Origin: Acidobacteriota bacterium
GTDB taxonomy: Bacteria; Acidobacteriota; Terriglobia; Acidiferrales; UBA7541
NCBI GenBank assembly: GCA_021788095.1
Contig: JAJYLB010000015.1
Span: 1 to 64,000, forward strand
Direction: 5' to 3'
DNA length: 64,000 bases
Positions 1-64,000 of the stretch are shown one piece after another (positions within the stretch are counted from its first letter, which is position 1; the number at the start of each line of letters is the position of its first letter). Under the pieces are notes generated by a model. That model made no database searches. It was given only the letters and a program-made list of their open reading frames with translations, and was not told the DNA's origin. The translations under genes and the position numbers were made by a program.

Positions 1-23
1 CGTTGGGCCTGCAAAATAAAAAC

Positions 24-64
24 GGCTTCGCTGCATCCCACCACCGCACAACGAAGCCCTTTTT
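24..64 (+). terminator. candidate Rho-independent terminator (7-bp stem GGCTTCG/CGAAGCC followed by CTTTTT)
   Basis: Inverted repeat at 24-30 / 52-58 followed by a T-run; the loop is long (about 21 nt). Confidence 0.4.
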
Positions 65-305
65 AATCCAAAACAACTTGCAATCCGCTGTTCTCTACGC
101 CTCAGGATAGCCAAACACGAGAGGGGCGGCCACAAGGGCCGCCCCTACAAGCGCGCCAGGAGCGGTGTCGGTAGGGGCGGGGTTACCCCGCCCGGTCGGG
201 GCGTGGCTGGGTGTCGGGGGCGCGGAGACCCGTTCGACTCGCTCTGCTCGCTCAGGGCAGGCCGCGCCCCTACGAGCGCGCCTGGGCACTACGGTGGGCG
301 GGGCT

Positions 306-2165
306 CTACCCCTGTTGAGCGGTTGCGGTTAGCTGCAGCTTGCCGGCGCGCTGCTTGGCCTGCGCGATGATTTCCGCCATGACGTTCCGATAGCGGTCGA
401 ACGTGTCGTCGACCACGGTGATGGTGGGAATCTCGAACGGAGTGAGACTCAGCGTCTTCGGATCGAAATGGCCGAAGCCGGATTCGTGCACGCCGCTCGA
501 ACCGCGGCCTGGCGCCGGATGGCTCAGGTGGCTGAAAGTGCGGCAGTACTTTTGGAAAGCGGGCGGATAACCGCGGGAAGGGAAGACCTGGTAAACGGGG
601 AGAAACGACATCAGGGCGTCGTAACTGAATTCACCGACGGCAAGCACGTTGGGATATTTCCGCCGCAGACCCTCGACGAGCCGCCGCGTGCCTTCGTGCA
701 TATCGGCTTCCCGGTTGTTGACCCAGCCGCCCGAGATGTCGAGGAAATAGCCGTCCACCCCGTAGCGATCGATGACGCCGGCGATGCTCGTCTCCATCCA
801 CCGCTGCCACGTTTCCATACCTACGTTCATGTACCGGCCCCAGCCTTCGTTGTGGCGGTCGTTGTCCCAATCGACCCACGCGAGGTCGAAGGTGTTGCCA
901 TCGATCTCGTGCGTGCTCGCCGCAGCCCACTCGGAGTATTCCGGCAGGGCGGTGTTCGCCGAGTTCAGACCGAACATCGGCAGGAAGCGGAAACCCATTC
1001 GGTGTCCTTCCTGGATGAGGTGGCGAAAGCCGGCTTCGCCGCCCAGGCGGTCGTCGACTTTATAGATCGGGTAGATCCAGTAGTAGCGGCCGTTCCAGGC
1101 GGGGAGGAAGACCATCACCTTGTGCGCATCGATTTGCCCGGAAACCCACTCGAGCGTGCGGAGGGCCTTGGCGAAATCGTTGAAGATGTACCCGGTCCAA
1201 TCCATGCCGTGAATCGAAACGAACAGTTCGACTTCGCGGAACCAGGCGGGCACATCGGTGCGGGCGCTCCAATCGGGAATTTGGAAAGCGCGCTCGACGT
1301 GCTCGAAGTGCGGGCGAAAGGCGGCTTCGGCCGTAGTGGTGCGGCCGGCTCGCCAGCGGGCGCCTTCGAGCCGATGGCTTCGCTGCCAGCCGGGGTTTTC
1401 GTAAACCAATTCGGCGCGATACAGGTTGTTTTCCGCCGGCTCGAAGTACATGCGATGGGCGCGCACCTGGCTCATCAGGGAGGAGAGAAAGAAGTAATCG
1501 CCGGCGCCGGCTTCAATTACGGCCAACGGGCTATCGGTGCCGCGCGCTTGCCGCGCCGCGCCCCATGGATAGCCAAACAGAACCTCATTGTCTCGCATGT
1601 CGAAGAACCCGGAGCTGCCCGCGGCCATCCTTCCGCGCGGCACGCCGCGCACGATGCTGGCGACGGACTTGATCGGCTGGTTCATCTCCGCGGTGACGTC
1701 CCATTCGACAAACGCGCCGCTCGGCCGGATATGAGAGCGGAGCATTCCCGGGGCCTTGAGCTGTCCGCCAGCGTAGACCAGGCCGGAACACTCGACGAGC
1801 AAGCGGTCGCCCTCAGGAGTGACCTTCAGGAGATCCCGATCGAGGCCGAAGGTGTTCTCGAAGGTGTACAGGCGGAAACCGATCAGCAATTGATTGAAGG
1901 CAACGGACGGCTCGGGAAAATCGAAACTGAATTTCTGGAAACCGCGGCCGGGTGGGGGAAGAATCACGTTGCTCGTGCAGTTGAGTGGCAGGATCGTGCC
2001 GTTCGGCGGCGGGCCGACCTGGGCGGTCGGGCTGGGGTCCAGCGCCTCGGAGCCGCCAGGCGGTGCGGCGGTGGCTGCCGGCGCCGCCACTCCTTCTACA
2101 GCCAAGGCAGCTACAGTGGCCGCCGCTCCTTTCAAAAGGTCTCGCCGAGTCAGTTCTTCTTTCAT
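306..2165 (-). CDS. Secreted protein with Tat signal (RRDLLKGAA); possible glycoside-hydrolase-like (beta/alpha) barrel
   Basis: ORF with twin-arginine N-terminus MKEELTRRDLLKGAAATVAAL; motifs such as YGVDGYFLDISGGW resemble glycosidase barrels. Confidence 0.75.
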   Translation of the reverse strand: MKEELTRRDLLKGAAATVAALAVEGVAAPAATAAPPGGSEALDPSPTAQVGPPPNGTILPLNCTSNVILPPPGRGFQKFSFDFPEPSVAFNQLLIGFRLYTFENTFGLDRDLLKVTPEGDRLLVECSGLVYAGGQLKAPGMLRSHIRPSGAFVEWDVTAEMNQPIKSVASIVRGVPRGRMAAGSSGFFDMRDNEVLFGYPWGAARQARGTDSPLAVIEAGAGDYFFLSSLMSQVRAHRMYFEPAENNLYRAELVYENPGWQRSHRLEGARWRAGRTTTAEAAFRPHFEHVERAFQIPDWSARTDVPAWFREVELFVSIHGMDWTGYIFNDFAKALRTLEWVSGQIDAHKVMVFLPAWNGRYYWIYPIYKVDDRLGGEAGFRHLIQEGHRMGFRFLPMFGLNSANTALPEYSEWAAASTHEIDGNTFDLAWVDWDNDRHNEGWGRYMNVGMETWQRWMETSIAGVIDRYGVDGYFLDISGGWVNNREADMHEGTRRLVEGLRRKYPNVLAVGEFSYDALMSFLPVYQVFPSRGYPPAFQKYCRTFSHLSHPAPGRGSSGVHESGFGHFDPKTLSLTPFEIPTITVVDDTFDRYRNVMAEIIAQAKQRAGKLQLTATAQQG

Positions 2166-2429
2166 CGATGGTCCCCCTTTTCGAGCAGTGGCTCTTGAGC
2201 TGATGGCGTTCTCCTGCCGTCTTCAAACGCCTATTCAAATCCTGGCGGGTGCCTCGACGCAAGCGCGAGGGCAGCCCGCGCCACTTGCGACTCACGGCGG
2301 AGGCGCGGAGGGCGCGGGCACCGCGCCCCTACGGAGGTTGCGCGGTTGGCAGCACCGGCGCGCGGGCAGGGCCCCGGCTAACAGAGTCGGGGGAGGGTGG
2401 CTGCGGCTCGAGGGCAAAAAGCACACGGG

Positions 2430-2570
2430 CTGAAGAATCTGTGTGGCAACGCGAAAAGGTGCGAATTCCACAGCCCTGGCGCAAATTTCGTGCGTTGTCC
2501 GCAAACGACTTGCGCGAATCTATGAAAAATACAAACTGTGGAAATGCCAGTTGCCACACAGACTCTGAAG
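2430..2570 (+). mobile_element. 129-bp MITE-like element copy 1 (2436-2564) with 6-bp direct repeats CTGAAG (2430-2435, 2565-2570)
   Basis: Near-perfect terminal inverted repeats AATCTGTGTGGCAAC / GTTGCCACACAGACT; reads identical to the copies at 34492 and 53640. Confidence 0.9.
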
Positions 2571-2650
2571 CCTGCTACCAAGCGGCGTTGACAATGGCGA
2601 ACGCGTTGGCTACGCTGGCTGTTTTCTCCCTTCGAGAAAGATTCAAGCGT

Positions 2651-4111
2651 ATGGCCGAGAAACCGACTGAACGAAGACTGCCTTCGCGGCAGCAAGATTT
2701 CGCCGAGTGGTACAACCAGATCGTGCTGCGCGCCGAGCTGGCGGATTACGCCCCGGTGCGCGGCTGCATGATCGTGCGCCCGTACGGCTGGGGACTCTGG
2801 GAGAACATTCAGCAGGCGCTCGACCGCCGGTTCAAGGCCACCGGGCACGTGAATGCGGCGTTTCCGATGCTGATCCCGCGGAGCTTCATCGAGAAGGAGA
2901 GCAAGCACGTGGCCGGGTTCGCGCCGGAGCTGGCGGTGGTCACGGTCGGAGGGGGCGAGGAGCTCGAGGAACCGCTGGTGCTCCGGCCGACTTCGGAAAC
3001 GATCATCGGCCACGCCTACGCGCGCTGGGTGCAGTCGTATCGCGATCTTCCCATCCTGATCAATCTGTGGAACAACGTGGTCCGCTGGGAGCTGCGGACC
3101 AAGCTGTTTCTGCGTACGCTGGAATTCTACTGGCAGGAGGGCCACACCGCTCACGCCACCGCGAAGGAGGCGGAAGAGGAGACGCGGCGGATGCTCGACG
3201 TCTACGCCGATTTCGCGAGGAACGAAGCGGCCATTCCCGTGATTCCGGGGCGGAAATCGGAATCCGAGAGATTCGCCGGCGCCGACGAGACCTACTCGAT
3301 CGAAGCGATGATGGGAGACGGGAAGGCGCTGCAGGCGGGGACGAGCCACAACCTTGGGCAGAATTTCGCGCGCGCCTTTGAAATCCGCTACCTTGACCGC
3401 GGCGGCCAGCTCCAGCATTGCTGGACGACTTCCTGGGGCCTTTCCACGCGGTTCATCGGCGCCATCATCATGGTCCACGGCGACGATCAGGGACTCATCC
3501 TGCCCCCGCGGCTCGCTCCGCTGCAGGCGGTCATCGTCCCCATCTTCAAGACCGAAGCGGAGCGGGAGCTGACCGCGGAGGCGGGCCGGAAAGTGCGCGA
3601 CGAGCTGGCGGGCGCGGGCATTCGTGTAAAGCTGGACGAGCGCGACGGAGTCAGTCCCGGATTCAAGTTCAACGACTGGGAGATGCGCGGCGTGCCGCTG
3701 CGCATCGAGATCGGCCCGCGCGACGTTGCCGCGGGCGGTGTCGTTCTGGCGCGGCGCGAGCGGCCGGGCAAGGAAGGGAAGAGCCCGGCGAAGATGGAAG
3801 GCCTTGCGGCGACGGTAGCGCAAACGCTCGAGAGCATTCAGAAGGCGCTCTACGATCGCGCACTCGCCTTCCGCGAAGCCCATACGCGCGTGGCGAGCAA
3901 CTACGACGAGTTCCGGGCGGCCGTCGAAGACGGCTTCGCTTTGGCGTGGTGGTGCGGCGGGGCCGAATGCGAGGCGCGAATCAAGGAAGAGACGAAAGCC
4001 ACCATGCGCTGCATCCCGCTCGAGCGGTCCGCCTCGGCGGGCGGAAGCGGCGTCTGCGTCTTGTGCGGGCAACCTGCGAGCGAGCAGGCGATATTCGCCC
4101 GCGCGTACTAG
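2651..4111 (+). CDS. proS: Prolyl-tRNA synthetase, archaeal/eukaryotic-like (type 3)
   Basis: MAEKPTERRLPSRQQDFAEWYNQIVLRAELADY..., class II motifs LRPTSETIIGHAYARWVQSYRDLPILINLWNNVVRWE; the upstream ORF extension runs through the MITE and is not real. Confidence 0.92.
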   Translation: MAEKPTERRLPSRQQDFAEWYNQIVLRAELADYAPVRGCMIVRPYGWGLWENIQQALDRRFKATGHVNAAFPMLIPRSFIEKESKHVAGFAPELAVVTVGGGEELEEPLVLRPTSETIIGHAYARWVQSYRDLPILINLWNNVVRWELRTKLFLRTLEFYWQEGHTAHATAKEAEEETRRMLDVYADFARNEAAIPVIPGRKSESERFAGADETYSIEAMMGDGKALQAGTSHNLGQNFARAFEIRYLDRGGQLQHCWTTSWGLSTRFIGAIIMVHGDDQGLILPPRLAPLQAVIVPIFKTEAERELTAEAGRKVRDELAGAGIRVKLDERDGVSPGFKFNDWEMRGVPLRIEIGPRDVAAGGVVLARRERPGKEGKSPAKMEGLAATVAQTLESIQKALYDRALAFREAHTRVASNYDEFRAAVEDGFALAWWCGGAECEARIKEETKATMRCIPLERSASAGGSGVCVLCGQPASEQAIFARAY

Positions 4112-4224
4112 AAGCTATTGCAAAACCTCCCGGCACATGCTTCAGGGGCTGAAGCCCCTTCATTTTGGCCGCCTTTTTGTCGGAGCTGAAGCTCCGACCC
4201 CTGAAAACCTGTGTTGCTAACTTC
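4111..4224. repeat. Palindromic intergenic repeat family B, copy 1 (about 114 bp)
   Basis: Ends GAAGCTATTGCAAAACC...GTTGCTAACTTC; internal hairpins GGGGCTGAAGCCCC and GTCGGAGCTGAAGCTCCGAC. Confidence 0.65.
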
Positions 4225-4236
4225 TGATTCAGGACA

Positions 4237-4363
4237 CTAGCAGGATGCTTCAAAACGCGGGCGAACCGCCCCCAGCGGCTGAAGCCGCTTTCTTGCACAA
4301 GCGCTTACGGCACGACTGAAGTCGTGCCCTTACGAAAAGAGGCCTTTTGCGGCGTCCTGCTAG
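4237..4363. repeat. Palindromic intergenic repeat family C, copy 1 (127 bp)
   Basis: Terminal inverted repeats CTAGCAGGATGCTTCAAAACGC / GGCCTTTTGCGGCGTCCTGCTAG; internal hairpins AGCGGCTGAAGCCGCT and GGCACGACTGAAGTCGTGCC. Confidence 0.65.
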
Positions 4364-4642
4364 ATGCCGTCGCAGGACCCGTGAGGGCTGGCGCTCAGAG
4401 CTCCCGGTTTTCGCCGGGAGAGGTTCCAATACTGTTTTTTGGCCGTGTTTACGGCACGGCTTCCCGGCCAAGAGCGCCGAGAGGCAAGATACGGGGATGC
4501 CACCGTACCCTTCCGGGGAAGGGTTCTGAAATGATTTCTGGGTGAAAACGCACATTTTTGGCGGGTGCGTGCACGAGCTAGGCAACCTCCCACCTTCCGC
4601 CGCCTTCTACCCCTAATAGACATGACCATGAGGAGGGGTTCG

Positions 4643-5365
4643 ATGGTATCGAAGACTTCATTATTCATTCCCGTGGTGGCGCTGGGAACGATTTTCGCCG
4701 CAGGGTGCGCCACGAAAGGCTACGTTCGCGCTCAAGTTCAACCTGTGAATTCCAAAGTCGACCAAGTCTCCGCGCAAACCAAGCAACAGTTCACGGACAC
4801 GAACGGCAAGATCGACTCCAACGCTCAGCGGGAACAGCAAGACTTCTCCGCGGCCAAGGAGAGCGCCGATGCCGCCGATAGCCACGCCACCGAGGCGCTG
4901 AATGTCGGCCACCAGAACACTTCGCGCATCGGCGATCTGAACAACACCATCGCCAACCTGGATGCGTACAAGCCGGCTGACAAGGCGACGGTCCTCTTCG
5001 GATTCAACCGCCACAACCTCACCGAAGACGCCAAGTCCAAGCTCGACACCGTGGCGGCCGACGTTCAGAGCCAGCAGCGGTACTTCATCACCATTCAGGG
5101 TTATACGGACCAGTCTGGCCCGGCCAACTACAACGACACGCTGAGCCAGGAACGCGCCAACGCGGTGATTCGCTACCTGGTGGGAGAGAAGAACATCCCC
5201 CTCTTCCGCATCCACGTGGTAGGGCTGGGGGAAATGGATTTGGTGAATGGCGGGCACACGCGTCAAGATCGCAAGGACAGTCGCCGTTGCGAAGTGAGCG
5301 TCTTCGTTGCTCCGCCGCTACCGTCCTCCACCACGGCGTCGGCGGCCACCGACACACAACAGTAA
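4643..5365 (+). CDS. OmpA-family lipoprotein (Pal/OmpA C-terminal domain)
   Basis: AGGAGG upstream of ATG 4643; lipobox-like FAAGC; OmpA motif GYTDQSGPANYNDTLSQERANAVIRYL. Confidence 0.88.
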   Translation: MVSKTSLFIPVVALGTIFAAGCATKGYVRAQVQPVNSKVDQVSAQTKQQFTDTNGKIDSNAQREQQDFSAAKESADAADSHATEALNVGHQNTSRIGDLNNTIANLDAYKPADKATVLFGFNRHNLTEDAKSKLDTVAADVQSQQRYFITIQGYTDQSGPANYNDTLSQERANAVIRYLVGEKNIPLFRIHVVGLGEMDLVNGGHTRQDRKDSRRCEVSVFVAPPLPSSTTASAATDTQQ

Positions 5366-5665
5366 GCAGGGCGGTTGGCGAAGCGTACGGCTTCGCCGCT
5401 CGGCGCGGCCCGTGATTCCGCGCAGGGGCTCGTGTAGGGCGCGCTTCACACCGCGGGCAGCGGCGCCCTTCACGGCCGTCCCCAGCGGCGCTTCACGGCG
5501 CGGCGAGGCTGCTCCGCAGCCTCCCTTCTTAGGGGGCATAGCCCGAGCCCCGGCAGAATGCGGCCAAAGGCCAGGATGAGGCTGGGGAGAGGCCTATTGA
5601 AGCCGGGAGCGAGGGTGTGACGCGGGGAGGCACCTCCCGCTTCGGTATCGGGTTAGAATGTCGCC

Positions 5666-8311
5666 ATGGTCAGCCTTCGCCTCCCGCGCCTGCCGCGCCG
5701 TAATCGGAAGAAAAACGAAGGGCACCGCCGCGTGCGCATCCGCCTTCGTTTCGATCGCGCCTTCTGGACCTCGAAGCTTGGTCTGGGCATCCTGGGCGCG
5801 GTGGCCGTGGCGATTCTGGTCGGTGGCGGAATCTTTCTGCACTACTGGTTCGCCTTCCAGCGGATGATGGACGAGCGCCTGAGCGGGCACGTCTTCCAGC
5901 AAGCCTCGGAACTGCTCAGTGCGCCAGCCAAGATCGAAGCGGGCCAGCCGATGGACGCGAGCCGGCTGGTCGCCTACCTCGAACGCGCCGGCTACACCGC
6001 GCAAGCCGAGGACTATTCTCCCGGGTGGTTTCAGACCTCGGGATCCCTCGTCGAAATTCACCCCTCGAAGCTCTCCTATTTCGCGGGCGGCAACGCGCTG
6101 CGCGTGGATTTCGCGGGAGGCAAAATCGGGGCGATCCTGAGCCTGGACAACGGCCAGCCGGTCCCCAGCGCCGAGATCGAACCGACGCTGGTGACGACGC
6201 TGTTTGGCAGCTCGCGCGTGAAGCGGCGCGTGGTGCCCTACGACGAGTTGCCGCCCACGCTCATCCACGCGGTCCTGGCGGCCGAAGACAAGCGCTTTTT
6301 CCAGGAGCCGGGCATCGATATCCGGCGCGTCTTCGCCGCCGCCCTGGTGGACCTGCGGCTGGGCAAGAAGCAGGAAGGAGCGAGCACGATCACCATGCAG
6401 GTGGCGCGCAGCTTCTTCTTCACTCGCGCCCGCACGTTTCACCGGAAAATGGAAGAAGCGCTGATGGCGATCGAGTTGGTGCACCGTTTCAGCAAAGAGC
6501 AGATCTTCGATCTCTACGCGAACCAGATCTACCTGGGCAACCGGGGCAGCTTCGCCATCCACGGATTCGGCGAGGCCGCCCAGGCCTATTTCGGGAAAAA
6601 CGTTCGCGACCTCGATCTTGGGGAAGACGCCTTCCTCGCCGGCGTTCCCCGCTCGCCGAATTACTATGCGACCGCGGACCTCCATCCCCAGCGCGCCTTC
6701 CAGGTGCGGAACCGCGTCCTCCACGCGATGGTGGACGACGGCTTCATCTCCGCCGCCCAGGAGCAGGAGGCCGAGCGTAAGCCGCTGGTGTTGAGGCCGG
6801 CGGCGCTATCGGCGAGCGACGCGCCCTTTTTCGTCGATCTGGTACGCGACCAGCTTCTCGATCGCTTCTCGGAAACCGATCTCACCACCCAAAGCTACCG
6901 CATCTACACCACGCTCGATCCCGAACTTCAGCGCGCCGCCAACCAAGCGGTGGCCGACGGCATGAACCTGGTGGATCAGCGGCTCGCCCCGCGCTACGCG
7001 CGCTGGCGCAAGCAGGGCAAGCCCGTGCCGAAGCCGGAGGTGGCGCTCGTCGCGCTCGATTCCCACACTGGCGCGGTGCTCGCGCTGGTCGGAGGGCGCG
7101 ACTACGCCAAGAGCCAACTCGATCACGTTATGGCGCGGCGCCAGCCGGGCTCCTCGTTCAAGCCGTTCGTTTACGCCGCCGCCTTCCTCAACGCGGTGGA
7201 GGGCCGCCAGCCCGAGATCACTCCCGCCACCGCCGTTATCGACGAGCCGACGACGTTCCAGTTCGACGGGCGAACGTATACGCCCGACAATTTCGAGCAG
7301 CGTTTCTTCGGGATCGTCACGGCCAAGGAGGCCATGACTCACTCGCTCAACGTTGCTACCGTCAAGTTCGCGCAGATGGTGGGATTCGATCGCGTGCTTC
7401 AAGTGGCCAAGCAGATGAAGCTCGACAACCAGATCCAAGCTACCCCGGCCATGGCCCTGGGCGCGTACGACATGACCCCGCTCGAAGTCGCCGCCGGCTA
7501 CACCGCGCTCGAAAACTCCGGCATTCGCGCCGAGCCGATGTTCGTGCGCTACGTGGTGGGCAAGGGCGACAACGTGATCGAGCAGAATCGCCCGCAAACC
7601 ACTCCGGTGCTTGACCCCCGCGTCGCCTTCCTGGTTACCAGCATCATGGAGAACGTTCTCGACCACGGCACCGGGGTCGTCGCCAGGCAAATGGGATTCG
7701 TCTCTCCCGCCGCGGCCAAGACCGGCACCTCCCACGACGGCTGGTTCGCCGGCTTCACTTCCAAGATCGAATGCGTGGTGTGGGTGGGTTTCGACGACGG
7801 CCGCGAACTCGGCTTGGCGGGCGCGGATTCCGCCGGTCCCATCTGGACGGAATTCATGAAGAGCGCGCTCCAAATTCCCGGCTATGGCAACCCGCAGCCG
7901 TTCCAGGCGCCGTCGGGAGTGATCGAAGCGGCCATCGATCCGGCGACGCTCGAGCTGGCCTCGGCGAACTGCCCCGATCCCCAGGACGACTACTTCATTG
8001 CGGGGACGCAGCCGAGCGGCTATTCCGGGGGCGTGCTATCCCACCTTCCGCCGCCGGTTTCCTGGATGGCGCACCTGTTTGGCGGAGGTTCCAAACCGGC
8101 GCCGCCGGGCGAGGGAAAGGGTCAGGCAGGGTCGCCCGCGGCCCCGACGCGCGCTCCGCGGAGTTCCCGAGTTCCGCCGGCGCCTCCAGCCCAGGCGGCG
8201 CCGGCGTCTAAGCCTGCGTCCGCGGCGCAGCCGAAGAAGGGATTCTTTCAGAAACTGTTTGGCATTTTCGGGAAGAAGAAGCCCCCGGGGCAGGGCGGGT
8301 CGGAGCCGTAA
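5666..8311 (+). CDS. Class A penicillin-binding protein (PBP1b-like transglycosylase/transpeptidase)
   Basis: Transglycosylase motifs AAEDKRFFQEPGID, KKQEGASTITMQVARSFF; transpeptidase SSFK and KTGTS. Confidence 0.93.
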   Translation: MVSLRLPRLPRRNRKKNEGHRRVRIRLRFDRAFWTSKLGLGILGAVAVAILVGGGIFLHYWFAFQRMMDERLSGHVFQQASELLSAPAKIEAGQPMDASRLVAYLERAGYTAQAEDYSPGWFQTSGSLVEIHPSKLSYFAGGNALRVDFAGGKIGAILSLDNGQPVPSAEIEPTLVTTLFGSSRVKRRVVPYDELPPTLIHAVLAAEDKRFFQEPGIDIRRVFAAALVDLRLGKKQEGASTITMQVARSFFFTRARTFHRKMEEALMAIELVHRFSKEQIFDLYANQIYLGNRGSFAIHGFGEAAQAYFGKNVRDLDLGEDAFLAGVPRSPNYYATADLHPQRAFQVRNRVLHAMVDDGFISAAQEQEAERKPLVLRPAALSASDAPFFVDLVRDQLLDRFSETDLTTQSYRIYTTLDPELQRAANQAVADGMNLVDQRLAPRYARWRKQGKPVPKPEVALVALDSHTGAVLALVGGRDYAKSQLDHVMARRQPGSSFKPFVYAAAFLNAVEGRQPEITPATAVIDEPTTFQFDGRTYTPDNFEQRFFGIVTAKEAMTHSLNVATVKFAQMVGFDRVLQVAKQMKLDNQIQATPAMALGAYDMTPLEVAAGYTALENSGIRAEPMFVRYVVGKGDNVIEQNRPQTTPVLDPRVAFLVTSIMENVLDHGTGVVARQMGFVSPAAAKTGTSHDGWFAGFTSKIECVVWVGFDDGRELGLAGADSAGPIWTEFMKSALQIPGYGNPQPFQAPSGVIEAAIDPATLELASANCPDPQDDYFIAGTQPSGYSGGVLSHLPPPVSWMAHLFGGGSKPAPPGEGKGQAGSPAAPTRAPRSSRVPPAPPAQAAPASKPASAAQPKKGFFQKLFGIFGKKKPPGQGGSEP

Positions 8312-8347
8312 GGGGGCGCTCGAAGAGGCCGAGAATCCTGCGGAGCG

Positions 8348-9340
8348 ATGTCTACCCTGACGAGCAGCGCGCGGCGCATAGGTCTGTTGTCGGCCGCGGC
8401 ACTTTGCCTTGGCGGGGTTTCCGGACTTGGCTTTGGGCCCGGCCGCCTCGGGCGGGTCGCGGCATCGCCCTCAGGGCGTCACGCTCTCGAAGCTCGCGCG
8501 CGGCCCGACTCCAGCCGCGTGCCGCAGGCGACGCAAGCGGCGCCCGTCGCGACGAAACGTGAAGGCGAGTCTCGATCGAAGACGACCACGGGAAAAACAG
8601 AGCTGCGTGGCGACGTCTTCATGGCGCGGAAAATGTACCAGCAGGCCATCGCCGAATACGCAGACGCCTTGGCCGAGCAGCCGGCGGTTCCCGCTCCGAA
8701 GCGACCGGGATTTTTCGGGCGCCTCTTCGGCTTCTGGCGGGGGAGCAAGACTCCGCCGCAGCCCAAGGCATCGGAGCTGGAGAACAAGATCGGCATCGCC
8801 TATCAGCAGCTGGGTGACTCGCGCCATGCCGAACTCTACTACCGCAGGGCCTGCCAAGCCGACGCGTCCTTTGCCAACCCGCGGAATAATCTCGGCACCG
8901 TCGAGTTTGGCCGGCAGAACTACGGAGGCGCGATCGCACAATACCAGCGCGCCACGCGCATCGATCCCCGGAATGCTACGTTCTTCGTCAATCTAGGCTA
9001 CGCCAATTTCGCGCGGAAAAACGGCGCGGAGGCCATCCGCAATTTCCGCCAGGCCCTCGCGGTCGATCCCCTGGTCTTCCAGCACATAGCGGCAAGCGAT
9101 GTGGTGGTGGAAGATAGCGGCAACGTGAATTCCGCGGCCTACGATTACCTCCTGGCGAAGACCTTCGCCATGCTCGGCAACGCCGAGCGCGCGGCCCATT
9201 ACCTGAGAATGGCGCGCGACGAAGGCTACCGGAAATTGACCGGCGCCCGCACCGACTCGGCTTTCCGCGGCGTCCTCAAGGACCGGCGCGTCCAACAGAT
9301 CCTCAACTCGGTTGCCTCGCCGGACCCTCCTCAGCAATAG
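8348..9340 (+). CDS. TPR-repeat protein
   Basis: Tandem TPR-like helices (FANPRNNLGTVEFGRQNYGGAIAQYQRATRIDPRN...). Confidence 0.8.
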   Translation: MSTLTSSARRIGLLSAAALCLGGVSGLGFGPGRLGRVAASPSGRHALEARARPDSSRVPQATQAAPVATKREGESRSKTTTGKTELRGDVFMARKMYQQAIAEYADALAEQPAVPAPKRPGFFGRLFGFWRGSKTPPQPKASELENKIGIAYQQLGDSRHAELYYRRACQADASFANPRNNLGTVEFGRQNYGGAIAQYQRATRIDPRNATFFVNLGYANFARKNGAEAIRNFRQALAVDPLVFQHIAASDVVVEDSGNVNSAAYDYLLAKTFAMLGNAERAAHYLRMARDEGYRKLTGARTDSAFRGVLKDRRVQQILNSVASPDPPQQ

Positions 9341-9473
9341 CCGCGGCGCAGGGCTGCTCCGGCAGAAAGAGGATGCCAAGGGGGCAGGGGAGGCGAAGGA
9401 AAGCCGCTCCAGCCCGCTTCATTCATGAAGAATGCGCTCAGGACCGTAACCTCAGCCGTCATTCTGATCCCCG

Positions 9474-9545
9474 ATGCCGTTCGTCGGGACGAAGAATCCC
9501 GACCCACAGTCGATATCGCGGGATCCTTCGCTCAGGATGACAGTG
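9474..9545. repeat. Intergenic repeat containing GCGGGATCCTTCGCTCAGGATGACA
   Basis: Shares the GCGGGATCCTTCGCT...CTCAGGA(T/C)GACA block with 58516-58547. Confidence 0.45.
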
Positions 9546-9688
9546 TTTTGGCGCGCCGCCCAGTTTTTGAATGGGTCTTTGCGAATAAAGCGGGCTAGCC
9601 GGCGCCGCGGAGGCGCGGAGAACGGCGGCAGTTGTCGGAGGCTGAGGTCCTTCGCTTCGACCGGGGACGGAAGAGGAGCCTCTGCCGG

Positions 9689-12097
<2,409 letters not shown>

Positions 12098-12436
12098 CGT
12101 CGTCCCATCCTGGCGTGTCGTTAGGGGAAGGGCAGATTTCGCGAGGGCCGAGCCTAGCGGGGCGAGGCTCGTTCGCGAAGGTCGGGGAGAGAGGGAACTA
12201 CGACGGAATTTCCGGGACCCAGCCGAAGTATAGCCGCTGGGGCGGGCGCGACGGCTGCGGCAAGGGCGCGTGTTGTCGTATCAGCCAGCGCCGCGCGTGG
12301 TGGGGCAGGCAGGGCGCCGAAAGGTTCCTCCTTAGTACTTTGGTCGGATTGACCGGCGCGGCCTTCGCGCTTACACCGGTACCTGTGGCGCCCCGAGCGG
12401 CGGAGCGAGCCGCTGGGGTTCCGGCCACGAACGATC

Positions 12437-12937
12437 ATGACCTGCCAAGCGAGAGCGCATGGGCGCGGCGAGCGCGGGAGCGACATCGTCGAGTTCGGAT
12501 TCGTGGTGACGATGCTCGCCGGGCTGCTGCTGGCGGCGGTGGTGTTGGCGCGCGGGTACAACGTCTATCAATCGATCGTTCGCGCCGCGCGCGAGGGGGC
12601 GCGGATGGCGGTGCTGCCCAACTGCGCGAGCTGCGGCAACACCTACCTCGATCCATCGAGCGGTGTGACCGAAGCCAGCAGCCTCGTCTTCGCCGATACC
12701 ATCTCTCCGGCGCTGCGTGCGGCGGACCTGGACCCGAACGCCGTCTCGAATTATTCGGAAAGTGTTGGCTGGCTGGACGCCGGCGATACCGAGGAGCAGT
12801 GCGGCGCGACGGTCGCCTTCCAGTATCCCTACCGCTTGCCCATCCCGTTCCTGCCCGCCCGCCTTTCCACGATCGAGATCGGCGCCAGCGTCCAAATGCG
12901 CCGCGAGAATCAGCCGCAGGGAGGGACGTGCCCATGA
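12437..12937 (+). CDS. TadE/TadG-like pilus-assembly protein (triad A1, gene 1)
   Basis: N-terminal GSDIVEFGFVVTMLAGLLLAAVV...AAREGARMAV TadE pattern. Confidence 0.85.
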   Translation: MTCQARAHGRGERGSDIVEFGFVVTMLAGLLLAAVVLARGYNVYQSIVRAAREGARMAVLPNCASCGNTYLDPSSGVTEASSLVFADTISPALRAADLDPNAVSNYSESVGWLDAGDTEEQCGATVAFQYPYRLPIPFLPARLSTIEIGASVQMRRENQPQGGTCP

Positions 12938-13440
12938 CGCGCTGTTCCGAAGCGCGGCAGCGCGGGGCGGAACTCGTGGAATTCGCGTTGGTGTTGCCGG
13001 CGATTCTCCTGTTGCTGGTGGGGATTGTCGATTTCGGCGCGGCATTCGCCCTGCGGCAGAAGATGACCAACGCAGCGCGGGAATGCGCGCGGATCGTTGT
13101 TTCCGAGCCGCTGAGCGACCAGAGCTGCCAGAGCGCGACGCCGTGCGCGATCGTGGCGGGTGCGAACGCGGCGGTCGCCTACATGGGAAACGCCGGGGCC
13201 AGCTTGGCATGCATCCAGCCGGCCGCGCCGACGTCGTCCAGCGCGCTGGAATGGACCTATGCGTGTGCGGGCGGGGCCACGCTCGTCATCAATCGCGGCT
13301 ATACGATCTCGGGTCCCGGCGGCGGCCTCATCCCCGCCACGCAAGTTACTCTGACCTACCCGGTGGCCTGGTGCCTGGGAGGGCTCGCTCCCTCCGCTCC
13401 GATCGCCACCCAAGTGACGATGCCGGACTTGGTGAGCTGA
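12934..13440 (+). CDS. TadE-like protein (triad A1, gene 2)
   Basis: RGAELVEFALVLPAILLLLVGIVDFGAAFALRQKMTNAAREC; ATGA overlap with preceding gene. Confidence 0.85.
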   Translation: MTRCSEARQRGAELVEFALVLPAILLLLVGIVDFGAAFALRQKMTNAARECARIVVSEPLSDQSCQSATPCAIVAGANAAVAYMGNAGASLACIQPAAPTSSSALEWTYACAGGATLVINRGYTISGPGGGLIPATQVTLTYPVAWCLGGLAPSAPIATQVTMPDLVS

Positions 13441-13441
13441 G

Positions 13442-14869
13442 ATGAGCGCACCTGCGGGAAAATATTGTCGCCGCCGTGGCGAAGCATGCGTCGCCCCGGG
13501 TCTGGGGCATGGCGGGGCAACCAGCGGGCGCGATCGCGTAACTCCATCCGGGACGGAAGGGGCGCGGGACGGCGTCCCTAGAAACGCGAGGCGGAAGCGT
13601 GGCCAGCGTGGCGCAACGCTGGTGCTTGTGGCCGCGACCCTGGTCGCGCTGCTCGCGGCCGCGGCCTTGGCGATCGACCTCGGCCTGCTGTACGTGGCGC
13701 GAAGCGAAGCGCAACGCGCCGCCGACGCGGCCGCACTCGCCGGCGCGGCCTCGTTGGCTTCTTCCGGCTGCTTCGGCTCGATCGGCGGCTGCGTGGGCGG
13801 CGGAACGCAAGAGGCGCAGGCGCGCGCCCAAGCGGAGGCAGTGGGAGCCCAGAATTTCGTATTGGGGCAAGCCGCGAGCATCGCGAACGGCGACGTCAGT
13901 TTCGGCTATCCCAGTCCGGAGGAGCCTCAAATCACCGTCACCGTGGCGCGAACGGCGGCGCGAGGGAACGCCATTCCCACGCTCTTCGCCCGGCTGTTCG
14001 GCGTGTACGCGGCGGACGTCGCGGCGACGGCGACCGCCGAGGCGTTCGACCCATCCGGATCGAACGTACCGGTAGGCTACGGCTGCGTCGCCCCGTTTCT
14101 GGTTCCGAATTGCGATCCCGATCATGTGAACGTCCCTGGCGGCAACGTGAACGGGGCCTGCAACAACGGCACGGGCGGCGCGGGCTACTTCCTGAATCCG
14201 GCGACCGGGGCGCTGGAAAATCCCGGCCTCTACAGCGCCGGCGGCGTGATGGGCGAGCCCTGGCGATTGCACAGCAACGCCGCCCCCAGCCAGTGGTACC
14301 TCGCTGCCTACAATACGAACCTGGCGAGCCAAATCAGCAATGGGAGCGGAAACGGGAACGGGCAAAGCGCAGCGCTGCTGGGCGAATACATCTCCGAATG
14401 CGCGCCGGTCGAACTCGCTTGCGGCGCGACGATCCAAACCTTTAACGGGCAGTCGGTTGGGCCCGCCGATCAAGGAGTGGACGCCCGGATCAATGCCAGC
14501 CGCGACGGTCCCAGCCAAGGGCAAGACACCATCAACACTTCCCTCGGCCTGCCCTTCCCCATCACAGGAGGCGCCAACAACCCCAACGCGGCCCTGGTGG
14601 GGCAAATCTATTACGGTCCGAGCGATTCGGAAGTGCTTGTCCCCATCTACGACGGCCACGCACTCAATCCCGGCGGCAGCACCGTCACGGTTCTCGGGTT
14701 CATGCAGCTCTTCATCATCGACGTCATGCACCGCAGCAATAGCGATCTGATCGATACGGTCGTCTTGAACGTGGTGGGGTGCGCGAGCGGTGGCAGCGGT
14801 CAGACGCCGGCCATCAACGTCGCCGGCGGAGCTGCGGTGCCGATACGTCTGATTCGGCAAGCCAACTAG
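13442..14869 (+). CDS. TadG-like protein (triad A1, gene 3)
   Basis: GATLVLVAATLVALLAAAALAIDLGLLYVARSEAQRAADAAALAGA. Confidence 0.85.
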   Translation: MSAPAGKYCRRRGEACVAPGLGHGGATSGRDRVTPSGTEGARDGVPRNARRKRGQRGATLVLVAATLVALLAAAALAIDLGLLYVARSEAQRAADAAALAGAASLASSGCFGSIGGCVGGGTQEAQARAQAEAVGAQNFVLGQAASIANGDVSFGYPSPEEPQITVTVARTAARGNAIPTLFARLFGVYAADVAATATAEAFDPSGSNVPVGYGCVAPFLVPNCDPDHVNVPGGNVNGACNNGTGGAGYFLNPATGALENPGLYSAGGVMGEPWRLHSNAAPSQWYLAAYNTNLASQISNGSGNGNGQSAALLGEYISECAPVELACGATIQTFNGQSVGPADQGVDARINASRDGPSQGQDTINTSLGLPFPITGGANNPNAALVGQIYYGPSDSEVLVPIYDGHALNPGGSTVTVLGFMQLFIIDVMHRSNSDLIDTVVLNVVGCASGGSGQTPAINVAGGAAVPIRLIRQAN

Positions 14870-15231
14870 CCCCGGCACCCGCGCCCAGGAAACTGGATGG
14901 AAACCAACGTGCGTCATTTCTTAAGAAGTCTTCCCAAGCCATTCCGCCGCAATAAGTTCCTGGCAAGGGATGGCATGGAGAATGTCTGCGAAGGCCGCCC
15001 TCTATTTCCTAGAGAGTAAACAACTCTCGGAGCAATTGGCACTTTCGAGATACTAGGACCCTGCTGACCCTTATACCCATTGTGACCTAAGAGCCATTGC
15101 CCCATAATAGCTTGTGTCGCCTGTGCAGCGGTCGCCTTCCAGCGCCGTAGTGTCGGCGAAGGACGCACTTCGGGATGGATTCGGACGAGGCGAGTCCAGG
15201 GCCTGCGGACGAGAGACGCGAGGGGGGGGGA

Positions 15232-16665
15232 ATGCTACGCAAACCTGAAAGTGGGCAAGCACTAGTACTGACGGTGGCGGCGCTCGTGGCGCTATTGGGC
15301 GCGCTTGGCTTGGCCATTGACATGGGCGTGCTGCGATACGACAAGCGCTTGCAGCAAACGGCGGCCGATGCCGCGGCAATAGCGGGCGCGACGAACCTAT
15401 ACAATTCCTCGGATACGACCTCGACGGGAGCGGGGGGAGCGGGGGTGTTGGCCGGAGCGATTGCGGCGGCGAAGGCCAACGGGTTCCCAGATACCTGCAA
15501 GTACACCTACGGCGGGAGCAACTGTCCGACCGGTGGCGGCGTCGGGTACGTAACGGTCAAAGTGAACAATCCACCCGCTTCTGGTCCGCATGCAGGCCAG
15601 GATGCCTACGTCGAGGTGCTCGTCTCCGACGTTCAGCCGACCTATTTCATGAAAATCCTGGGCGTCAGCAGTGCCACGGTGGTCGCGCGGGCCGTGGCTG
15701 CGGCTCCGCCGGGCTACAGCCTTGGGGATAACTGCCTGACGACGCTCCAGCCGCCTACGGCGAGTATCGAAGGCGTTAACCTCAACGGGAATCCCACTCT
15801 CAACGCTCCTACCTGCGGGATCGCCGACAATGGGAACTTCAATACCAAGGGGAACGCGCTGAATGTCGTTGCTGACACGTTTGGGGCGGCGGGCACCTGG
15901 GTGAGCAAAGGCACGCAGCCCGGCGACGTTCAATGCACATCCGGCCAGACGCCCTGCCCGATCTACCCGACGGCGGGATTCAATGATCCACTGGCCAGCA
16001 AGCTGAACGCGACTACGGCGCCCACGCCCAGCAGTTCGCCGCAGACTTGCTCGATCAGCGGCAGCGGGAGTACCAATACCGGCAGCACGTACTGCACCTA
16101 TAACAGCACGGACAGCACCTACTACATTTCCCCGGGCACCTACTGCTCGATCACGATCACCGGCGTGGCGACCGACAAGGTGGTCTTCAATTCCGGGGTG
16201 TACATTTTCGAAGGCACCAGCGGCGGGTGCTCGAGCCAGTCGCTAAATATTCCCGGCAACGCCACGATCAGCAGCCCGAATCCGACTGCGACCGGCAACC
16301 CGGCCGACGGCGTGACGTTCTATTTTACCGGCTCCTCCACCCTGAACATCACGGGTAATCCGACCGCGCAGCTCTATGCGCCCGGGCCGTCTGGAACGTA
16401 TCCGGGGATTTTGATGTGGCAGGATGCCAGCGATACCAACACCAACGGGCCCCAACTGGGCGGGAACAACGGCAGCAATTACGCCGGAATTCTGTATTTC
16501 CCGAACGATCAGTTGACGTTTTTCGGGAACGCGACTTCCTTCGACGTCGCCGATGTGGTGGTAGGGTCCATAGCTCTGAGCGGGGATCCCACCGTCAACC
16601 TGGAGGGGTCGGCGGACTTGCCGGCGGGAGTGAGTTCGAGTGCGGTTCCGAAGCTGGTCGAGTGA
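15232..16665 (+). CDS. TadG-like protein (triad B1, gene 1)
   Basis: GQALVLTVAALVALLGALGLAIDMGVLRYDKRLQQTAADAAAIAGA; ATG 15232 preceded by a G-tract Shine-Dalgarno. Confidence 0.85.
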   Translation: MLRKPESGQALVLTVAALVALLGALGLAIDMGVLRYDKRLQQTAADAAAIAGATNLYNSSDTTSTGAGGAGVLAGAIAAAKANGFPDTCKYTYGGSNCPTGGGVGYVTVKVNNPPASGPHAGQDAYVEVLVSDVQPTYFMKILGVSSATVVARAVAAAPPGYSLGDNCLTTLQPPTASIEGVNLNGNPTLNAPTCGIADNGNFNTKGNALNVVADTFGAAGTWVSKGTQPGDVQCTSGQTPCPIYPTAGFNDPLASKLNATTAPTPSSSPQTCSISGSGSTNTGSTYCTYNSTDSTYYISPGTYCSITITGVATDKVVFNSGVYIFEGTSGGCSSQSLNIPGNATISSPNPTATGNPADGVTFYFTGSSTLNITGNPTAQLYAPGPSGTYPGILMWQDASDTNTNGPQLGGNNGSNYAGILYFPNDQLTFFGNATSFDVADVVVGSIALSGDPTVNLEGSADLPAGVSSSAVPKLVE

Positions 16666-16764
16666 GCGGAAAGTCAGGAAACAGGTGACACAGTACAGGG
16701 TATAGCAAACGGGTACACGGCGGACGATGGCGGGTCGCTCGGAAGGGGAACAAGGAGCAGGGAA

Positions 16765-17367
16765 GTGAGGGGAAGCGGGAATTCACGCGCGGGGAGCAGG
16801 AAGCCGCACAGGAGGCAAGCGGGCCAGAATCTCGTGGAACTGGCTCTGGTGACGCCGCTGCTTGTGGCCCTTGTACTTGGCGCGGTCGAGCTGGGCCGTT
16901 ATGCCTATCTGAGCATTCTGGTGGGCGACGCGGCGCACGCCGGCGCGCTTTACGGGGCGCAGAACTTCATCGACGCCGCCAACGCCGTCAGTATCTGCAA
17001 GGCTGCCGGCAACGACTATCAGGCCGGCACGCTGCCCACCACGTGTACCGATGCGGGCACCTCGCCAGCGACGCCCGTGACCTCCTGCCCGTCGGGGAAC
17101 ACGTGCACTTTCGACCCCCTCACCGTCTCTTCCACTGACGGTTGCGGGTGCGATGTCGCAGGTACCTACACGTCCCTTGGGACGACAACGGCGGCTTGCG
17201 GGACGGGCAGCGTCGACCCGACCACCGCCTGCAGCAACCAATCCGAGTGGGTCGTGACGGTTTCCGTGACGGCTTCGGCCACTTTCCAATCGCTCTTCAA
17301 GTACCCGTGGATTCCGAGCTCGCTCACCATTGTGAAGACCGCCACCATGCGGATCGAGTCCTATTGA
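16765..17367 (+). CDS. TadE-like protein (triad B1, gene 2)
   Basis: GQNLVELALVTPLLVALVLGAVELGRYAYLSILVGDAAHAGALYG. Confidence 0.85.
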   Translation: MRGSGNSRAGSRKPHRRQAGQNLVELALVTPLLVALVLGAVELGRYAYLSILVGDAAHAGALYGAQNFIDAANAVSICKAAGNDYQAGTLPTTCTDAGTSPATPVTSCPSGNTCTFDPLTVSSTDGCGCDVAGTYTSLGTTTAACGTGSVDPTTACSNQSEWVVTVSVTASATFQSLFKYPWIPSSLTIVKTATMRIESY

Positions 17368-17381
17368 AGAAGGACGGGATC

Positions 17382-17975
17382 ATGAGGACGCCTACAGCTT
17401 CCACAAACCAGAAGCGGGCCGCCGCCGGCCGCGGTTGGCGAGCCAGGGAGCGCGGCAGCACGCTCGTCGAGTTCGGGCTGTCGTTGATGGTGCTGATGAC
17501 TTTGATGCTCGGTGTGGTGGAATTCAGCCGGTCGCTCTACGCATACCATTTCGTTTCGCACGCGGCGCGGCAGGCGGCACGCTGGGCCGCGGTGAATGGT
17601 TCGACCTGCGGCGACGACGGAAGCTGCGTCGGCAGCGACGGCATGAATAACGGCTATGCCACCGCTGCCGACATCCAAAACTACGCGATCGGCTTGGCTC
17701 CGACAGGCATTAACTCGCAGAACGTCACGGCTGCGGTGTCGTGGCCGAAATCGGGCACAGCGCCGCCCTCGAACTCTCTGTGCAGTACCTACCCCACGGC
17801 ACCCGGCTGCTTCTGCTACACTTCCACCACGATCGGCAACGCCGACACGGATGCCAACGGACCGGGATGCCCCGTTCAGGTTAAGGTGAGCTACGACTTC
17901 CATTTCATCTTTCCCTTCGTCCACTCCGGCGCCCTCCAGCTTTCGAGCACGGCGCAATCCGTCATTACGCATTAG
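17382..17975 (+). CDS. TadE-like protein (triad B1, gene 3)
   Basis: RGSTLVEFGLSLMVLMTLMLGVVEFSRSLYAYHFVSHAARQAARWA. Confidence 0.85.
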   Translation: MRTPTASTNQKRAAAGRGWRARERGSTLVEFGLSLMVLMTLMLGVVEFSRSLYAYHFVSHAARQAARWAAVNGSTCGDDGSCVGSDGMNNGYATAADIQNYAIGLAPTGINSQNVTAAVSWPKSGTAPPSNSLCSTYPTAPGCFCYTSTTIGNADTDANGPGCPVQVKVSYDFHFIFPFVHSGALQLSSTAQSVITH

Positions 17976-18412
17976 CGGGAATTTCCCGCCTGAGTGGTTC
18001 CGTTGCCGGAGTTTGCGCTCGCTCGGATCGAAATCGCCGTAGCCTGAATCTCGCCGCTCGGGGGAGTCGAATGGCAGCGGCCAAAGGCAGAAAATCCGGC
18101 TCCGTCTTTCGATCACTATCAGCTGGGATGGTAATAGCACACGCTGAGTGTTCTGTTCCTCACCGAATAGCCATATCCCGCGGACTTTGGAGGACCAAGT
18201 CCTATCCCCGTGGTTGCAAGCAATTTAGGCACCCAAGCTAGCAGGGATGGGTCTAGGAGTAGCGGCGTGTAGTACTGATAGGTTATTACTCGCGCGTGAA
18301 CGTTAAGGCGCCCCCAAGAACCTCTCCCACAGTCACTTAAAGCTGGACTTCCGAAGCCGCTCGGATACAATGATCGCCATATACGCTGAGGATCTAACCG
18401 CAAGGGGGAGCG

Positions 18413-18985
18413 GTGAAAGTGATCTGCGGATTTCTACCGTGGCGCAATCGTAATCGTGTCTTGAGGAGCGGCGAACGTGGAGCCGAAATCCTCGAATTCG
18501 CCCTGATTTTCGCGGCGCTGATGACGCTGATGATGGGCATCGTTGTGTTCGCCCGCGCCTACAACGACTACCAGACCATCACGCGTGCCGCGCGGGAAGG
18601 CGTGCGCGAAGGGGTGCTGCCGACCGCGGCGTATTTGGGAAACAATCTGACCTATCTTGTCGGGGATGGGGCTTGCCCCGGTAAAGCGACGAACTCGCCG
18701 GGTACTCAACTCTTCAACAATTTCGTCGCGCCGGCGCTGGAAGCTTCGAGCTTCGACCCAAGGGGCGTGAAAAACTACCGGGAGTGCCTGGCTTGGCTCG
18801 ATCCCGCAGGGACTGCGGCGAACCAGTGCGGCGTCACCGTCAGCTTTGAATATCCGTACCGATTGAATATTCCCTTCCTGGGGGCGAGCCTGGGAACCAT
18901 TCCCATCAGTACCAGCGTACAGATGCGTATCGAGAATCAGCCGATGGGCGCCGGAGCCACCTGCGGAGGGGTGGCGGCGCCGTAG
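18413..18985 (+). CDS. TadE-like protein (triad A2, gene 1)
   Basis: RGAEILEFALIFAALMTLMMGIVVFARAYNDYQTITRAAREGVREGV; paralog of 12437 (NQCGVTVSFEYPYRLNIPFL...SVQMRIENQP). Confidence 0.85.
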   Translation: MKVICGFLPWRNRNRVLRSGERGAEILEFALIFAALMTLMMGIVVFARAYNDYQTITRAAREGVREGVLPTAAYLGNNLTYLVGDGACPGKATNSPGTQLFNNFVAPALEASSFDPRGVKNYRECLAWLDPAGTAANQCGVTVSFEYPYRLNIPFLGASLGTIPISTSVQMRIENQPMGAGATCGGVAAP

Positions 18986-19009
18986 CCACACGGATAGGGG
19001 GAGGATGGC

Positions 19010-19588
19010 ATGAGAAACCCGCGGAGGATGACGGCGGGGCAAGGGCGAGAGCGTGGCAGCCAGCTGCTTGAATTCGCTATAGCGGCGCCGATGCTTCTGC
19101 TACTGGTGATCGGTGTTTGGGACTACGGGGCGGCGTTCGCTCTGAAGCAGAAGCTGACCAATGCGGCGCGCGAGGGCGCTCGAATCGTTTCGGAAACGCC
19201 TTCCAGTACTGCCGATGTCGGCGGCACCCCGTGCACGCCGGCGCCCTGCAACATCCAAGCGGGGATGCGAGCGGTGGTGCAGTATGTAGATCATGCGGGT
19301 CTCAATGCTTCGTGCCTGCTTTCGGCCGCGCCCACCTCGGCGGCGCCATCGAACGGTTGGATCTATTCCTGCAACAAAATCACACTGGAAATCGATCGGG
19401 GAATCGTGAGCGGGTCATTCGTGGAGCCGTATATCGCCGTGCCGCAACCCGGGATCGGAACGGTGAACGTAGGAATGACGGTGGTCACGCTCATCTATCC
19501 GGTAACGTGGACGGCTGGACAACTGGTTCCCCCACCGCTGCCTCCGCAGATCACCAGCCAAGTGAAGATGCAGAACATCTACCCTTGA
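19010..19588 (+). CDS. TadE-like protein (triad A2, gene 2)
   Basis: RGSQLLEFAIAAPMLLLLVIGVWDYGAAFALKQKLTNAAREGARIV; paralog of 12934. Confidence 0.85.
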   Translation: MRNPRRMTAGQGRERGSQLLEFAIAAPMLLLLVIGVWDYGAAFALKQKLTNAAREGARIVSETPSSTADVGGTPCTPAPCNIQAGMRAVVQYVDHAGLNASCLLSAAPTSAAPSNGWIYSCNKITLEIDRGIVSGSFVEPYIAVPQPGIGTVNVGMTVVTLIYPVTWTAGQLVPPPLPPQITSQVKMQNIYP

Positions 19589-19611
19589 AGCGGGGGGAGG
19601 AGGGGGACGAA

Positions 19612-20982
19612 ATGCGAGCACTGACGGTGGACTCGGCGAGGGGAAGCGAGCGGGGCGTGACGCTGTTGTTTGTTTGCATCGCGCTGGTGGCCCTGCTGGG
19701 CGTCCTGGCTCTCGCCATCGACCTGAGCATGCTGTACGTGGGCCGCAGCGAAGCGCAACGCGCCGCGGACGCCGCAGCGCTGGCGGGGGCCACGGCATTC
19801 GCCCAGTCGCGGTGCACAGCGCCGGGCGGCGACTGCTCGGGCGACACCGTCGCTCAGACGGCGGCTTATACCCAGGCAAAGAGCGTGGGTGATGCGAACT
19901 ACGTGTTAAGAGAGCCGGTGGACATCAACACCGCGAATTGTGGGACGGTAAACGCCACCGGCACGCTGACCTGCGGCGACGTAGCCTTCTACTTCCCGAG
20001 TGGGCATGCGAACGAGCCGCAGGTCACCGTGACGGTTCGGCGCGGAGGCATTCCGCTGATTTTCGCCAAGATCTTCAACCAGGGGACGGCCACCGTCTTG
20101 GCCAAAGCCACGGCGGAAGCGACCCAGGCGTCGACGGTTGGGTGTCCCGTGCCGTTTCTGCTTGCCGACTGCAACACCGACCCCAAACCTTCTTCCCTGC
20201 AGCTGCAGTACAACTCCAATAGCCCGTTGACTAAGTGCCCTAGCACCACGAAGAGCTATTTCTTCGACCCGAACGATATCAGCCTGTACGACACCAATGC
20301 GGTCGGGCAGCCGTTGCTCCTCCACACCGGAACAAGCAACGGGACAATCGTTCCCAGCCAGTGGTATCTCGCCGGCATTACGGGTACGGGATCGACTTCG
20401 GGGTCGCCGAGCGCCAGTCTACTCCGCTCCAATATCGCCTTCTGCTCCCAGAACGCCGTCACGTGCGGCAGCAACGGCGTCTCGATCCCAGCGATTCCGG
20501 GAGCGAAAGTCGGTCCGGTGAATCAGGGGGTCGACACCCTTATCGGCGCGAGTGGAGACGGGCTGAATCAGGGGCAGGACGTCCTAGTAAGTATTACCAG
20601 CGACGGAACACCCGTCATCGACTCCGGCACACCCGGAGGCGGCCAGATCTATCCCGCCACGGACAGCAAATCGGTGGTCACCCTCCCCGTCTACGCGAAT
20701 GTTAACAACGCAAGCCCCAACACGACGCTACTGAGCTCGGGCAATCAGAACACAGTCTCCGTGGTAGGCTTCGCCCAGGTGTTCATCAATTACACGACGA
20801 AACCGGGCAGCATCAGCAGCCTGCCCGCTCCCTGCGATAATCCCAACCAGGTTGGACCCGGACCCTACAACGACGGCCCTGTCTGCGTGACCGTGCTGAA
20901 TCTGTCCCCCTGCCCCGGCAACACCGTCAATGGCGTGAGTTCGCCGGTGCCCGTGCGTTTGGTGCAGAGCCCGACGAACTAG
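19612..20982 (+). CDS. TadG-like protein (triad A2, gene 3)
   Basis: RGVTLLFVCIALVALLGVLALAIDLSMLYVGRSEAQRAADAAALAGA; paralog of 13442. Confidence 0.85.
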   Translation: MRALTVDSARGSERGVTLLFVCIALVALLGVLALAIDLSMLYVGRSEAQRAADAAALAGATAFAQSRCTAPGGDCSGDTVAQTAAYTQAKSVGDANYVLREPVDINTANCGTVNATGTLTCGDVAFYFPSGHANEPQVTVTVRRGGIPLIFAKIFNQGTATVLAKATAEATQASTVGCPVPFLLADCNTDPKPSSLQLQYNSNSPLTKCPSTTKSYFFDPNDISLYDTNAVGQPLLLHTGTSNGTIVPSQWYLAGITGTGSTSGSPSASLLRSNIAFCSQNAVTCGSNGVSIPAIPGAKVGPVNQGVDTLIGASGDGLNQGQDVLVSITSDGTPVIDSGTPGGGQIYPATDSKSVVTLPVYANVNNASPNTTLLSSGNQNTVSVVGFAQVFINYTTKPGSISSLPAPCDNPNQVGPGPYNDGPVCVTVLNLSPCPGNTVNGVSSPVPVRLVQSPTN

Positions 20983-21317
20983 GCCTGGGCGTCGACGCGA
21001 CGCAGGCCGAGCCCCCCTGGCCTGCCCGGGGCCCGGGGAGTGCCTGGCGGCAGCGCAGGGCCAGGCAATTCTCCGGCCTCCCCACCGATTCCCACCCGTT
21101 CAGGGTATACTCCGGCGCATGTTTGGCGCCGATTCGAACCCGTCTCACCTCACCGGGGAGGGCGGCAAGTGCCGGACCAAAGTGCCAGGCTAAGGCCTGG
21201 CGCTACACGCCGGCCTGGGGGTCGCCCCTAGCGTGAGCGCATGGCCGGGAGCGGTTCCGGCGCGGTCTGCTCCGAGGCTCTCGCCGAATTCGAACAGAAC
21301 CGCCCTATAATCTGGGC

Positions 21318-22454
21318 TTGCGCCGGCGGCCGGTACCGCGTGCCGGCGTCGAGCCGAACCGCATGCGGGATGCCATTGTCTATGGACGCGACTGGACCCG
21401 GGGAGCCGGTGCGCTGGGGCGGCTCGCGGTTGCTATAGCGCGCGCCGGGGGGAAGGTGCTGCACGGCTCCGCCGCAATTTCCGTGCTTGCAAGGCCGGAC
21501 GGGCTGCTCCGCAAGATCGAGCCGAACCTCTTCACCTTTCATCCCTGGGTCTACTCCCACCGCCTGAATCGGCTTCCCGGGATGCCCCGGTTCCAAGCCG
21601 AGGCGCTAGCGCGCCAGCTACTCGTACAGGCGCGGGCGCTTGGGCTCGAGAACCCCTTTTTTGTCTACGAGTACCTGGGACGGTTACTCGTTCCGCTCGG
21701 CGAGGCGATGAGGCGGCAAGGCTGCCGTTTGGTCTTCGCTCCGATGAACTATACGGAGAGTCTCGGCGACTCCCACGTCGAGCAGTCAGATTTGACTTTG
21801 GTCTTTTCCCGTACCCTTTACTACAGGATGCGTGCGCGCTGGGCTGAAAGGGTACGCTACGGCTTCCTCGGGATCGACCTCCTGCCGTTTCGTGGGCTCT
21901 GCCCTTCCCCTGAGAACCCGCCCGCAGCGCTTGCGGCAATCCCGCGTCCGCGCCTGGGCTACGCTGGTGCCTACGGTGATGAGTTCCTGAACACGCGCGT
22001 TCTGGGCGAACTCCTGCGCCGGCAGCCCTGGTGGAATTTCGCGTCCTTTGAGGCGCCACGCGTATCCGCTGCGGCGTCCAAGCGCGCCGTGCCGCTTCCG
22101 AACGCACACTTGCTTCCTTGGCAGGATCCGAAAGGGTTTGCGCGCTGCGTCGCCAGCTTCGATGTAGGCTTCATGCCCTACGACTGCTCGAGCGTCGTCC
22201 TGCTCAATAATCCTCCTTTGAAACTTTGGGATTACTTCGCCTTGGGACTGCCCGTCGTCGCCACTCCCCTCATCCATCTTTGGCCCTATGACGGCTTGGT
22301 CCGTTTCGGTGAGACCGCCAAAGAGCTGGAACGGGCGGTGGAAGAGGCGCTGGCCGAGCCGCTCGACAGCCCCCTGCGCCAACAGCGCAGAGCAGAAGCG
22401 GAAAAGCACTCGATCGAGGCGATGGGCCGGCTGCTGGAGCAGATACTCGGGTAG
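21318..22454 (+). CDS. Glycosyltransferase (GT1/GT4-like fold)
   Basis: C-terminal PPLKLWDYFALGLPVVATPL donor-binding-like motif; DVGFMPYD; start may be internal (21363). Confidence 0.7.
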   Translation: MRRRPVPRAGVEPNRMRDAIVYGRDWTRGAGALGRLAVAIARAGGKVLHGSAAISVLARPDGLLRKIEPNLFTFHPWVYSHRLNRLPGMPRFQAEALARQLLVQARALGLENPFFVYEYLGRLLVPLGEAMRRQGCRLVFAPMNYTESLGDSHVEQSDLTLVFSRTLYYRMRARWAERVRYGFLGIDLLPFRGLCPSPENPPAALAAIPRPRLGYAGAYGDEFLNTRVLGELLRRQPWWNFASFEAPRVSAAASKRAVPLPNAHLLPWQDPKGFARCVASFDVGFMPYDCSSVVLLNNPPLKLWDYFALGLPVVATPLIHLWPYDGLVRFGETAKELERAVEEALAEPLDSPLRQQRRAEAEKHSIEAMGRLLEQILG

Positions 22455-22634
22455 AATGGCGGAAACGCCCGTCCCCAAACCATAAGTACGGCCTCCCGCT
22501 TTCCTCTTCGCGTCTCAGGCACCTACAGGCGCATCGCGCGGGACCGCACGGGCTTCGAAGAGGCGGGAAATGCCGGCGGGGTTCACACCTAGCAGATTCC
22601 GGGGATGTCGGCGGAGGTTTGGCGCCACCAAGCC

Positions 22635-23090
22635 TTACCGGCGCGACACTGCGTCTTTATCCGCGCGGGCCGACCCAGGCGAAGGTGACAAACCCTTCTG
22701 CATTCTGGCGCTCGGCTTTGCGCCCGCAGCGGTTCTGGCACCAGCGGCTGCTCCTTGGCAGTAGCCACCCAACAGCGGCTGATAGCCCATCGTCAATGCA
22801 TCCCCCTGCTTCACGTAAATCCCGGTCCCATGGCCGTAGAACCGGTTACCGAAGCAGGAATAGGTGCCGGAACTCTTGTCGGCCCAAACCGTGACGTCGT
22901 CGTTGATTTTCTGTTGCGTCGCCGGGCCGAACGCGTTTCTCACCCGATTCCGTAAACTCGGAACCAGGGCGACTACTAGAAGCACCGCGAGGACCAACAA
23001 GAGGGACGCGTCCCATCCTTTGCGTTTCGGCTTGCGGGGCGTCTCCGGGCTCGCGAAATCGGAACCGTAAGATGTGTCTCGCCTCGACAT
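22635..23090 (-). CDS. Hypothetical membrane-anchored protein
   Basis: MSRRDTSYGSDF... followed by one TM segment (ASLLLVLAVLLVVALVPSL); longer track start not supported. Confidence 0.45.
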   Translation of the reverse strand: MSRRDTSYGSDFASPETPRKPKRKGWDASLLLVLAVLLVVALVPSLRNRVRNAFGPATQQKINDDVTVWADKSSGTYSCFGNRFYGHGTGIYVKQGDALTMGYQPLLGGYCQGAAAGARTAAGAKPSARMQKGLSPSPGSARADKDAVSRR

Positions 23091-23405
23091 ACTATTGCCT
23101 CCGAACTCCCTTCTGTGCGTGGGTCCGCGCCGTCGGCACGACGCTATCTCCGCTCCCTCGGGGGTGGTTGCGTAAAGTATGGGAGAGCTTCTTCCCGCCC
23201 GCAAGTATCAACAGGGTAAACGTAGATTCTTTGGGTAATTATCCGTAGGCCTCAGGAATACGATAGGGCTCCTAAAACGACTAGTACGGTAAGGCTCCTA
23301 CGGCGGGGCTTTGACGCCGGAAGAGTGTCCGGCCGGTGCCGGGAGGGGGGTGGTGCATTGCGCGGGCGGGGCGGGCTACCACTGACCCCGCGTGGTGAGA
23401 TGGAG

Positions 23406-24557
23406 TCACTTTTTGAGTAGGCGGAACGGGCGCAGGAGGGCGTAGGCGAAGTTGAGCCCGGCCGGCAGGCGAAGGGCGTTCCAATCGTCGGCGGCGGGCG
23501 TAGTCGCCAAGCGCGCTGCGTAGCGGATGCCCGGCAGAAGCCCCGGCACCATGCCCATGCGATACCGAGCTTGGTGCAGGCGTGAGAGCGGCTGCGGAAC
23601 GAAGAGTCGCCCAGCCAACCAATCCGCCTGGGAAACCGCCCGAGCGTCGGCCCGGGCGGCGGCGAGGACTCCGCCGGGAATCGCGGCATCGAGTAGCGTG
23701 CTCGCGAGAAGCAACGCCACGTTGACCATCCGCCGGCAGCGCACGTGGTCTGCCCGTTCGAGCGCCGCCGGCCAATCACAGCCAGGATCCCGCGCCAACC
23801 AGGCAACGTCACAAACCCAGAGCAGCTTGGACCAGTAATCCTTCGCCCCGTGCACCGCGAGGAGGATCAGCGTATCCTCGCGGCAAAACGTCGCCACGGG
23901 CTGCCCGGCTACTTCTACTGGCTTGAGCCTGGACAGGAAGGGACCGAGATTTGGGAGGGCGGGGAAGTGGCGAAGCGTTCGCTCCGTGTGCAATTCCAGC
24001 CGAGCATCGTTTTCCGCGGAGAGAAACGCGTATTCGCCGGGAATGAGGGCTGAGGAAACAGCCAGCGCGGGAGATTCCGGTCGGTATCCCAAGCCCTCGA
24101 TCAGTTTCCACGCCGCCACCAACTCCGCGTGCGGAAGAATGAAATCGAGATCGGCAAACTCGCGCAAAGCCAGATTCCCATAAGCCATTTCGCCCAGTAC
24201 GGGGCCCTTGTACGGGACCAGGGAGATCCCCGCGCCGGCGCAGGCACCGTTGATTTCGAGCAGCTTCGCGGCGAGTTGCATATTGCGCGCCGCTGCCGCC
24301 ACTGCCGCGGCGCGAAGGGCTGCCAGGGAATCTGCCGGCACCGCGGCATCGGCGAGCGCCGGGAGTTGGGCGTAGCAGAGCGGGGCAACGCCGTGGACTC
24401 GAGCGGTTTCGATCACCAGCGGCCAAGCGAGGGTCTCTTGGAGAAGAATTCGGATTTCAGCGCGTCGTGCAGCCGAGAAAGGCCCGCCGGCAGAGGCCGC
24501 GACGAGACCATATTCGGGCCGAAGCGGGCATCTGCGAGAGGAAGCGTTACCGGTCAT
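23406..24557 (-). CDS. NTP_transf_5-like (uncharacterised nucleotidyltransferase family) protein of the RiPP cluster
   Basis: VPYKGPVLGEMAYGNLALREFADLDFILP, the nucleotidyltransferase-like motif typical of lasso-associated NTP_transf_5 proteins. Confidence 0.75.
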   Translation of the reverse strand: MTGNASSRRCPLRPEYGLVAASAGGPFSAARRAEIRILLQETLAWPLVIETARVHGVAPLCYAQLPALADAAVPADSLAALRAAAVAAAARNMQLAAKLLEINGACAGAGISLVPYKGPVLGEMAYGNLALREFADLDFILPHAELVAAWKLIEGLGYRPESPALAVSSALIPGEYAFLSAENDARLELHTERTLRHFPALPNLGPFLSRLKPVEVAGQPVATFCREDTLILLAVHGAKDYWSKLLWVCDVAWLARDPGCDWPAALERADHVRCRRMVNVALLLASTLLDAAIPGGVLAAARADARAVSQADWLAGRLFVPQPLSRLHQARYRMGMVPGLLPGIRYAARLATTPAADDWNALRLPAGLNFAYALLRPFRLLKK

Positions 24558-24612
24558 TCCATCCTTCGCCCTTGACGAGAAACCGCGAGGGGTTGATAAG
24601 GTCTGCTTGCCT

Positions 24613-25641
24613 CTACCCGACGAGAGACGCGGCCTCGCCCCTGCGGAGGTCCTCCACGATGAGCGCGCACATGGCGCCCATCCGGCCGGGATCGGTCGAC
24701 GGCACCAACTCCTGGATGCGAACCGTGCGGGCGATCTGGCCCAAAATCGGGAACTCGCGCGCCGTCTGTTCCATGTCGAGCGCCAAAGTCATGAAGCCGT
24801 TGTACATCAGCCGCACGAGGCGATCGGCGCCGCGAACGGGTTCGAGCCGCGGCGCTAGGCTATCCGAGGTGCGCGGAGCGAGCAGATAGATCGCTTCGAG
24901 CGGCACGGGCTCGGTTTGAAACCTGCCGGGCGCGCCGTCTAGCCGCACGAGCCGCTTCTCCTCCGTCGGAAGAAAGAGGGGGAGGCTGTCCGCGGCGCCT
25001 GGCCCATAGAGGAACCCGAGCGAGTCCGGCAGCAGGCACACTCGCGGCACGCCGGGGACCACCACGATCTGGCCGTCCGGCTCGCCCGACTCGGGCTCGC
25101 GCCGGATGGCGGAAACGTCGTCGGAAAGCAGGGGGAAGCCGCGCTGGGCGAAGGCCGCGGCCGTGCTGGATTTTCCCATGCCTGGATCCCCGGCGAAGAG
25201 CACCGCGCGACCATCCACGGCCACGGCGCTGGCATGCAGGCACACGTGCCCGCGCAGGTGCAGCGCGAAGGTGAGCATCTTGCTCAGGAAGAACGCGGTG
25301 ATGACGTCAAGGCCAAGCGTGCCGGGCCACTCGATCCAGACGTTTCGGCCCTCGGCGTCCACCGCCCAGGAGAAACCTTCGATGTAGCGGAAGTAGTAAA
25401 TTCCCGTTCGCCCGCAGCGCCACATCCGCGACCAAGGCTCGCCGGCCGCATCCCGCAGCGGGCTTTCGTAGGAGGGTCCGAGCTTCTGCAGTTCCTCGGC
25501 GTTGAGCTTCGGTGGAAGGAACCCGCCGTGTAGCCAAAGGTCCGGCTCGGCCTCCTGCGATGCCGCGCTCAGGCCGGCCAGCGGGAAATTCGAGCCGACG
25601 ACCAGACCCTGCAATTGGTAGGCGCGCAAGAAACGCTCCAC
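24613..25641 (-). CDS. HPr-kinase/phosphorylase-like protein of the RiPP cluster
   Basis: Walker A FAGDPGMGKSSTAAAFAQRGFPLLSDDVSAIR preceded by HASAVAVDGRAVL, as in HprK-like kinases of lasso clusters. Confidence 0.82.
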   Translation of the reverse strand: MERFLRAYQLQGLVVGSNFPLAGLSAASQEAEPDLWLHGGFLPPKLNAEELQKLGPSYESPLRDAAGEPWSRMWRCGRTGIYYFRYIEGFSWAVDAEGRNVWIEWPGTLGLDVITAFFLSKMLTFALHLRGHVCLHASAVAVDGRAVLFAGDPGMGKSSTAAAFAQRGFPLLSDDVSAIRREPESGEPDGQIVVVPGVPRVCLLPDSLGFLYGPGAADSLPLFLPTEEKRLVRLDGAPGRFQTEPVPLEAIYLLAPRTSDSLAPRLEPVRGADRLVRLMYNGFMTLALDMEQTAREFPILGQIARTVRIQELVPSTDPGRMGAMCALIVEDLRRGEAASLVG

Positions 25642-25656
25642 GCCCGTGAGGCGCCT

Positions 25657-25812
25657 CTAATGCTTGGCGCCCGTGACGTGGCAGCCCAGGCCGCTCGGGC
25701 AGCTCTCCGCGTTGTCCTGCGCAGCGCCGCTCGACGTCAGCGTCAGCTCGCGCAGAGTTCCGTAGACGCGAAGCTCGGGAGGTGAATAAGGCACTTTAAG
25801 GGGTTTGGACAC
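25657..25812 (-). CDS. Lasso-type RiPP precursor peptide (51 aa; GTG start; not in ORF track)
   Basis: (M)SKPLKVPYSPPELRVYGTLRELTLTSSGAAQDNAESCPSGLGCHVTGAKH: leader matches YxxPxLxxxGxxxxxT; AAGGAGG 6 nt upstream of GTG; overlaps the 3' end of the cyclase gene; followed 15 nt later by the kinase gene. Confidence 0.85.
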   Translation of the reverse strand: MSKPLKVPYSPPELRVYGTLRELTLTSSGAAQDNAESCPSGLGCHVTGAKH

Positions 25813-27667
25813 GACACTCCTCCTTCCGAAAGTTATACGCGAATTGGGATTCCCATTTCAACCAATAATTCAGGTGAAAAGGCAGAAGAAGTACGGGCAG
25901 CTCCCCCGGAGCTGGGTTCTTCACCTGCTCGACGGCCCTGGCGACGTTCACGAACCGGCCCAGCTCCTCGGCCGGCTCGAACCCATCCAGCCATCCTGTG
26001 GGCGTGCTCTCGTAAAGTGCCCAGAGAAAATCGCGCTCGAGCGGACGTTTCCTCGCCAGGCGGATCTCGTCAGGAAGAAAGCCACGCATCGCGCGCCGCA
26101 ACAGTTCCTTGTCAGAGCACCAGGGCATCGCCGGCAAGCTCAGAGCGTAACGCATGAGCCGCAAGTCAAACAAGGGATGCCGCGGCTCGACCGTGACGCC
26201 GGAGCCGTTCGGGTCGTAGCCCTCGAACAGGGAGACCCATTGAAACCGGGAAAGCAGGTCGTAGGCCTCGGGCCGCACGGCTCCATTCGGTATCTCCTCG
26301 TTACCCCTGACTTCGTGTCGCTCGTACGTCTCCCTTAGATTGAGCCGGCGCTCGAGATCCGGATTCAGCCAATCGGGGAAGGGCCACGGCGGCGGGCTGT
26401 CGCGGAGGCGAGCTTTGACGTGTTCGAGAATCCGAAGCCGCCGCATGCGCCCCTCGCAAAGCAGGTGCCCGGCGACTTCCTTGGCGAGCAGCAGCCACTG
26501 TCCTTCCCGGATTCGCGCGCGACACTGGCGCAACCGGAAGCTGGAAAAGATCGGGTCTCCGCCTTGCCCGGTCAGAAAGACCCGGGCTGGGAGCGGCTGG
26601 CCCAACTCATCGGCGATCGTCCAACCCAGCATCGGGCTTTGCTCGGGCTGCGGCCGGCGGAACGCGGGTTTATCGGCGAGTCCGAACAACTGATTGCGGT
26701 CGAGCGGGAATTCGCGCCAGGAAATCCCCAGGTAACGGGCAACGCAGCGGGCGAGCGCGCCCTCATCGTGGGGGAACAGGCGCTCGTAGCTTTTGGTGTG
26801 CGCGGAAATCTTGCAGCCACTCCTGTCACCCACGCGCTTGGCCATCGCGGCCACCGAACTGGAGTCCATGCCCCCGCTCATCAGCACGGCAACGCAGTCC
26901 GTCCGCAAGCGATCGCCAACCGCCTGCTCGAAAAGCTCGAGGAACCGCTCGACGTAATCCCGGGAGTGGCGGAAAACGGTAGGCGAATCCTCCGGCAGCG
27001 TCCAATAGCGCCGCGTGCGCACTTCGCCCCGGGCCACGACGAGGACGTGGGCTGGCGGCAGACGCCAAATCGCCGCCCGCGCTGTCCGCGCCAAATCGGT
27101 ATTTCGCCCCAACACCAGAAACTCGCCAATCGCCCGCTCGTAAAGATCGTCGGGAACGTCGGGATGAAGGCGCGGGACATCCATCGAGTTGCTGAAGAGG
27201 AACGCGCGGTCAACGTGCGCGTAGAAAAACGGCTTCACGCCGAAGTGGTCGCGGGCGCAGAAGAGCTTTCGTTCGCGCGCGTCCCAAATCGCAAAGACGA
27301 AATCGCCGAGCAGATGCTCGACGCACGCCTCGCCCCAGACGGCGTAGGCGTGGAGAATCAACTCGGCGTCGGGGAGCGCGAGGGAGGCGTCTCTGCCGCG
27401 AGCGGCCAATTCGCGAATCAGGTCTTCGCGGCCGTCGATGCGGGCGTCGGCCGCGATCCGGACCTGGCCGTCGATGCTCATCGGCTGGCGCTCGCCGCGC
27501 GACTCCTGCGAGGTCGCAAACAGCGTGTGCACCAGCCCAACGTTTCCTTCCGCCCAGGTTCCGTGCGCGTCGGGCCCGCGCTCGCCGAGGAATTTCTCGA
27601 ACCGGGCGAGCAGGTCGCGATCGACGGGCGCGCCATCGAGATTCACGATGCCGGCAATGCCGCTCAT
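25796..27667 (-). CDS. Asparagine-synthase-like lasso cyclase (C protein)
   Basis: MSGIAGIVNLDG... start; PP-loop VLMSGGMDSSSVAAMAK; Ser in place of the glutaminase Cys2; ATGA overlap with B2. Confidence 0.88.
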   Translation of the reverse strand: MSGIAGIVNLDGAPVDRDLLARFEKFLGERGPDAHGTWAEGNVGLVHTLFATSQESRGERQPMSIDGQVRIAADARIDGREDLIRELAARGRDASLALPDAELILHAYAVWGEACVEHLLGDFVFAIWDARERKLFCARDHFGVKPFFYAHVDRAFLFSNSMDVPRLHPDVPDDLYERAIGEFLVLGRNTDLARTARAAIWRLPPAHVLVVARGEVRTRRYWTLPEDSPTVFRHSRDYVERFLELFEQAVGDRLRTDCVAVLMSGGMDSSSVAAMAKRVGDRSGCKISAHTKSYERLFPHDEGALARCVARYLGISWREFPLDRNQLFGLADKPAFRRPQPEQSPMLGWTIADELGQPLPARVFLTGQGGDPIFSSFRLRQCRARIREGQWLLLAKEVAGHLLCEGRMRRLRILEHVKARLRDSPPPWPFPDWLNPDLERRLNLRETYERHEVRGNEEIPNGAVRPEAYDLLSRFQWVSLFEGYDPNGSGVTVEPRHPLFDLRLMRYALSLPAMPWCSDKELLRRAMRGFLPDEIRLARKRPLERDFLWALYESTPTGWLDGFEPAEELGRFVNVARAVEQVKNPAPGELPVLLLPFHLNYWLKWESQFAYNFRKEECRVQTP

Positions 27668-28233
27668 GGGTGGTTGCCTCGTGTCGCCAGGGTGGCCGGT
27701 GCTGCAGCGGTCGTAGGGGCGAGGCACGCGTCGCCCCTACGGAGACTGAAGTCCCGACCGAAGGGCACGTAGGGCAAGCCTTCCTCGTGGCCATCGGGAA
27801 GCGCGACTCCATCGACCTCGACCCAGGCATGCGCCTCGAGCTTTCCGTCGCGCTTACGCACGCCGATTTTGAGTTGCGAGGCCACGCCGCGCCGGTCGAG
27901 CAGGAAGCAAAGCACGATGGCTTGCGCCAGACACGCGCCGCCGGCGTAGCGCGCAGCCACGGCCACTAGTCGCGCCATGCGCCGCGCGGAAGCTCGAAGT
28001 CCCGCAGCCTGCGCCGGCGCGGGTGACCCGCCCCATCCGAGTCGCGTCTGAAGTATTTCGTTGAGCGGCAACTCGCCGGGCTGCGCTCCGAGCCGCCGGC
28101 CCAGGAGCGCCAGCACGCGCTTGAGTCCGAGGGCCGCAAGAGCCAGACGCACCACGGGCAGGAGCAGCAGCGCCCCGATGACGGCGGCCTTCTCCTCGCG
28201 GTGAAGCCGCCAGAATTTGCGCCAGAGGCTCAT
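27664..28233 (-). CDS. Lasso peptide biosynthesis B2 protein (transglutaminase-like leader protease)
   Basis: Cys/His/Asp-type pattern GGACLAQAIVLCFLLDRRGVASQLKIGVRK...AHAWVEVDG; overlaps both neighbours by ATGA. Confidence 0.85.
   Translation of the reverse strand: MSLWRKFWRLHREEKAAVIGALLLLPVVRLALAALGLKRVLALLGRRLGAQPGELPLNEILQTRLGWGGSPAPAQAAGLRASARRMARLVAVAARYAGGACLAQAIVLCFLLDRRGVASQLKIGVRKRDGKLEAHAWVEVDGVALPDGHEEGLPYVPFGRDFSLRRGDACLAPTTAAAPATLATRGNHP
27713..27740. repeat. GTAGGGGC hairpin (family D) inside the 3' end of the B2 gene
   Basis: GTAGGGGCGAGGCACGCGTCGCCCCTAC; same core as hairpins at 35331, 45868, 59793. Confidence 0.7.
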
Positions 28234-28514
28234 TCTTCGGTTTGGACGAGTCCGTTCTCGACCAGCTTGGCGACGAGCGCTTCCAAATCCTTCCGCAGGC
28301 GTGCATCGTCGACTTCATAAACTCCAAGCAACTCCTGGTAAGCCCCCTCGAGCGTCCGGGATTTGCTCAGCGCCTCCCACATCCGCATGCCCACGGGATC
28401 GAGCCCGAAATAGAGCTCGTTCTCAAGGTTGAGCAGCACCGCTTCCTCGCCCACGCGCTGCAGCAAAACGTGCGCAGGCACCACCAGGCGGGCGCTGAAT
28501 GAGATCGCCAACAC
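28230..28514 (-). CDS. PqqD-family RiPP recognition element (lasso B1)
   Basis: AISFSARLVVPAHVLLQRVGEEAVLLNLENELYFGLDPVGMRMWEAL...LRKDLEALVAKLVENGLV; GGGAGG upstream; GTG/TTG start proposed. Confidence 0.82.
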   Translation of the reverse strand: MLAISFSARLVVPAHVLLQRVGEEAVLLNLENELYFGLDPVGMRMWEALSKSRTLEGAYQELLGVYEVDDARLRKDLEALVAKLVENGLVQTEE

Positions 28515-28873
28515 ACCCCTCCCGCAAAACGACTTCCGGCGGAATCGCGATTCCCGACAGGCCCGCATTATAGCAAGGGGCACAGGCGATAAATAGCTGC
28601 TTGTGTTCGGTTTGGCAGTACCCCGGGTACTAAGTTCAGAGTCGTTTGAAAGAATATTAACGCGCCACTCAACGGCACTTAAGTGTTTCGGTCCGCCACG
28701 GCTGTTCGCCCGGCCGAAGCCCCTAGGCGCTGTCCTCGGGAGTGATGCGAAGGATCCCATGCGCCCGGCAGGGGGCCGGGGGTCTTTTCGCCCCGATGAC
28801 CGGCATCGGCACTCAGAATGAGAGCTTATCTCGCGGCGCTCTGCAGGCAATTCAGGGAGGGAGCGGGCTAGTC

Positions 28874-28901
28874 GGGGGGGGTGGGGAGGGGGGAAGGGGG
28901 G
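28874..28901 (+). other. Putative G-quadruplex-forming tract
   Basis: GGGGGGGGTGGGGAGGGGGGAAGGGGGG: four G-runs of 8, 4, 6 and 6 separated by 1-2 nt. Confidence 0.7.
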
Positions 28902-29047
28902 CAGTGTACTCGGAAGTAGGTTATTAGTTAGGCACAATACACCACTTTGGTGCCATATGCCGTGCAGAAGCCTGGTGTTAGGGTGTTTACCCTGAAGGTA
29001 TTACCGAAAACTTTAATTTAACTCATGAGCATACACAGGACACCGCG

Positions 29048-30397
29048 ATGACTCGAAAACACGATGCCGGCCAGGCGTTGCCTCTCACGGCTCTGGCGCT
29101 GTTCGTAGTGCTCGGCGTGGTCGGAATGGCGATTGACATGGGCATCTTGCGTTACGACAAACGCCTGCAACAGACCGCCGCCGACGCCGCCGCGATGGCG
29201 GCGGCTTCGGACCTGAGATACGGCGGAGTGACGACCGCGGCGCTGAGCGCGGCGGCTGACGAAGGCTACGCGGATACGGCGACCTCCAACCCTTATTGCA
29301 ACGGCACGCTCACGAGCGGCGGCACCTGCCCCAGCTCCACGTCGCCCAACTTCGTGTCGGTAACAGTCAACAATCCGCCCCTTGCGGGACCGCACACGGG
29401 AGACTCGAATTACGTGGAAGTGCTCGTTTCGGACGTCCATCCGACGCTCTTCATGAGCCTGCTCGGCGCCCACAGCGAAACGGTTGTGGCGCGGGCCGTG
29501 GCCACCGACGTCAGCGGCGGGCCGGACAGCGGCTGCATCTACTCGCTGGGCCTGCCCACGCAGCAAATCGAGGGAATCAACCTCACTGGGAGCGCCTCGC
29601 TAACCGCGGTGAACTGCGGGATCGTGGATAACGGCAATTACAACACGCAAGGTAATTCGCTCACCGTTTCGGCGGCAACGTTTGGCATGGCCGGGGACCG
29701 GTATTCCACGGGGAACGGAGGATCGGTCACCTGTACGCTTAGCCCGTACTCGTGCCCCACTCCCAATATGCCCGTAACGCCCGATCCGCTGGGCGGCCTG
29801 CCCGTTCCCACCGAGCCAGCCCCGTCTTCGAGTTGCCCGCTCAGCGGGCCGTGCGACGTGGTGGTCGGGAAGAACACTACGGCCACGCTTTACCCCGGCA
29901 CTTATGACTCGATCAAGATTCTCGGCGGGGCCAACGTGACGTTCGCGTCTGGGTTCTACTACATCGACGGCACGGGCGGGCTGTACATTACCGGAGACGG
30001 CAGCGGCACATCGGACACGACGGTGACGAGCGCGCCGGGCGGCGTCACATTTTATTTCACGGGCGGAGGGACCATCGACGCGACCGGCGGCGGCTCCCAC
30101 GTCGATCTGAACCTCACGGCCCCCTCGACCGGCACGTATGCCGGCGTCCTCTTCTTCCAGGCTCGGACCGACTCGGCTGGGCCTACGCTGGGCGGCGACA
30201 ACAATACGGTATACAACGGGGCTTCCTATTTTCCGGATGCCCAGCTCACCTTCTACGGCAACGCGACCAGTTTCACGACGGGCATCGTCGTGGCCAATTC
30301 GATCGCTCTGAGCGGCAGCCCCATCGTCACGGTCGATTATCCGACGCCGGGCGGTCCTACCGTGAGTCCCATCAAGAACGCGCACTTGGTGGAATAA
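29048..30397 (+). CDS. TadG-like protein (triad B2, gene 1)
   Basis: GQALPLTALALFVVLGVVGMAIDMGILRYDKRLQQTAADAAAMAAA; close paralog of 15232. Confidence 0.85.
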   Translation: MTRKHDAGQALPLTALALFVVLGVVGMAIDMGILRYDKRLQQTAADAAAMAAASDLRYGGVTTAALSAAADEGYADTATSNPYCNGTLTSGGTCPSSTSPNFVSVTVNNPPLAGPHTGDSNYVEVLVSDVHPTLFMSLLGAHSETVVARAVATDVSGGPDSGCIYSLGLPTQQIEGINLTGSASLTAVNCGIVDNGNYNTQGNSLTVSAATFGMAGDRYSTGNGGSVTCTLSPYSCPTPNMPVTPDPLGGLPVPTEPAPSSSCPLSGPCDVVVGKNTTATLYPGTYDSIKILGGANVTFASGFYYIDGTGGLYITGDGSGTSDTTVTSAPGGVTFYFTGGGTIDATGGGSHVDLNLTAPSTGTYAGVLFFQARTDSAGPTLGGDNNTVYNGASYFPDAQLTFYGNATSFTTGIVVANSIALSGSPIVTVDYPTPGGPTVSPIKNAHLVE

Positions 30398-30404
30398 ACG
30401 GCCG

Positions 30405-30974
30405 ATGAGGAAATCAGCGGGAGGCGGCGAGATGAAATCACAAGGCATCCAGGGCCGGTCGCGCCGGCCGCTTCACCAGGCAGGACAAGCCCTGATCGAG
30501 TCCGTTCTGGTCGTGCCCTTGCTCGTGGCGCTGGTCTTTGGCGCAATCGAACTGGGCCGCTACGCTTACCTTTCCATCCTCGTGGGGAACGCGGCTGAAG
30601 CCGGCTCCCTTTACGGCTCGCAAAGCCTCAGCGACGCGATGAGCCCAGGCGAAGTCCAAACCGCGGTGCAAAACGATTTCCAGAATAACGGCCAGGCCAC
30701 CTCGGGTCTTACCGTCACTTCGTGGGTATACTGCGGCTGCGACAGCGGGGGCACGATCAGCTACACGTACGGCGGCAAAACGCGGCTGATGTGCACGCCG
30801 GGAGGGAACCCGGCCTTGGATCCCACGTGCAACAATGGCGCCGCCGGCCACTTTGTGGACTTGATCAAGGTACAAGCCTCCTACACGTTTCACCCCTTGT
30901 TCAGCTATCCGTGGATTCCCACTTCGCTCGCTATCAGCCGGAATTCGAAGATGCGGGTGGCCAACACTTTCTAA
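30405..30974 (+). CDS. TadE-like protein (triad B2, gene 2)
   Basis: GQALIESVLVVPLLVALVFGAIELGRYAYLSILVGNAAEAGSLYG; paralog of 16765. Confidence 0.85.
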   Translation: MRKSAGGGEMKSQGIQGRSRRPLHQAGQALIESVLVVPLLVALVFGAIELGRYAYLSILVGNAAEAGSLYGSQSLSDAMSPGEVQTAVQNDFQNNGQATSGLTVTSWVYCGCDSGGTISYTYGGKTRLMCTPGGNPALDPTCNNGAAGHFVDLIKVQASYTFHPLFSYPWIPTSLAISRNSKMRVANTF

Positions 30975-31558
30975 TGACGCCGGCCGAGTCCAATCCGGGC
31001 AGTAGAAGCGACCGCGCAACCCACAGCCTGCGGGGCGGTCACGAGCGCGGCACCACGCTGGTCGAGTTTACGCTCGCCATCATGATTATTCTGACGATGA
31101 TGCTGGGCGTGGTGGAATTCAGTCGAGCCGCCTACGCCTACCATTTCGTCTCGAACATGGCGCGCACGACCACGCGCTGGGCCGCACTGAACGGAGACAC
31201 CTGCAACGCCGATACGAGCAGCTCGGACACCGGCGGCAGTTGCAACGGCACCGACGGCATGCATAATGGCCCGGTCGGCCCGAGCAACGCCTCCGACGTG
31301 CAAGCCTACGTGCGCTCCCGCGCGCCGGACGGCATTAACCCCAGCAATCTCACCGCGACCGCGACGTGGCTCGCGCCGACCGGCGCTCCCCCGATCTGCA
31401 CGACGGCCATAACGGGATACGGCAGCACCAACATCCCTAATTACCCCGGCTGCAGCGTCCAGGTTCTGGTGCGCTATCAGTTCAATTTCCTCTTCCCCGT
31501 CGTCCACTCGGGCTCGATCACGCTATCGAGCACCTCCGAGATGGTCATCGTTCACTAG
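30974..31558 (+). CDS. TadE-like protein (triad B2, gene 3)
   Basis: RGTTLVEFTLAIMIILTMMLGVVEFSRAAYAYHFVSNMARTTTRWA; TAATG overlap; paralog of 17382. Confidence 0.85.
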   Translation: MTPAESNPGSRSDRATHSLRGGHERGTTLVEFTLAIMIILTMMLGVVEFSRAAYAYHFVSNMARTTTRWAALNGDTCNADTSSSDTGGSCNGTDGMHNGPVGPSNASDVQAYVRSRAPDGINPSNLTATATWLAPTGAPPICTTAITGYGSTNIPNYPGCSVQVLVRYQFNFLFPVVHSGSITLSSTSEMVIVH

Positions 31559-31588
31559 CAGCCGAAGGCTGGTATAATCCGGCCTGAG

Positions 31589-32950
31589 ATGAAGCGGGCA
31601 GTTGCGGTACTGCTGGCTTTTGGAGCGTTCTGGCTTGGGGCTCCCCGGGCGAGGGCCCAAGCGTCGCCTTCCGAAACCGTTCTCCGGATCAGCATCGACG
31701 GCGAAATCGAACCCATCCTGGCACAGTACGTCGAGAATGGGCTGGCGCGGGCGGCTCGCGAGCACGCCACTCTGGTTCTCCTCCGCATGGACACGCCCGG
31801 CGGGCTCGGGGAATCGATGCGCGGGATCATCCAAGCGATCCTCCGCTCGCCGGTGCCGGTGTGCGTCTACGTCGAGCCCGATGGAGCGCGGGCGGCTTCG
31901 GCGGGCTTCTTCATTTTGGAATCGGCGGATATTGCCGCGATGTCGCCGGGGACGGAGATGGGAGCGGCGTCGCCGCTGCTCGAAGTCGCCGGCTATCCCG
32001 TGCAAGTCGATCCCACGTTGCGGAAGAAGATCGTCGAGGACACGCTGGCGTTTCTGCGGAGCTATGACGGCCAGCGCGGGCGCAACGTGACGCTGGCGGA
32101 GACGGCGGTGACCGACGCCAAGGCGTTCAGCGCCGACGAAGCGTTGAAGGGCAACCTGATCGACGTCATTGCGAATTCGGAGAGCAGCCTCCTCGGACAG
32201 CTCAACGGGAAGACCATCCGGCGATTCGACGGCGCGCAAACCACGCTCCGGCTCAACGACGCCGTGATCGTCAACGTGTCCATGTCGAGCCGGGAAAAGT
32301 TCCTCTCGCGGATCGTGCAGCCGGACGCCTTTTTCATTCTGCTGCTGGTGGGCGTGCTGGGCTTGTACGTCGAGTTCACGCATCCGGGTCTGGTCGCGCC
32401 GGGGGTGATCGGCGGTATCAGCTTGCTGCTCGCGCTCTACGCGATGCAGATGCTTCCGGTGACCTTCACCGGCGTTCTGCTGATCCTGCTCGCATTGGCC
32501 CTGTTCGTGCTCGAAGCGCAATTCGCCGGCCACGGCATTTTGGGGATAGGCGGGGCGATTTCGCTGGTGCTGGGCGCGATCTTTCTCGTTCAGTCGCCCA
32601 TGACGGTCGGCGGGGTGGGGTTGGGCGTGGCGCTGGGCGTGGCGCTGCCGTTTGCGGCCTTTTTCACGCTGCTCGCGTATTTGGTGGTCCGGTCGCGGAG
32701 AGTGAAGCCGGCCACGGGAACCGAGAGCCTGGTGGGCGCGGTGGGCGAAGTGACCGAGACGGTGGATAAGGGGAAGGGAATGATCTTCGTACACGGGGAG
32801 CTGTGGCGCGCGGCCCGCGCCGGCGCGGCAGGCGGAACGGCCGCGCCGATTCCGCGGAACGCGCAGGCGCGCGTCGTGCGCGTCGACGGATTGACGCTTT
32901 ACGTCGAGCCGGTCAACGGCGCGGCGGCCCCGGAGCAGCACGGAATGTGA
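31589..32950 (+). CDS. nfeD: NfeD-family membrane-bound ClpP-class protease
   Basis: MDTPGGLGESMRGIIQAIL, GARAASAGFFIL serine-protease pattern, C-terminal NfeD OB-fold. Confidence 0.88.
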   Translation: MKRAVAVLLAFGAFWLGAPRARAQASPSETVLRISIDGEIEPILAQYVENGLARAAREHATLVLLRMDTPGGLGESMRGIIQAILRSPVPVCVYVEPDGARAASAGFFILESADIAAMSPGTEMGAASPLLEVAGYPVQVDPTLRKKIVEDTLAFLRSYDGQRGRNVTLAETAVTDAKAFSADEALKGNLIDVIANSESSLLGQLNGKTIRRFDGAQTTLRLNDAVIVNVSMSSREKFLSRIVQPDAFFILLLVGVLGLYVEFTHPGLVAPGVIGGISLLLALYAMQMLPVTFTGVLLILLALALFVLEAQFAGHGILGIGGAISLVLGAIFLVQSPMTVGGVGLGVALGVALPFAAFFTLLAYLVVRSRRVKPATGTESLVGAVGEVTETVDKGKGMIFVHGELWRAARAGAAGGTAAPIPRNAQARVVRVDGLTLYVEPVNGAAAPEQHGM

Positions 32951-32960
32951 GGAGGACGTA

Positions 32961-33797
32961 ATGGGATTCGGCGAAACGGTTCTGGCGATTGCGGTCGTAT
33001 TGTTTGTGATCTGGCTGTTCAACTCCATCTACGTGGTGAAGGAGTGGGAGCGCGGAGTCATCCTGCGGCTGGGGCGGATGCTGCCGGGGATCAAAGGAGC
33101 GGGCGTGCGGGTGGTGGTGTGGCCGATCGACCGCTTCTACCGCATCTCGCTCCGGATCGATACCATCGAGATACCGCCGCAGGACATCATCACGCGCGAC
33201 AATATCTCGGTGAAGATCAACGCCGTCTGCTATTTCCGCGTGGTGGATCCGAAGCTGGCTCTCTCGGCCATCCAGAACTACCTCTACGCCACCACGCAAT
33301 TGGCGCAGACCACCCTGCGGAGCATCGTCGGCCAATTCGAGCTCGACGAGATCCTTTCGCAGCGCGACAAGGTGAACGAGAAGCTGCAACTCATTCTTGA
33401 CCAGGATACAGAGCCCTGGGGTATCAAGGTAACGAAGGTCGAGCTGAAGCAGGTGGATATCCCCGCCGACATGCAACGAGCGATCGCCCGCCAAGCGGAA
33501 GCCGAACGCGAGCGCCGCGCCAAGGTCATCGCCGCCGACGGCGAATTCCAGGCCTCCGCCAAGCTTTCCGAGGCCGCCGAGGTCCTCTCCAAGAACCCGG
33601 TTTCCGTCCAGTTGCGCTACTTGCAGACGCTCATCGACATCGGCATCGACAAGAACACCACCATCGTCTTCCCGCTCCCCCTCGACATGATTTCGTTCCT
33701 GCGGGGCATGGGAACGCCGCTTGCGGCGCCCGCCGTGGCGGGCGGCTTGCCGGGCCCTTCCGCGCCCGCGTCGCCGGCGACTTCGGGGCAAAAGTAG
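32961..33797 (+). CDS. Slipin / SPFH-domain (stomatin-like) protein
   Basis: EWERGVILRLGRMLPGIKGAGV...VELKQVDIPADMQRAIARQAEAERERRAKVI. Confidence 0.93.
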   Translation: MGFGETVLAIAVVLFVIWLFNSIYVVKEWERGVILRLGRMLPGIKGAGVRVVVWPIDRFYRISLRIDTIEIPPQDIITRDNISVKINAVCYFRVVDPKLALSAIQNYLYATTQLAQTTLRSIVGQFELDEILSQRDKVNEKLQLILDQDTEPWGIKVTKVELKQVDIPADMQRAIARQAEAERERRAKVIAADGEFQASAKLSEAAEVLSKNPVSVQLRYLQTLIDIGIDKNTTIVFPLPLDMISFLRGMGTPLAAPAVAGGLPGPSAPASPATSGQK

Positions 33798-33806
33798 GGA
33801 CGCGCG

Positions 33807-34457
33807 ATGGCTGGCGGCCGCAGAGGCCAGAGCAGCGACATCACCCTGGGCGGCGGACACGTCGCGGGGATCTTCTTTGGCGTGGTCCTCCTCTGCGGGA
33901 TTTTCTTCGCGCTGGGCTACGTGATGGGCCGCGGAAGCACGGTGAAGGCGGTTGGAGAACGCGGGGGGAAGACCGCGGCCGTCGTCGATGCCAGCGGGAA
34001 TTTGACGGGCCAGCAAGCGCCGCCTACCCCCACCTGGGACTTTTACCCCAACAAATCCAAGCCTGCGGCGGGCTCGAGCCCGGTGCCGGGGCTCACGAAA
34101 GCTGTCGCTGCCCATTCGCAGCCGAACGCCGCCCCAGCGGCCGCAGAGCCGCCGCCGCCCTCCGGTCCCGTGTCCATGGCGGCCAAGCCGCGAGGGGTGA
34201 AAATCGAATCCCAAGCGCCATCTCTCCCGAGCGGCGGCGCGGGGGTTTCGCTTCAAGTCGCAGCGCTCAAGAAGCGTGGCGATGCCGTGGCCCTGGCGGG
34301 CTTCCTCCGGCAAAGAGGCTATCCAGCCGTGGCTTGGGGACCCGGACCCGGTCATCTCTATCGCGTGCAGGTGGGGCCCTACCCCAACGTCAAGGCGGCC
34401 GACGCGGTGAAGCGGAAGCTCGAACAGGAAGGGTTCAAAAGCCTCCTGAAGAAATAG
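33807..34457 (+). CDS. SPOR-domain protein
   Basis: N-terminal TM, Pro-rich linker, C-terminal SLQVAALKKRGDAVALAGFLRQRGYPA...YRVQVGPYPNVKAADAVKRKLEQEG. Confidence 0.88.
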   Translation: MAGGRRGQSSDITLGGGHVAGIFFGVVLLCGIFFALGYVMGRGSTVKAVGERGGKTAAVVDASGNLTGQQAPPTPTWDFYPNKSKPAAGSSPVPGLTKAVAAHSQPNAAPAAAEPPPPSGPVSMAAKPRGVKIESQAPSLPSGGAGVSLQVAALKKRGDAVALAGFLRQRGYPAVAWGPGPGHLYRVQVGPYPNVKAADAVKRKLEQEGFKSLLKK

Positions 34458-34485
34458 TTGAAACGCCCCGATAGCTTCTCGCCGC

Positions 34486-34626
34486 CTGAAGAATCTGTGT
34501 GGCAACGCGAAAAGGTGCGAATTCCACAGCCCTGGCGCAAATTTCGTGCGTTGTCCGCAAACGACTTGCGCGAATCTATGAAAAATACAAACTGTGGAAA
34601 TGCCAGTTGCCACACAGACTCTGAAG
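34486..34626 (+). mobile_element. 129-bp MITE-like element copy 2 (34492-34620) with CTGAAG direct repeats
   Basis: Reads identical in sequence and orientation to copy 1; repeats at 34486-34491 and 34621-34626. Confidence 0.9.
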
Positions 34627-34761
34627 GCTGTCCCGAGAGATGGGCTGGCCTGTGACTGCTCTCGGGCCATTCGGTGCAGCGCCCGTGTTGACTTTGGGCG
34701 TAGAATAGGCGCGAGCTTCGATTCTGGGGGAATCCCGATTCTTCGCCAAGAGGAGGCAAGC

Positions 34762-35307
34762 ATGCGTGCACGGTGGGCGATGGTGGTGGTGTCGCTGGTT
34801 GCGCTAACGGCAGCGGCGCGGGCACAGCAGCGCGGGGCGATTTCCGACGCTCAGTACATGGCGCTGGCGCTTTCCGCGGCTCCGCAAGCGGTGGCGCGGG
34901 GAGCAGCGGTAGTTCGCATGGAGAAGAACGGCACCTGGCGAACGCTGCGCCCGGGCCATAACGGATTCACATGCATGATTATGGGCACAGACAAGATGTG
35001 CAACGACGCAAATGCCATGGAGTTTTTCCGTGCCCTTATGGACGGCAAGACGCCGCCGGCCAAGGTTGGTATCTCGTACATGCTGGCCGGGGACGTCGGC
35101 GCCAGCAATACCGACCCTCAAGCCACGCACAAGACGGCTACCAATCATTGGATCGTGACCGGGCCCCACGTCATGATCGTTGGGCCGCCCAGCAAGGCGC
35201 TCGGCTACACCCGCGCCCTGGACCCCGATCCCAACCTGCCGTACATGATGTGGGCGGGGACTCCCTACGAGCACGCGATGGTTCCGGTCGGGCCGCCAAA
35301 GAGATAG
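34762..35307 (+). CDS. Secreted hypothetical protein
   Basis: AGGAGG upstream of ATG 34762; signal peptide MRARWAMVVVSLVALTAAARA; track start at 34594 lies in the MITE. Confidence 0.7.
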   Translation: MRARWAMVVVSLVALTAAARAQQRGAISDAQYMALALSAAPQAVARGAAVVRMEKNGTWRTLRPGHNGFTCMIMGTDKMCNDANAMEFFRALMDGKTPPAKVGISYMLAGDVGASNTDPQATHKTATNHWIVTGPHVMIVGPPSKALGYTRALDPDPNLPYMMWAGTPYEHAMVPVGPPKR

Positions 35308-35330
35308 CGGAGCGCCCAAAACAGACATGG

Positions 35331-35359
35331 GTAGGGGCGGACACTAGTCCCGCCCCTAC
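35331..35359. repeat. GTAGGGGC hairpin (family D)
   Basis: GTAGGGGCGGACACTAGTCCCGCCCCTAC. Confidence 0.6.
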
Positions 35360-35469
35360 CCCGGCCCTCGCGGCGGTGGACAGCGCGCGGCGCGTTCCCC
35401 TATACATAAAGACATGAGCCGCCGTTTCGCGCCCCGAGCGCTCGTTCCCAACCTCCTTCCAGACTCCCT

Positions 35470-37002
35470 TTGCGGCGCTCGGCCGTGAAGCGCTTCGCAC
35501 TCGCGGCCGGCTCGGGCGTTCTGCTGGCGCTGGCGTTTCCCGAGCCGCACTGGTCCCTGCTTGCCTGGGTGGCGCTCGTGCCGCTCCTCGCCGTCGCGCT
35601 CGAAGTCAGGCCGACGGCCGCCTTCGGTTGGGGCTTTCTCCAGGGCGCGGTCTTCTACGGAATCACGCTCCAGTGGCTCTTCACCTTCTTCCGGGGCTAC
35701 GGCGGCATGACGGTTTGGGAGTCGGCCGGCGTCCTCGGATTGATGGTTGCGGTGCTCTCGGCGTTCACGGGCGCTTACACGCTGGGAGTGCGCGCGATGC
35801 GGCGCGCGGGGTTCGGCTGGGCGCTGGCCTTGTCGCCGTTCTTGTGGACGGCGCTCGAACTGGGCCGCACGCGGATGCCGGTGATCGGCTTCCCCTGGAA
35901 CCTGCTGGGTTACGCCGTTTCGGATCATCTCGGTTTGGTGCAGATGGTTACCGTTACGGGGATCTACGGCTTGTCTTTCGTCGTGGCGGGCTACAACGCG
36001 CTGGTGCTTTGGGCTTGGCGGGAGCGGCGAGGGAGGCCGGTCTGGGCCTGGGCGGGCGCGACGGCGGCTCTGCTGCTGGCAGGATTCGTTGGCGGGCGCC
36101 TGGTGCCGAAGCCGCAGGGCCGGTACACCGCGCACCTGATCCAACTGAATCTAGCTCCGAAGACCGAGTATTCCGCGGATTGGGACGTGCGGCACGCCGC
36201 CGAGCTGCACGCGCTCGACGCGCTGAGCATCGCCGCGGGCCAAGCGGCGCCGGGGCTGGTGATCTGGCCGGAAGCGCCCGCGCCTTTCAGCATGCAGGAC
36301 CCGGCTTTCGCCGCGCGCGCCCGGAAGATCGCTCGGGAATCCCGGAGCGATTTCCTGGCCGGCGTGGACGAGTACTCGTATCCGCCGGGCCAGGCGGCGC
36401 AAGCGTACAACAGCGCGGTGATGCTCGATCCGGCGGGGCAGCAGACGTTCCGCTACGACAAGATTCACCTGGTGCCGTTTGGAGAGTACGTGCCGTGGCG
36501 GAAATGGCTCACCTTCGCCGGTCCTCTGATTGGCGGGATAGGCGATTTCACTCCGGGCACCCGGCGCGCGATCGGCCGGCTACCGGGCGGAACGTTTGCG
36601 GTATTCATCTGTTACGAAGCGGTCTTTCCAAACGAAGTGCGCCAGTTCGCCGAGCGCGGGGCGGATCTGCTGATCAACATCTCCGACGACGGCTGGTACG
36701 GCCGTTCGGAAGCGCTCGAGCAGCACGTGAACATGGCGCGCGTGCGCGCGGTGGAAAATCGGCGCTGGCTGCTTCGCGACACCAATACCGGCATTACGCT
36801 TGTGGTGGATCCCTACGGCCGCATCCGCGCGCGGCTCGCCGCCGGCACGCGCGCCGCGCTGACGGCCAGCTACGATTTCCGCTCCGGCCGCACTCCCTAC
36901 GCCCGCTGGGGCGATTGGTTGCCGAAACTCGCGGCGCTCGTCTCCTGCCTGGCGCTGGCTTGGAGTTTCGCCGGGCGAGGGCGGCCATCCCAGGGGAAAT
37001 GA
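35470..37002 (+). CDS. lnt: Apolipoprotein N-acyltransferase
   Basis: Multi-TM N-terminus plus CN-hydrolase domain (VIWPEAPAPF, YDKIHLVPFGEYVPWR, FICYEAVFPNEVR). Confidence 0.92.
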   Translation: MRRSAVKRFALAAGSGVLLALAFPEPHWSLLAWVALVPLLAVALEVRPTAAFGWGFLQGAVFYGITLQWLFTFFRGYGGMTVWESAGVLGLMVAVLSAFTGAYTLGVRAMRRAGFGWALALSPFLWTALELGRTRMPVIGFPWNLLGYAVSDHLGLVQMVTVTGIYGLSFVVAGYNALVLWAWRERRGRPVWAWAGATAALLLAGFVGGRLVPKPQGRYTAHLIQLNLAPKTEYSADWDVRHAAELHALDALSIAAGQAAPGLVIWPEAPAPFSMQDPAFAARARKIARESRSDFLAGVDEYSYPPGQAAQAYNSAVMLDPAGQQTFRYDKIHLVPFGEYVPWRKWLTFAGPLIGGIGDFTPGTRRAIGRLPGGTFAVFICYEAVFPNEVRQFAERGADLLINISDDGWYGRSEALEQHVNMARVRAVENRRWLLRDTNTGITLVVDPYGRIRARLAAGTRAALTASYDFRSGRTPYARWGDWLPKLAALVSCLALAWSFAGRGRPSQGK

Positions 37003-37096
37003 GCCGATGGCGCGAATTTCACGCGCTGCGTGCGCCGGGCTGCTGGTAGAATCAAGGGCACCTAAGGGGCCCCGTGCGGCGCAGGAGGATAAGAGG

Positions 37097-37372
37097 ATGC
37101 CAAAGTACGTGATCGAGAGGGATATTCCTGGCGCGGGCAATCTATCGGCCGAAGAGCTGGGAGCCATTTCGCGGAAATCGTGCAGCGTGGTGAGCAAATT
37201 GGGTCCGCAGATTCAGTGGGTGGAAAGCTTCGTGACGCCCGACAAAATCTATTGCATTTACATCGCGCCCAACGAGCAGTTGGTGCTCGAGCATGCGCGG
37301 CAAGGCGGGTTTCCCGCAAACCGTATCTCGGAGGTGCGGTCGGTCATCGACCCCACGACCGGGGAGGGATAG
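37097..37372 (+). CDS. DUF4242-like small protein
   Basis: MPKYVIERDIPGAGNLSAEELGAISRKSCSVVSKLGPQIQWVESFVTPDKIYCIYIAPNEQLVLEHARQGGFPANRI. Confidence 0.8.
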   Translation: MPKYVIERDIPGAGNLSAEELGAISRKSCSVVSKLGPQIQWVESFVTPDKIYCIYIAPNEQLVLEHARQGGFPANRISEVRSVIDPTTGEG

Positions 37373-37382
37373 GACGTTTCCG

Positions 37383-38538
37383 ATGAGCCTGATTTGGGAA
37401 GATTTGCAGCGACGTTACGACGAATTCCGCCAGCGCGCCGAACGGGTGCGCAGCTACCTTTGACGTTGCGCAAAACCGCGATCGGCTCGCCAGCCTCGAA
37501 AGCAAGATAAGCGCGCCCGGCTTCTGGGATAATCCGGGCCAGGCGCAGCGCATCCTCCAGGAACGCAAGCAAGCGGAAGAGCGGGTCGAAGCCGCCGGCA
37601 AGCTCGGAAGCTGGCTGGGCGATCTCGAAGCTTACCTTCACCTGGCGGCCGAAACCCAAGACGCCGCGCAGCAGCAGGAACTGCTCGAGGAACTCGCCCG
37701 GGAGCTGGGCCAAGCGGAGCCATACGTCGCCGACGTCGAGACCCGCACCCTTTTGGCCGGCGAGAGCGACCGGCTGAACGCCATCGTCACCATCAAGCCC
37801 GGCGCGGGCGGCACCGAATCGCAAGACTGGGCCGAGATGCTGCTCGGTCTGTACCTGAAATGGGCCGCGCGGCACGGATTCCGCGCGGAGATACTCGACA
37901 TCACCGCGGGAGAAGAGGCGGGCGTGAAAGCGGTGACGTTCCGCGTCGAAGGCGAAAATGCCTACGGCCTGCTCGTCGGCGAGAGCGGCATCCACCGCCT
38001 GGTGCGCATCTCGCCTTTCGATCAGGCGGCACGCCGGCACACCTCTTTCGCCTCCGTCTTCGTGATTCCCGAAGTCGACGACCGGATCGAAGTGGTCATC
38101 AAACCCGAGGACTTGCGCATAGATACGTTCCGCGCCGGCGGCCATGGCGGCCAGCACGTGAACATGACCGATTCGGCCGTCCGGATCACCCACCTGCCTA
38201 CCGGCCTCGTGGCTTCCTGCCAGAACGAGCGAAGCCAGCACAAGAACCGCGAGATGGCGATGAAGGTTCTGCGGTCGCGCGTCTACGATCTGGAGCTGGA
38301 GAAGCGGCGGGAGGAGGCGCGGAAGCTGGAAGAGCAGAAACCCGACATCAGCTTCGGTAACCAGATCCGCTCCTACGTCTTGCAGCCCTACCAGCTCGTC
38401 AAAGACCACCGCACGAAACTCGAGATGGGAGACGTCGAAGCGGTGCTGGACGGTAAAATCGATCCGTTCATCCACGCCTATCTCGTCAGCCGGCGCAGCA
38501 CCGGCGCGCCGCCGCCGGCAAGCGAAACGGGGCCGTAA
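37383..38538 (+). CDS. prfB: Peptide chain release factor 2 with programmed +1 frameshift (join 37383..37460, 37462..38538)
   Basis: Frame-0 MSLIWEDLQRRYDEFRQRAERVRSYL then CTT TGA C; +1 frame continues DVAQNRDRLASLESKISAPGFWD..., GGQ in AGGHGGQHVN, SPF specificity motif. Confidence 0.95.
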
Positions 38539-38683
38539 TACCGTCCGAGGCCGCTCCTCGTGCGCGAATTCCATTGCGCGCTTCAGGTCAGCTTCGCGCT
38601 TCCGCATGTCGTTTGGGTGCCCCGCTCTTGCGCCTTCAGCGACGGCGGGCGTTTTCGGCCAGGCTGGACAGCCTGCCCGTGGG

Positions 38684-39094
38684 TTAGCCCTTCGCTTCGT
38701 TGACGATGGCCAGGACGGCCTTTTGGACTTCCGCGGCCGCGGCTTCGATGTCCGCCGCGGGATAGAAGCGGGCGATGGCTTCGGGCAGCATGGTGCTCAG
38801 GTGGGTGACCCCGCCCTCCCGGTAGATGGAGATGGGGCAGGGAAGCATCAGCGCCACTTTCACGTTTTTGGCGAGGACTTCGCTCGCGTACCGCGCGTTG
38901 CAGATCTCGACGATCTTGATGGGCTCGCGCGCAAAACCCTTCTCGGCGAGCATGCCGCCGACATCGTGCGTGTGCAGCACGCGAAAGCCATGGCGGGCCG
39001 TGGCTTCCTCCACGGCGGCCACGGCGTCTTCAAACGGCCTCGACGTCTCGACCGTGTAATCGAATGGCTCGACGCTCTCGGGCGTGCGAGGCAT
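38684..39094 (-). CDS. DUF302-domain protein
   Basis: MPRTPESVEPFDYTVETSRPFEDAVAAVEEATARHGFRVLHTHDV...MLPCPISIYREGG. Confidence 0.85.
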   Translation of the reverse strand: MPRTPESVEPFDYTVETSRPFEDAVAAVEEATARHGFRVLHTHDVGGMLAEKGFAREPIKIVEICNARYASEVLAKNVKVALMLPCPISIYREGGVTHLSTMLPEAIARFYPAADIEAAAAEVQKAVLAIVNEAKG

Positions 39095-39348
39095 AGTTAC
39101 GGCTCCCGTAAGCCAAGCATAACATTCCCGCTCCGCCCGCGCAGGCAAGGATTCCGCCAAGCCGGCATGGCCGCGAGGCCCCTTTCGCCCCGGGATTTTC
39201 GCCGTTCGCCCGCCGCGCAAGCCGTTTCGCGGCAACGCGTTGACACCTGCGGAAGCCGTATGCTAGTTTCAGTGTTTAAGCTTCCCTAAAATCGGCCCGA
39301 AGAACCCTGGTCTTCGTGACTGGCTGGAATTCCTGAAGGAGGATACGC

Positions 39349-40539
39349 TTGGCTGCCGCTCCCAAGAACTATCTGTTTACTTCGGAATCGGTAACGGAAG
39401 GCCATCCCGACAAGATCGCGGACCAGGTTTCCGACGGCGTCCTCGACGCCGTAATGAAAGAGGATACCGCCGGTCGCGTGGCCTGCGAGACGCTCGTCAC
39501 CACGGGCTTGGTGGTGGTGGCCGGCGAAATCACCACGAAAGCCCATATCGATTATGCCGAGATCGCCCGGGAAGTGATTCGCGACGTCGGCTACACGCGC
39601 GCGAAATACGGCTTCGACGCCGATACGTGCGCGGTGGTTTCGGCGGTGAAGCGGCAGTCGCCCGACATCGCCATGGGCGTCGATACCGGGGGCGCCGGCG
39701 ATCAGGGATTGATGTTCGGCTACGCGTGCGACGAAACCGCGGAATTGATGCCCATGCCCATCCAGCTCGCGCACCGGCTGACGCGGCGCCTGGCGGAAGT
39801 CCGGCGAAGCGGCGTGGTGGATTTTCTGCGGCCCGACGGCAAATCGCAAGTCACCATCCGCTACGCCAACGGTCAGCCCGCCCGAGTCGAGTGCGTCGTC
39901 GTTTCCACCCAGCACTCCGACGCCGTCTCCAATCACGATCTGCACGACGCCGTTCTCTACGAAGTGATTCGCCCCGTGATTCCCGAAAGCATGATCGACG
40001 ACCAGACCCGCGTCCTGATCAATCCTACCGGCCGGTTCGTGATTGGCGGCCCGATGGGAGACGCCGGACTCACCGGCCGCAAGATCATCGTGGATACCTA
40101 CGGCGGATACGCGCGGCACGGGGGCGGAGCCCTTTCCGGCAAGGATCCGACCAAGGTCGATCGCTCGGCTTGCTATATGGCGCGGTACGTCGCCAAGAAT
40201 CTGGTGGCGGCCGGAGTGGCGCGGCGAGCCGAAGTGCAATTGGCCTATGCCATCGGCGTGGCCGAGCCGGTCTCGGTGATGGTGGACACGTTCGAGACGG
40301 GCGTGATCCCCGACCAGCAGCTTACCGACCTCGTGCGCGCCGTTTTCCCGCTCACCCCGCGCGGGATCATTGAGGGACTCGACCTGCGGAAACCCATCTA
40401 CCGCCAGACCGCTGCCTACGGCCACTTCGGCCGCAGCGAGCCGGGATTCACTTGGGAACGCGCCGACAAGGCCGACTTGGTCCGCAAGGAAGCGGGCGTC
40501 CCGGCGTCGGCTGGGGCGGGGATAGGCGCGCGAAGCTGA
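39349..40539 (+). CDS. metK: S-adenosylmethionine synthetase
   Basis: [57 protein letters not shown]-type motif ([15 protein letters not shown]). Confidence 0.97.
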
Positions 40540-40572
40540 CACAGGATCCTGGCAGAGGCCGCTCGAGGGTAA

Positions 40573-41988
<1,416 letters not shown>

Positions 41989-42000
41989 CACGAATCCCTC

Positions 42001-43461
42001 ATGTTAGAAGACTGGGCCAATCTGGCGCTGGATACGGCGGCGGTGCGTGGAGCAACCTACGCCGATGCGCGAGCCATCGAGCTGCGCCAGAGGGAGCTTT
42101 CCACCAAGAACGGCCAGGTAGGCACGCTGGTCGAGGGGGAATCGCTCGGCCTGGGCGTGCGCGCCATCGCCGACGGCGCGTGGGGCTTCGCTTCGACCGA
42201 CCGGCTGACGAAAACCGGCGTGGAACGCTGCGCCGCCGAAGCGGTGGCTATCGCGCGGGCTTCGGCGCTCGCCAAGCGGCACGACGTGGTGCTCGCCCCC
42301 GAGGAGTCCTACGTCGATACCTGGCAATCGCCTTTCGTCAAGGATCCCTTCCGCATTCCGGTGGACCGCCAAATCGCCCTCCTTCTCGAAGCCGATGCCG
42401 CGATGCGGGAAGTCGCCGGAGTGACGCTGGCGGAAGCGGGGATGACGTTCCGGCGGCTCGAGCAGTGGTTCGCTTCGACGGCGGGCTCACGCATTCACCA
42501 GGTGAAGATGCAGTCGGGAGCCGGGATCGTGGCGTCGTCGTTCGCCGAAGACGAGCTGCAGAAGCGGTCCTATCCCTCGAGCTTCGGCGGCCAACACGCC
42601 CTGCGCGGCTACGAACTGGTTGAGGATCTCGACCTGGGCGGGAACGCGCGCCGGGTGGCGGAAGAGGCGGTGGCCTTGCACAAGGCGGCGCAGTGTCCCG
42701 AAGGCGTGCGCACGGTGCTGCTCGACGGCTCGCAAGTCGGCTTGCAAATCCACGAGTCGATCGGCCATCCGATCGAGCTGGACCGCGTGTTGGGGATGGA
42801 AGCGAACTTCGCGGGGACCAGTTTCCTCACCCTCGATAAGCTCCACTCGCTCCGCTACGCCTCCGAGCACGTTACCGTGGTGGCCGACGCGCGGCTCGAG
42901 CACGGCCCCGGCCTCGGCACGTTCGGTTACGATGACGAGGGCGTGCCCGCCCAGCGGACCTACATCGTGAAGGATGGCGAGTTCGCGGGCTACCTCACTT
43001 CCCGGGAAACGGCGGCGGCGGTGGGCGAAAAGCGCTCGAACGGCACGATGCGCGCCGAATCGTGGAACCGCCTGCCCCTTATCCGCATGACCAATATCAG
43101 CATCCTGCCTGGCCCCTGGAAGCTGGACGACTTGATTGCTGACACCGAGGACGGCCTCTACATGGAAACCAACCGGTCGTGGTCGATCGACGACCGCCGT
43201 TACCACTTCCAGTTCGGCACCGAAATCGGCTGGGAAATCAAGGGCGGTAAGAAAACCCGGATGATCAAGAACCCCAGCTATAGCGGCATTACCACCGAGT
43301 TTTGGAATAGTTGTGACGCCGTATGCTCGCGCGACTTCTGGACGCTTTGGGGCACGCCAAACTGCGGGAAGGGGCAGCCCATGCAGACGATGGGCACCGG
43401 CCACGGCGCCTCGCCGGCGCGCTTCCGCAACGTCCGCGTGGGCGTCGCTTTTTCGCGCTAA
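42001..43461 (+). CDS. tldD: TldD-family metalloprotease
   Basis: HESIGHPIELDR metal-binding motif; Asn/Gly-rich TldD C-terminus. Confidence 0.92.
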   Translation: MLEDWANLALDTAAVRGATYADARAIELRQRELSTKNGQVGTLVEGESLGLGVRAIADGAWGFASTDRLTKTGVERCAAEAVAIARASALAKRHDVVLAPEESYVDTWQSPFVKDPFRIPVDRQIALLLEADAAMREVAGVTLAEAGMTFRRLEQWFASTAGSRIHQVKMQSGAGIVASSFAEDELQKRSYPSSFGGQHALRGYELVEDLDLGGNARRVAEEAVALHKAAQCPEGVRTVLLDGSQVGLQIHESIGHPIELDRVLGMEANFAGTSFLTLDKLHSLRYASEHVTVVADARLEHGPGLGTFGYDDEGVPAQRTYIVKDGEFAGYLTSRETAAAVGEKRSNGTMRAESWNRLPLIRMTNISILPGPWKLDDLIADTEDGLYMETNRSWSIDDRRYHFQFGTEIGWEIKGGKKTRMIKNPSYSGITTEFWNSCDAVCSRDFWTLWGTPNCGKGQPMQTMGTGHGASPARFRNVRVGVAFSR

Positions 43462-43483
43462 AGGGAGCGGAGCCGGAAACCTC

Positions 43484-44917
43484 ATGCCCGTTCGCAAACA
43501 GACCGCGAAGAAGGCCGGCCGAAAAGCGGCCTCCCGAAACGCGCGCCAGCCGGTGCGCGCGCCGGCGATCGCGGCCGAGCATCTGGTGCCGCGGCGGGAG
43601 CTGGAGCGAATCGCCGAGCGCGTGTTCCGGGCGAGCCCGGCCGAAGAGACCGAAGTCACGATCGAAGCCACCACCGACGCGCTGACCCGCTTCGCGAACA
43701 ACATGATTCACCAAAACGTCGCCGAGCGCGGGTTGTCGGTCTCCGTCCGCGCGGTGGTAGACGGGCGCACGGCCCGCGCCACGACCAACAAGACCGATGA
43801 CGAGTCGCTCGCGCGCGTGGCTCGCGCGGCGGCGGATTTGGCGCGCTGGCAGCCGCCGACCCCGGATCTGCTGCCGATGCTCGGCCGGCAGAAGCTCCCG
43901 GCCGTCAAGCGCTATTTCAAGGCGACGGCCGAAGCGACGCCGGAGCTCCGCGCGCGGGCGGTGGTCGGCGTGGTCGAGCTGGCGCGGGAGCGGCGGCAAA
44001 CCGCGGCGGGCATTTTCTCAACCGGGGTTTCGCAGTCGGTTCTGGCCAACTCCCGCGGCCTCTTCGCCGCCTACGAGCAGACGCGCGCGGAATTTTCCGT
44101 CACGATCCTCGAGGGAGACAGTTCGGGTTGGGCCAAGGCGAATTTCGGCGACATAGCTCTGGTCGAGCCGGGCGCGCTCGCCGATCGCTCCAGCCGGAAA
44201 GCCGCCGAGGCGCGCCAGCCGCGCGAAGCGCCTGCCGGTCATTACACCGTGATTCTCGAACCGGCGGCCGTGCTCGATCTGGTCGGCTTCCTTTTCTACG
44301 ATTTTTCGGCGACCGCGGTCGAGGACAAACGCTCCTGCCTCACCGACCGTATGGGAAGGAAAATCTTCGGCGACAACATCACGGTGTGGGACGACGTCCA
44401 CCACCCCCTGCAAAGCGGTCCGCCCTTCGACGGAGAGGGTGTGCCGCGGGAAAAGGTATTGCTGGTGGATCGCGGCGTGCCGAAATCGCTCGTCTACTCG
44501 CGTGGCGCGGCGAAGCGGCTCAAGTCGAAGCCCACCGGCCACGGGTTGCCGCTGCCCAACGAATGGGGGGAAGCGCCGCTGAACCTGGTTTTCGCCGGAG
44601 GCCGCACTTCCGTCGAGCAGATGATCGCGTCCACGGATCGGGGCATTCTCGTCACCCGCTTCTGGTACATTCGCGAAGTCGATCCTTACCGGAAGATCCT
44701 TACGGGAATGACGCGCGACGGCACCTTCCTCGTCGAAAACGGCAAGGTAGCGGGCGCCGTCAAGAATTTCCGGTTCAATCAGAGCATCCTCGAGATGCTG
44801 GCTTCGGTCGAGGCGCTCGGGCCGGCGGTGCGCTCGGCGGGCGAGGAGTCGTTCGAGATGGTCGTCCCCGCGATGAAGGTCCGCAACTTCCACTTCAGCG
44901 AAGTCACCAAGTTCTGA
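43484..44917 (+). CDS. pmbA: TldE/PmbA-family protein
   Basis: Homologous architecture immediately downstream of tldD; GGRTSVEQMIASTDRGILVTRFWYIREVDP. Confidence 0.88.
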   Translation: MPVRKQTAKKAGRKAASRNARQPVRAPAIAAEHLVPRRELERIAERVFRASPAEETEVTIEATTDALTRFANNMIHQNVAERGLSVSVRAVVDGRTARATTNKTDDESLARVARAAADLARWQPPTPDLLPMLGRQKLPAVKRYFKATAEATPELRARAVVGVVELARERRQTAAGIFSTGVSQSVLANSRGLFAAYEQTRAEFSVTILEGDSSGWAKANFGDIALVEPGALADRSSRKAAEARQPREAPAGHYTVILEPAAVLDLVGFLFYDFSATAVEDKRSCLTDRMGRKIFGDNITVWDDVHHPLQSGPPFDGEGVPREKVLLVDRGVPKSLVYSRGAAKRLKSKPTGHGLPLPNEWGEAPLNLVFAGGRTSVEQMIASTDRGILVTRFWYIREVDPYRKILTGMTRDGTFLVENGKVAGAVKNFRFNQSILEMLASVEALGPAVRSAGEESFEMVVPAMKVRNFHFSEVTKF

Positions 44918-45788
44918 GGTCCAGCAGCAGCCGGTACGCTTCCCGCTTGGAGAGGCCGAGTTCGCGAGCAGCTCGCTTGAGCGCGGCCTTGCGGTCGCGG
45001 CCTTCGCGTTCGAGCTGGGCCACGCGGCTGGCGAGCGAGTCGCCCAGATTGTCAGCGGCAGGCTGCGGCGCCGCTGTGGTATTTCGCAGCGCGTCGTCGG
45101 CGGAAGCGACGACCAGCGTGATCTCGCCTCGGGGGGCGTGGCGCTCGAAGTGCGCCGCGAGTTCCGCGAGCCGCCCGCGCCGGAACTCCTCATGCAGCTT
45201 CGTCAGTTCCCGCGCCACGACTGCTTTGCGGTCGCCCAGAACCTCCCGCGCGGCTCGGAGCGAGGCCAGGAGCCTGTGCGGGGCTTCGTAAAGAATCATC
45301 GTGCGATTTTCCCCGGCCAGCTCCCGCAGCTTGCGCGCCCGCTCGCCCGCGCGCGCCGGCAGGAAGCCCACGAAGAGGAACTCACTCGCTTCGAGCCCCG
45401 AAGCCGCCAGAGCCGCGACGAGGGCCGAGGGGCCGGGAACGGGGATGACGGAAATTTCGCGTTCCACGCATAGGGAAACGAGGTGAAGGCCGGGATCGGA
45501 GATGAGCGGCATGCCGGCATCGCTCACCAGAGCGACGCTTGCCCCGGCTTCGAGCCGGTCGAGCAGTTCTCGGGCGCGCTCGCGCTCGTTATGCTCGTGG
45601 TAGCTGACGAGCCCGCGGTCGATTCCGTGGCGGACGAGCAGCTTGCGCGTCTGCCGCGTGTCTTCGCAGGCAACGACGGCGGCTTCGCGCAGCACCCGCA
45701 GCGCGCGCAGGGAAATGTCCTCGAGATTGCCTATGGGCGTGGCCACTAGATACAGCCGGCCGCGCGGAGATGTGGCTTCGCCGTGCAT
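44904..45788 (-). CDS. rsmI: 16S rRNA 2'-O-ribose C1402 methyltransferase
   Basis: GRLYLVATPIGNLEDISLRALRVL...ACEDTRQTRKLL...SDAGMPLISDPG. Confidence 0.94.
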   Translation of the reverse strand: MHGEATSPRGRLYLVATPIGNLEDISLRALRVLREAAVVACEDTRQTRKLLVRHGIDRGLVSYHEHNERERARELLDRLEAGASVALVSDAGMPLISDPGLHLVSLCVEREISVIPVPGPSALVAALAASGLEASEFLFVGFLPARAGERARKLRELAGENRTMILYEAPHRLLASLRAAREVLGDRKAVVARELTKLHEEFRRGRLAELAAHFERHAPRGEITLVVASADDALRNTTAAPQPAADNLGDSLASRVAQLEREGRDRKAALKRAARELGLSKREAYRLLLDLRTW

Positions 45789-45867
45789 GGTCCGACGCGA
45801 GTCTAACACCGTTCTCCTTATCCCTCGCCGTAAGTCCACGGACCGGCCCCAGTCATCTCCTCTCCTG

Positions 45868-45893
45868 GTAGGGGCACGCTGCCGCGTGCCCCA
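45868..45893. repeat. GTAGGGGCACG hairpin (family D, degenerate right arm)
   Basis: GTAGGGGCACGCTGCCGCGTGCCCCAC. Confidence 0.5.
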
Positions 45894-46017
45894 CGCTGCC
45901 GGGTTCCCCCGTCGCCCGGCGGGCTCGGGGCGCCCCTCGCAAGCGCCTGCCGTCAAACGCCTTCCCCGGCGTGGTACGATAAATGCCAGAGGGAAGCGCC
46001 GAGCAAGGAGGGCTGGT

Positions 46018-46332
46018 TTGCCGCTGTACGAATACGAGTGCTCCGTCTGCCATCATCGCTTTGAAAAGATCGAGTCGTTCTCGGCGCCTGCCGAGCAGCA
46101 ATGCCCGAAATGCGGGGAAACCGCTAAGCGCTTGCTCGCCGCGCCGGCAATCCAATTCAAAGGATCGGGGTGGTACGTCACGGACTACGCGCGCAAGAGT
46201 TCGAGCGACTCGGCCAGCACGAGCGAGCACAAGACTTCGAAGCCGGCCTCGGGCGACGGCGCCGGCGGGGATAAGAAACCCGCCGCCGAGAAGCCCGCGG
46301 CGCAAAAGAAGAGCGGAGACGGTTCCAGCTAG
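46018..46332 (+). CDS. FmdB-family zinc-ribbon protein
   Basis: TTG start; LPLYEYECSVCHHRFEKIESFSAPAEQQCPKCGETAKRL with CxxC...CxxC. Confidence 0.88.
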   Translation: MPLYEYECSVCHHRFEKIESFSAPAEQQCPKCGETAKRLLAAPAIQFKGSGWYVTDYARKSSSDSASTSEHKTSKPASGDGAGGDKKPAAEKPAAQKKSGDGSS

Positions 46333-47225
46333 ATTTTCAGGTCGCGCAGCCATGCGCGGAAACTCGAGCCCAACTCGCCATCGGCGAGCGCCAGCTCCAC
46401 CGTCGCTTCGAGGAAGCCCAGTTTATCGCCTGCGTCGTACGCCTTGCCCTGGCACACGTAAGCCCACAAGGTGCGTTCCCTGGCCAGTTGCCGCAGCGCG
46501 TCGGTGAGCTGAATTTCCCCGCCGCGGCCGGGCTTGGTTCGCTCGAGATAGCCGAAGATTTCCGGCGGCAAGAGATAGCGGCCAACGATGCTGAGCGTCG
46601 AAGGCGCCTCGTCGGGCGCGGGTTTCTCCACTAGATCGCGGATCCGATAGAGTTGGCGCCCGTCCCGCTCGATCGGCGGATCGTGATCGATGATGCCGTA
46701 GAGGGAGACTTGCTCCCTCGGGACGGGAGCGGCGGCGATCGCTCCGTCGCCCGTAGCCTCGTAGATTTCGACAAGCTGGCGCGTGGCCGGTTGCGGCCCG
46801 GTCATCACCACGTCGCCCAGCAACACCGCGAAAGGCTCGTCGCCAACCAGATCGCGCGCCTGCAGCACGGCGTGGCCGAGTCCCAGCGGCTCCTGCTGCC
46901 GCACGCTACGGAGGCGAGCGAGGCCGGCAAGCCGGCGCATCGCTTCCGCGAGGCTCGCTTTTCCCTTGCTTTCGAGAAAGCTTTCGAGTTCGGGCGCGCG
47001 GTCGAAATGATCTTCCATGGCGCTCTTGCCGCGGCTGGTGACGAGAACGACGTCCTCGATTCCCGAAGCGACGCACTCCTCCACCGCATACTGGATGAGC
47101 GGCTTGTCTACGAGCGCCAGCATCTCCTTCGGTATGGCTTTGGTGGCAGGCAGGAATCGCGTGCCCAGCCCCGCCGAAGGCAGGACCGCTTTCCTCACCG
47201 GCTTGGAACGAGCGTTCATCGGCAC
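46329..47225 (-). CDS. galU: UTP-glucose-1-phosphate uridylyltransferase
   Basis: RKAVLPSAGLGTRFLPATKAIPKEMLALVDKPLIQYAVEE. Confidence 0.95.
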   Translation of the reverse strand: MPMNARSKPVRKAVLPSAGLGTRFLPATKAIPKEMLALVDKPLIQYAVEECVASGIEDVVLVTSRGKSAMEDHFDRAPELESFLESKGKASLAEAMRRLAGLARLRSVRQQEPLGLGHAVLQARDLVGDEPFAVLLGDVVMTGPQPATRQLVEIYEATGDGAIAAAPVPREQVSLYGIIDHDPPIERDGRQLYRIRDLVEKPAPDEAPSTLSIVGRYLLPPEIFGYLERTKPGRGGEIQLTDALRQLARERTLWAYVCQGKAYDAGDKLGFLEATVELALADGELGSSFRAWLRDLKI

Positions 47226-47410
47226 GCGCCGCCGACATGCACCTTACCGGCTTCTCGGTCGCGGGTCAAACGGAAGACCGTTTCACGCCAAGGCGCCAAG
47301 ACGCCAAGCGCCGCGGGTTTCCCCGGCGGAAAAGGCAAGAGGGCTGCGGGCGGGACGCCCGCACCACAGGGGTCGCGAAGGCGCGTGCTAGGATAGCCAA
47401 GGAGGGAGGC

Positions 47411-48535
47411 ATGAGTCGCGACGCGCGCATTCTCGGGATCGAGTCTTCCTGCGACGAAACGGCGGCGGCGGTGGTGTCGAACGGCCGCGTCGTGCTCTCG
47501 AGCGTCATCGCCTCGCAAATCGACGTGCACCGTAAATACGGCGGCGTGGTGCCCGAGCTGGCTTCGCGCGAGCATTTGCGGCGAATCGTTCCCGTCGTGC
47601 GCGAAGCGCTCGACCGCGCCGGTCTGGGCCCGGGCGACGTCGCGGCCATCGGCGTAACGAGCGGGCCCGGACTCATCGGTTCGCTCCTCGTCGGCGTGAC
47701 GTATGGCAAGGCGCTGGCCCAGGCGCTTGGCAAGCCGCTCGTCGCCGTGAACCACCTCGAAGGCCACGTGCGCGCGGTTATCCTCGAAGCGCTTGGCGCG
47801 GGCCGCGAACCCGAACTCCCGGCGGTTTGCCTGATCGTCTCGGGCGGCCACACCGTGCTCTACGCGGTCGAGCGGGCCGAACCGGGCGCCATCGAAGCGG
47901 TGCGGTTCCGGTACGGGCGCCTGGGCCAGACGCGCGACGATGCCGCGGGAGAAGCCTACGACAAAGTGGCCAAGATGCTCGCTCTGGGCTATCCCGGCGG
48001 CCCGGTGATCGACGCGCTTTCCGGTTCCGGCGACGCGACCGCGATACGCTTTGGCGAGCCCAAAATGAAGGGCAATCCCTACGACTTCAGTTTCAGCGGA
48101 ATCAAGACGGCCGTGCTCTACCACCTCCGTGCGCATCCGGAACTCGAGCCGGAAATTCGCGCGCGCCTAGCGGCGCTCGGGGAAGGGAAGCGGAAAGCAG
48201 CCGAGCTGCGGCCGCTCTCGAGCGCGCCTACGCTCGATCTGGTCGCCAGCTTTCAGCGAGCGGTCGTCTCGAATCTCGTCTCGAAAACGCTCGGCGCGGC
48301 CGAGCAGAACGCGGCGCGATCCGTGCTCGTCTCCGGCGGCGTCGCGGCGAATCGGGAGCTGCGAAAGACGTTCGAGCGCGAGGCGAACCGGCGCGGCATC
48401 GCCGTGTTTTTTCCGAGCTTGGCCCTTTCCACCGACAACGCCGCCATGATCGCGGCGGCGGCTTATCCGCGCCTGCTGGCCGGGGAATACGCGAGCGAGA
48501 CTCTGAACGCCGAAGCGGTGCTCCCGCTCGCCTGA
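47411..48535 (+). CDS. tsaD: tRNA N6-adenosine threonylcarbamoyltransferase
   Basis: ILGIESSCDETAAAVV; HLEGHVRA; CLIVSGGHT; GGVAANRELR. Confidence 0.97.
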   Translation: MSRDARILGIESSCDETAAAVVSNGRVVLSSVIASQIDVHRKYGGVVPELASREHLRRIVPVVREALDRAGLGPGDVAAIGVTSGPGLIGSLLVGVTYGKALAQALGKPLVAVNHLEGHVRAVILEALGAGREPELPAVCLIVSGGHTVLYAVERAEPGAIEAVRFRYGRLGQTRDDAAGEAYDKVAKMLALGYPGGPVIDALSGSGDATAIRFGEPKMKGNPYDFSFSGIKTAVLYHLRAHPELEPEIRARLAALGEGKRKAAELRPLSSAPTLDLVASFQRAVVSNLVSKTLGAAEQNAARSVLVSGGVAANRELRKTFEREANRRGIAVFFPSLALSTDNAAMIAAAAYPRLLAGEYASETLNAEAVLPLA

Positions 48536-48550
48536 CGTGTCGAGAAGCCG

Positions 48551-48590
48551 TAGGAAAATCCAGTTAAGGAAATTCGGATTAGGAAAATCC
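48551..48590. promoter_or_regulatory. Three phased direct repeats AGGAAAATCC / AGGAAATTCG / AGGAAAATCC (candidate operator)
   Basis: Repeats at 48552-48561, 48567-48576, 48581-48590, directly upstream of a -35 box. Confidence 0.5.
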
Positions 48591-48593
48591 GGC

Positions 48594-48622
48594 TTGACAA
48601 GCTTCGACCGGGAGCGTATACA
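48594..48622 (+). promoter_or_regulatory. Near-consensus sigma70-type promoter TTGACA-N17-TATACA
   Basis: TTGACA 48594-48599, 17-nt spacer, TATACA 48617-48622. Confidence 0.65.
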
Positions 48623-48633
48623 CCCGCATACCG

Positions 48634-48965
48634 ATGGCGGACCGCTCCAGGCTGCACCGAAAAATACGTGTCGCGGCAGGTCCGCTAGCAGCCGTCTTCT
48701 TGCTTGCTTCGTGCTCCTCGGGCCGGCAGGGAGCCCGGACGCGCAAGACCCTCATCGAGGTTGGCCTTCCCCCCGCGGCGCCTGCCGGCGGCCAAATTCA
48801 TAGCATCAACGCCGAAAAGTCATTCCAGGGATTCGAGGGAGCGGGTTACTTTGGGTCTCATTGGATGGGCACCTACGCGTCCTCTACGAGATCGCGGCAA
48901 CGTCGGCCCGGCGTCCAGCTTCATCGGCTGCCGCGCGTCGCTAGCGTCGTGTCACCGGAATGGGC
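48634..48965 (+). pseudogene. Probable truncated secreted lipoprotein/enzyme remnant
   Basis: Signal with lipobox FLLASCSSG, then INAEKSFQGFEGAGYFGSHW; reading frame becomes low-complexity Arg/Ser and runs into palindromic repeat sequence. Confidence 0.4.
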
Positions 48966-49084
48966 GGCATTTGTCTTCGGGGGTCGGAGCTTGAGCTCCG
49001 ACATCCAGTCCGCCGATTCATCAGGGGTTTCAACCCATGAAGGCGCGCCCGAGATATGACAGGCAGTTCTGGGACACGACACTG

Positions 49085-49202
49085 GAAGCTATTGCAGAAC
49101 CTTCTCGGGGTCTGCTTCAGGGGCTGAAGCCCCTGCTTTTCAGCCGCTTTTTGTCGGAGCTGAAGCTCCGACCCCCGAAGGCGGCGGTTTTGCGATGACT
49201 TC
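49085..49202. repeat. Palindromic intergenic repeat family B, copy 2 (118 bp)
   Basis: GAAGCTATTGCAGAACC...GGTTTTGCGATGACTTC; internal GGGGCTGAAGCCCC and GTCGGAGCTGAAGCTCCGAC. Confidence 0.7.
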
Positions 49203-49237
49203 TCGGCCAAGGGTTTCATTCTCCTTGGGGGGTACGA

Positions 49238-52200
49238 ATGCGCTGGCGGATATTCTCGGTCATTCTCTTTGGCGTTCTTTCGCTCTTCGCGGCCAGCCGG
49301 CCGTCTCCGCCCGCCACTCGTGGCGCGGTACGGGTCGTTCCGTGGGCTATCGAGAACGCGTTCCAACCAGGCCAGATGCTCGTCGACACGAATGGCAACG
49401 GCATTCCCGATTTTCTGGCCGGCCACGTCGTCGTGCCCGACCAGCCCACCGCGCCGGAGAATGCCGCCGCGGCGAATCTGGCGGCGCGGCTGGCGTATGG
49501 CGTCACGGGTCTCACGTTGCCCGTGGTGGTGACGAAGCCGGAGGACGGAACGGAAAAAGGCCCCAAGTTCTTCGTCGGCGCTGGCTCCATGCCCTCCTCG
49601 GCCTCGGCAGCTCTCGCTCCGCTCACGGCCCTCCTCGGCACGGGTGAGGGTGGAGTATTCCTGGCGGGCGACATCGATTTGGCTGTTGTCGGGAGCGATG
49701 CTCCGGGCTTGCTCGCCGCAGCTGACGATTTCGCCTCCCATGCGCCCTACCAGTGGGCCATGCCGGGAGAAACGATTGGCGCGATTGCCCAGCGAGTGAA
49801 CGCGCTCCTCTCCGCGGCGAAACTCAAGGCCACAGCTCGGCTCCTCGGCCTCAGCTACGTGGACCGGGAGCCTGGGATCCGTCGCGCGATTTTGAGCGTC
49901 TCCGGTACCGCCTCCGCTGCGGCGGTCCGCAAGGCTCTGACACCGGAGGGAAAACCGCCCTTGCGGTTCGCCGCGGTGAAGGAGCTCGTGATTCTCGTGA
50001 GCGCGCAGCCGCAGGTGGGCGGGGTGAGGGAACTGCTGCGTCTAGCGGGCGCGCAGCCGCCCATGACCTTGACGAACCCGGTTCCGATGGCCCTGCCGCC
50101 GGCAGGGCCGATGCCGGCGAGCGCGCCGAAGCCGCTCGATCTAGGCCAGTTGTATACGATCAAAGGGCTGCTGGGAGGGTCGGCGAAACTGCCGATTCCC
50201 AGCGCGGTGGTTTCGCGGCTCTACGTGCCGGCGGGAGCAGCCGGAGTGGCCATGGCTAATCTCGCGGCCCGCATCGGGCTGGAAACGACCGGGATCTCGT
50301 TCCCGCTCGCTTACGTCCCGAGCGGTGTTTCCTCGGCTCAGGTACCGGCGCAAGCTGTGGTCGCCGCCGATTCGGGACTAGGCAAACAGCTCATGGCAGA
50401 ACTCGGGAGCGCGAAGGACCAGCGCGGAAATCCGTTTGGAAAAGAGATTTTCGAGCCGCTCGCTCCGGGAGAAGGCGAAATCCGGTCGATCGACAATGCT
50501 TTCGGCAAGCATTCCGCGCTGCTGGTGCGCGGCGACGCAGCCGGCCAGACCGCTGCGCTCGATTACGCCGCCGGCCGCCTGCCCTTCCTTTGGCAACCGG
50601 ATAAGCGCTACGAATCGACTGACGAAATCCGCTACGACTTGCATCGCTTCTTCTCGCTGCGGTCGTCGTCGGGGCAAGCCGCCGCCGCGCTTTACCATTT
50701 CGAGCGGTGGGCGAAGCAAGCGGAGGCGGCGAAAGCCAAGCCCACCTCGATCGACGCGACCGTCTACGTCGATAAGGCCGATCTCAAGCTGGCTTCCTTT
50801 CTCCAAAGCCGGATCGAGCAAGCGGCGCCGGGAGCGAAAGTCGCCGTCCATGCGGGCAGCCTGCACGCCGGCCTGAAATGTTGCGCGAGCGACCCGCCAC
50901 TCCACTACGTTTCGCGACGTCAGCCTTTCGTCCAGGCCAAGCCAACGTTTACCGACGACTTCACCATTCCCTGGGAAGGCGGGCGGCTGCTCGATGCGGT
51001 TCGCAAAGCGGCCCCGGGAATCGTTCGCGGCCAGCCGGCGGACTTGCGCGCCGAGGTCAGCGAAGGGCCCGCGGAGCGCCGCAAGCTCCAAACACAGCTC
51101 GAACAGATCTTGACCGCCGCGGGAGCCGACCCGAACAAGTCGCGAGTCGAGGTGCTTTGCGCCTACAAGCCGGGCTATAGCTGGCTGATGGACGAAATCG
51201 CGCCGGCGCTCAAAGGCAAGCCGGTTTCGCGCATCGCGATCGAATTCCAGCCGGACGTCGATCGCGAGGGCACCAGCCTGCTCTATTCGAAATCGCGCTG
51301 GCTGCAGGAACTCTATCCGGTGGACGAGATGCTGTCCCGCGAGCTGCGCCTTCCGCTCAAGAATGTTCGGTTCGAGGAGATGAAAGGCGCGAGCGGACCG
51401 ACCTACCGCGTACACGTTTACGGCGCCGGAGGAAGCGAGCTGCTCTCACGCGAATTCACGGTGCACACCTCCGTCCGGCCGTACAGCGCCGAATTCCCGC
51501 AATACGATCGCGTCCAGGTGGACACGGGATGGGTTCACCTGGTCTCCGGCGGGAAGCCGCTGCTTAACCAGCGGGTCGAGACCGACGTCGAGATGTTCTG
51601 GGACCACTACCAGAAGATCACCCTGCCCCGGCTCTTCCACTTCGTCATGAAGCAGAACGGCGGCAAGGTCCTTCCCGAATACCAGCCGCTCTTCGATACC
51701 TTGCTCCTGCAGATCCATTTGAGCGAACCCGATTATGCACTCGGCTGGGAGCACCAGCGCATTTCGTCGCTCGACGCGCTCGAAGAGGACACCCTCTATT
51801 CCACATCCAATTTTTTCTACATGATGGGCACGCTCGACTCGACCGGCATTTTCGACTACATGGGACGCGTCATCCCCGTGGTTTATCCCTCCGCCGAGGG
51901 TAAGGACGGGCGCGTCACGATCGAGTTCTTCGCGAAAGACGGGCCCCATCCCCTCGCCGACCTGAAGTGGACGGACGCGGCGGGCCGCCGGTACGAGGAA
52001 GAGCGCGACTTGCCGGCGTTGCGATTGGGCATGCCTCGGCTTGTCGCCGCTCGCGTCCGTTCCGGCGCGCCGGGAGTCGAAGAGCTGACGTGGGAACTCG
52101 CCGCGGACGCCCGCGAGGACCGCTACCGGGATTGGATACGGATCGAGCAGGCGGACCGCGTCGAGCACACGATGTTTTCCGTCGAGCAAGCCGGCGGCCA

Positions 52201-53599
52201 GGTGCGCGCGCTCGCGGCCATGCACGCCGCCGGCATCTACGCGGATTCGCTCGCTTATCCGAACCTCCGCGAGTTGGCGATGGACTTCACCCTGCCCAGG
52301 CCGCTTCGCGCGCCGGAAAACTCGCGGCCCACGGTCGTTTCGGTCGCTTGGCCGGTGCCGATGCCGGCCACTCCGCGTCCTCAAATCACCGCATACGCGC
52401 CGGCGCCCGTGCCCGCTTCGCCTTCCGGCCATATCGTGTCTTGGAAGGAGCCCATCAGCCCCCGGCAAAGCGCGGAGATCCTCGCGCGGCTGGCGACCTT
52501 CCCGGGCGTGACCGTGTACTGGATGGGCCGGAGCTATCTCGGGGCGAATCTGTGGGCCGCGGATATTCTGCTGCCCTCGCCCGCGAAACTCCGGTCGCTG
52601 GCCAAACTCGATACGTTCAAGGCCACGATCGTCTATTCGGCGAGGCAGCACGCCAACGAGGTCTCGAGCACCAGCCACGTTCTGCGCCTCGGGGAAGAAC
52701 TGCTGCGCGACCCCGAGACGCGTGCCAGCCTGAAGAAAGTCAATGTGGTCATCCACCCGATCGACAATCCCGATGGCGCGAACCTCTCGATCGATTTGAT
52801 GCGCATCACCCCGAAGTTCCTCCTGCATCCCGGCTATCACGGCTCGCTCACCGCCGACGTCGAAAGCGGCGGGGGGCTGGAGGACCCGATCTATCCCGAA
52901 TCGCGCACGCGGCGGCAGTTGAGGGAAGCGTGGCTGCCCGACGCCTTCCTCAATCCCCACGGATACCCTTCGCACGAATGGGTGCAGCCCTTCTCCGGCT
53001 ACACCGCGTGGATGATCCGCCGCACGGACGTCGCGTCGGGCTACGCCTGGTGGATTCCACGCGGCTGGTTCACCAGCCTCGCGTATCGTATCGGGCCAGG
53101 CTTTTCCCATAGCAAGGACGTCGCCTACGAATTGAGGGCGCGCATCGCCCGCGCGATCAACCAGGTGCCCGGCGCGGCAGCCCTCGATCGCGCCGAGAAT
53201 TGGCTGTACGAGCGGTACGGCGTGGACTGGGAGCCCCGCCGTTTCCAGCAGCCGCTTTACGAAGGTGTGCGCATCTATATGGCGCTCCAAGGAATCGGAG
53301 GGCCAGCGGCAGGCCCCGGTGCGGGGTATTCCACCGCCAGTTCGCCCGGCGTCACTTGGGATGAAGGCTACACCGAGGCCCCCGACGAAACCGCTCACGG
53401 CGACTACTTGCATCTGGTCGCCGGCATGGGACTCGCCTACGACCGCGTCCACTTGACCTACCTGGCGCAGGGGAAGTTCAAGATCACACGCAGCGAAAAA
53501 CAGTTTTCGAATGGGGTGAGCTGGACCGTTAGCCGGGAGCGCCCGATCCTTCCCTCGAAGTGGCTGATCGAGCCGGGTCCGGGAATCGAATCGCAATAG
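49238..53599 (+). CDS. Very large M14-family zinc carboxypeptidase-like protein (1453 aa)
   Basis: TIVYSARQHANEVSSTSHVLRLGEELLRDPETRASLKKVNVVIHPIDNPDGANL: M14 HxxE-like zinc site and NPDG. Confidence 0.8.
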   Translation: MRWRIFSVILFGVLSLFAASRPSPPATRGAVRVVPWAIENAFQPGQMLVDTNGNGIPDFLAGHVVVPDQPTAPENAAAANLAARLAYGVTGLTLPVVVTKPEDGTEKGPKFFVGAGSMPSSASAALAPLTALLGTGEGGVFLAGDIDLAVVGSDAPGLLAAADDFASHAPYQWAMPGETIGAIAQRVNALLSAAKLKATARLLGLSYVDREPGIRRAILSVSGTASAAAVRKALTPEGKPPLRFAAVKELVILVSAQPQVGGVRELLRLAGAQPPMTLTNPVPMALPPAGPMPASAPKPLDLGQLYTIKGLLGGSAKLPIPSAVVSRLYVPAGAAGVAMANLAARIGLETTGISFPLAYVPSGVSSAQVPAQAVVAADSGLGKQLMAELGSAKDQRGNPFGKEIFEPLAPGEGEIRSIDNAFGKHSALLVRGDAAGQTAALDYAAGRLPFLWQPDKRYESTDEIRYDLHRFFSLRSSSGQAAAALYHFERWAKQAEAAKAKPTSIDATVYVDKADLKLASFLQSRIEQAAPGAKVAVHAGSLHAGLKCCASDPPLHYVSRRQPFVQAKPTFTDDFTIPWEGGRLLDAVRKAAPGIVRGQPADLRAEVSEGPAERRKLQTQLEQILTAAGADPNKSRVEVLCAYKPGYSWLMDEIAPALKGKPVSRIAIEFQPDVDREGTSLLYSKSRWLQELYPVDEMLSRELRLPLKNVRFEEMKGASGPTYRVHVYGAGGSELLSREFTVHTSVRPYSAEFPQYDRVQVDTGWVHLVSGGKPLLNQRVETDVEMFWDHYQKITLPRLFHFVMKQNGGKVLPEYQPLFDTLLLQIHLSEPDYALGWEHQRISSLDALEEDTLYSTSNFFYMMGTLDSTGIFDYMGRVIPVVYPSAEGKDGRVTIEFFAKDGPHPLADLKWTDAAGRRYEEERDLPALRLGMPRLVAARVRSGAPGVEELTWELAADAREDRYRDWIRIEQADRVEHTMFSVEQAGGQVRALAAMHAAGIYADSLAYPNLRELAMDFTLPRPLRAPENSRPTVVSVAWPVPMPATPRPQITAYAPAPVPASPSGHIVSWKEPISPRQSAEILARLATFPGVTVYWMGRSYLGANLWAADILLPSPAKLRSLAKLDTFKATIVYSARQHANEVSSTSHVLRLGEELLRDPETRASLKKVNVVIHPIDNPDGANLSIDLMRITPKFLLHPGYHGSLTADVESGGGLEDPIYPESRTRRQLREAWLPDAFLNPHGYPSHEWVQPFSGYTAWMIRRTDVASGYAWWIPRGWFTSLAYRIGPGFSHSKDVAYELRARIARAINQVPGAAALDRAENWLYERYGVDWEPRRFQQPLYEGVRIYMALQGIGGPAAGPGAGYSTASSPGVTWDEGYTEAPDETAHGDYLHLVAGMGLAYDRVHLTYLAQGKFKITRSEKQFSNGVSWTVSRERPILPSKWLIEPGPGIESQ

Positions 53600-53847
53600 A
53601 GGCTGTTGCAGAACCCCTTCCCGCCCTCAGGGGCTAAAGAGTCTGTGTGGCAACTGGCATTTCCACAGTTTGTATTTTTCATAGATTCGCGCAAGTCGTT
53701 TGCGGACAACGCACGAAATTTGCGCCAGGGCTGTGGAATTCGCACCTTTTCGCGTTGCCACACAGATTCTAAAGCCCCTGATTTTTGGCGGCCCTTATGG
53801 CACGGCTGAAGCCGTGCACTACAAAGCCAGGGTTATGCAACAGCTTC
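53599..53847. repeat. Palindromic intergenic repeat family B, copy 3, interrupted by the MITE (114 bp without insertion)
   Basis: Ends GAGGCTGTTGCAGAACC / GGTTATGCAACAGCTTC; hairpin AGGGGCTAAAGCCCCT split by the MITE. Confidence 0.8.
53634..53774 (-). mobile_element. 129-bp MITE-like element copy 3 (53640-53768) with CTAAAG direct repeats
   Basis: Reads as exact reverse complement of copies 1 and 2; repeats CTAAAG at 53634-53639 and 53769-53774. Confidence 0.92.
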
Positions 53848-54016
53848 TGGAGGCTCCCGCGCGTGTTTCGCCTGCGGGGCATCTCCGGTACAATTCGACG
53901 GGCAAACGAAACGTTCACCACGGAGCAGAGAGAGTTTCACGGAGCCGAGCCGGAACGCCCGCTTCTCCTCCGTGGATCTCGGTGGACCTCCGTGGTGGTC
54001 TTCCGGCACTCTACAA

Positions 54017-56035
54017 ATGCGCATCGCGATTGATACCGGTGGCACCTTCACCGATTGCATCTTCGTCAGGGACGGCCGCCTCGAGATTCTGAAACTGCCT
54101 TCCGCGCGGCAGGATCCCGCCCGCCCGGTCGCGCAGGCGCTCGAGACCATCCTCGGCCCTTCCCGGGAGCGCGCCGGCGTCGAGTTGACTTGCGGGACGA
54201 CCGTCGGCACGAACGCGCTGCTCGAGCGCCGCGGGGGCCGCATCGCCCTCGTGACGACGGCGGGATTCGAAGACGTGATCGAGATCGGCCGGCAAGACCG
54301 CCCGCGCCTCTACGATTTCTTCGTTACGCGCCCCGAACCGCTCGTTCCCCGCGACCGCCGGTTTGGCCTTCGCGAGCGGGTCGACGCGGCGGGTCGTTCG
54401 CTCGAGGCTCCGAGCGAAGAAGAACTCGATCGCGTGACCGGGGAACTCGAGCGCGCGGCGCCGGAAGCCGTGGCGCTCTGCCTCCTGTTCTCTTTCGCCA
54501 ATCCCACGCATGAACGCGCGCTGGCGCGGCGGCTGCGGGCTCGCGGCATGCGCGTCTCCGTTTCGCACGAGGTCCTGGCGGAATTTCGCGAATACGAGCG
54601 CACGGCCACCGTCCTTGCCAATGCCTACCTCACTCCGGCGGTGAGCGGCTACCTCGAGGCCGTGGAGCGCTCGGCGGGACGCGGGCGAGGGACGCGTGTG
54701 GGCGTCATGCAGTCGAATGGAGGAATCGCCTCGGCCCGAGCGGCGGCGGAGGAGCCGGTGCGGACGGTGCTCTCGGGCCCTGCCGGCGGCGCGCTTGGCG
54801 CGCGAGGCGCGGCATCGCTTGCAGGCTACGACCGAATCATCAGCTTCGACATGGGGGGAACCTCGACCGACGTCTCCCTGATCGAAGGCGAGTTGCGAAC
54901 CACCACCGAATCGCACGTCGCCGGTCTGCCCGTAGCCGTGCCCATGCTCGAAATCCATACCGTGGGCGCCGGCGGCGGGTCGATCGCGCGGTTCGACGAT
55001 GCCGGCGCCATGCGTGTCGGCCCGGAAAGCGCCGGCGCCGACCCCGGCCCCGTTTGCTACGGTCGCGGCGAGCAGCCAACCGTCACCGACGCTCATCTGG
55101 TGCTGGGCCGCTTGGGAGCGCAAGGCCTGCTCGGCGGCAAATTCCCGCTCGACGAAGCGCGGGCGCGGCGCTGTTTCGAGCGCGCGAGAGGACCGCTTCG
55201 GTCGGTCGAGGCGTTCGCCGCGGGGATCCTGGCGGTGGCCGATACCACGATGGAGAAAGCGATTCGCGTGATTTCGGTCGAGCGAGGTTACGACCCGCGC
55301 GATTACACCCTGGTGGCTTTCGGCGGAGCGGGCGGGCTTCACGCCTGCCAACTGGCAGACGCGCTGGGGATTCCCCGAGTCCTCATCCCGAAATTCCCGG
55401 GTGCGCTTTCCGCGCTGGGCATCCTGGCGGCCGACGTGGTGAAGGACTTCTCGCGAACCCTGCGGATCGAGGCGCCCTGTGCCGAATCCTCGGGAGCCGC
55501 TCTGCGGGGTCCACTCGCGTGCGCCTTTGCCGCGATCGAAGCGCGAGGCTGGCGGGAGATGAAGTCGGAAGGGATCGCGCCCAAGCGCGTGCGGATCGAG
55601 CGCCTGCTCGATCTGCGCTACCTCGGCCAGGGTTACGAGCTGACGATTTCCGCCCGCGGCGACTTCCTGAGCCGGTTTCACCAAACCCACGAGCAGCGCT
55701 ACGGATACTCGGATCGCTCCTGGAGGGTCGAGCTGGTCAACGTCCGCTCGCGCTTCATCGGCCAAACCGCCCGGCTGCCCCTCCGCTCCCGCCGCGAAAT
55801 CCCGCGCGACGCCGCCCGCGTCGCCATGGGCCGGCGCAAAGCGATCTTCCCCGGCGCGGGATCGCTCCGCCCGGCGGACACGACGTTCTACGACCGCGCG
55901 CGCCTGCTCCCCGGCCACCGGCTGAAGGCGCCGGCCATCGTCTTGGAATACAGCGCGACCACCGCCATCCCTCCCGGCTGGCAGGGCCGGGTGGATCGCT
56001 ACGAAAACCTCGTTTTGGAGCCGGCTCGGCGATGA
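54017..56035 (+). CDS. hyuA: Hydantoinase/oxoprolinase A subunit
   Basis: MRIAIDTGGTFTDCIFV; SFDMGGTSTDVSLIEG; GAGGGSIARFD. Confidence 0.93.
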   Translation: MRIAIDTGGTFTDCIFVRDGRLEILKLPSARQDPARPVAQALETILGPSRERAGVELTCGTTVGTNALLERRGGRIALVTTAGFEDVIEIGRQDRPRLYDFFVTRPEPLVPRDRRFGLRERVDAAGRSLEAPSEEELDRVTGELERAAPEAVALCLLFSFANPTHERALARRLRARGMRVSVSHEVLAEFREYERTATVLANAYLTPAVSGYLEAVERSAGRGRGTRVGVMQSNGGIASARAAAEEPVRTVLSGPAGGALGARGAASLAGYDRIISFDMGGTSTDVSLIEGELRTTTESHVAGLPVAVPMLEIHTVGAGGGSIARFDDAGAMRVGPESAGADPGPVCYGRGEQPTVTDAHLVLGRLGAQGLLGGKFPLDEARARRCFERARGPLRSVEAFAAGILAVADTTMEKAIRVISVERGYDPRDYTLVAFGGAGGLHACQLADALGIPRVLIPKFPGALSALGILAADVVKDFSRTLRIEAPCAESSGAALRGPLACAFAAIEARGWREMKSEGIAPKRVRIERLLDLRYLGQGYELTISARGDFLSRFHQTHEQRYGYSDRSWRVELVNVRSRFIGQTARLPLRSRREIPRDAARVAMGRRKAIFPGAGSLRPADTTFYDRARLLPGHRLKAPAIVLEYSATTAIPPGWQGRVDRYENLVLEPARR

Positions 56036-57606
56036 AACCCGATCCCATTCGCCTGGAGATTTTCAAGAACCTCTTCCACTCGGTGGCCGAGGAGATGGGC
56101 GCGGTCCTGCGGCGCTCGGCTTTCTCTCCCAACATCAAGGAGCGGCGCGACTACTCCTGCGCCGTGTTCAACGGCGCGGGCGAGGCCCTGGCCATGGGCG
56201 ACCACATGCCCGTTCACCTCGGTTCGATGCCCATGTCGGTGGCCGCGGCCGTCGCGGAACTCGATCTCCTGCCCGGCGACATCGCTTTGCTCAACGATCC
56301 CTTCTGCGGAGGCACGCACCTGCCCGATCTGACCATGGTGATGCCCGTGCACTTGGGCCGGTGCGCGCCGGGCTTCTACGTCGCCAGCCGCGCCCACCAC
56401 GCCGACGTCGGCGGAAGCCAGCCAGGCTCGATGGGGCTCTCGAGGGATATCTGCCAGGAAGGTATCCGGATACCTCCGGTGAAAATCTTCATGAACGGCC
56501 GGATCGTTCCCGGCATCCTCGCGATGATTCTGCGCAACGTGCGCACCCCTCGCGAGCGCGAAGGCGACTTGGCCGCGCAAATCGCCGCATGCCGCACGGG
56601 TGCGCGCCGGCTCGATGAGATCGTGGCGAAATACGGCCGAGGCGAAGTCGGCCGGTACGAGGCGCACCTGCTCGAATATTCCGAGCGGATGATGCGAAGC
56701 GCGCTGCGGCGGATTCCTTCGGGCGTCTACCGCGGCGAGGACGCCATGGATGACGACGGTTGGGGAAACGGGCCGCTGCCCATACGCGTGGCCATCCGGA
56801 TCGGCGGCGAGCGGGCGGAAATCGATTTCGAAGGGACGGCGCCGCAGTGCGCGGGAAGCGTCAATGCGGTCTACGCCATCGCCTATTCGGCGGCGCTTTA
56901 CGTGTTCCGGTGTCTCCTTCCCGAGGAAGTGCCGATGACCGCGGGCTTGATGCGGCCGATTCGCGTCCTGGCGCCTTTGGGAACGCTTGTGAACGCCCTG
57001 CCGCCTGCCGCGGTTGCTGGGGGAAACGTCGAGACGGCGCAGCGGATTGTGGATGTCCTGCTGAAGGCGCTGGCTCGGGCGGTCCCGCAGCGCGTGCCGG
57101 CGGCCAGCCAAGGCACCATGAACAATGTGACTTTCGGTGGCCGGGACCCCAGACGGGCCGGCGCCCTCTTCGCCTACTACGAAACCATCGCCGGAGGGAT
57201 GGGCGCGCGGCCGGGACTCGAAGGCCTGAGCGGCATCCACACCCACATGACCAACTCGCTGAATACCCCCGTCGAGGTCCTCGAACACGAAATCCCCGTT
57301 CGGGTGCGCCGCTACTCCCTGCGGCGCGGCTCGGGCGGCGCCGGCCGGTCCAGGGGCGGAGACGGAATCGTGCGCGAAATCGAGTTCCTGACGCCCACGC
57401 AACTGGGAATCCTCAGCGATCGGCGCAAGCGCGGGCCGTATGGCTTGGCAGGTGGAGAAGACGGAGCAGTCGGCGTGAACGAGCTGCTCGTCGGCGACGA
57501 GGTTCGCTCGCTGCCGTCGAAATGCGCTCTCGACGTGCCCGCGGGCGGCGTGCTGCGCGTGCTTACGCCTGGAGGCGGTGGTTGGGGAAAGTCCGGAGAA
57601 ACTTAG
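56032..57606 (+). CDS. hyuB: Hydantoinase/oxoprolinase B subunit
   Basis: ATGA overlap with hyuA; FSPNIKERRDYSCAVFNGAGEALAMGDHMPVHLGSMP; NDPFCGGTHLPDLTMV. Confidence 0.93.
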   Translation: MKPDPIRLEIFKNLFHSVAEEMGAVLRRSAFSPNIKERRDYSCAVFNGAGEALAMGDHMPVHLGSMPMSVAAAVAELDLLPGDIALLNDPFCGGTHLPDLTMVMPVHLGRCAPGFYVASRAHHADVGGSQPGSMGLSRDICQEGIRIPPVKIFMNGRIVPGILAMILRNVRTPREREGDLAAQIAACRTGARRLDEIVAKYGRGEVGRYEAHLLEYSERMMRSALRRIPSGVYRGEDAMDDDGWGNGPLPIRVAIRIGGERAEIDFEGTAPQCAGSVNAVYAIAYSAALYVFRCLLPEEVPMTAGLMRPIRVLAPLGTLVNALPPAAVAGGNVETAQRIVDVLLKALARAVPQRVPAASQGTMNNVTFGGRDPRRAGALFAYYETIAGGMGARPGLEGLSGIHTHMTNSLNTPVEVLEHEIPVRVRRYSLRRGSGGAGRSRGGDGIVREIEFLTPTQLGILSDRRKRGPYGLAGGEDGAVGVNELLVGDEVRSLPSKCALDVPAGGVLRVLTPGGGGWGKSGET

Positions 57607-57667
57607 GGGGAGAAACCCTTACCGGGCGGGAAGTGCGAGAGTCTGCACGGGGGTGACGAGGGATGGG

Positions 57668-58204
57668 CTAATCAACCGCTGCGGGAACGCCCACCTCGGG
57701 AAACTGCAGCTTGGCCTTGGCCAAGGCTCGCACCACGTCGGTCTCCACTTTCGTTTCGCTCACGCGCTGCGCAGTGGCCAGTTCGCTGACGAGGAGATAT
57801 CTGGCCCGTTCGAGCATTTTCCTCTCGCGGAAGGAAAGCGGCTTGCTCCGACTGAGAAGCAGCAAACTCTTCAGGACGGCCGCAACGTCCAGTAGCGATC
57901 CGGTGCGCATCCGTTCCGAATTTTCCTTGAATCGATGTTTCCAATCTCCGCGGCAACCGTTCGAGTGGTGATTGCATTCGAGGAACACAACGATCTTCCG
58001 CGCTTCCGCGCTGGTAATGACGCGGCGCAATCCCACGTTCTGCGCGTTCACTTCGGGTACCATCACGCGCAGACCGCTGGAAAAAATGCGGAGCATGAAG
58101 CATCGCTCGGAGCGACCGTTGAGGTAATTGAAACTGACTTGCTCGATGATTCCTACGCCGTGATTGGGATAGATGACCTTGTCCCCGATCTTGTAGTCGA
58201 GCAT
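57668..58204 (-). CDS. CarD-family transcriptional regulator
   Basis: KIGDKVIYPNHGVGIIEQV RID-like domain; C-terminal LSFRERKMLERARYLLVSELA. Confidence 0.9.
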   Translation of the reverse strand: MLDYKIGDKVIYPNHGVGIIEQVSFNYLNGRSERCFMLRIFSSGLRVMVPEVNAQNVGLRRVITSAEARKIVVFLECNHHSNGCRGDWKHRFKENSERMRTGSLLDVAAVLKSLLLLSRSKPLSFRERKMLERARYLLVSELATAQRVSETKVETDVVRALAKAKLQFPEVGVPAAVD

Positions 58205-58435
58205 GGGTCCCCTACCTACGTAACCAATTCTAAGAACAAGGGTTGTGTCCCGTCAAGGTGGCTGCGAAAGAAAAATGAATCATGTGGGGAAGTAGGACCA
58301 CGATGGTCGTATAAGCGGAGTACTGTAACATATTGAACTGCACGACATTGGCGCTCCCGCGCCCCTCGGCATTTCGCTTGCCTCCCGACTTGCATTTTTC
58401 TCCGAGTCGCGCCCGAATCCAATTCCTGTCGCCGG

Positions 58436-58576
58436 CTAACAGGAGGCTGCAAAAGGCCAAGGTGTCGTGCTGAGCGAAGCGAAGCACCTCGTCAATCCCC
58501 TGGAAACTGGGTTCGCGGGATCCTTCGCTGCTCTCAGGACGACAGTCCTAAAACGCCTTTTGCAGCATCCTGCTAA
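58436..58576. repeat. Palindromic intergenic repeat family C, copy 2 (about 141 bp)
   Basis: CTAACAGGAGGCTGCAAAAGGCC ... GCCTTTTGCAGCATCCTGCTAA inverted termini. Confidence 0.65.
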
Positions 58577-58591
58577 GTTACAATCTCGACG

Positions 58592-59293
58592 ATGCTTTCC
58601 CTGGCAGTCGATACGACCACGCCCGCCGGAAGCCTCGCCGTGCTCGACGACGAGCGAGTGCTCGGCATGATCGGCATGTCGGTCGCGGAAACGCATTCCT
58701 CGCGGTTATTCCGTCATCTGCGGTTTATGCTCGAGGAGATGCGCCTGGAACTTGCCCAGTTCGACCTGTACTCGGTTGCAGCCGGGCCGGGATCTTTCAC
58801 GGGGTTGCGCGTCGGATTGGCCGCCGTGATGGGATGGGCGGAAGGGTTCCGGAAACCGATTGCGGCCGTGAGCGCCCTGGAAGCGGTGGTCGCTCAAGCG
58901 ACGGCGCCGGCGGCCGTTCTAGCGCCGGTTTTGGACGCGAGGCGGGGGCAGGTGTACGGGGCGGTATACGAACGCCAGGGCGCCGAACTCGCTCGGCGGC
59001 GGGAGGAAGTTGTCTTGGCCCCGCGGGAATTCCTGGCTTGGTTGGCGGAGTGCGTCGGCAACGATGCCCCGGTTCTCGTGACGCCGTCGCCTGAAGTCAT
59101 CGCGCAGGGGCCCGCCACGGCGGGCCCGCTCCCCTCCCACTCTTGGCTGGTGGAACGGGTGTCCCCGCTTCTCGCCTCTACCATCGGCCGCCTCGGCTAC
59201 CAGCGCGCGCGGCGCGGCGAACTTTTGAACGCCCTGAATCTCGACGCCAATTACGTGCGCCGGCCCGACGCGGAGCTGAATTGGAAGGATTGA
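58592..59293 (+). CDS. tsaB: tRNA threonylcarbamoyladenosine biosynthesis protein TsaB
   Basis: MLSLAVDTTTPAGSLAVLDDERVLG; AGPGSFTGLRVGLAAVMGWAEG. Confidence 0.92.
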   Translation: MLSLAVDTTTPAGSLAVLDDERVLGMIGMSVAETHSSRLFRHLRFMLEEMRLELAQFDLYSVAAGPGSFTGLRVGLAAVMGWAEGFRKPIAAVSALEAVVAQATAPAAVLAPVLDARRGQVYGAVYERQGAELARRREEVVLAPREFLAWLAECVGNDAPVLVTPSPEVIAQGPATAGPLPSHSWLVERVSPLLASTIGRLGYQRARRGELLNALNLDANYVRRPDAELNWKD

Positions 59294-59718
59294 ATATCCG
59301 CCGGCTTGGCCCGGCAGACGCGGAAGCCATCGAAAGGATTACTCGAGAATCGCCCCAGGCCGAGGCCTGGGATCCGGCAGGTTATCTCGGCCTGCCGGCA
59401 TGGGTGGCCGAAGGCTCCGGGGGTGTGGTCGGTTTTCTCGCCGTCCGCGTTGTCGCCGAAGAGATGGAGGTTCTGAATCTGGCTGTGGAACCCGAGTCGC
59501 GCCGCCAAGGTGTGGGCGGAGCCCTGCTCCGTGCCGCGCTCGTTTTTGGCGAATCGGCGGGAGCGACGCGCATCTCCCTGGAAGTGCGGGAATCGAACGA
59601 GGCAGCCAGGCGGTTCTACGAGGGGCAAGGCTTTCGGGTGGTAGGGCGCCGGCGTTGCTACTACCGCCAACCGGAAGAGGACGCTCTGCTGATGGCGCGA
59701 CCTCATGCCGTGCGGTGA
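59281..59718 (+). CDS. rimI: GNAT acetyltransferase, RimI-like
   Basis: LNLAVEPESRRQGVGGALLRAAL...LEVRESNEAARRFYEGQGFRVVGRRRCYY; directly follows tsaB. Confidence 0.85.
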   Translation: MEGLNIRRLGPADAEAIERITRESPQAEAWDPAGYLGLPAWVAEGSGGVVGFLAVRVVAEEMEVLNLAVEPESRRQGVGGALLRAALVFGESAGATRISLEVRESNEAARRFYEGQGFRVVGRRRCYYRQPEEDALLMARPHAVR

Positions 59719-59792
59719 ACGATTCCTTTCGCCGGCTGGCTTGGCCCGAGGCGCCGCGAAGTTTCTCTGGCGCTGCCGTTAGGCGGGCTCCC

Positions 59793-59820
59793 GTAGGGGC
59801 ACGCTGCTGCGTGCCCCTAC
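59793..59820. repeat. Perfect GTAGGGGCACGC-TGCT-GCGTGCCCCTAC hairpin (family D)
   Basis: 12-bp perfect arms. Confidence 0.75.
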
Positions 59821-59885
59821 CGCTCCATTACCGCTCCATTACCCTTGGCCGCCGAAAGCCGCTATGCTAGCTTCGGCCGAGGCGA

Positions 59886-60530
59886 GTGAGCGACGGCCTC
59901 GGGACTCGGAGGCGGATGGCATTTCGGGAAGCGGTCAAGGTTGCCGTCGTGCCGTTGGCGCTCGCGCTCGTGGCCGGCTGGTTCGAGTGGCTATGGGTGG
60001 CGGCGGCATTCGTGGCGGCGCTGGTTTTCGTCTTTTATTTTTTCCGCGACCCCGAGCGCGCCGATCCCGTTGCTCCCGAAGCCGTGGTAGCGCCCGCGGA
60101 CGGCCGGGTCATGGAAGTGGCCGAAGAGACGCTGGCCGGCCGGCCGGGCAATCGTATCGGCATTTTCCTTTCGATTTGGGACGTTCACGTGAATCGGTCG
60201 CCTATTGCAGGGGAGATGGCGAAGGTGGACTATCGGCCAGGCAAGTTCCATGCGGCGATGCGCCCCAAGGCCTCGGCGGAGAATGAGCGCAACGTGATTC
60301 AGTTGGCGACAGTCCGCGGCCCGGTGGTCGTCGAACAGATCGCGGGCTGGGTGGCGAGGCGAGTGGTGCTGTGGAAGAGAACCGGCGACCGGCTCGAGCG
60401 CGGAGAACGCTTCGGGATGATCCGCTTCGGCTCCCGCGTCGAGCTGTGGCTGCCGGCGGAGGCGAGCATAACGGTGCGGCCGGGAGACCGGGTGCGCGGC
60501 GGCTCGAGCGTGGTCGCGCAATGGCGTTGA
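59886..60530 (+). CDS. psd: Phosphatidylserine decarboxylase (short form)
   Basis: FRDPERADP...VVAPADGRV...GIFLSIWDVHVNRSPIAG; C-terminal RFGSRVELWLP. Confidence 0.93.
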   Translation: MSDGLGTRRRMAFREAVKVAVVPLALALVAGWFEWLWVAAAFVAALVFVFYFFRDPERADPVAPEAVVAPADGRVMEVAEETLAGRPGNRIGIFLSIWDVHVNRSPIAGEMAKVDYRPGKFHAAMRPKASAENERNVIQLATVRGPVVVEQIAGWVARRVVLWKRTGDRLERGERFGMIRFGSRVELWLPAEASITVRPGDRVRGGSSVVAQWR

Positions 60531-61366
60531 GCGGGATAGGGAGACTAAAGGCCGGGAGTCCGGCGGCTGCCAAGCCAGGGAAGCCGCTGCGCGGCCGCCG
60601 CGGAATCTACCTGCTTCCCAGCATTTTCACGGTGGCCAATCTTCTCTGCGGTTATTACGCCATTTGGTCCATCTTCCAGGGCGACATCGCCGATCTGGAC
60701 AATGCGGCCAAGGCCATCGGCTTCGCCATCCTGTTCGATATGTTCGACGGCCGGGTCGCCCGCCTCACCAACTCGACGAGCGAACTGGGCAAGCAGTTCG
60801 ATTCCCTGGCCGACGTGATCAGTTTCGGCATCGCTCCCGCGCTTCTGGCCTACGCGTGGGGGGTGCGCGGCGTGGTGGCGCCGTCGGGGACGGCCGAGCT
60901 GCGAATCGAGGGATTTGGCTGGCTGGCCGGTTTCGCGTTTCTACTCTGCTGCGCCTGGCGCCTGGCGCGGTTCAATATCCAGGGCATGGCTCCCGAACAA
61001 TCCCATTATTTTGTGGGATTGCCCACGCCGGCGGCCGCGGGCGTGATCGCCGCGATGGTGCACGCGGTGAAATATCCTCTCACCTCGTGGTGGGTGTCGT
61101 TGTTGTGGCTGGGGCTGGAGTTGACGGTCGCGGTGCTGATGTGGAGTTCCGTGCGCTACGTGGGTTTCAAGGAGATCCAGTGGCAGCGGCGCCACTCCTC
61201 GTTGGCGTTCATCTTGATTGGCCTGCTGATCGCCGCGATCGTGTTGTATTCGGAGGAGGTGTTGCTGGCCATAGCCACGGTATACCTGCTTTCGGGCATC
61301 ACCGCGCGGCTCGTGCGCCAGGTGCGGCACCGCCGGACCCCGCACACGGGCGACGCCCATGCTTGA
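60521..61366 (+). CDS. pssA: CDP-diacylglycerol-serine O-phosphatidyltransferase
   Basis: CDP-alcohol phosphatidyltransferase motif DMFDGRVARLTNSTSELGKQFDSLADVISFG. Confidence 0.94.
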   Translation: MALSGIGRLKAGSPAAAKPGKPLRGRRGIYLLPSIFTVANLLCGYYAIWSIFQGDIADLDNAAKAIGFAILFDMFDGRVARLTNSTSELGKQFDSLADVISFGIAPALLAYAWGVRGVVAPSGTAELRIEGFGWLAGFAFLLCCAWRLARFNIQGMAPEQSHYFVGLPTPAAAGVIAAMVHAVKYPLTSWWVSLLWLGLELTVAVLMWSSVRYVGFKEIQWQRRHSSLAFILIGLLIAAIVLYSEEVLLAIATVYLLSGITARLVRQVRHRRTPHTGDAHA

Positions 61367-62369
61367 TTCCCGGCGAAAAATCGTCATCGTGGGCGCGGGT
61401 TCGCCCCGCGGCAAGGAACTCCGCGACGTGCTCGAAGAGCGCGGCGTCGAGCCCGCCCGGCTGCGCTTGCTCGACGAAGATATTTCCGTGGGTACGCTCA
61501 CCCGCAGCGGCGACGAAGCGACGTTCATCGCCGCCGTGGAGGAAGCCAGCTTCGCAGAGGCCGGTTTGGTCTTCTTCGCCGGCCGCCCCGAAATGGCCGA
61601 ACGCCACTCGAGCCAGGCGCTCGAAGCCGGCGCTCACGTCATCGACCTGAGCGAGGATCCGGGCCTGGGCCAAGCTGCGCCGCGCATCCCCGCCCTCGCT
61701 CCGCTTCTCGGCCCTCAAGAGGGAGTCGGCGCGCCCGAATCGGGCGTCCGGCTGCTGCGCTCGCCTTCGGCGGCGGCGATTGTGGCCGCTTCGCTTGCCG
61801 GCGCGCTCGCCAAGTTCGGTTCGGCGCGGCTCGCCGTCACATTCCTCCGGCCGGTTTCCGAGCGCGGGCAGGAAGGCATCGACGAATTGGAACGGCAAAC
61901 GGTGCGTCTGCTCTCCTTCCAGCCGGTATCGGAAGGGATCTTCGGCGCGCAGGTAGCTTTCAACTTGATGGACGCTTATGGAGCGGGGGCTGAGCCATCG
62001 CTCGAGAAGGTACGGGAAGCGATGGTGCGCGACGTTGGGCGGGTGCTCGGCAACCGTGCGCCGATTCCCGCGATTCAAGTGGTTCAGGTCCCCGTCTTCT
62101 TTTCTTACGGCTTCACTGCCTACGCGACGCTGGATGCGCCGGCGGAAATTCCGGAAATCGAAGCGGCGCTGATCTCCACGGGCCTCGCGGTCACCCCGGG
62201 CGAGGAGCCGCAACCCACCAGCATGAGCGTGATCGGGCGGCCGGAAGCGATGCTCGGGCGCGTGGTGCGCGACGGGAATCGGGGAGCAGGGTACCGGCTT
62301 TGGGGAGCGGCGGATAACGTTCGCGTGGTGGCGGCGAATGCGGCGGCAATTGCGGAACAGATCGAATAG
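61359..62369 (+). CDS. Aspartate-semialdehyde dehydrogenase-like protein
   Basis: N-terminal Rossmann VIVGAGSPRGKELRDVLEERG; Asd-like dimerisation domain. Confidence 0.7.
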   Translation: MLDSRRKIVIVGAGSPRGKELRDVLEERGVEPARLRLLDEDISVGTLTRSGDEATFIAAVEEASFAEAGLVFFAGRPEMAERHSSQALEAGAHVIDLSEDPGLGQAAPRIPALAPLLGPQEGVGAPESGVRLLRSPSAAAIVAASLAGALAKFGSARLAVTFLRPVSERGQEGIDELERQTVRLLSFQPVSEGIFGAQVAFNLMDAYGAGAEPSLEKVREAMVRDVGRVLGNRAPIPAIQVVQVPVFFSYGFTAYATLDAPAEIPEIEAALISTGLAVTPGEEPQPTSMSVIGRPEAMLGRVVRDGNRGAGYRLWGAADNVRVVAANAAAIAEQIE

Positions 62370-62376
62370 AGCCTGC

Positions 62377-63033
62377 ATGGCAATCCCGCGTCTCGTGAGG
62401 GCACGACTTCAGTCGCGCCGTGAGTCTCGCGCTGTCAGGCCGGCTTTGGCCGCTGAGGGCAGGCTCCGCCGGCTGCCCTACAAACTTTGTAGCGGGGCCG
62501 GGGCCGGCTGGCGGCCGGCAGCCCTGCTCTCCGGCGCGCTCGCGTTGGCGCTCGGCGCCGTAGGCTGCGGCTATCACGTCGTCGGCCGCGGAGCGATGCT
62601 GCCCAAGACCTGGCACAGCCTTGCGGTTCCCCTGTTCACCAACCGAACCTTGCACTACCAGTTGGGCCAGCGGTTCACCCAGGCCGTGGTTCGCGAGTTG
62701 GAGGCGCGCACCACCTACCGCATCGTGCCCGATCCGCAACAAGCCGATGCGGTCCTCGACGGTGAACTCAGCTCGATCGAAGCGGTTCCCGTGCTCTTCG
62801 ATTCCACGACGGGCCGGGCTACCACCATGCTGGTCACCGTAACGGCCAAGGTGCGGCTCGAGGATCGGAGGTCGAAGAAAGTCCTCTTCGAAGACGATAA
62901 CTTCGTTTTGCGCGACGAATACGAACTCTCGACCGACCCGAAAACCTTCTTCGACGAAGAGGATCCCGCCCTCGGCCGAATGGCTCACGATTTCGCTTCC
63001 CGGCTCGTGGCCGACGTCCTGGAGGGTTTCTGA
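62377..63033 (+). CDS. lptE: LPS-assembly lipoprotein LptE-like
   Basis: GCGYHVVGRGAMLPKTWHSLAVPLFTNRTLHYQLGQRFTQAVVREL. Confidence 0.85.
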   Translation: MAIPRLVRARLQSRRESRAVRPALAAEGRLRRLPYKLCSGAGAGWRPAALLSGALALALGAVGCGYHVVGRGAMLPKTWHSLAVPLFTNRTLHYQLGQRFTQAVVRELEARTTYRIVPDPQQADAVLDGELSSIEAVPVLFDSTTGRATTMLVTVTAKVRLEDRRSKKVLFEDDNFVLRDEYELSTDPKTFFDEEDPALGRMAHDFASRLVADVLEGF

Positions 63034-64000
63034 TGCCGGCGACGGGAGCCGAGAAGTTACTCGAACGCTTGGCACACGGCGAAGCTCCCCCCGTGGTCGC
63101 CCTTCTCGGCGACGACCCGTACTGGCGCGAGTTGTGCCGCAAGAAGCTCGTCGAGGCGCTGGTCCCGGAGGCCGAGCGGAGCTGGGCCCTAACGAGGGTG
63201 TCGGCGGGTGAGGAGGATGCCGGCAAGATCGTGAGCCGGGCCGCGATGCGGCCGATGCTCGCCCCTAGACAGATACTTTTCGTGGGAGATGTCGAGTCGT
63301 GGGAAACGGGTACTGACAAAGAGATGGAAGATAGCCTTGCGGCGTTGAAGAAGTATTTCGACGATCCCGCGCCATTCACCTGGCTCGTCCTCGAAGCTCC
63401 CAAACTCGATCAGCGCACGCGGCTGGCTCGCCTGGTTGCCGAGCGCGCCTGGGTGGTGGACCTGGATACCGGCGGCGCCGATCCCGCGCGCCTGGCTGGG
63501 CGGATGGCGGCGGAGTTGGGAATCAAGATGGACGCCGAAGCGACGGCCGCGCTCGTCGAAGCGACGGCCGGCAAGGCCGCGCGCATGGCCATCGAGCTGG
63601 AGAAGCTGGCCTGCCACGCCGGCGAGTCTCGCCGCGTTTTGGCTGCCGATGTCCGCGAATTGGTCGTAGCGGAAAGCGAGACCGAGGTGTGGGAACTCGC
63701 CGGAATGCTCGCGGCGGGTGAGCGGCGCAAAGCGGTGGAAACCGTCGACAATCTGCTGCGGAAGGGAGAGACCGCTCCCAAGCTGATAGGCGCGCTGGCG
63801 TGGATGTACCGGAAGCTGGTGGCTGCGGCGGAACTTCCTCAGGGAGTGTCTTCGTGGCAGGCCGCCAAGCGGCTCGGCATGCGGCCGGAAGCGGCGGGAA
63901 CGGCAGCCGAACATGCGCACCGATTGTCGCGCGCCCAGCTCGCAGACGCGCTCGTGGCGCTGGCCGAAGCTGACGATCGGCTGAAGTCGGCCGTCAAGGA
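63033..64000 (+). CDS. holA: DNA polymerase III delta subunit (truncated by window end)
   Basis: TGATG overlap with lptE; HolA-like architecture ALLGDDPYWRELCRKKLVEALV...LVLEAPKLDQRTRLARLV. Confidence 0.88.
   Translation, partial: MPATGAEKLLERLAHGEAPPVVALLGDDPYWRELCRKKLVEALVPEAERSWALTRVSAGEEDAGKIVSRAAMRPMLAPRQILFVGDVESWETGTDKEMEDSLAALKKYFDDPAPFTWLVLEAPKLDQRTRLARLVAERAWVVDLDTGGADPARLAGRMAAELGIKMDAEATAALVEATAGKAARMAIELEKLACHAGESRRVLAADVRELVVAESETEVWELAGMLAAGERRKAVETVDNLLRKGETAPKLIGALAWMYRKLVAAAELPQGVSSWQAAKRLGMRPEAAGTAAEHAHRLSRAQLADALVALAEADDRLKSAVK

Follow-up and report, generated by a model that had tools for sequence, protein, structure and literature searches.

The short interval between a gene for an asparagine-synthetase-like protein and a kinase gene, on a contig from a soil bacterium of the Acidobacteriota, raises the question of whether it encodes the precursor of a lasso peptide and, if so, what modifications the mature product would carry. 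We have addressed this question in a window of 64,000 nucleotides (the whole stretch of DNA analyzed here), which belongs to a genome assembly of 4.2 Mb (111 contigs, 93.5% complete). The genes concerned form one minus-strand operon with the order B1-B2-C-A-K-N, and its features are the following:

28230..28514, minus strand: B1, RRE protein (PqqD-like); PF05402 5.1e-14; putative start at about 28511-28514
27664..28233, minus strand: B2, leader protease (Transglut_core3); PF13471 2.4e-20; NF033537 73.6 bits, cut-off 33
25796..27667, minus strand: C, lasso cyclase, asparagine-synthetase-like; NF033535 is its best family, below the cut-off of that model
25819..25825, minus strand: ribosome-binding site AAGGAGG, 6 nt ahead of the GTG start and still within the 3' end of the cyclase gene
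25657..25812, minus strand: A, lasso precursor gene, 51 aa, GTG start; NF033521 score and congener conservation
25738..25812, minus strand: leader peptide, 25 aa, Y9..P12.L14...G18.....T24-L25; motif unique in the window
25660..25737, minus strand: predicted 26-aa core, residues 26-51, TSSGAAQD-NAESCPSGLGCHVTGAKH; congener core alignment
24613..25641, minus strand: K, HprK-related kinase; H136, G151, K157, S158, D174 and D175 intact
23406..24557, minus strand: N, NTP_transf_5 protein, counterpart of PsmN/BsfN; PF14907 1.5e-52; same place in four congeners

A preliminary description made from the DNA letters had proposed gene A as a 51-aa lasso precursor, and its reading of the locus agrees with ours in every coordinate. 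The minus-strand translation of 25657-25812 is VSKPLKVPYSPPELRVYGTLRELTLTSSGAAQDNAESCPSGLGCHVTGAKH*, with cysteines at residues 38 and 44; the AAGGAGG lies 6 nt 5' of the GTG, the gene overlaps the cyclase ORF by 17 nt (25796-25812), and 15 nt separate its stop from the kinase GTG at 25641. The curated NCBI model of lasso leaders, NF033521, gives the precursor 21.7 bits (cut-off 19), and this cut-off is also passed by the precursors of all three congeners with two cysteines. A gene this short, with a GTG start, could be suspected of being a chance ORF between cyclase and kinase. Against this, the leader motif Y..P.[LIVM]...G.....T. matches once in the six frames of the window, while in random sequences of equal length, generated with a first-order Markov model, it occurs 0.08 times on average; it is absent from all 2000 randomized versions of the surrounding 500 nt. 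With the curated model and the family-wide conservation described below pointing in the same direction, we consider the probability of a chance ORF to be negligible.

For the conservation analysis we compared four congeners, the acidobacterial MAGs YP1.bin9, REEB266, YF1.bin127 and FK1.bin65. All of them keep the B1-B2-C-A-K-N order and have a homolog of gene A at the corresponding position, with the GTG start and the upstream AAGGAGG in three of the four. In the wider family, the 30 best loci, the window among them, include 29 that have a motif-bearing ORF, directly 3' of the cyclase in nearly all. A scan of named genomes yielded 65 loci where a kinase gene adjoins the precursor gene (C-A-K), mostly in Acidobacteriota and Cyanobacteria with some in other groups. 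Only three precursor-bearing loci had room for an adjacent kinase and none detected. In a KSB1 bacterium, three precursor-like ORFs follow one cyclase (L088, 8884, 9254 and 9649). The codons of the leader differ between the window and congener L055 by 13 synonymous and 5 non-synonymous changes, with a bias toward third positions; the core diversifies between window and congeners while the leader changes mainly synonymously. Two outcomes would have spoken against the preliminary proposal, namely that the region is conserved only as part of another frame, or that homologs have lost the YxxP/G/T motif. Neither was found: no other frame is open throughout gene A of the window (in the congeners, one antisense frame is), and the motif is retained. 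The gene, its frame, the operon and their conservation are plain observations. The leader model, the full B1-B2-C set in one operon and the conservation of leader, start and gene order all support the proposed function, and the product of gene A is very probably a lasso peptide precursor, an assignment as firm as sequence allows.

Among solved structures, the nearest to B1 is TbiB1 (5v1u, 1.7e-8). The ATG of the cyclase gene overlaps the B2 stop (ATGA), and its product is above the cut-offs for PF00733 and GATase_7; its best NCBIfam match is the lasso cyclase model NF033535, with 337 bits for a cut-off of 525, and a PDB search with the cyclase profile returned asparagine synthetases and a hydroxyamidotransferase only. 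The kinase reaches 31.5 bits with PF07475 (cut-off 33.3). Since both score below their family cut-offs, cyclase and kinase are to be regarded as divergent. The catalytic motifs are intact. The kinase motif H..GxxGxGKS..DD is present beside gene A, with H136, G151, G156, K157, S158 and D175 invariant and G154 and D174 nearly so. These residues align with H148...D187 of BsfK (numbering from PMC10368454) at a constant offset of 12 (alignment 5e-11), and the predicted fold (pLDDT 93.9) has HPr kinases as its best PDB matches. A second lasso cluster was sought genome-wide and a single B2 gene was found; Rfam and tRNA scans of the 64-kb window gave no matches.

We derive every chemical step of the pathway from homology. 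B1 would bind the leader through its YxxPxL...G motif, and K would phosphorylate the linear core on a hydroxyl residue. B2 would cut after Thr24-Leu25, and the cyclase would activate Asp8 with ATP and couple it to the Thr1 amino group; the resulting ring of 8 residues would be threaded by the remaining 18 residues of the core. Cys13 and Cys19 may then pair in a disulfide that closes a small loop within the tail (class IV type), and N may add a sugar to the phosphate. The monoisotopic neutral masses calculated for these species are 2484.076 Da (linear core), 2466.065 Da (lasso), 2464.050 Da (lasso with the disulfide), 2544.016 Da (phosphate in addition) and 2706.069 Da (one further hexose).

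The position of the cut was left between two registers in the preliminary description, and of these only one withstands the comparison with the congeners. Cleavage after T24-L25 gives the core TSSGAAQDNAESCPSGLGCHVTGAKH with a predicted Thr1-Asp8 ring. In this register the cores of the genus start with TSSGAAQD (window), TGSGNALD, TASGGGID, TASSGTCD and TSGKGSYD, so that Asp8 is present in five out of five, inside the span of core positions 7-9 where lasso peptides have Asp or Glu. Cleavage after T26-S27, which would produce a Glu9 ring, also leaves a penultimate Thr; however, the Glu is not conserved in the congeners and it is Thr24, not Thr26, that holds the position of the model family-wide, making this register highly improbable. 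In the set of 65 loci, most cores have their first acidic residue at position 9 (39 loci) or 10 (17 loci, e.g., L064 8889 and L082 8899), and at 11 in three more. The ring size cited for lasso peptides is 7-9 residues, and the cores with the acidic residue at 10-11 would have either larger rings or a cleavage one residue later.

Both cysteines of the predicted core, Cys13 and Cys19, fall in the tail, after the ring. Such a pair is a peculiarity of this lineage, as 62 of the 65 kinase-linked precursors are Cys-free and the other three are the window congeners; two cysteines appear only in the window and these three. In the cyclase tree the four two-Cys genomes form one clade (100/100) and the Cys-free congener stays outside. 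The number of cysteines is kept and their positions are not (13/19 in the window, then 9/22, 13/25 and 7/16). In the published classification a tail-tail disulfide is class IV and a ring-tail disulfide class III; the first three pairs would be class IV and 7/16 class III. A disulfide in the product is plausible, and it may not form because the positions are not conserved. The known class IV lasso peptides (LP2006, pandonodin, felipeptins) likewise carry a pair of cysteines in the tail, beyond the ring. They differ in that no kinase is described in their clusters, and from them the window peptide is set apart by a disulfide that is only putative and by sister genomes that place the cysteines differently, in one case as a ring-tail pair. 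A two-Cys precursor-like ORF (AGTQSCSNDNSLICGGG...) was also seen outside this clade, at position 2125 of the proteobacterial contig L120, which ends soon after.

The preliminary description placed the kinase gene correctly, drew no consequence from it and overlooked N. The presence of both genes in the operon implies an extra modification of the core: by analogy the product is probably phosphorylated (on Thr22, or on Ser3 as in BsfA) and, since the reviewed role of PsmN is to add hexoses to the phosphate, perhaps glycosylated. The closest known system is the bsf cluster of Bradymonas sediminis (BsfA, BsfK, BsfN), which also has separate B1 and B2, C, an HprK-like kinase with identical motif spacing and a nucleotidyltransferase. 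Unlike bsf, the window has Thr instead of Ile at leader position -2, Thr1 instead of Gly1, two tail cysteines and no adjoining D gene, and its kinase is about 34% identical, over just 128 residues. The clusters of pseudomycoidin (PsmK, PsmN) and paeninodin (PadeK) also bear a kinase, and that of pseudomycoidin a nucleotidyltransferase, the protein represented in the window by the PF14907 match of N. The kinases of these two act on a C-terminal Ser, whereas His is the last residue of the window core (...HVTGAKH), and Thr22 is the fifth counted from the C terminus. Of 61 kinase-bearing relatives, 29 have a PRMT/PrmA-like methyltransferase gene 3' of the kinase (among them L060 10178-11326 and L076 10009-11223); this gene is absent from the window genus.

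The candidate acceptors in the predicted core are Thr22 (in HVT) and Ser3, and published lasso kinases use either the C-terminal Ser (paeninodin, pseudomycoidin) or core Ser3 (BsfA), residue 3 being the only one that BsfK phosphorylates (PMC10368454). An acceptor in the C-terminal region is favored because all 62 distinct cores have Ser or Thr within their last six residues (shuffles: mean 50, maximum 59), because [KR][ST] occurs in 49 of the 62 where 16 are expected, and because several cyanobacterial cores end in Ser. The motif H-[VS]-[TS] near the C terminus is common to the congeners. The case for Ser3 comes from BsfA, whose ring GTSGNEVD shares the pattern S3-G4-xxx-D8 with TSSGAAQD, and from the presence of Ser3 in the window and three of the four congeners. 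However, of the 62 distinct cores that come with the same kinase, only 17 have Ser or Thr as residue 3, a share close to the 22% averaged over the ring; congener L058 has Gly3 and keeps its kinase; and the link between Ser3 and Asp8 rings (5/7 vs. 13/56, p 0.017) is owed mainly to one genus. We therefore prefer Thr22, with roughly even chances on the present comparison, and treat Ser3 as a serious but less probable target.

The window precursor is a member of the known kinase-bearing lasso peptides, and acidobacterial lasso clusters have been reported already. The soil fosmids 40.1, 44.1 and 482.1 (PMC9064862) carry acidobacterial B1, B2 and C genes, followed in 44.1 and 482.1 by a short A gene; unlike in the window, an HprK-type kinase, N and a Cys pair are not described for them, and 482.1 lists a different kinase. 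New here are the window member itself, a Cys pair specific to one clade and a hint, drawn from the family as a whole, on the kinase site. It is possible, though less likely than not, that a lasso peptide combining a disulfide with a phosphate (possibly bearing a sugar) on a Thr near, not at, the C terminus has arisen in one acidobacterial clade; we found no description of this combination, or of a near-C-terminal Thr acceptor, in the open-licence PMC articles consulted. For expression work, the precursor offers a well-defined target in an acidobacterial lineage that is uncultured. Most of the kinase-linked family fits neither published site (C-terminal Ser, ring Ser3) cleanly, and with at least 65 such precursors the question of the target residue of lasso kinases becomes directly testable.

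No transporter adjoins the operon within the 64-kb window. In the congeners an ABC-2 ATPase and permease pair lies upstream, divergent from B1 (detailed in two, L035 4286-6138 and L037 10471-12278), and in the window a Tad pilus gene (29048) occupies this place. A close copy of this pair was sought in the 93.5% complete genome and none was found, the best match having 45% identity. The cluster could accordingly be in decay, with the precursor still open and no product made since its exporter is missing. This is very unlikely given that none of the six reading frames is interrupted, that the catalytic motifs are intact, that the leader changes are biased to synonymous ones and that the related mmv cluster likewise has no D gene (PMC10368454). 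The flanks of the operon include Tad/TadE-type pilus genes and, convergent to N at 21318-22454 on the plus strand, a gene for a protein with no Pfam match and a glycosyltransferase-like look, a homolog of which occupies the corresponding position in two congeners at least.
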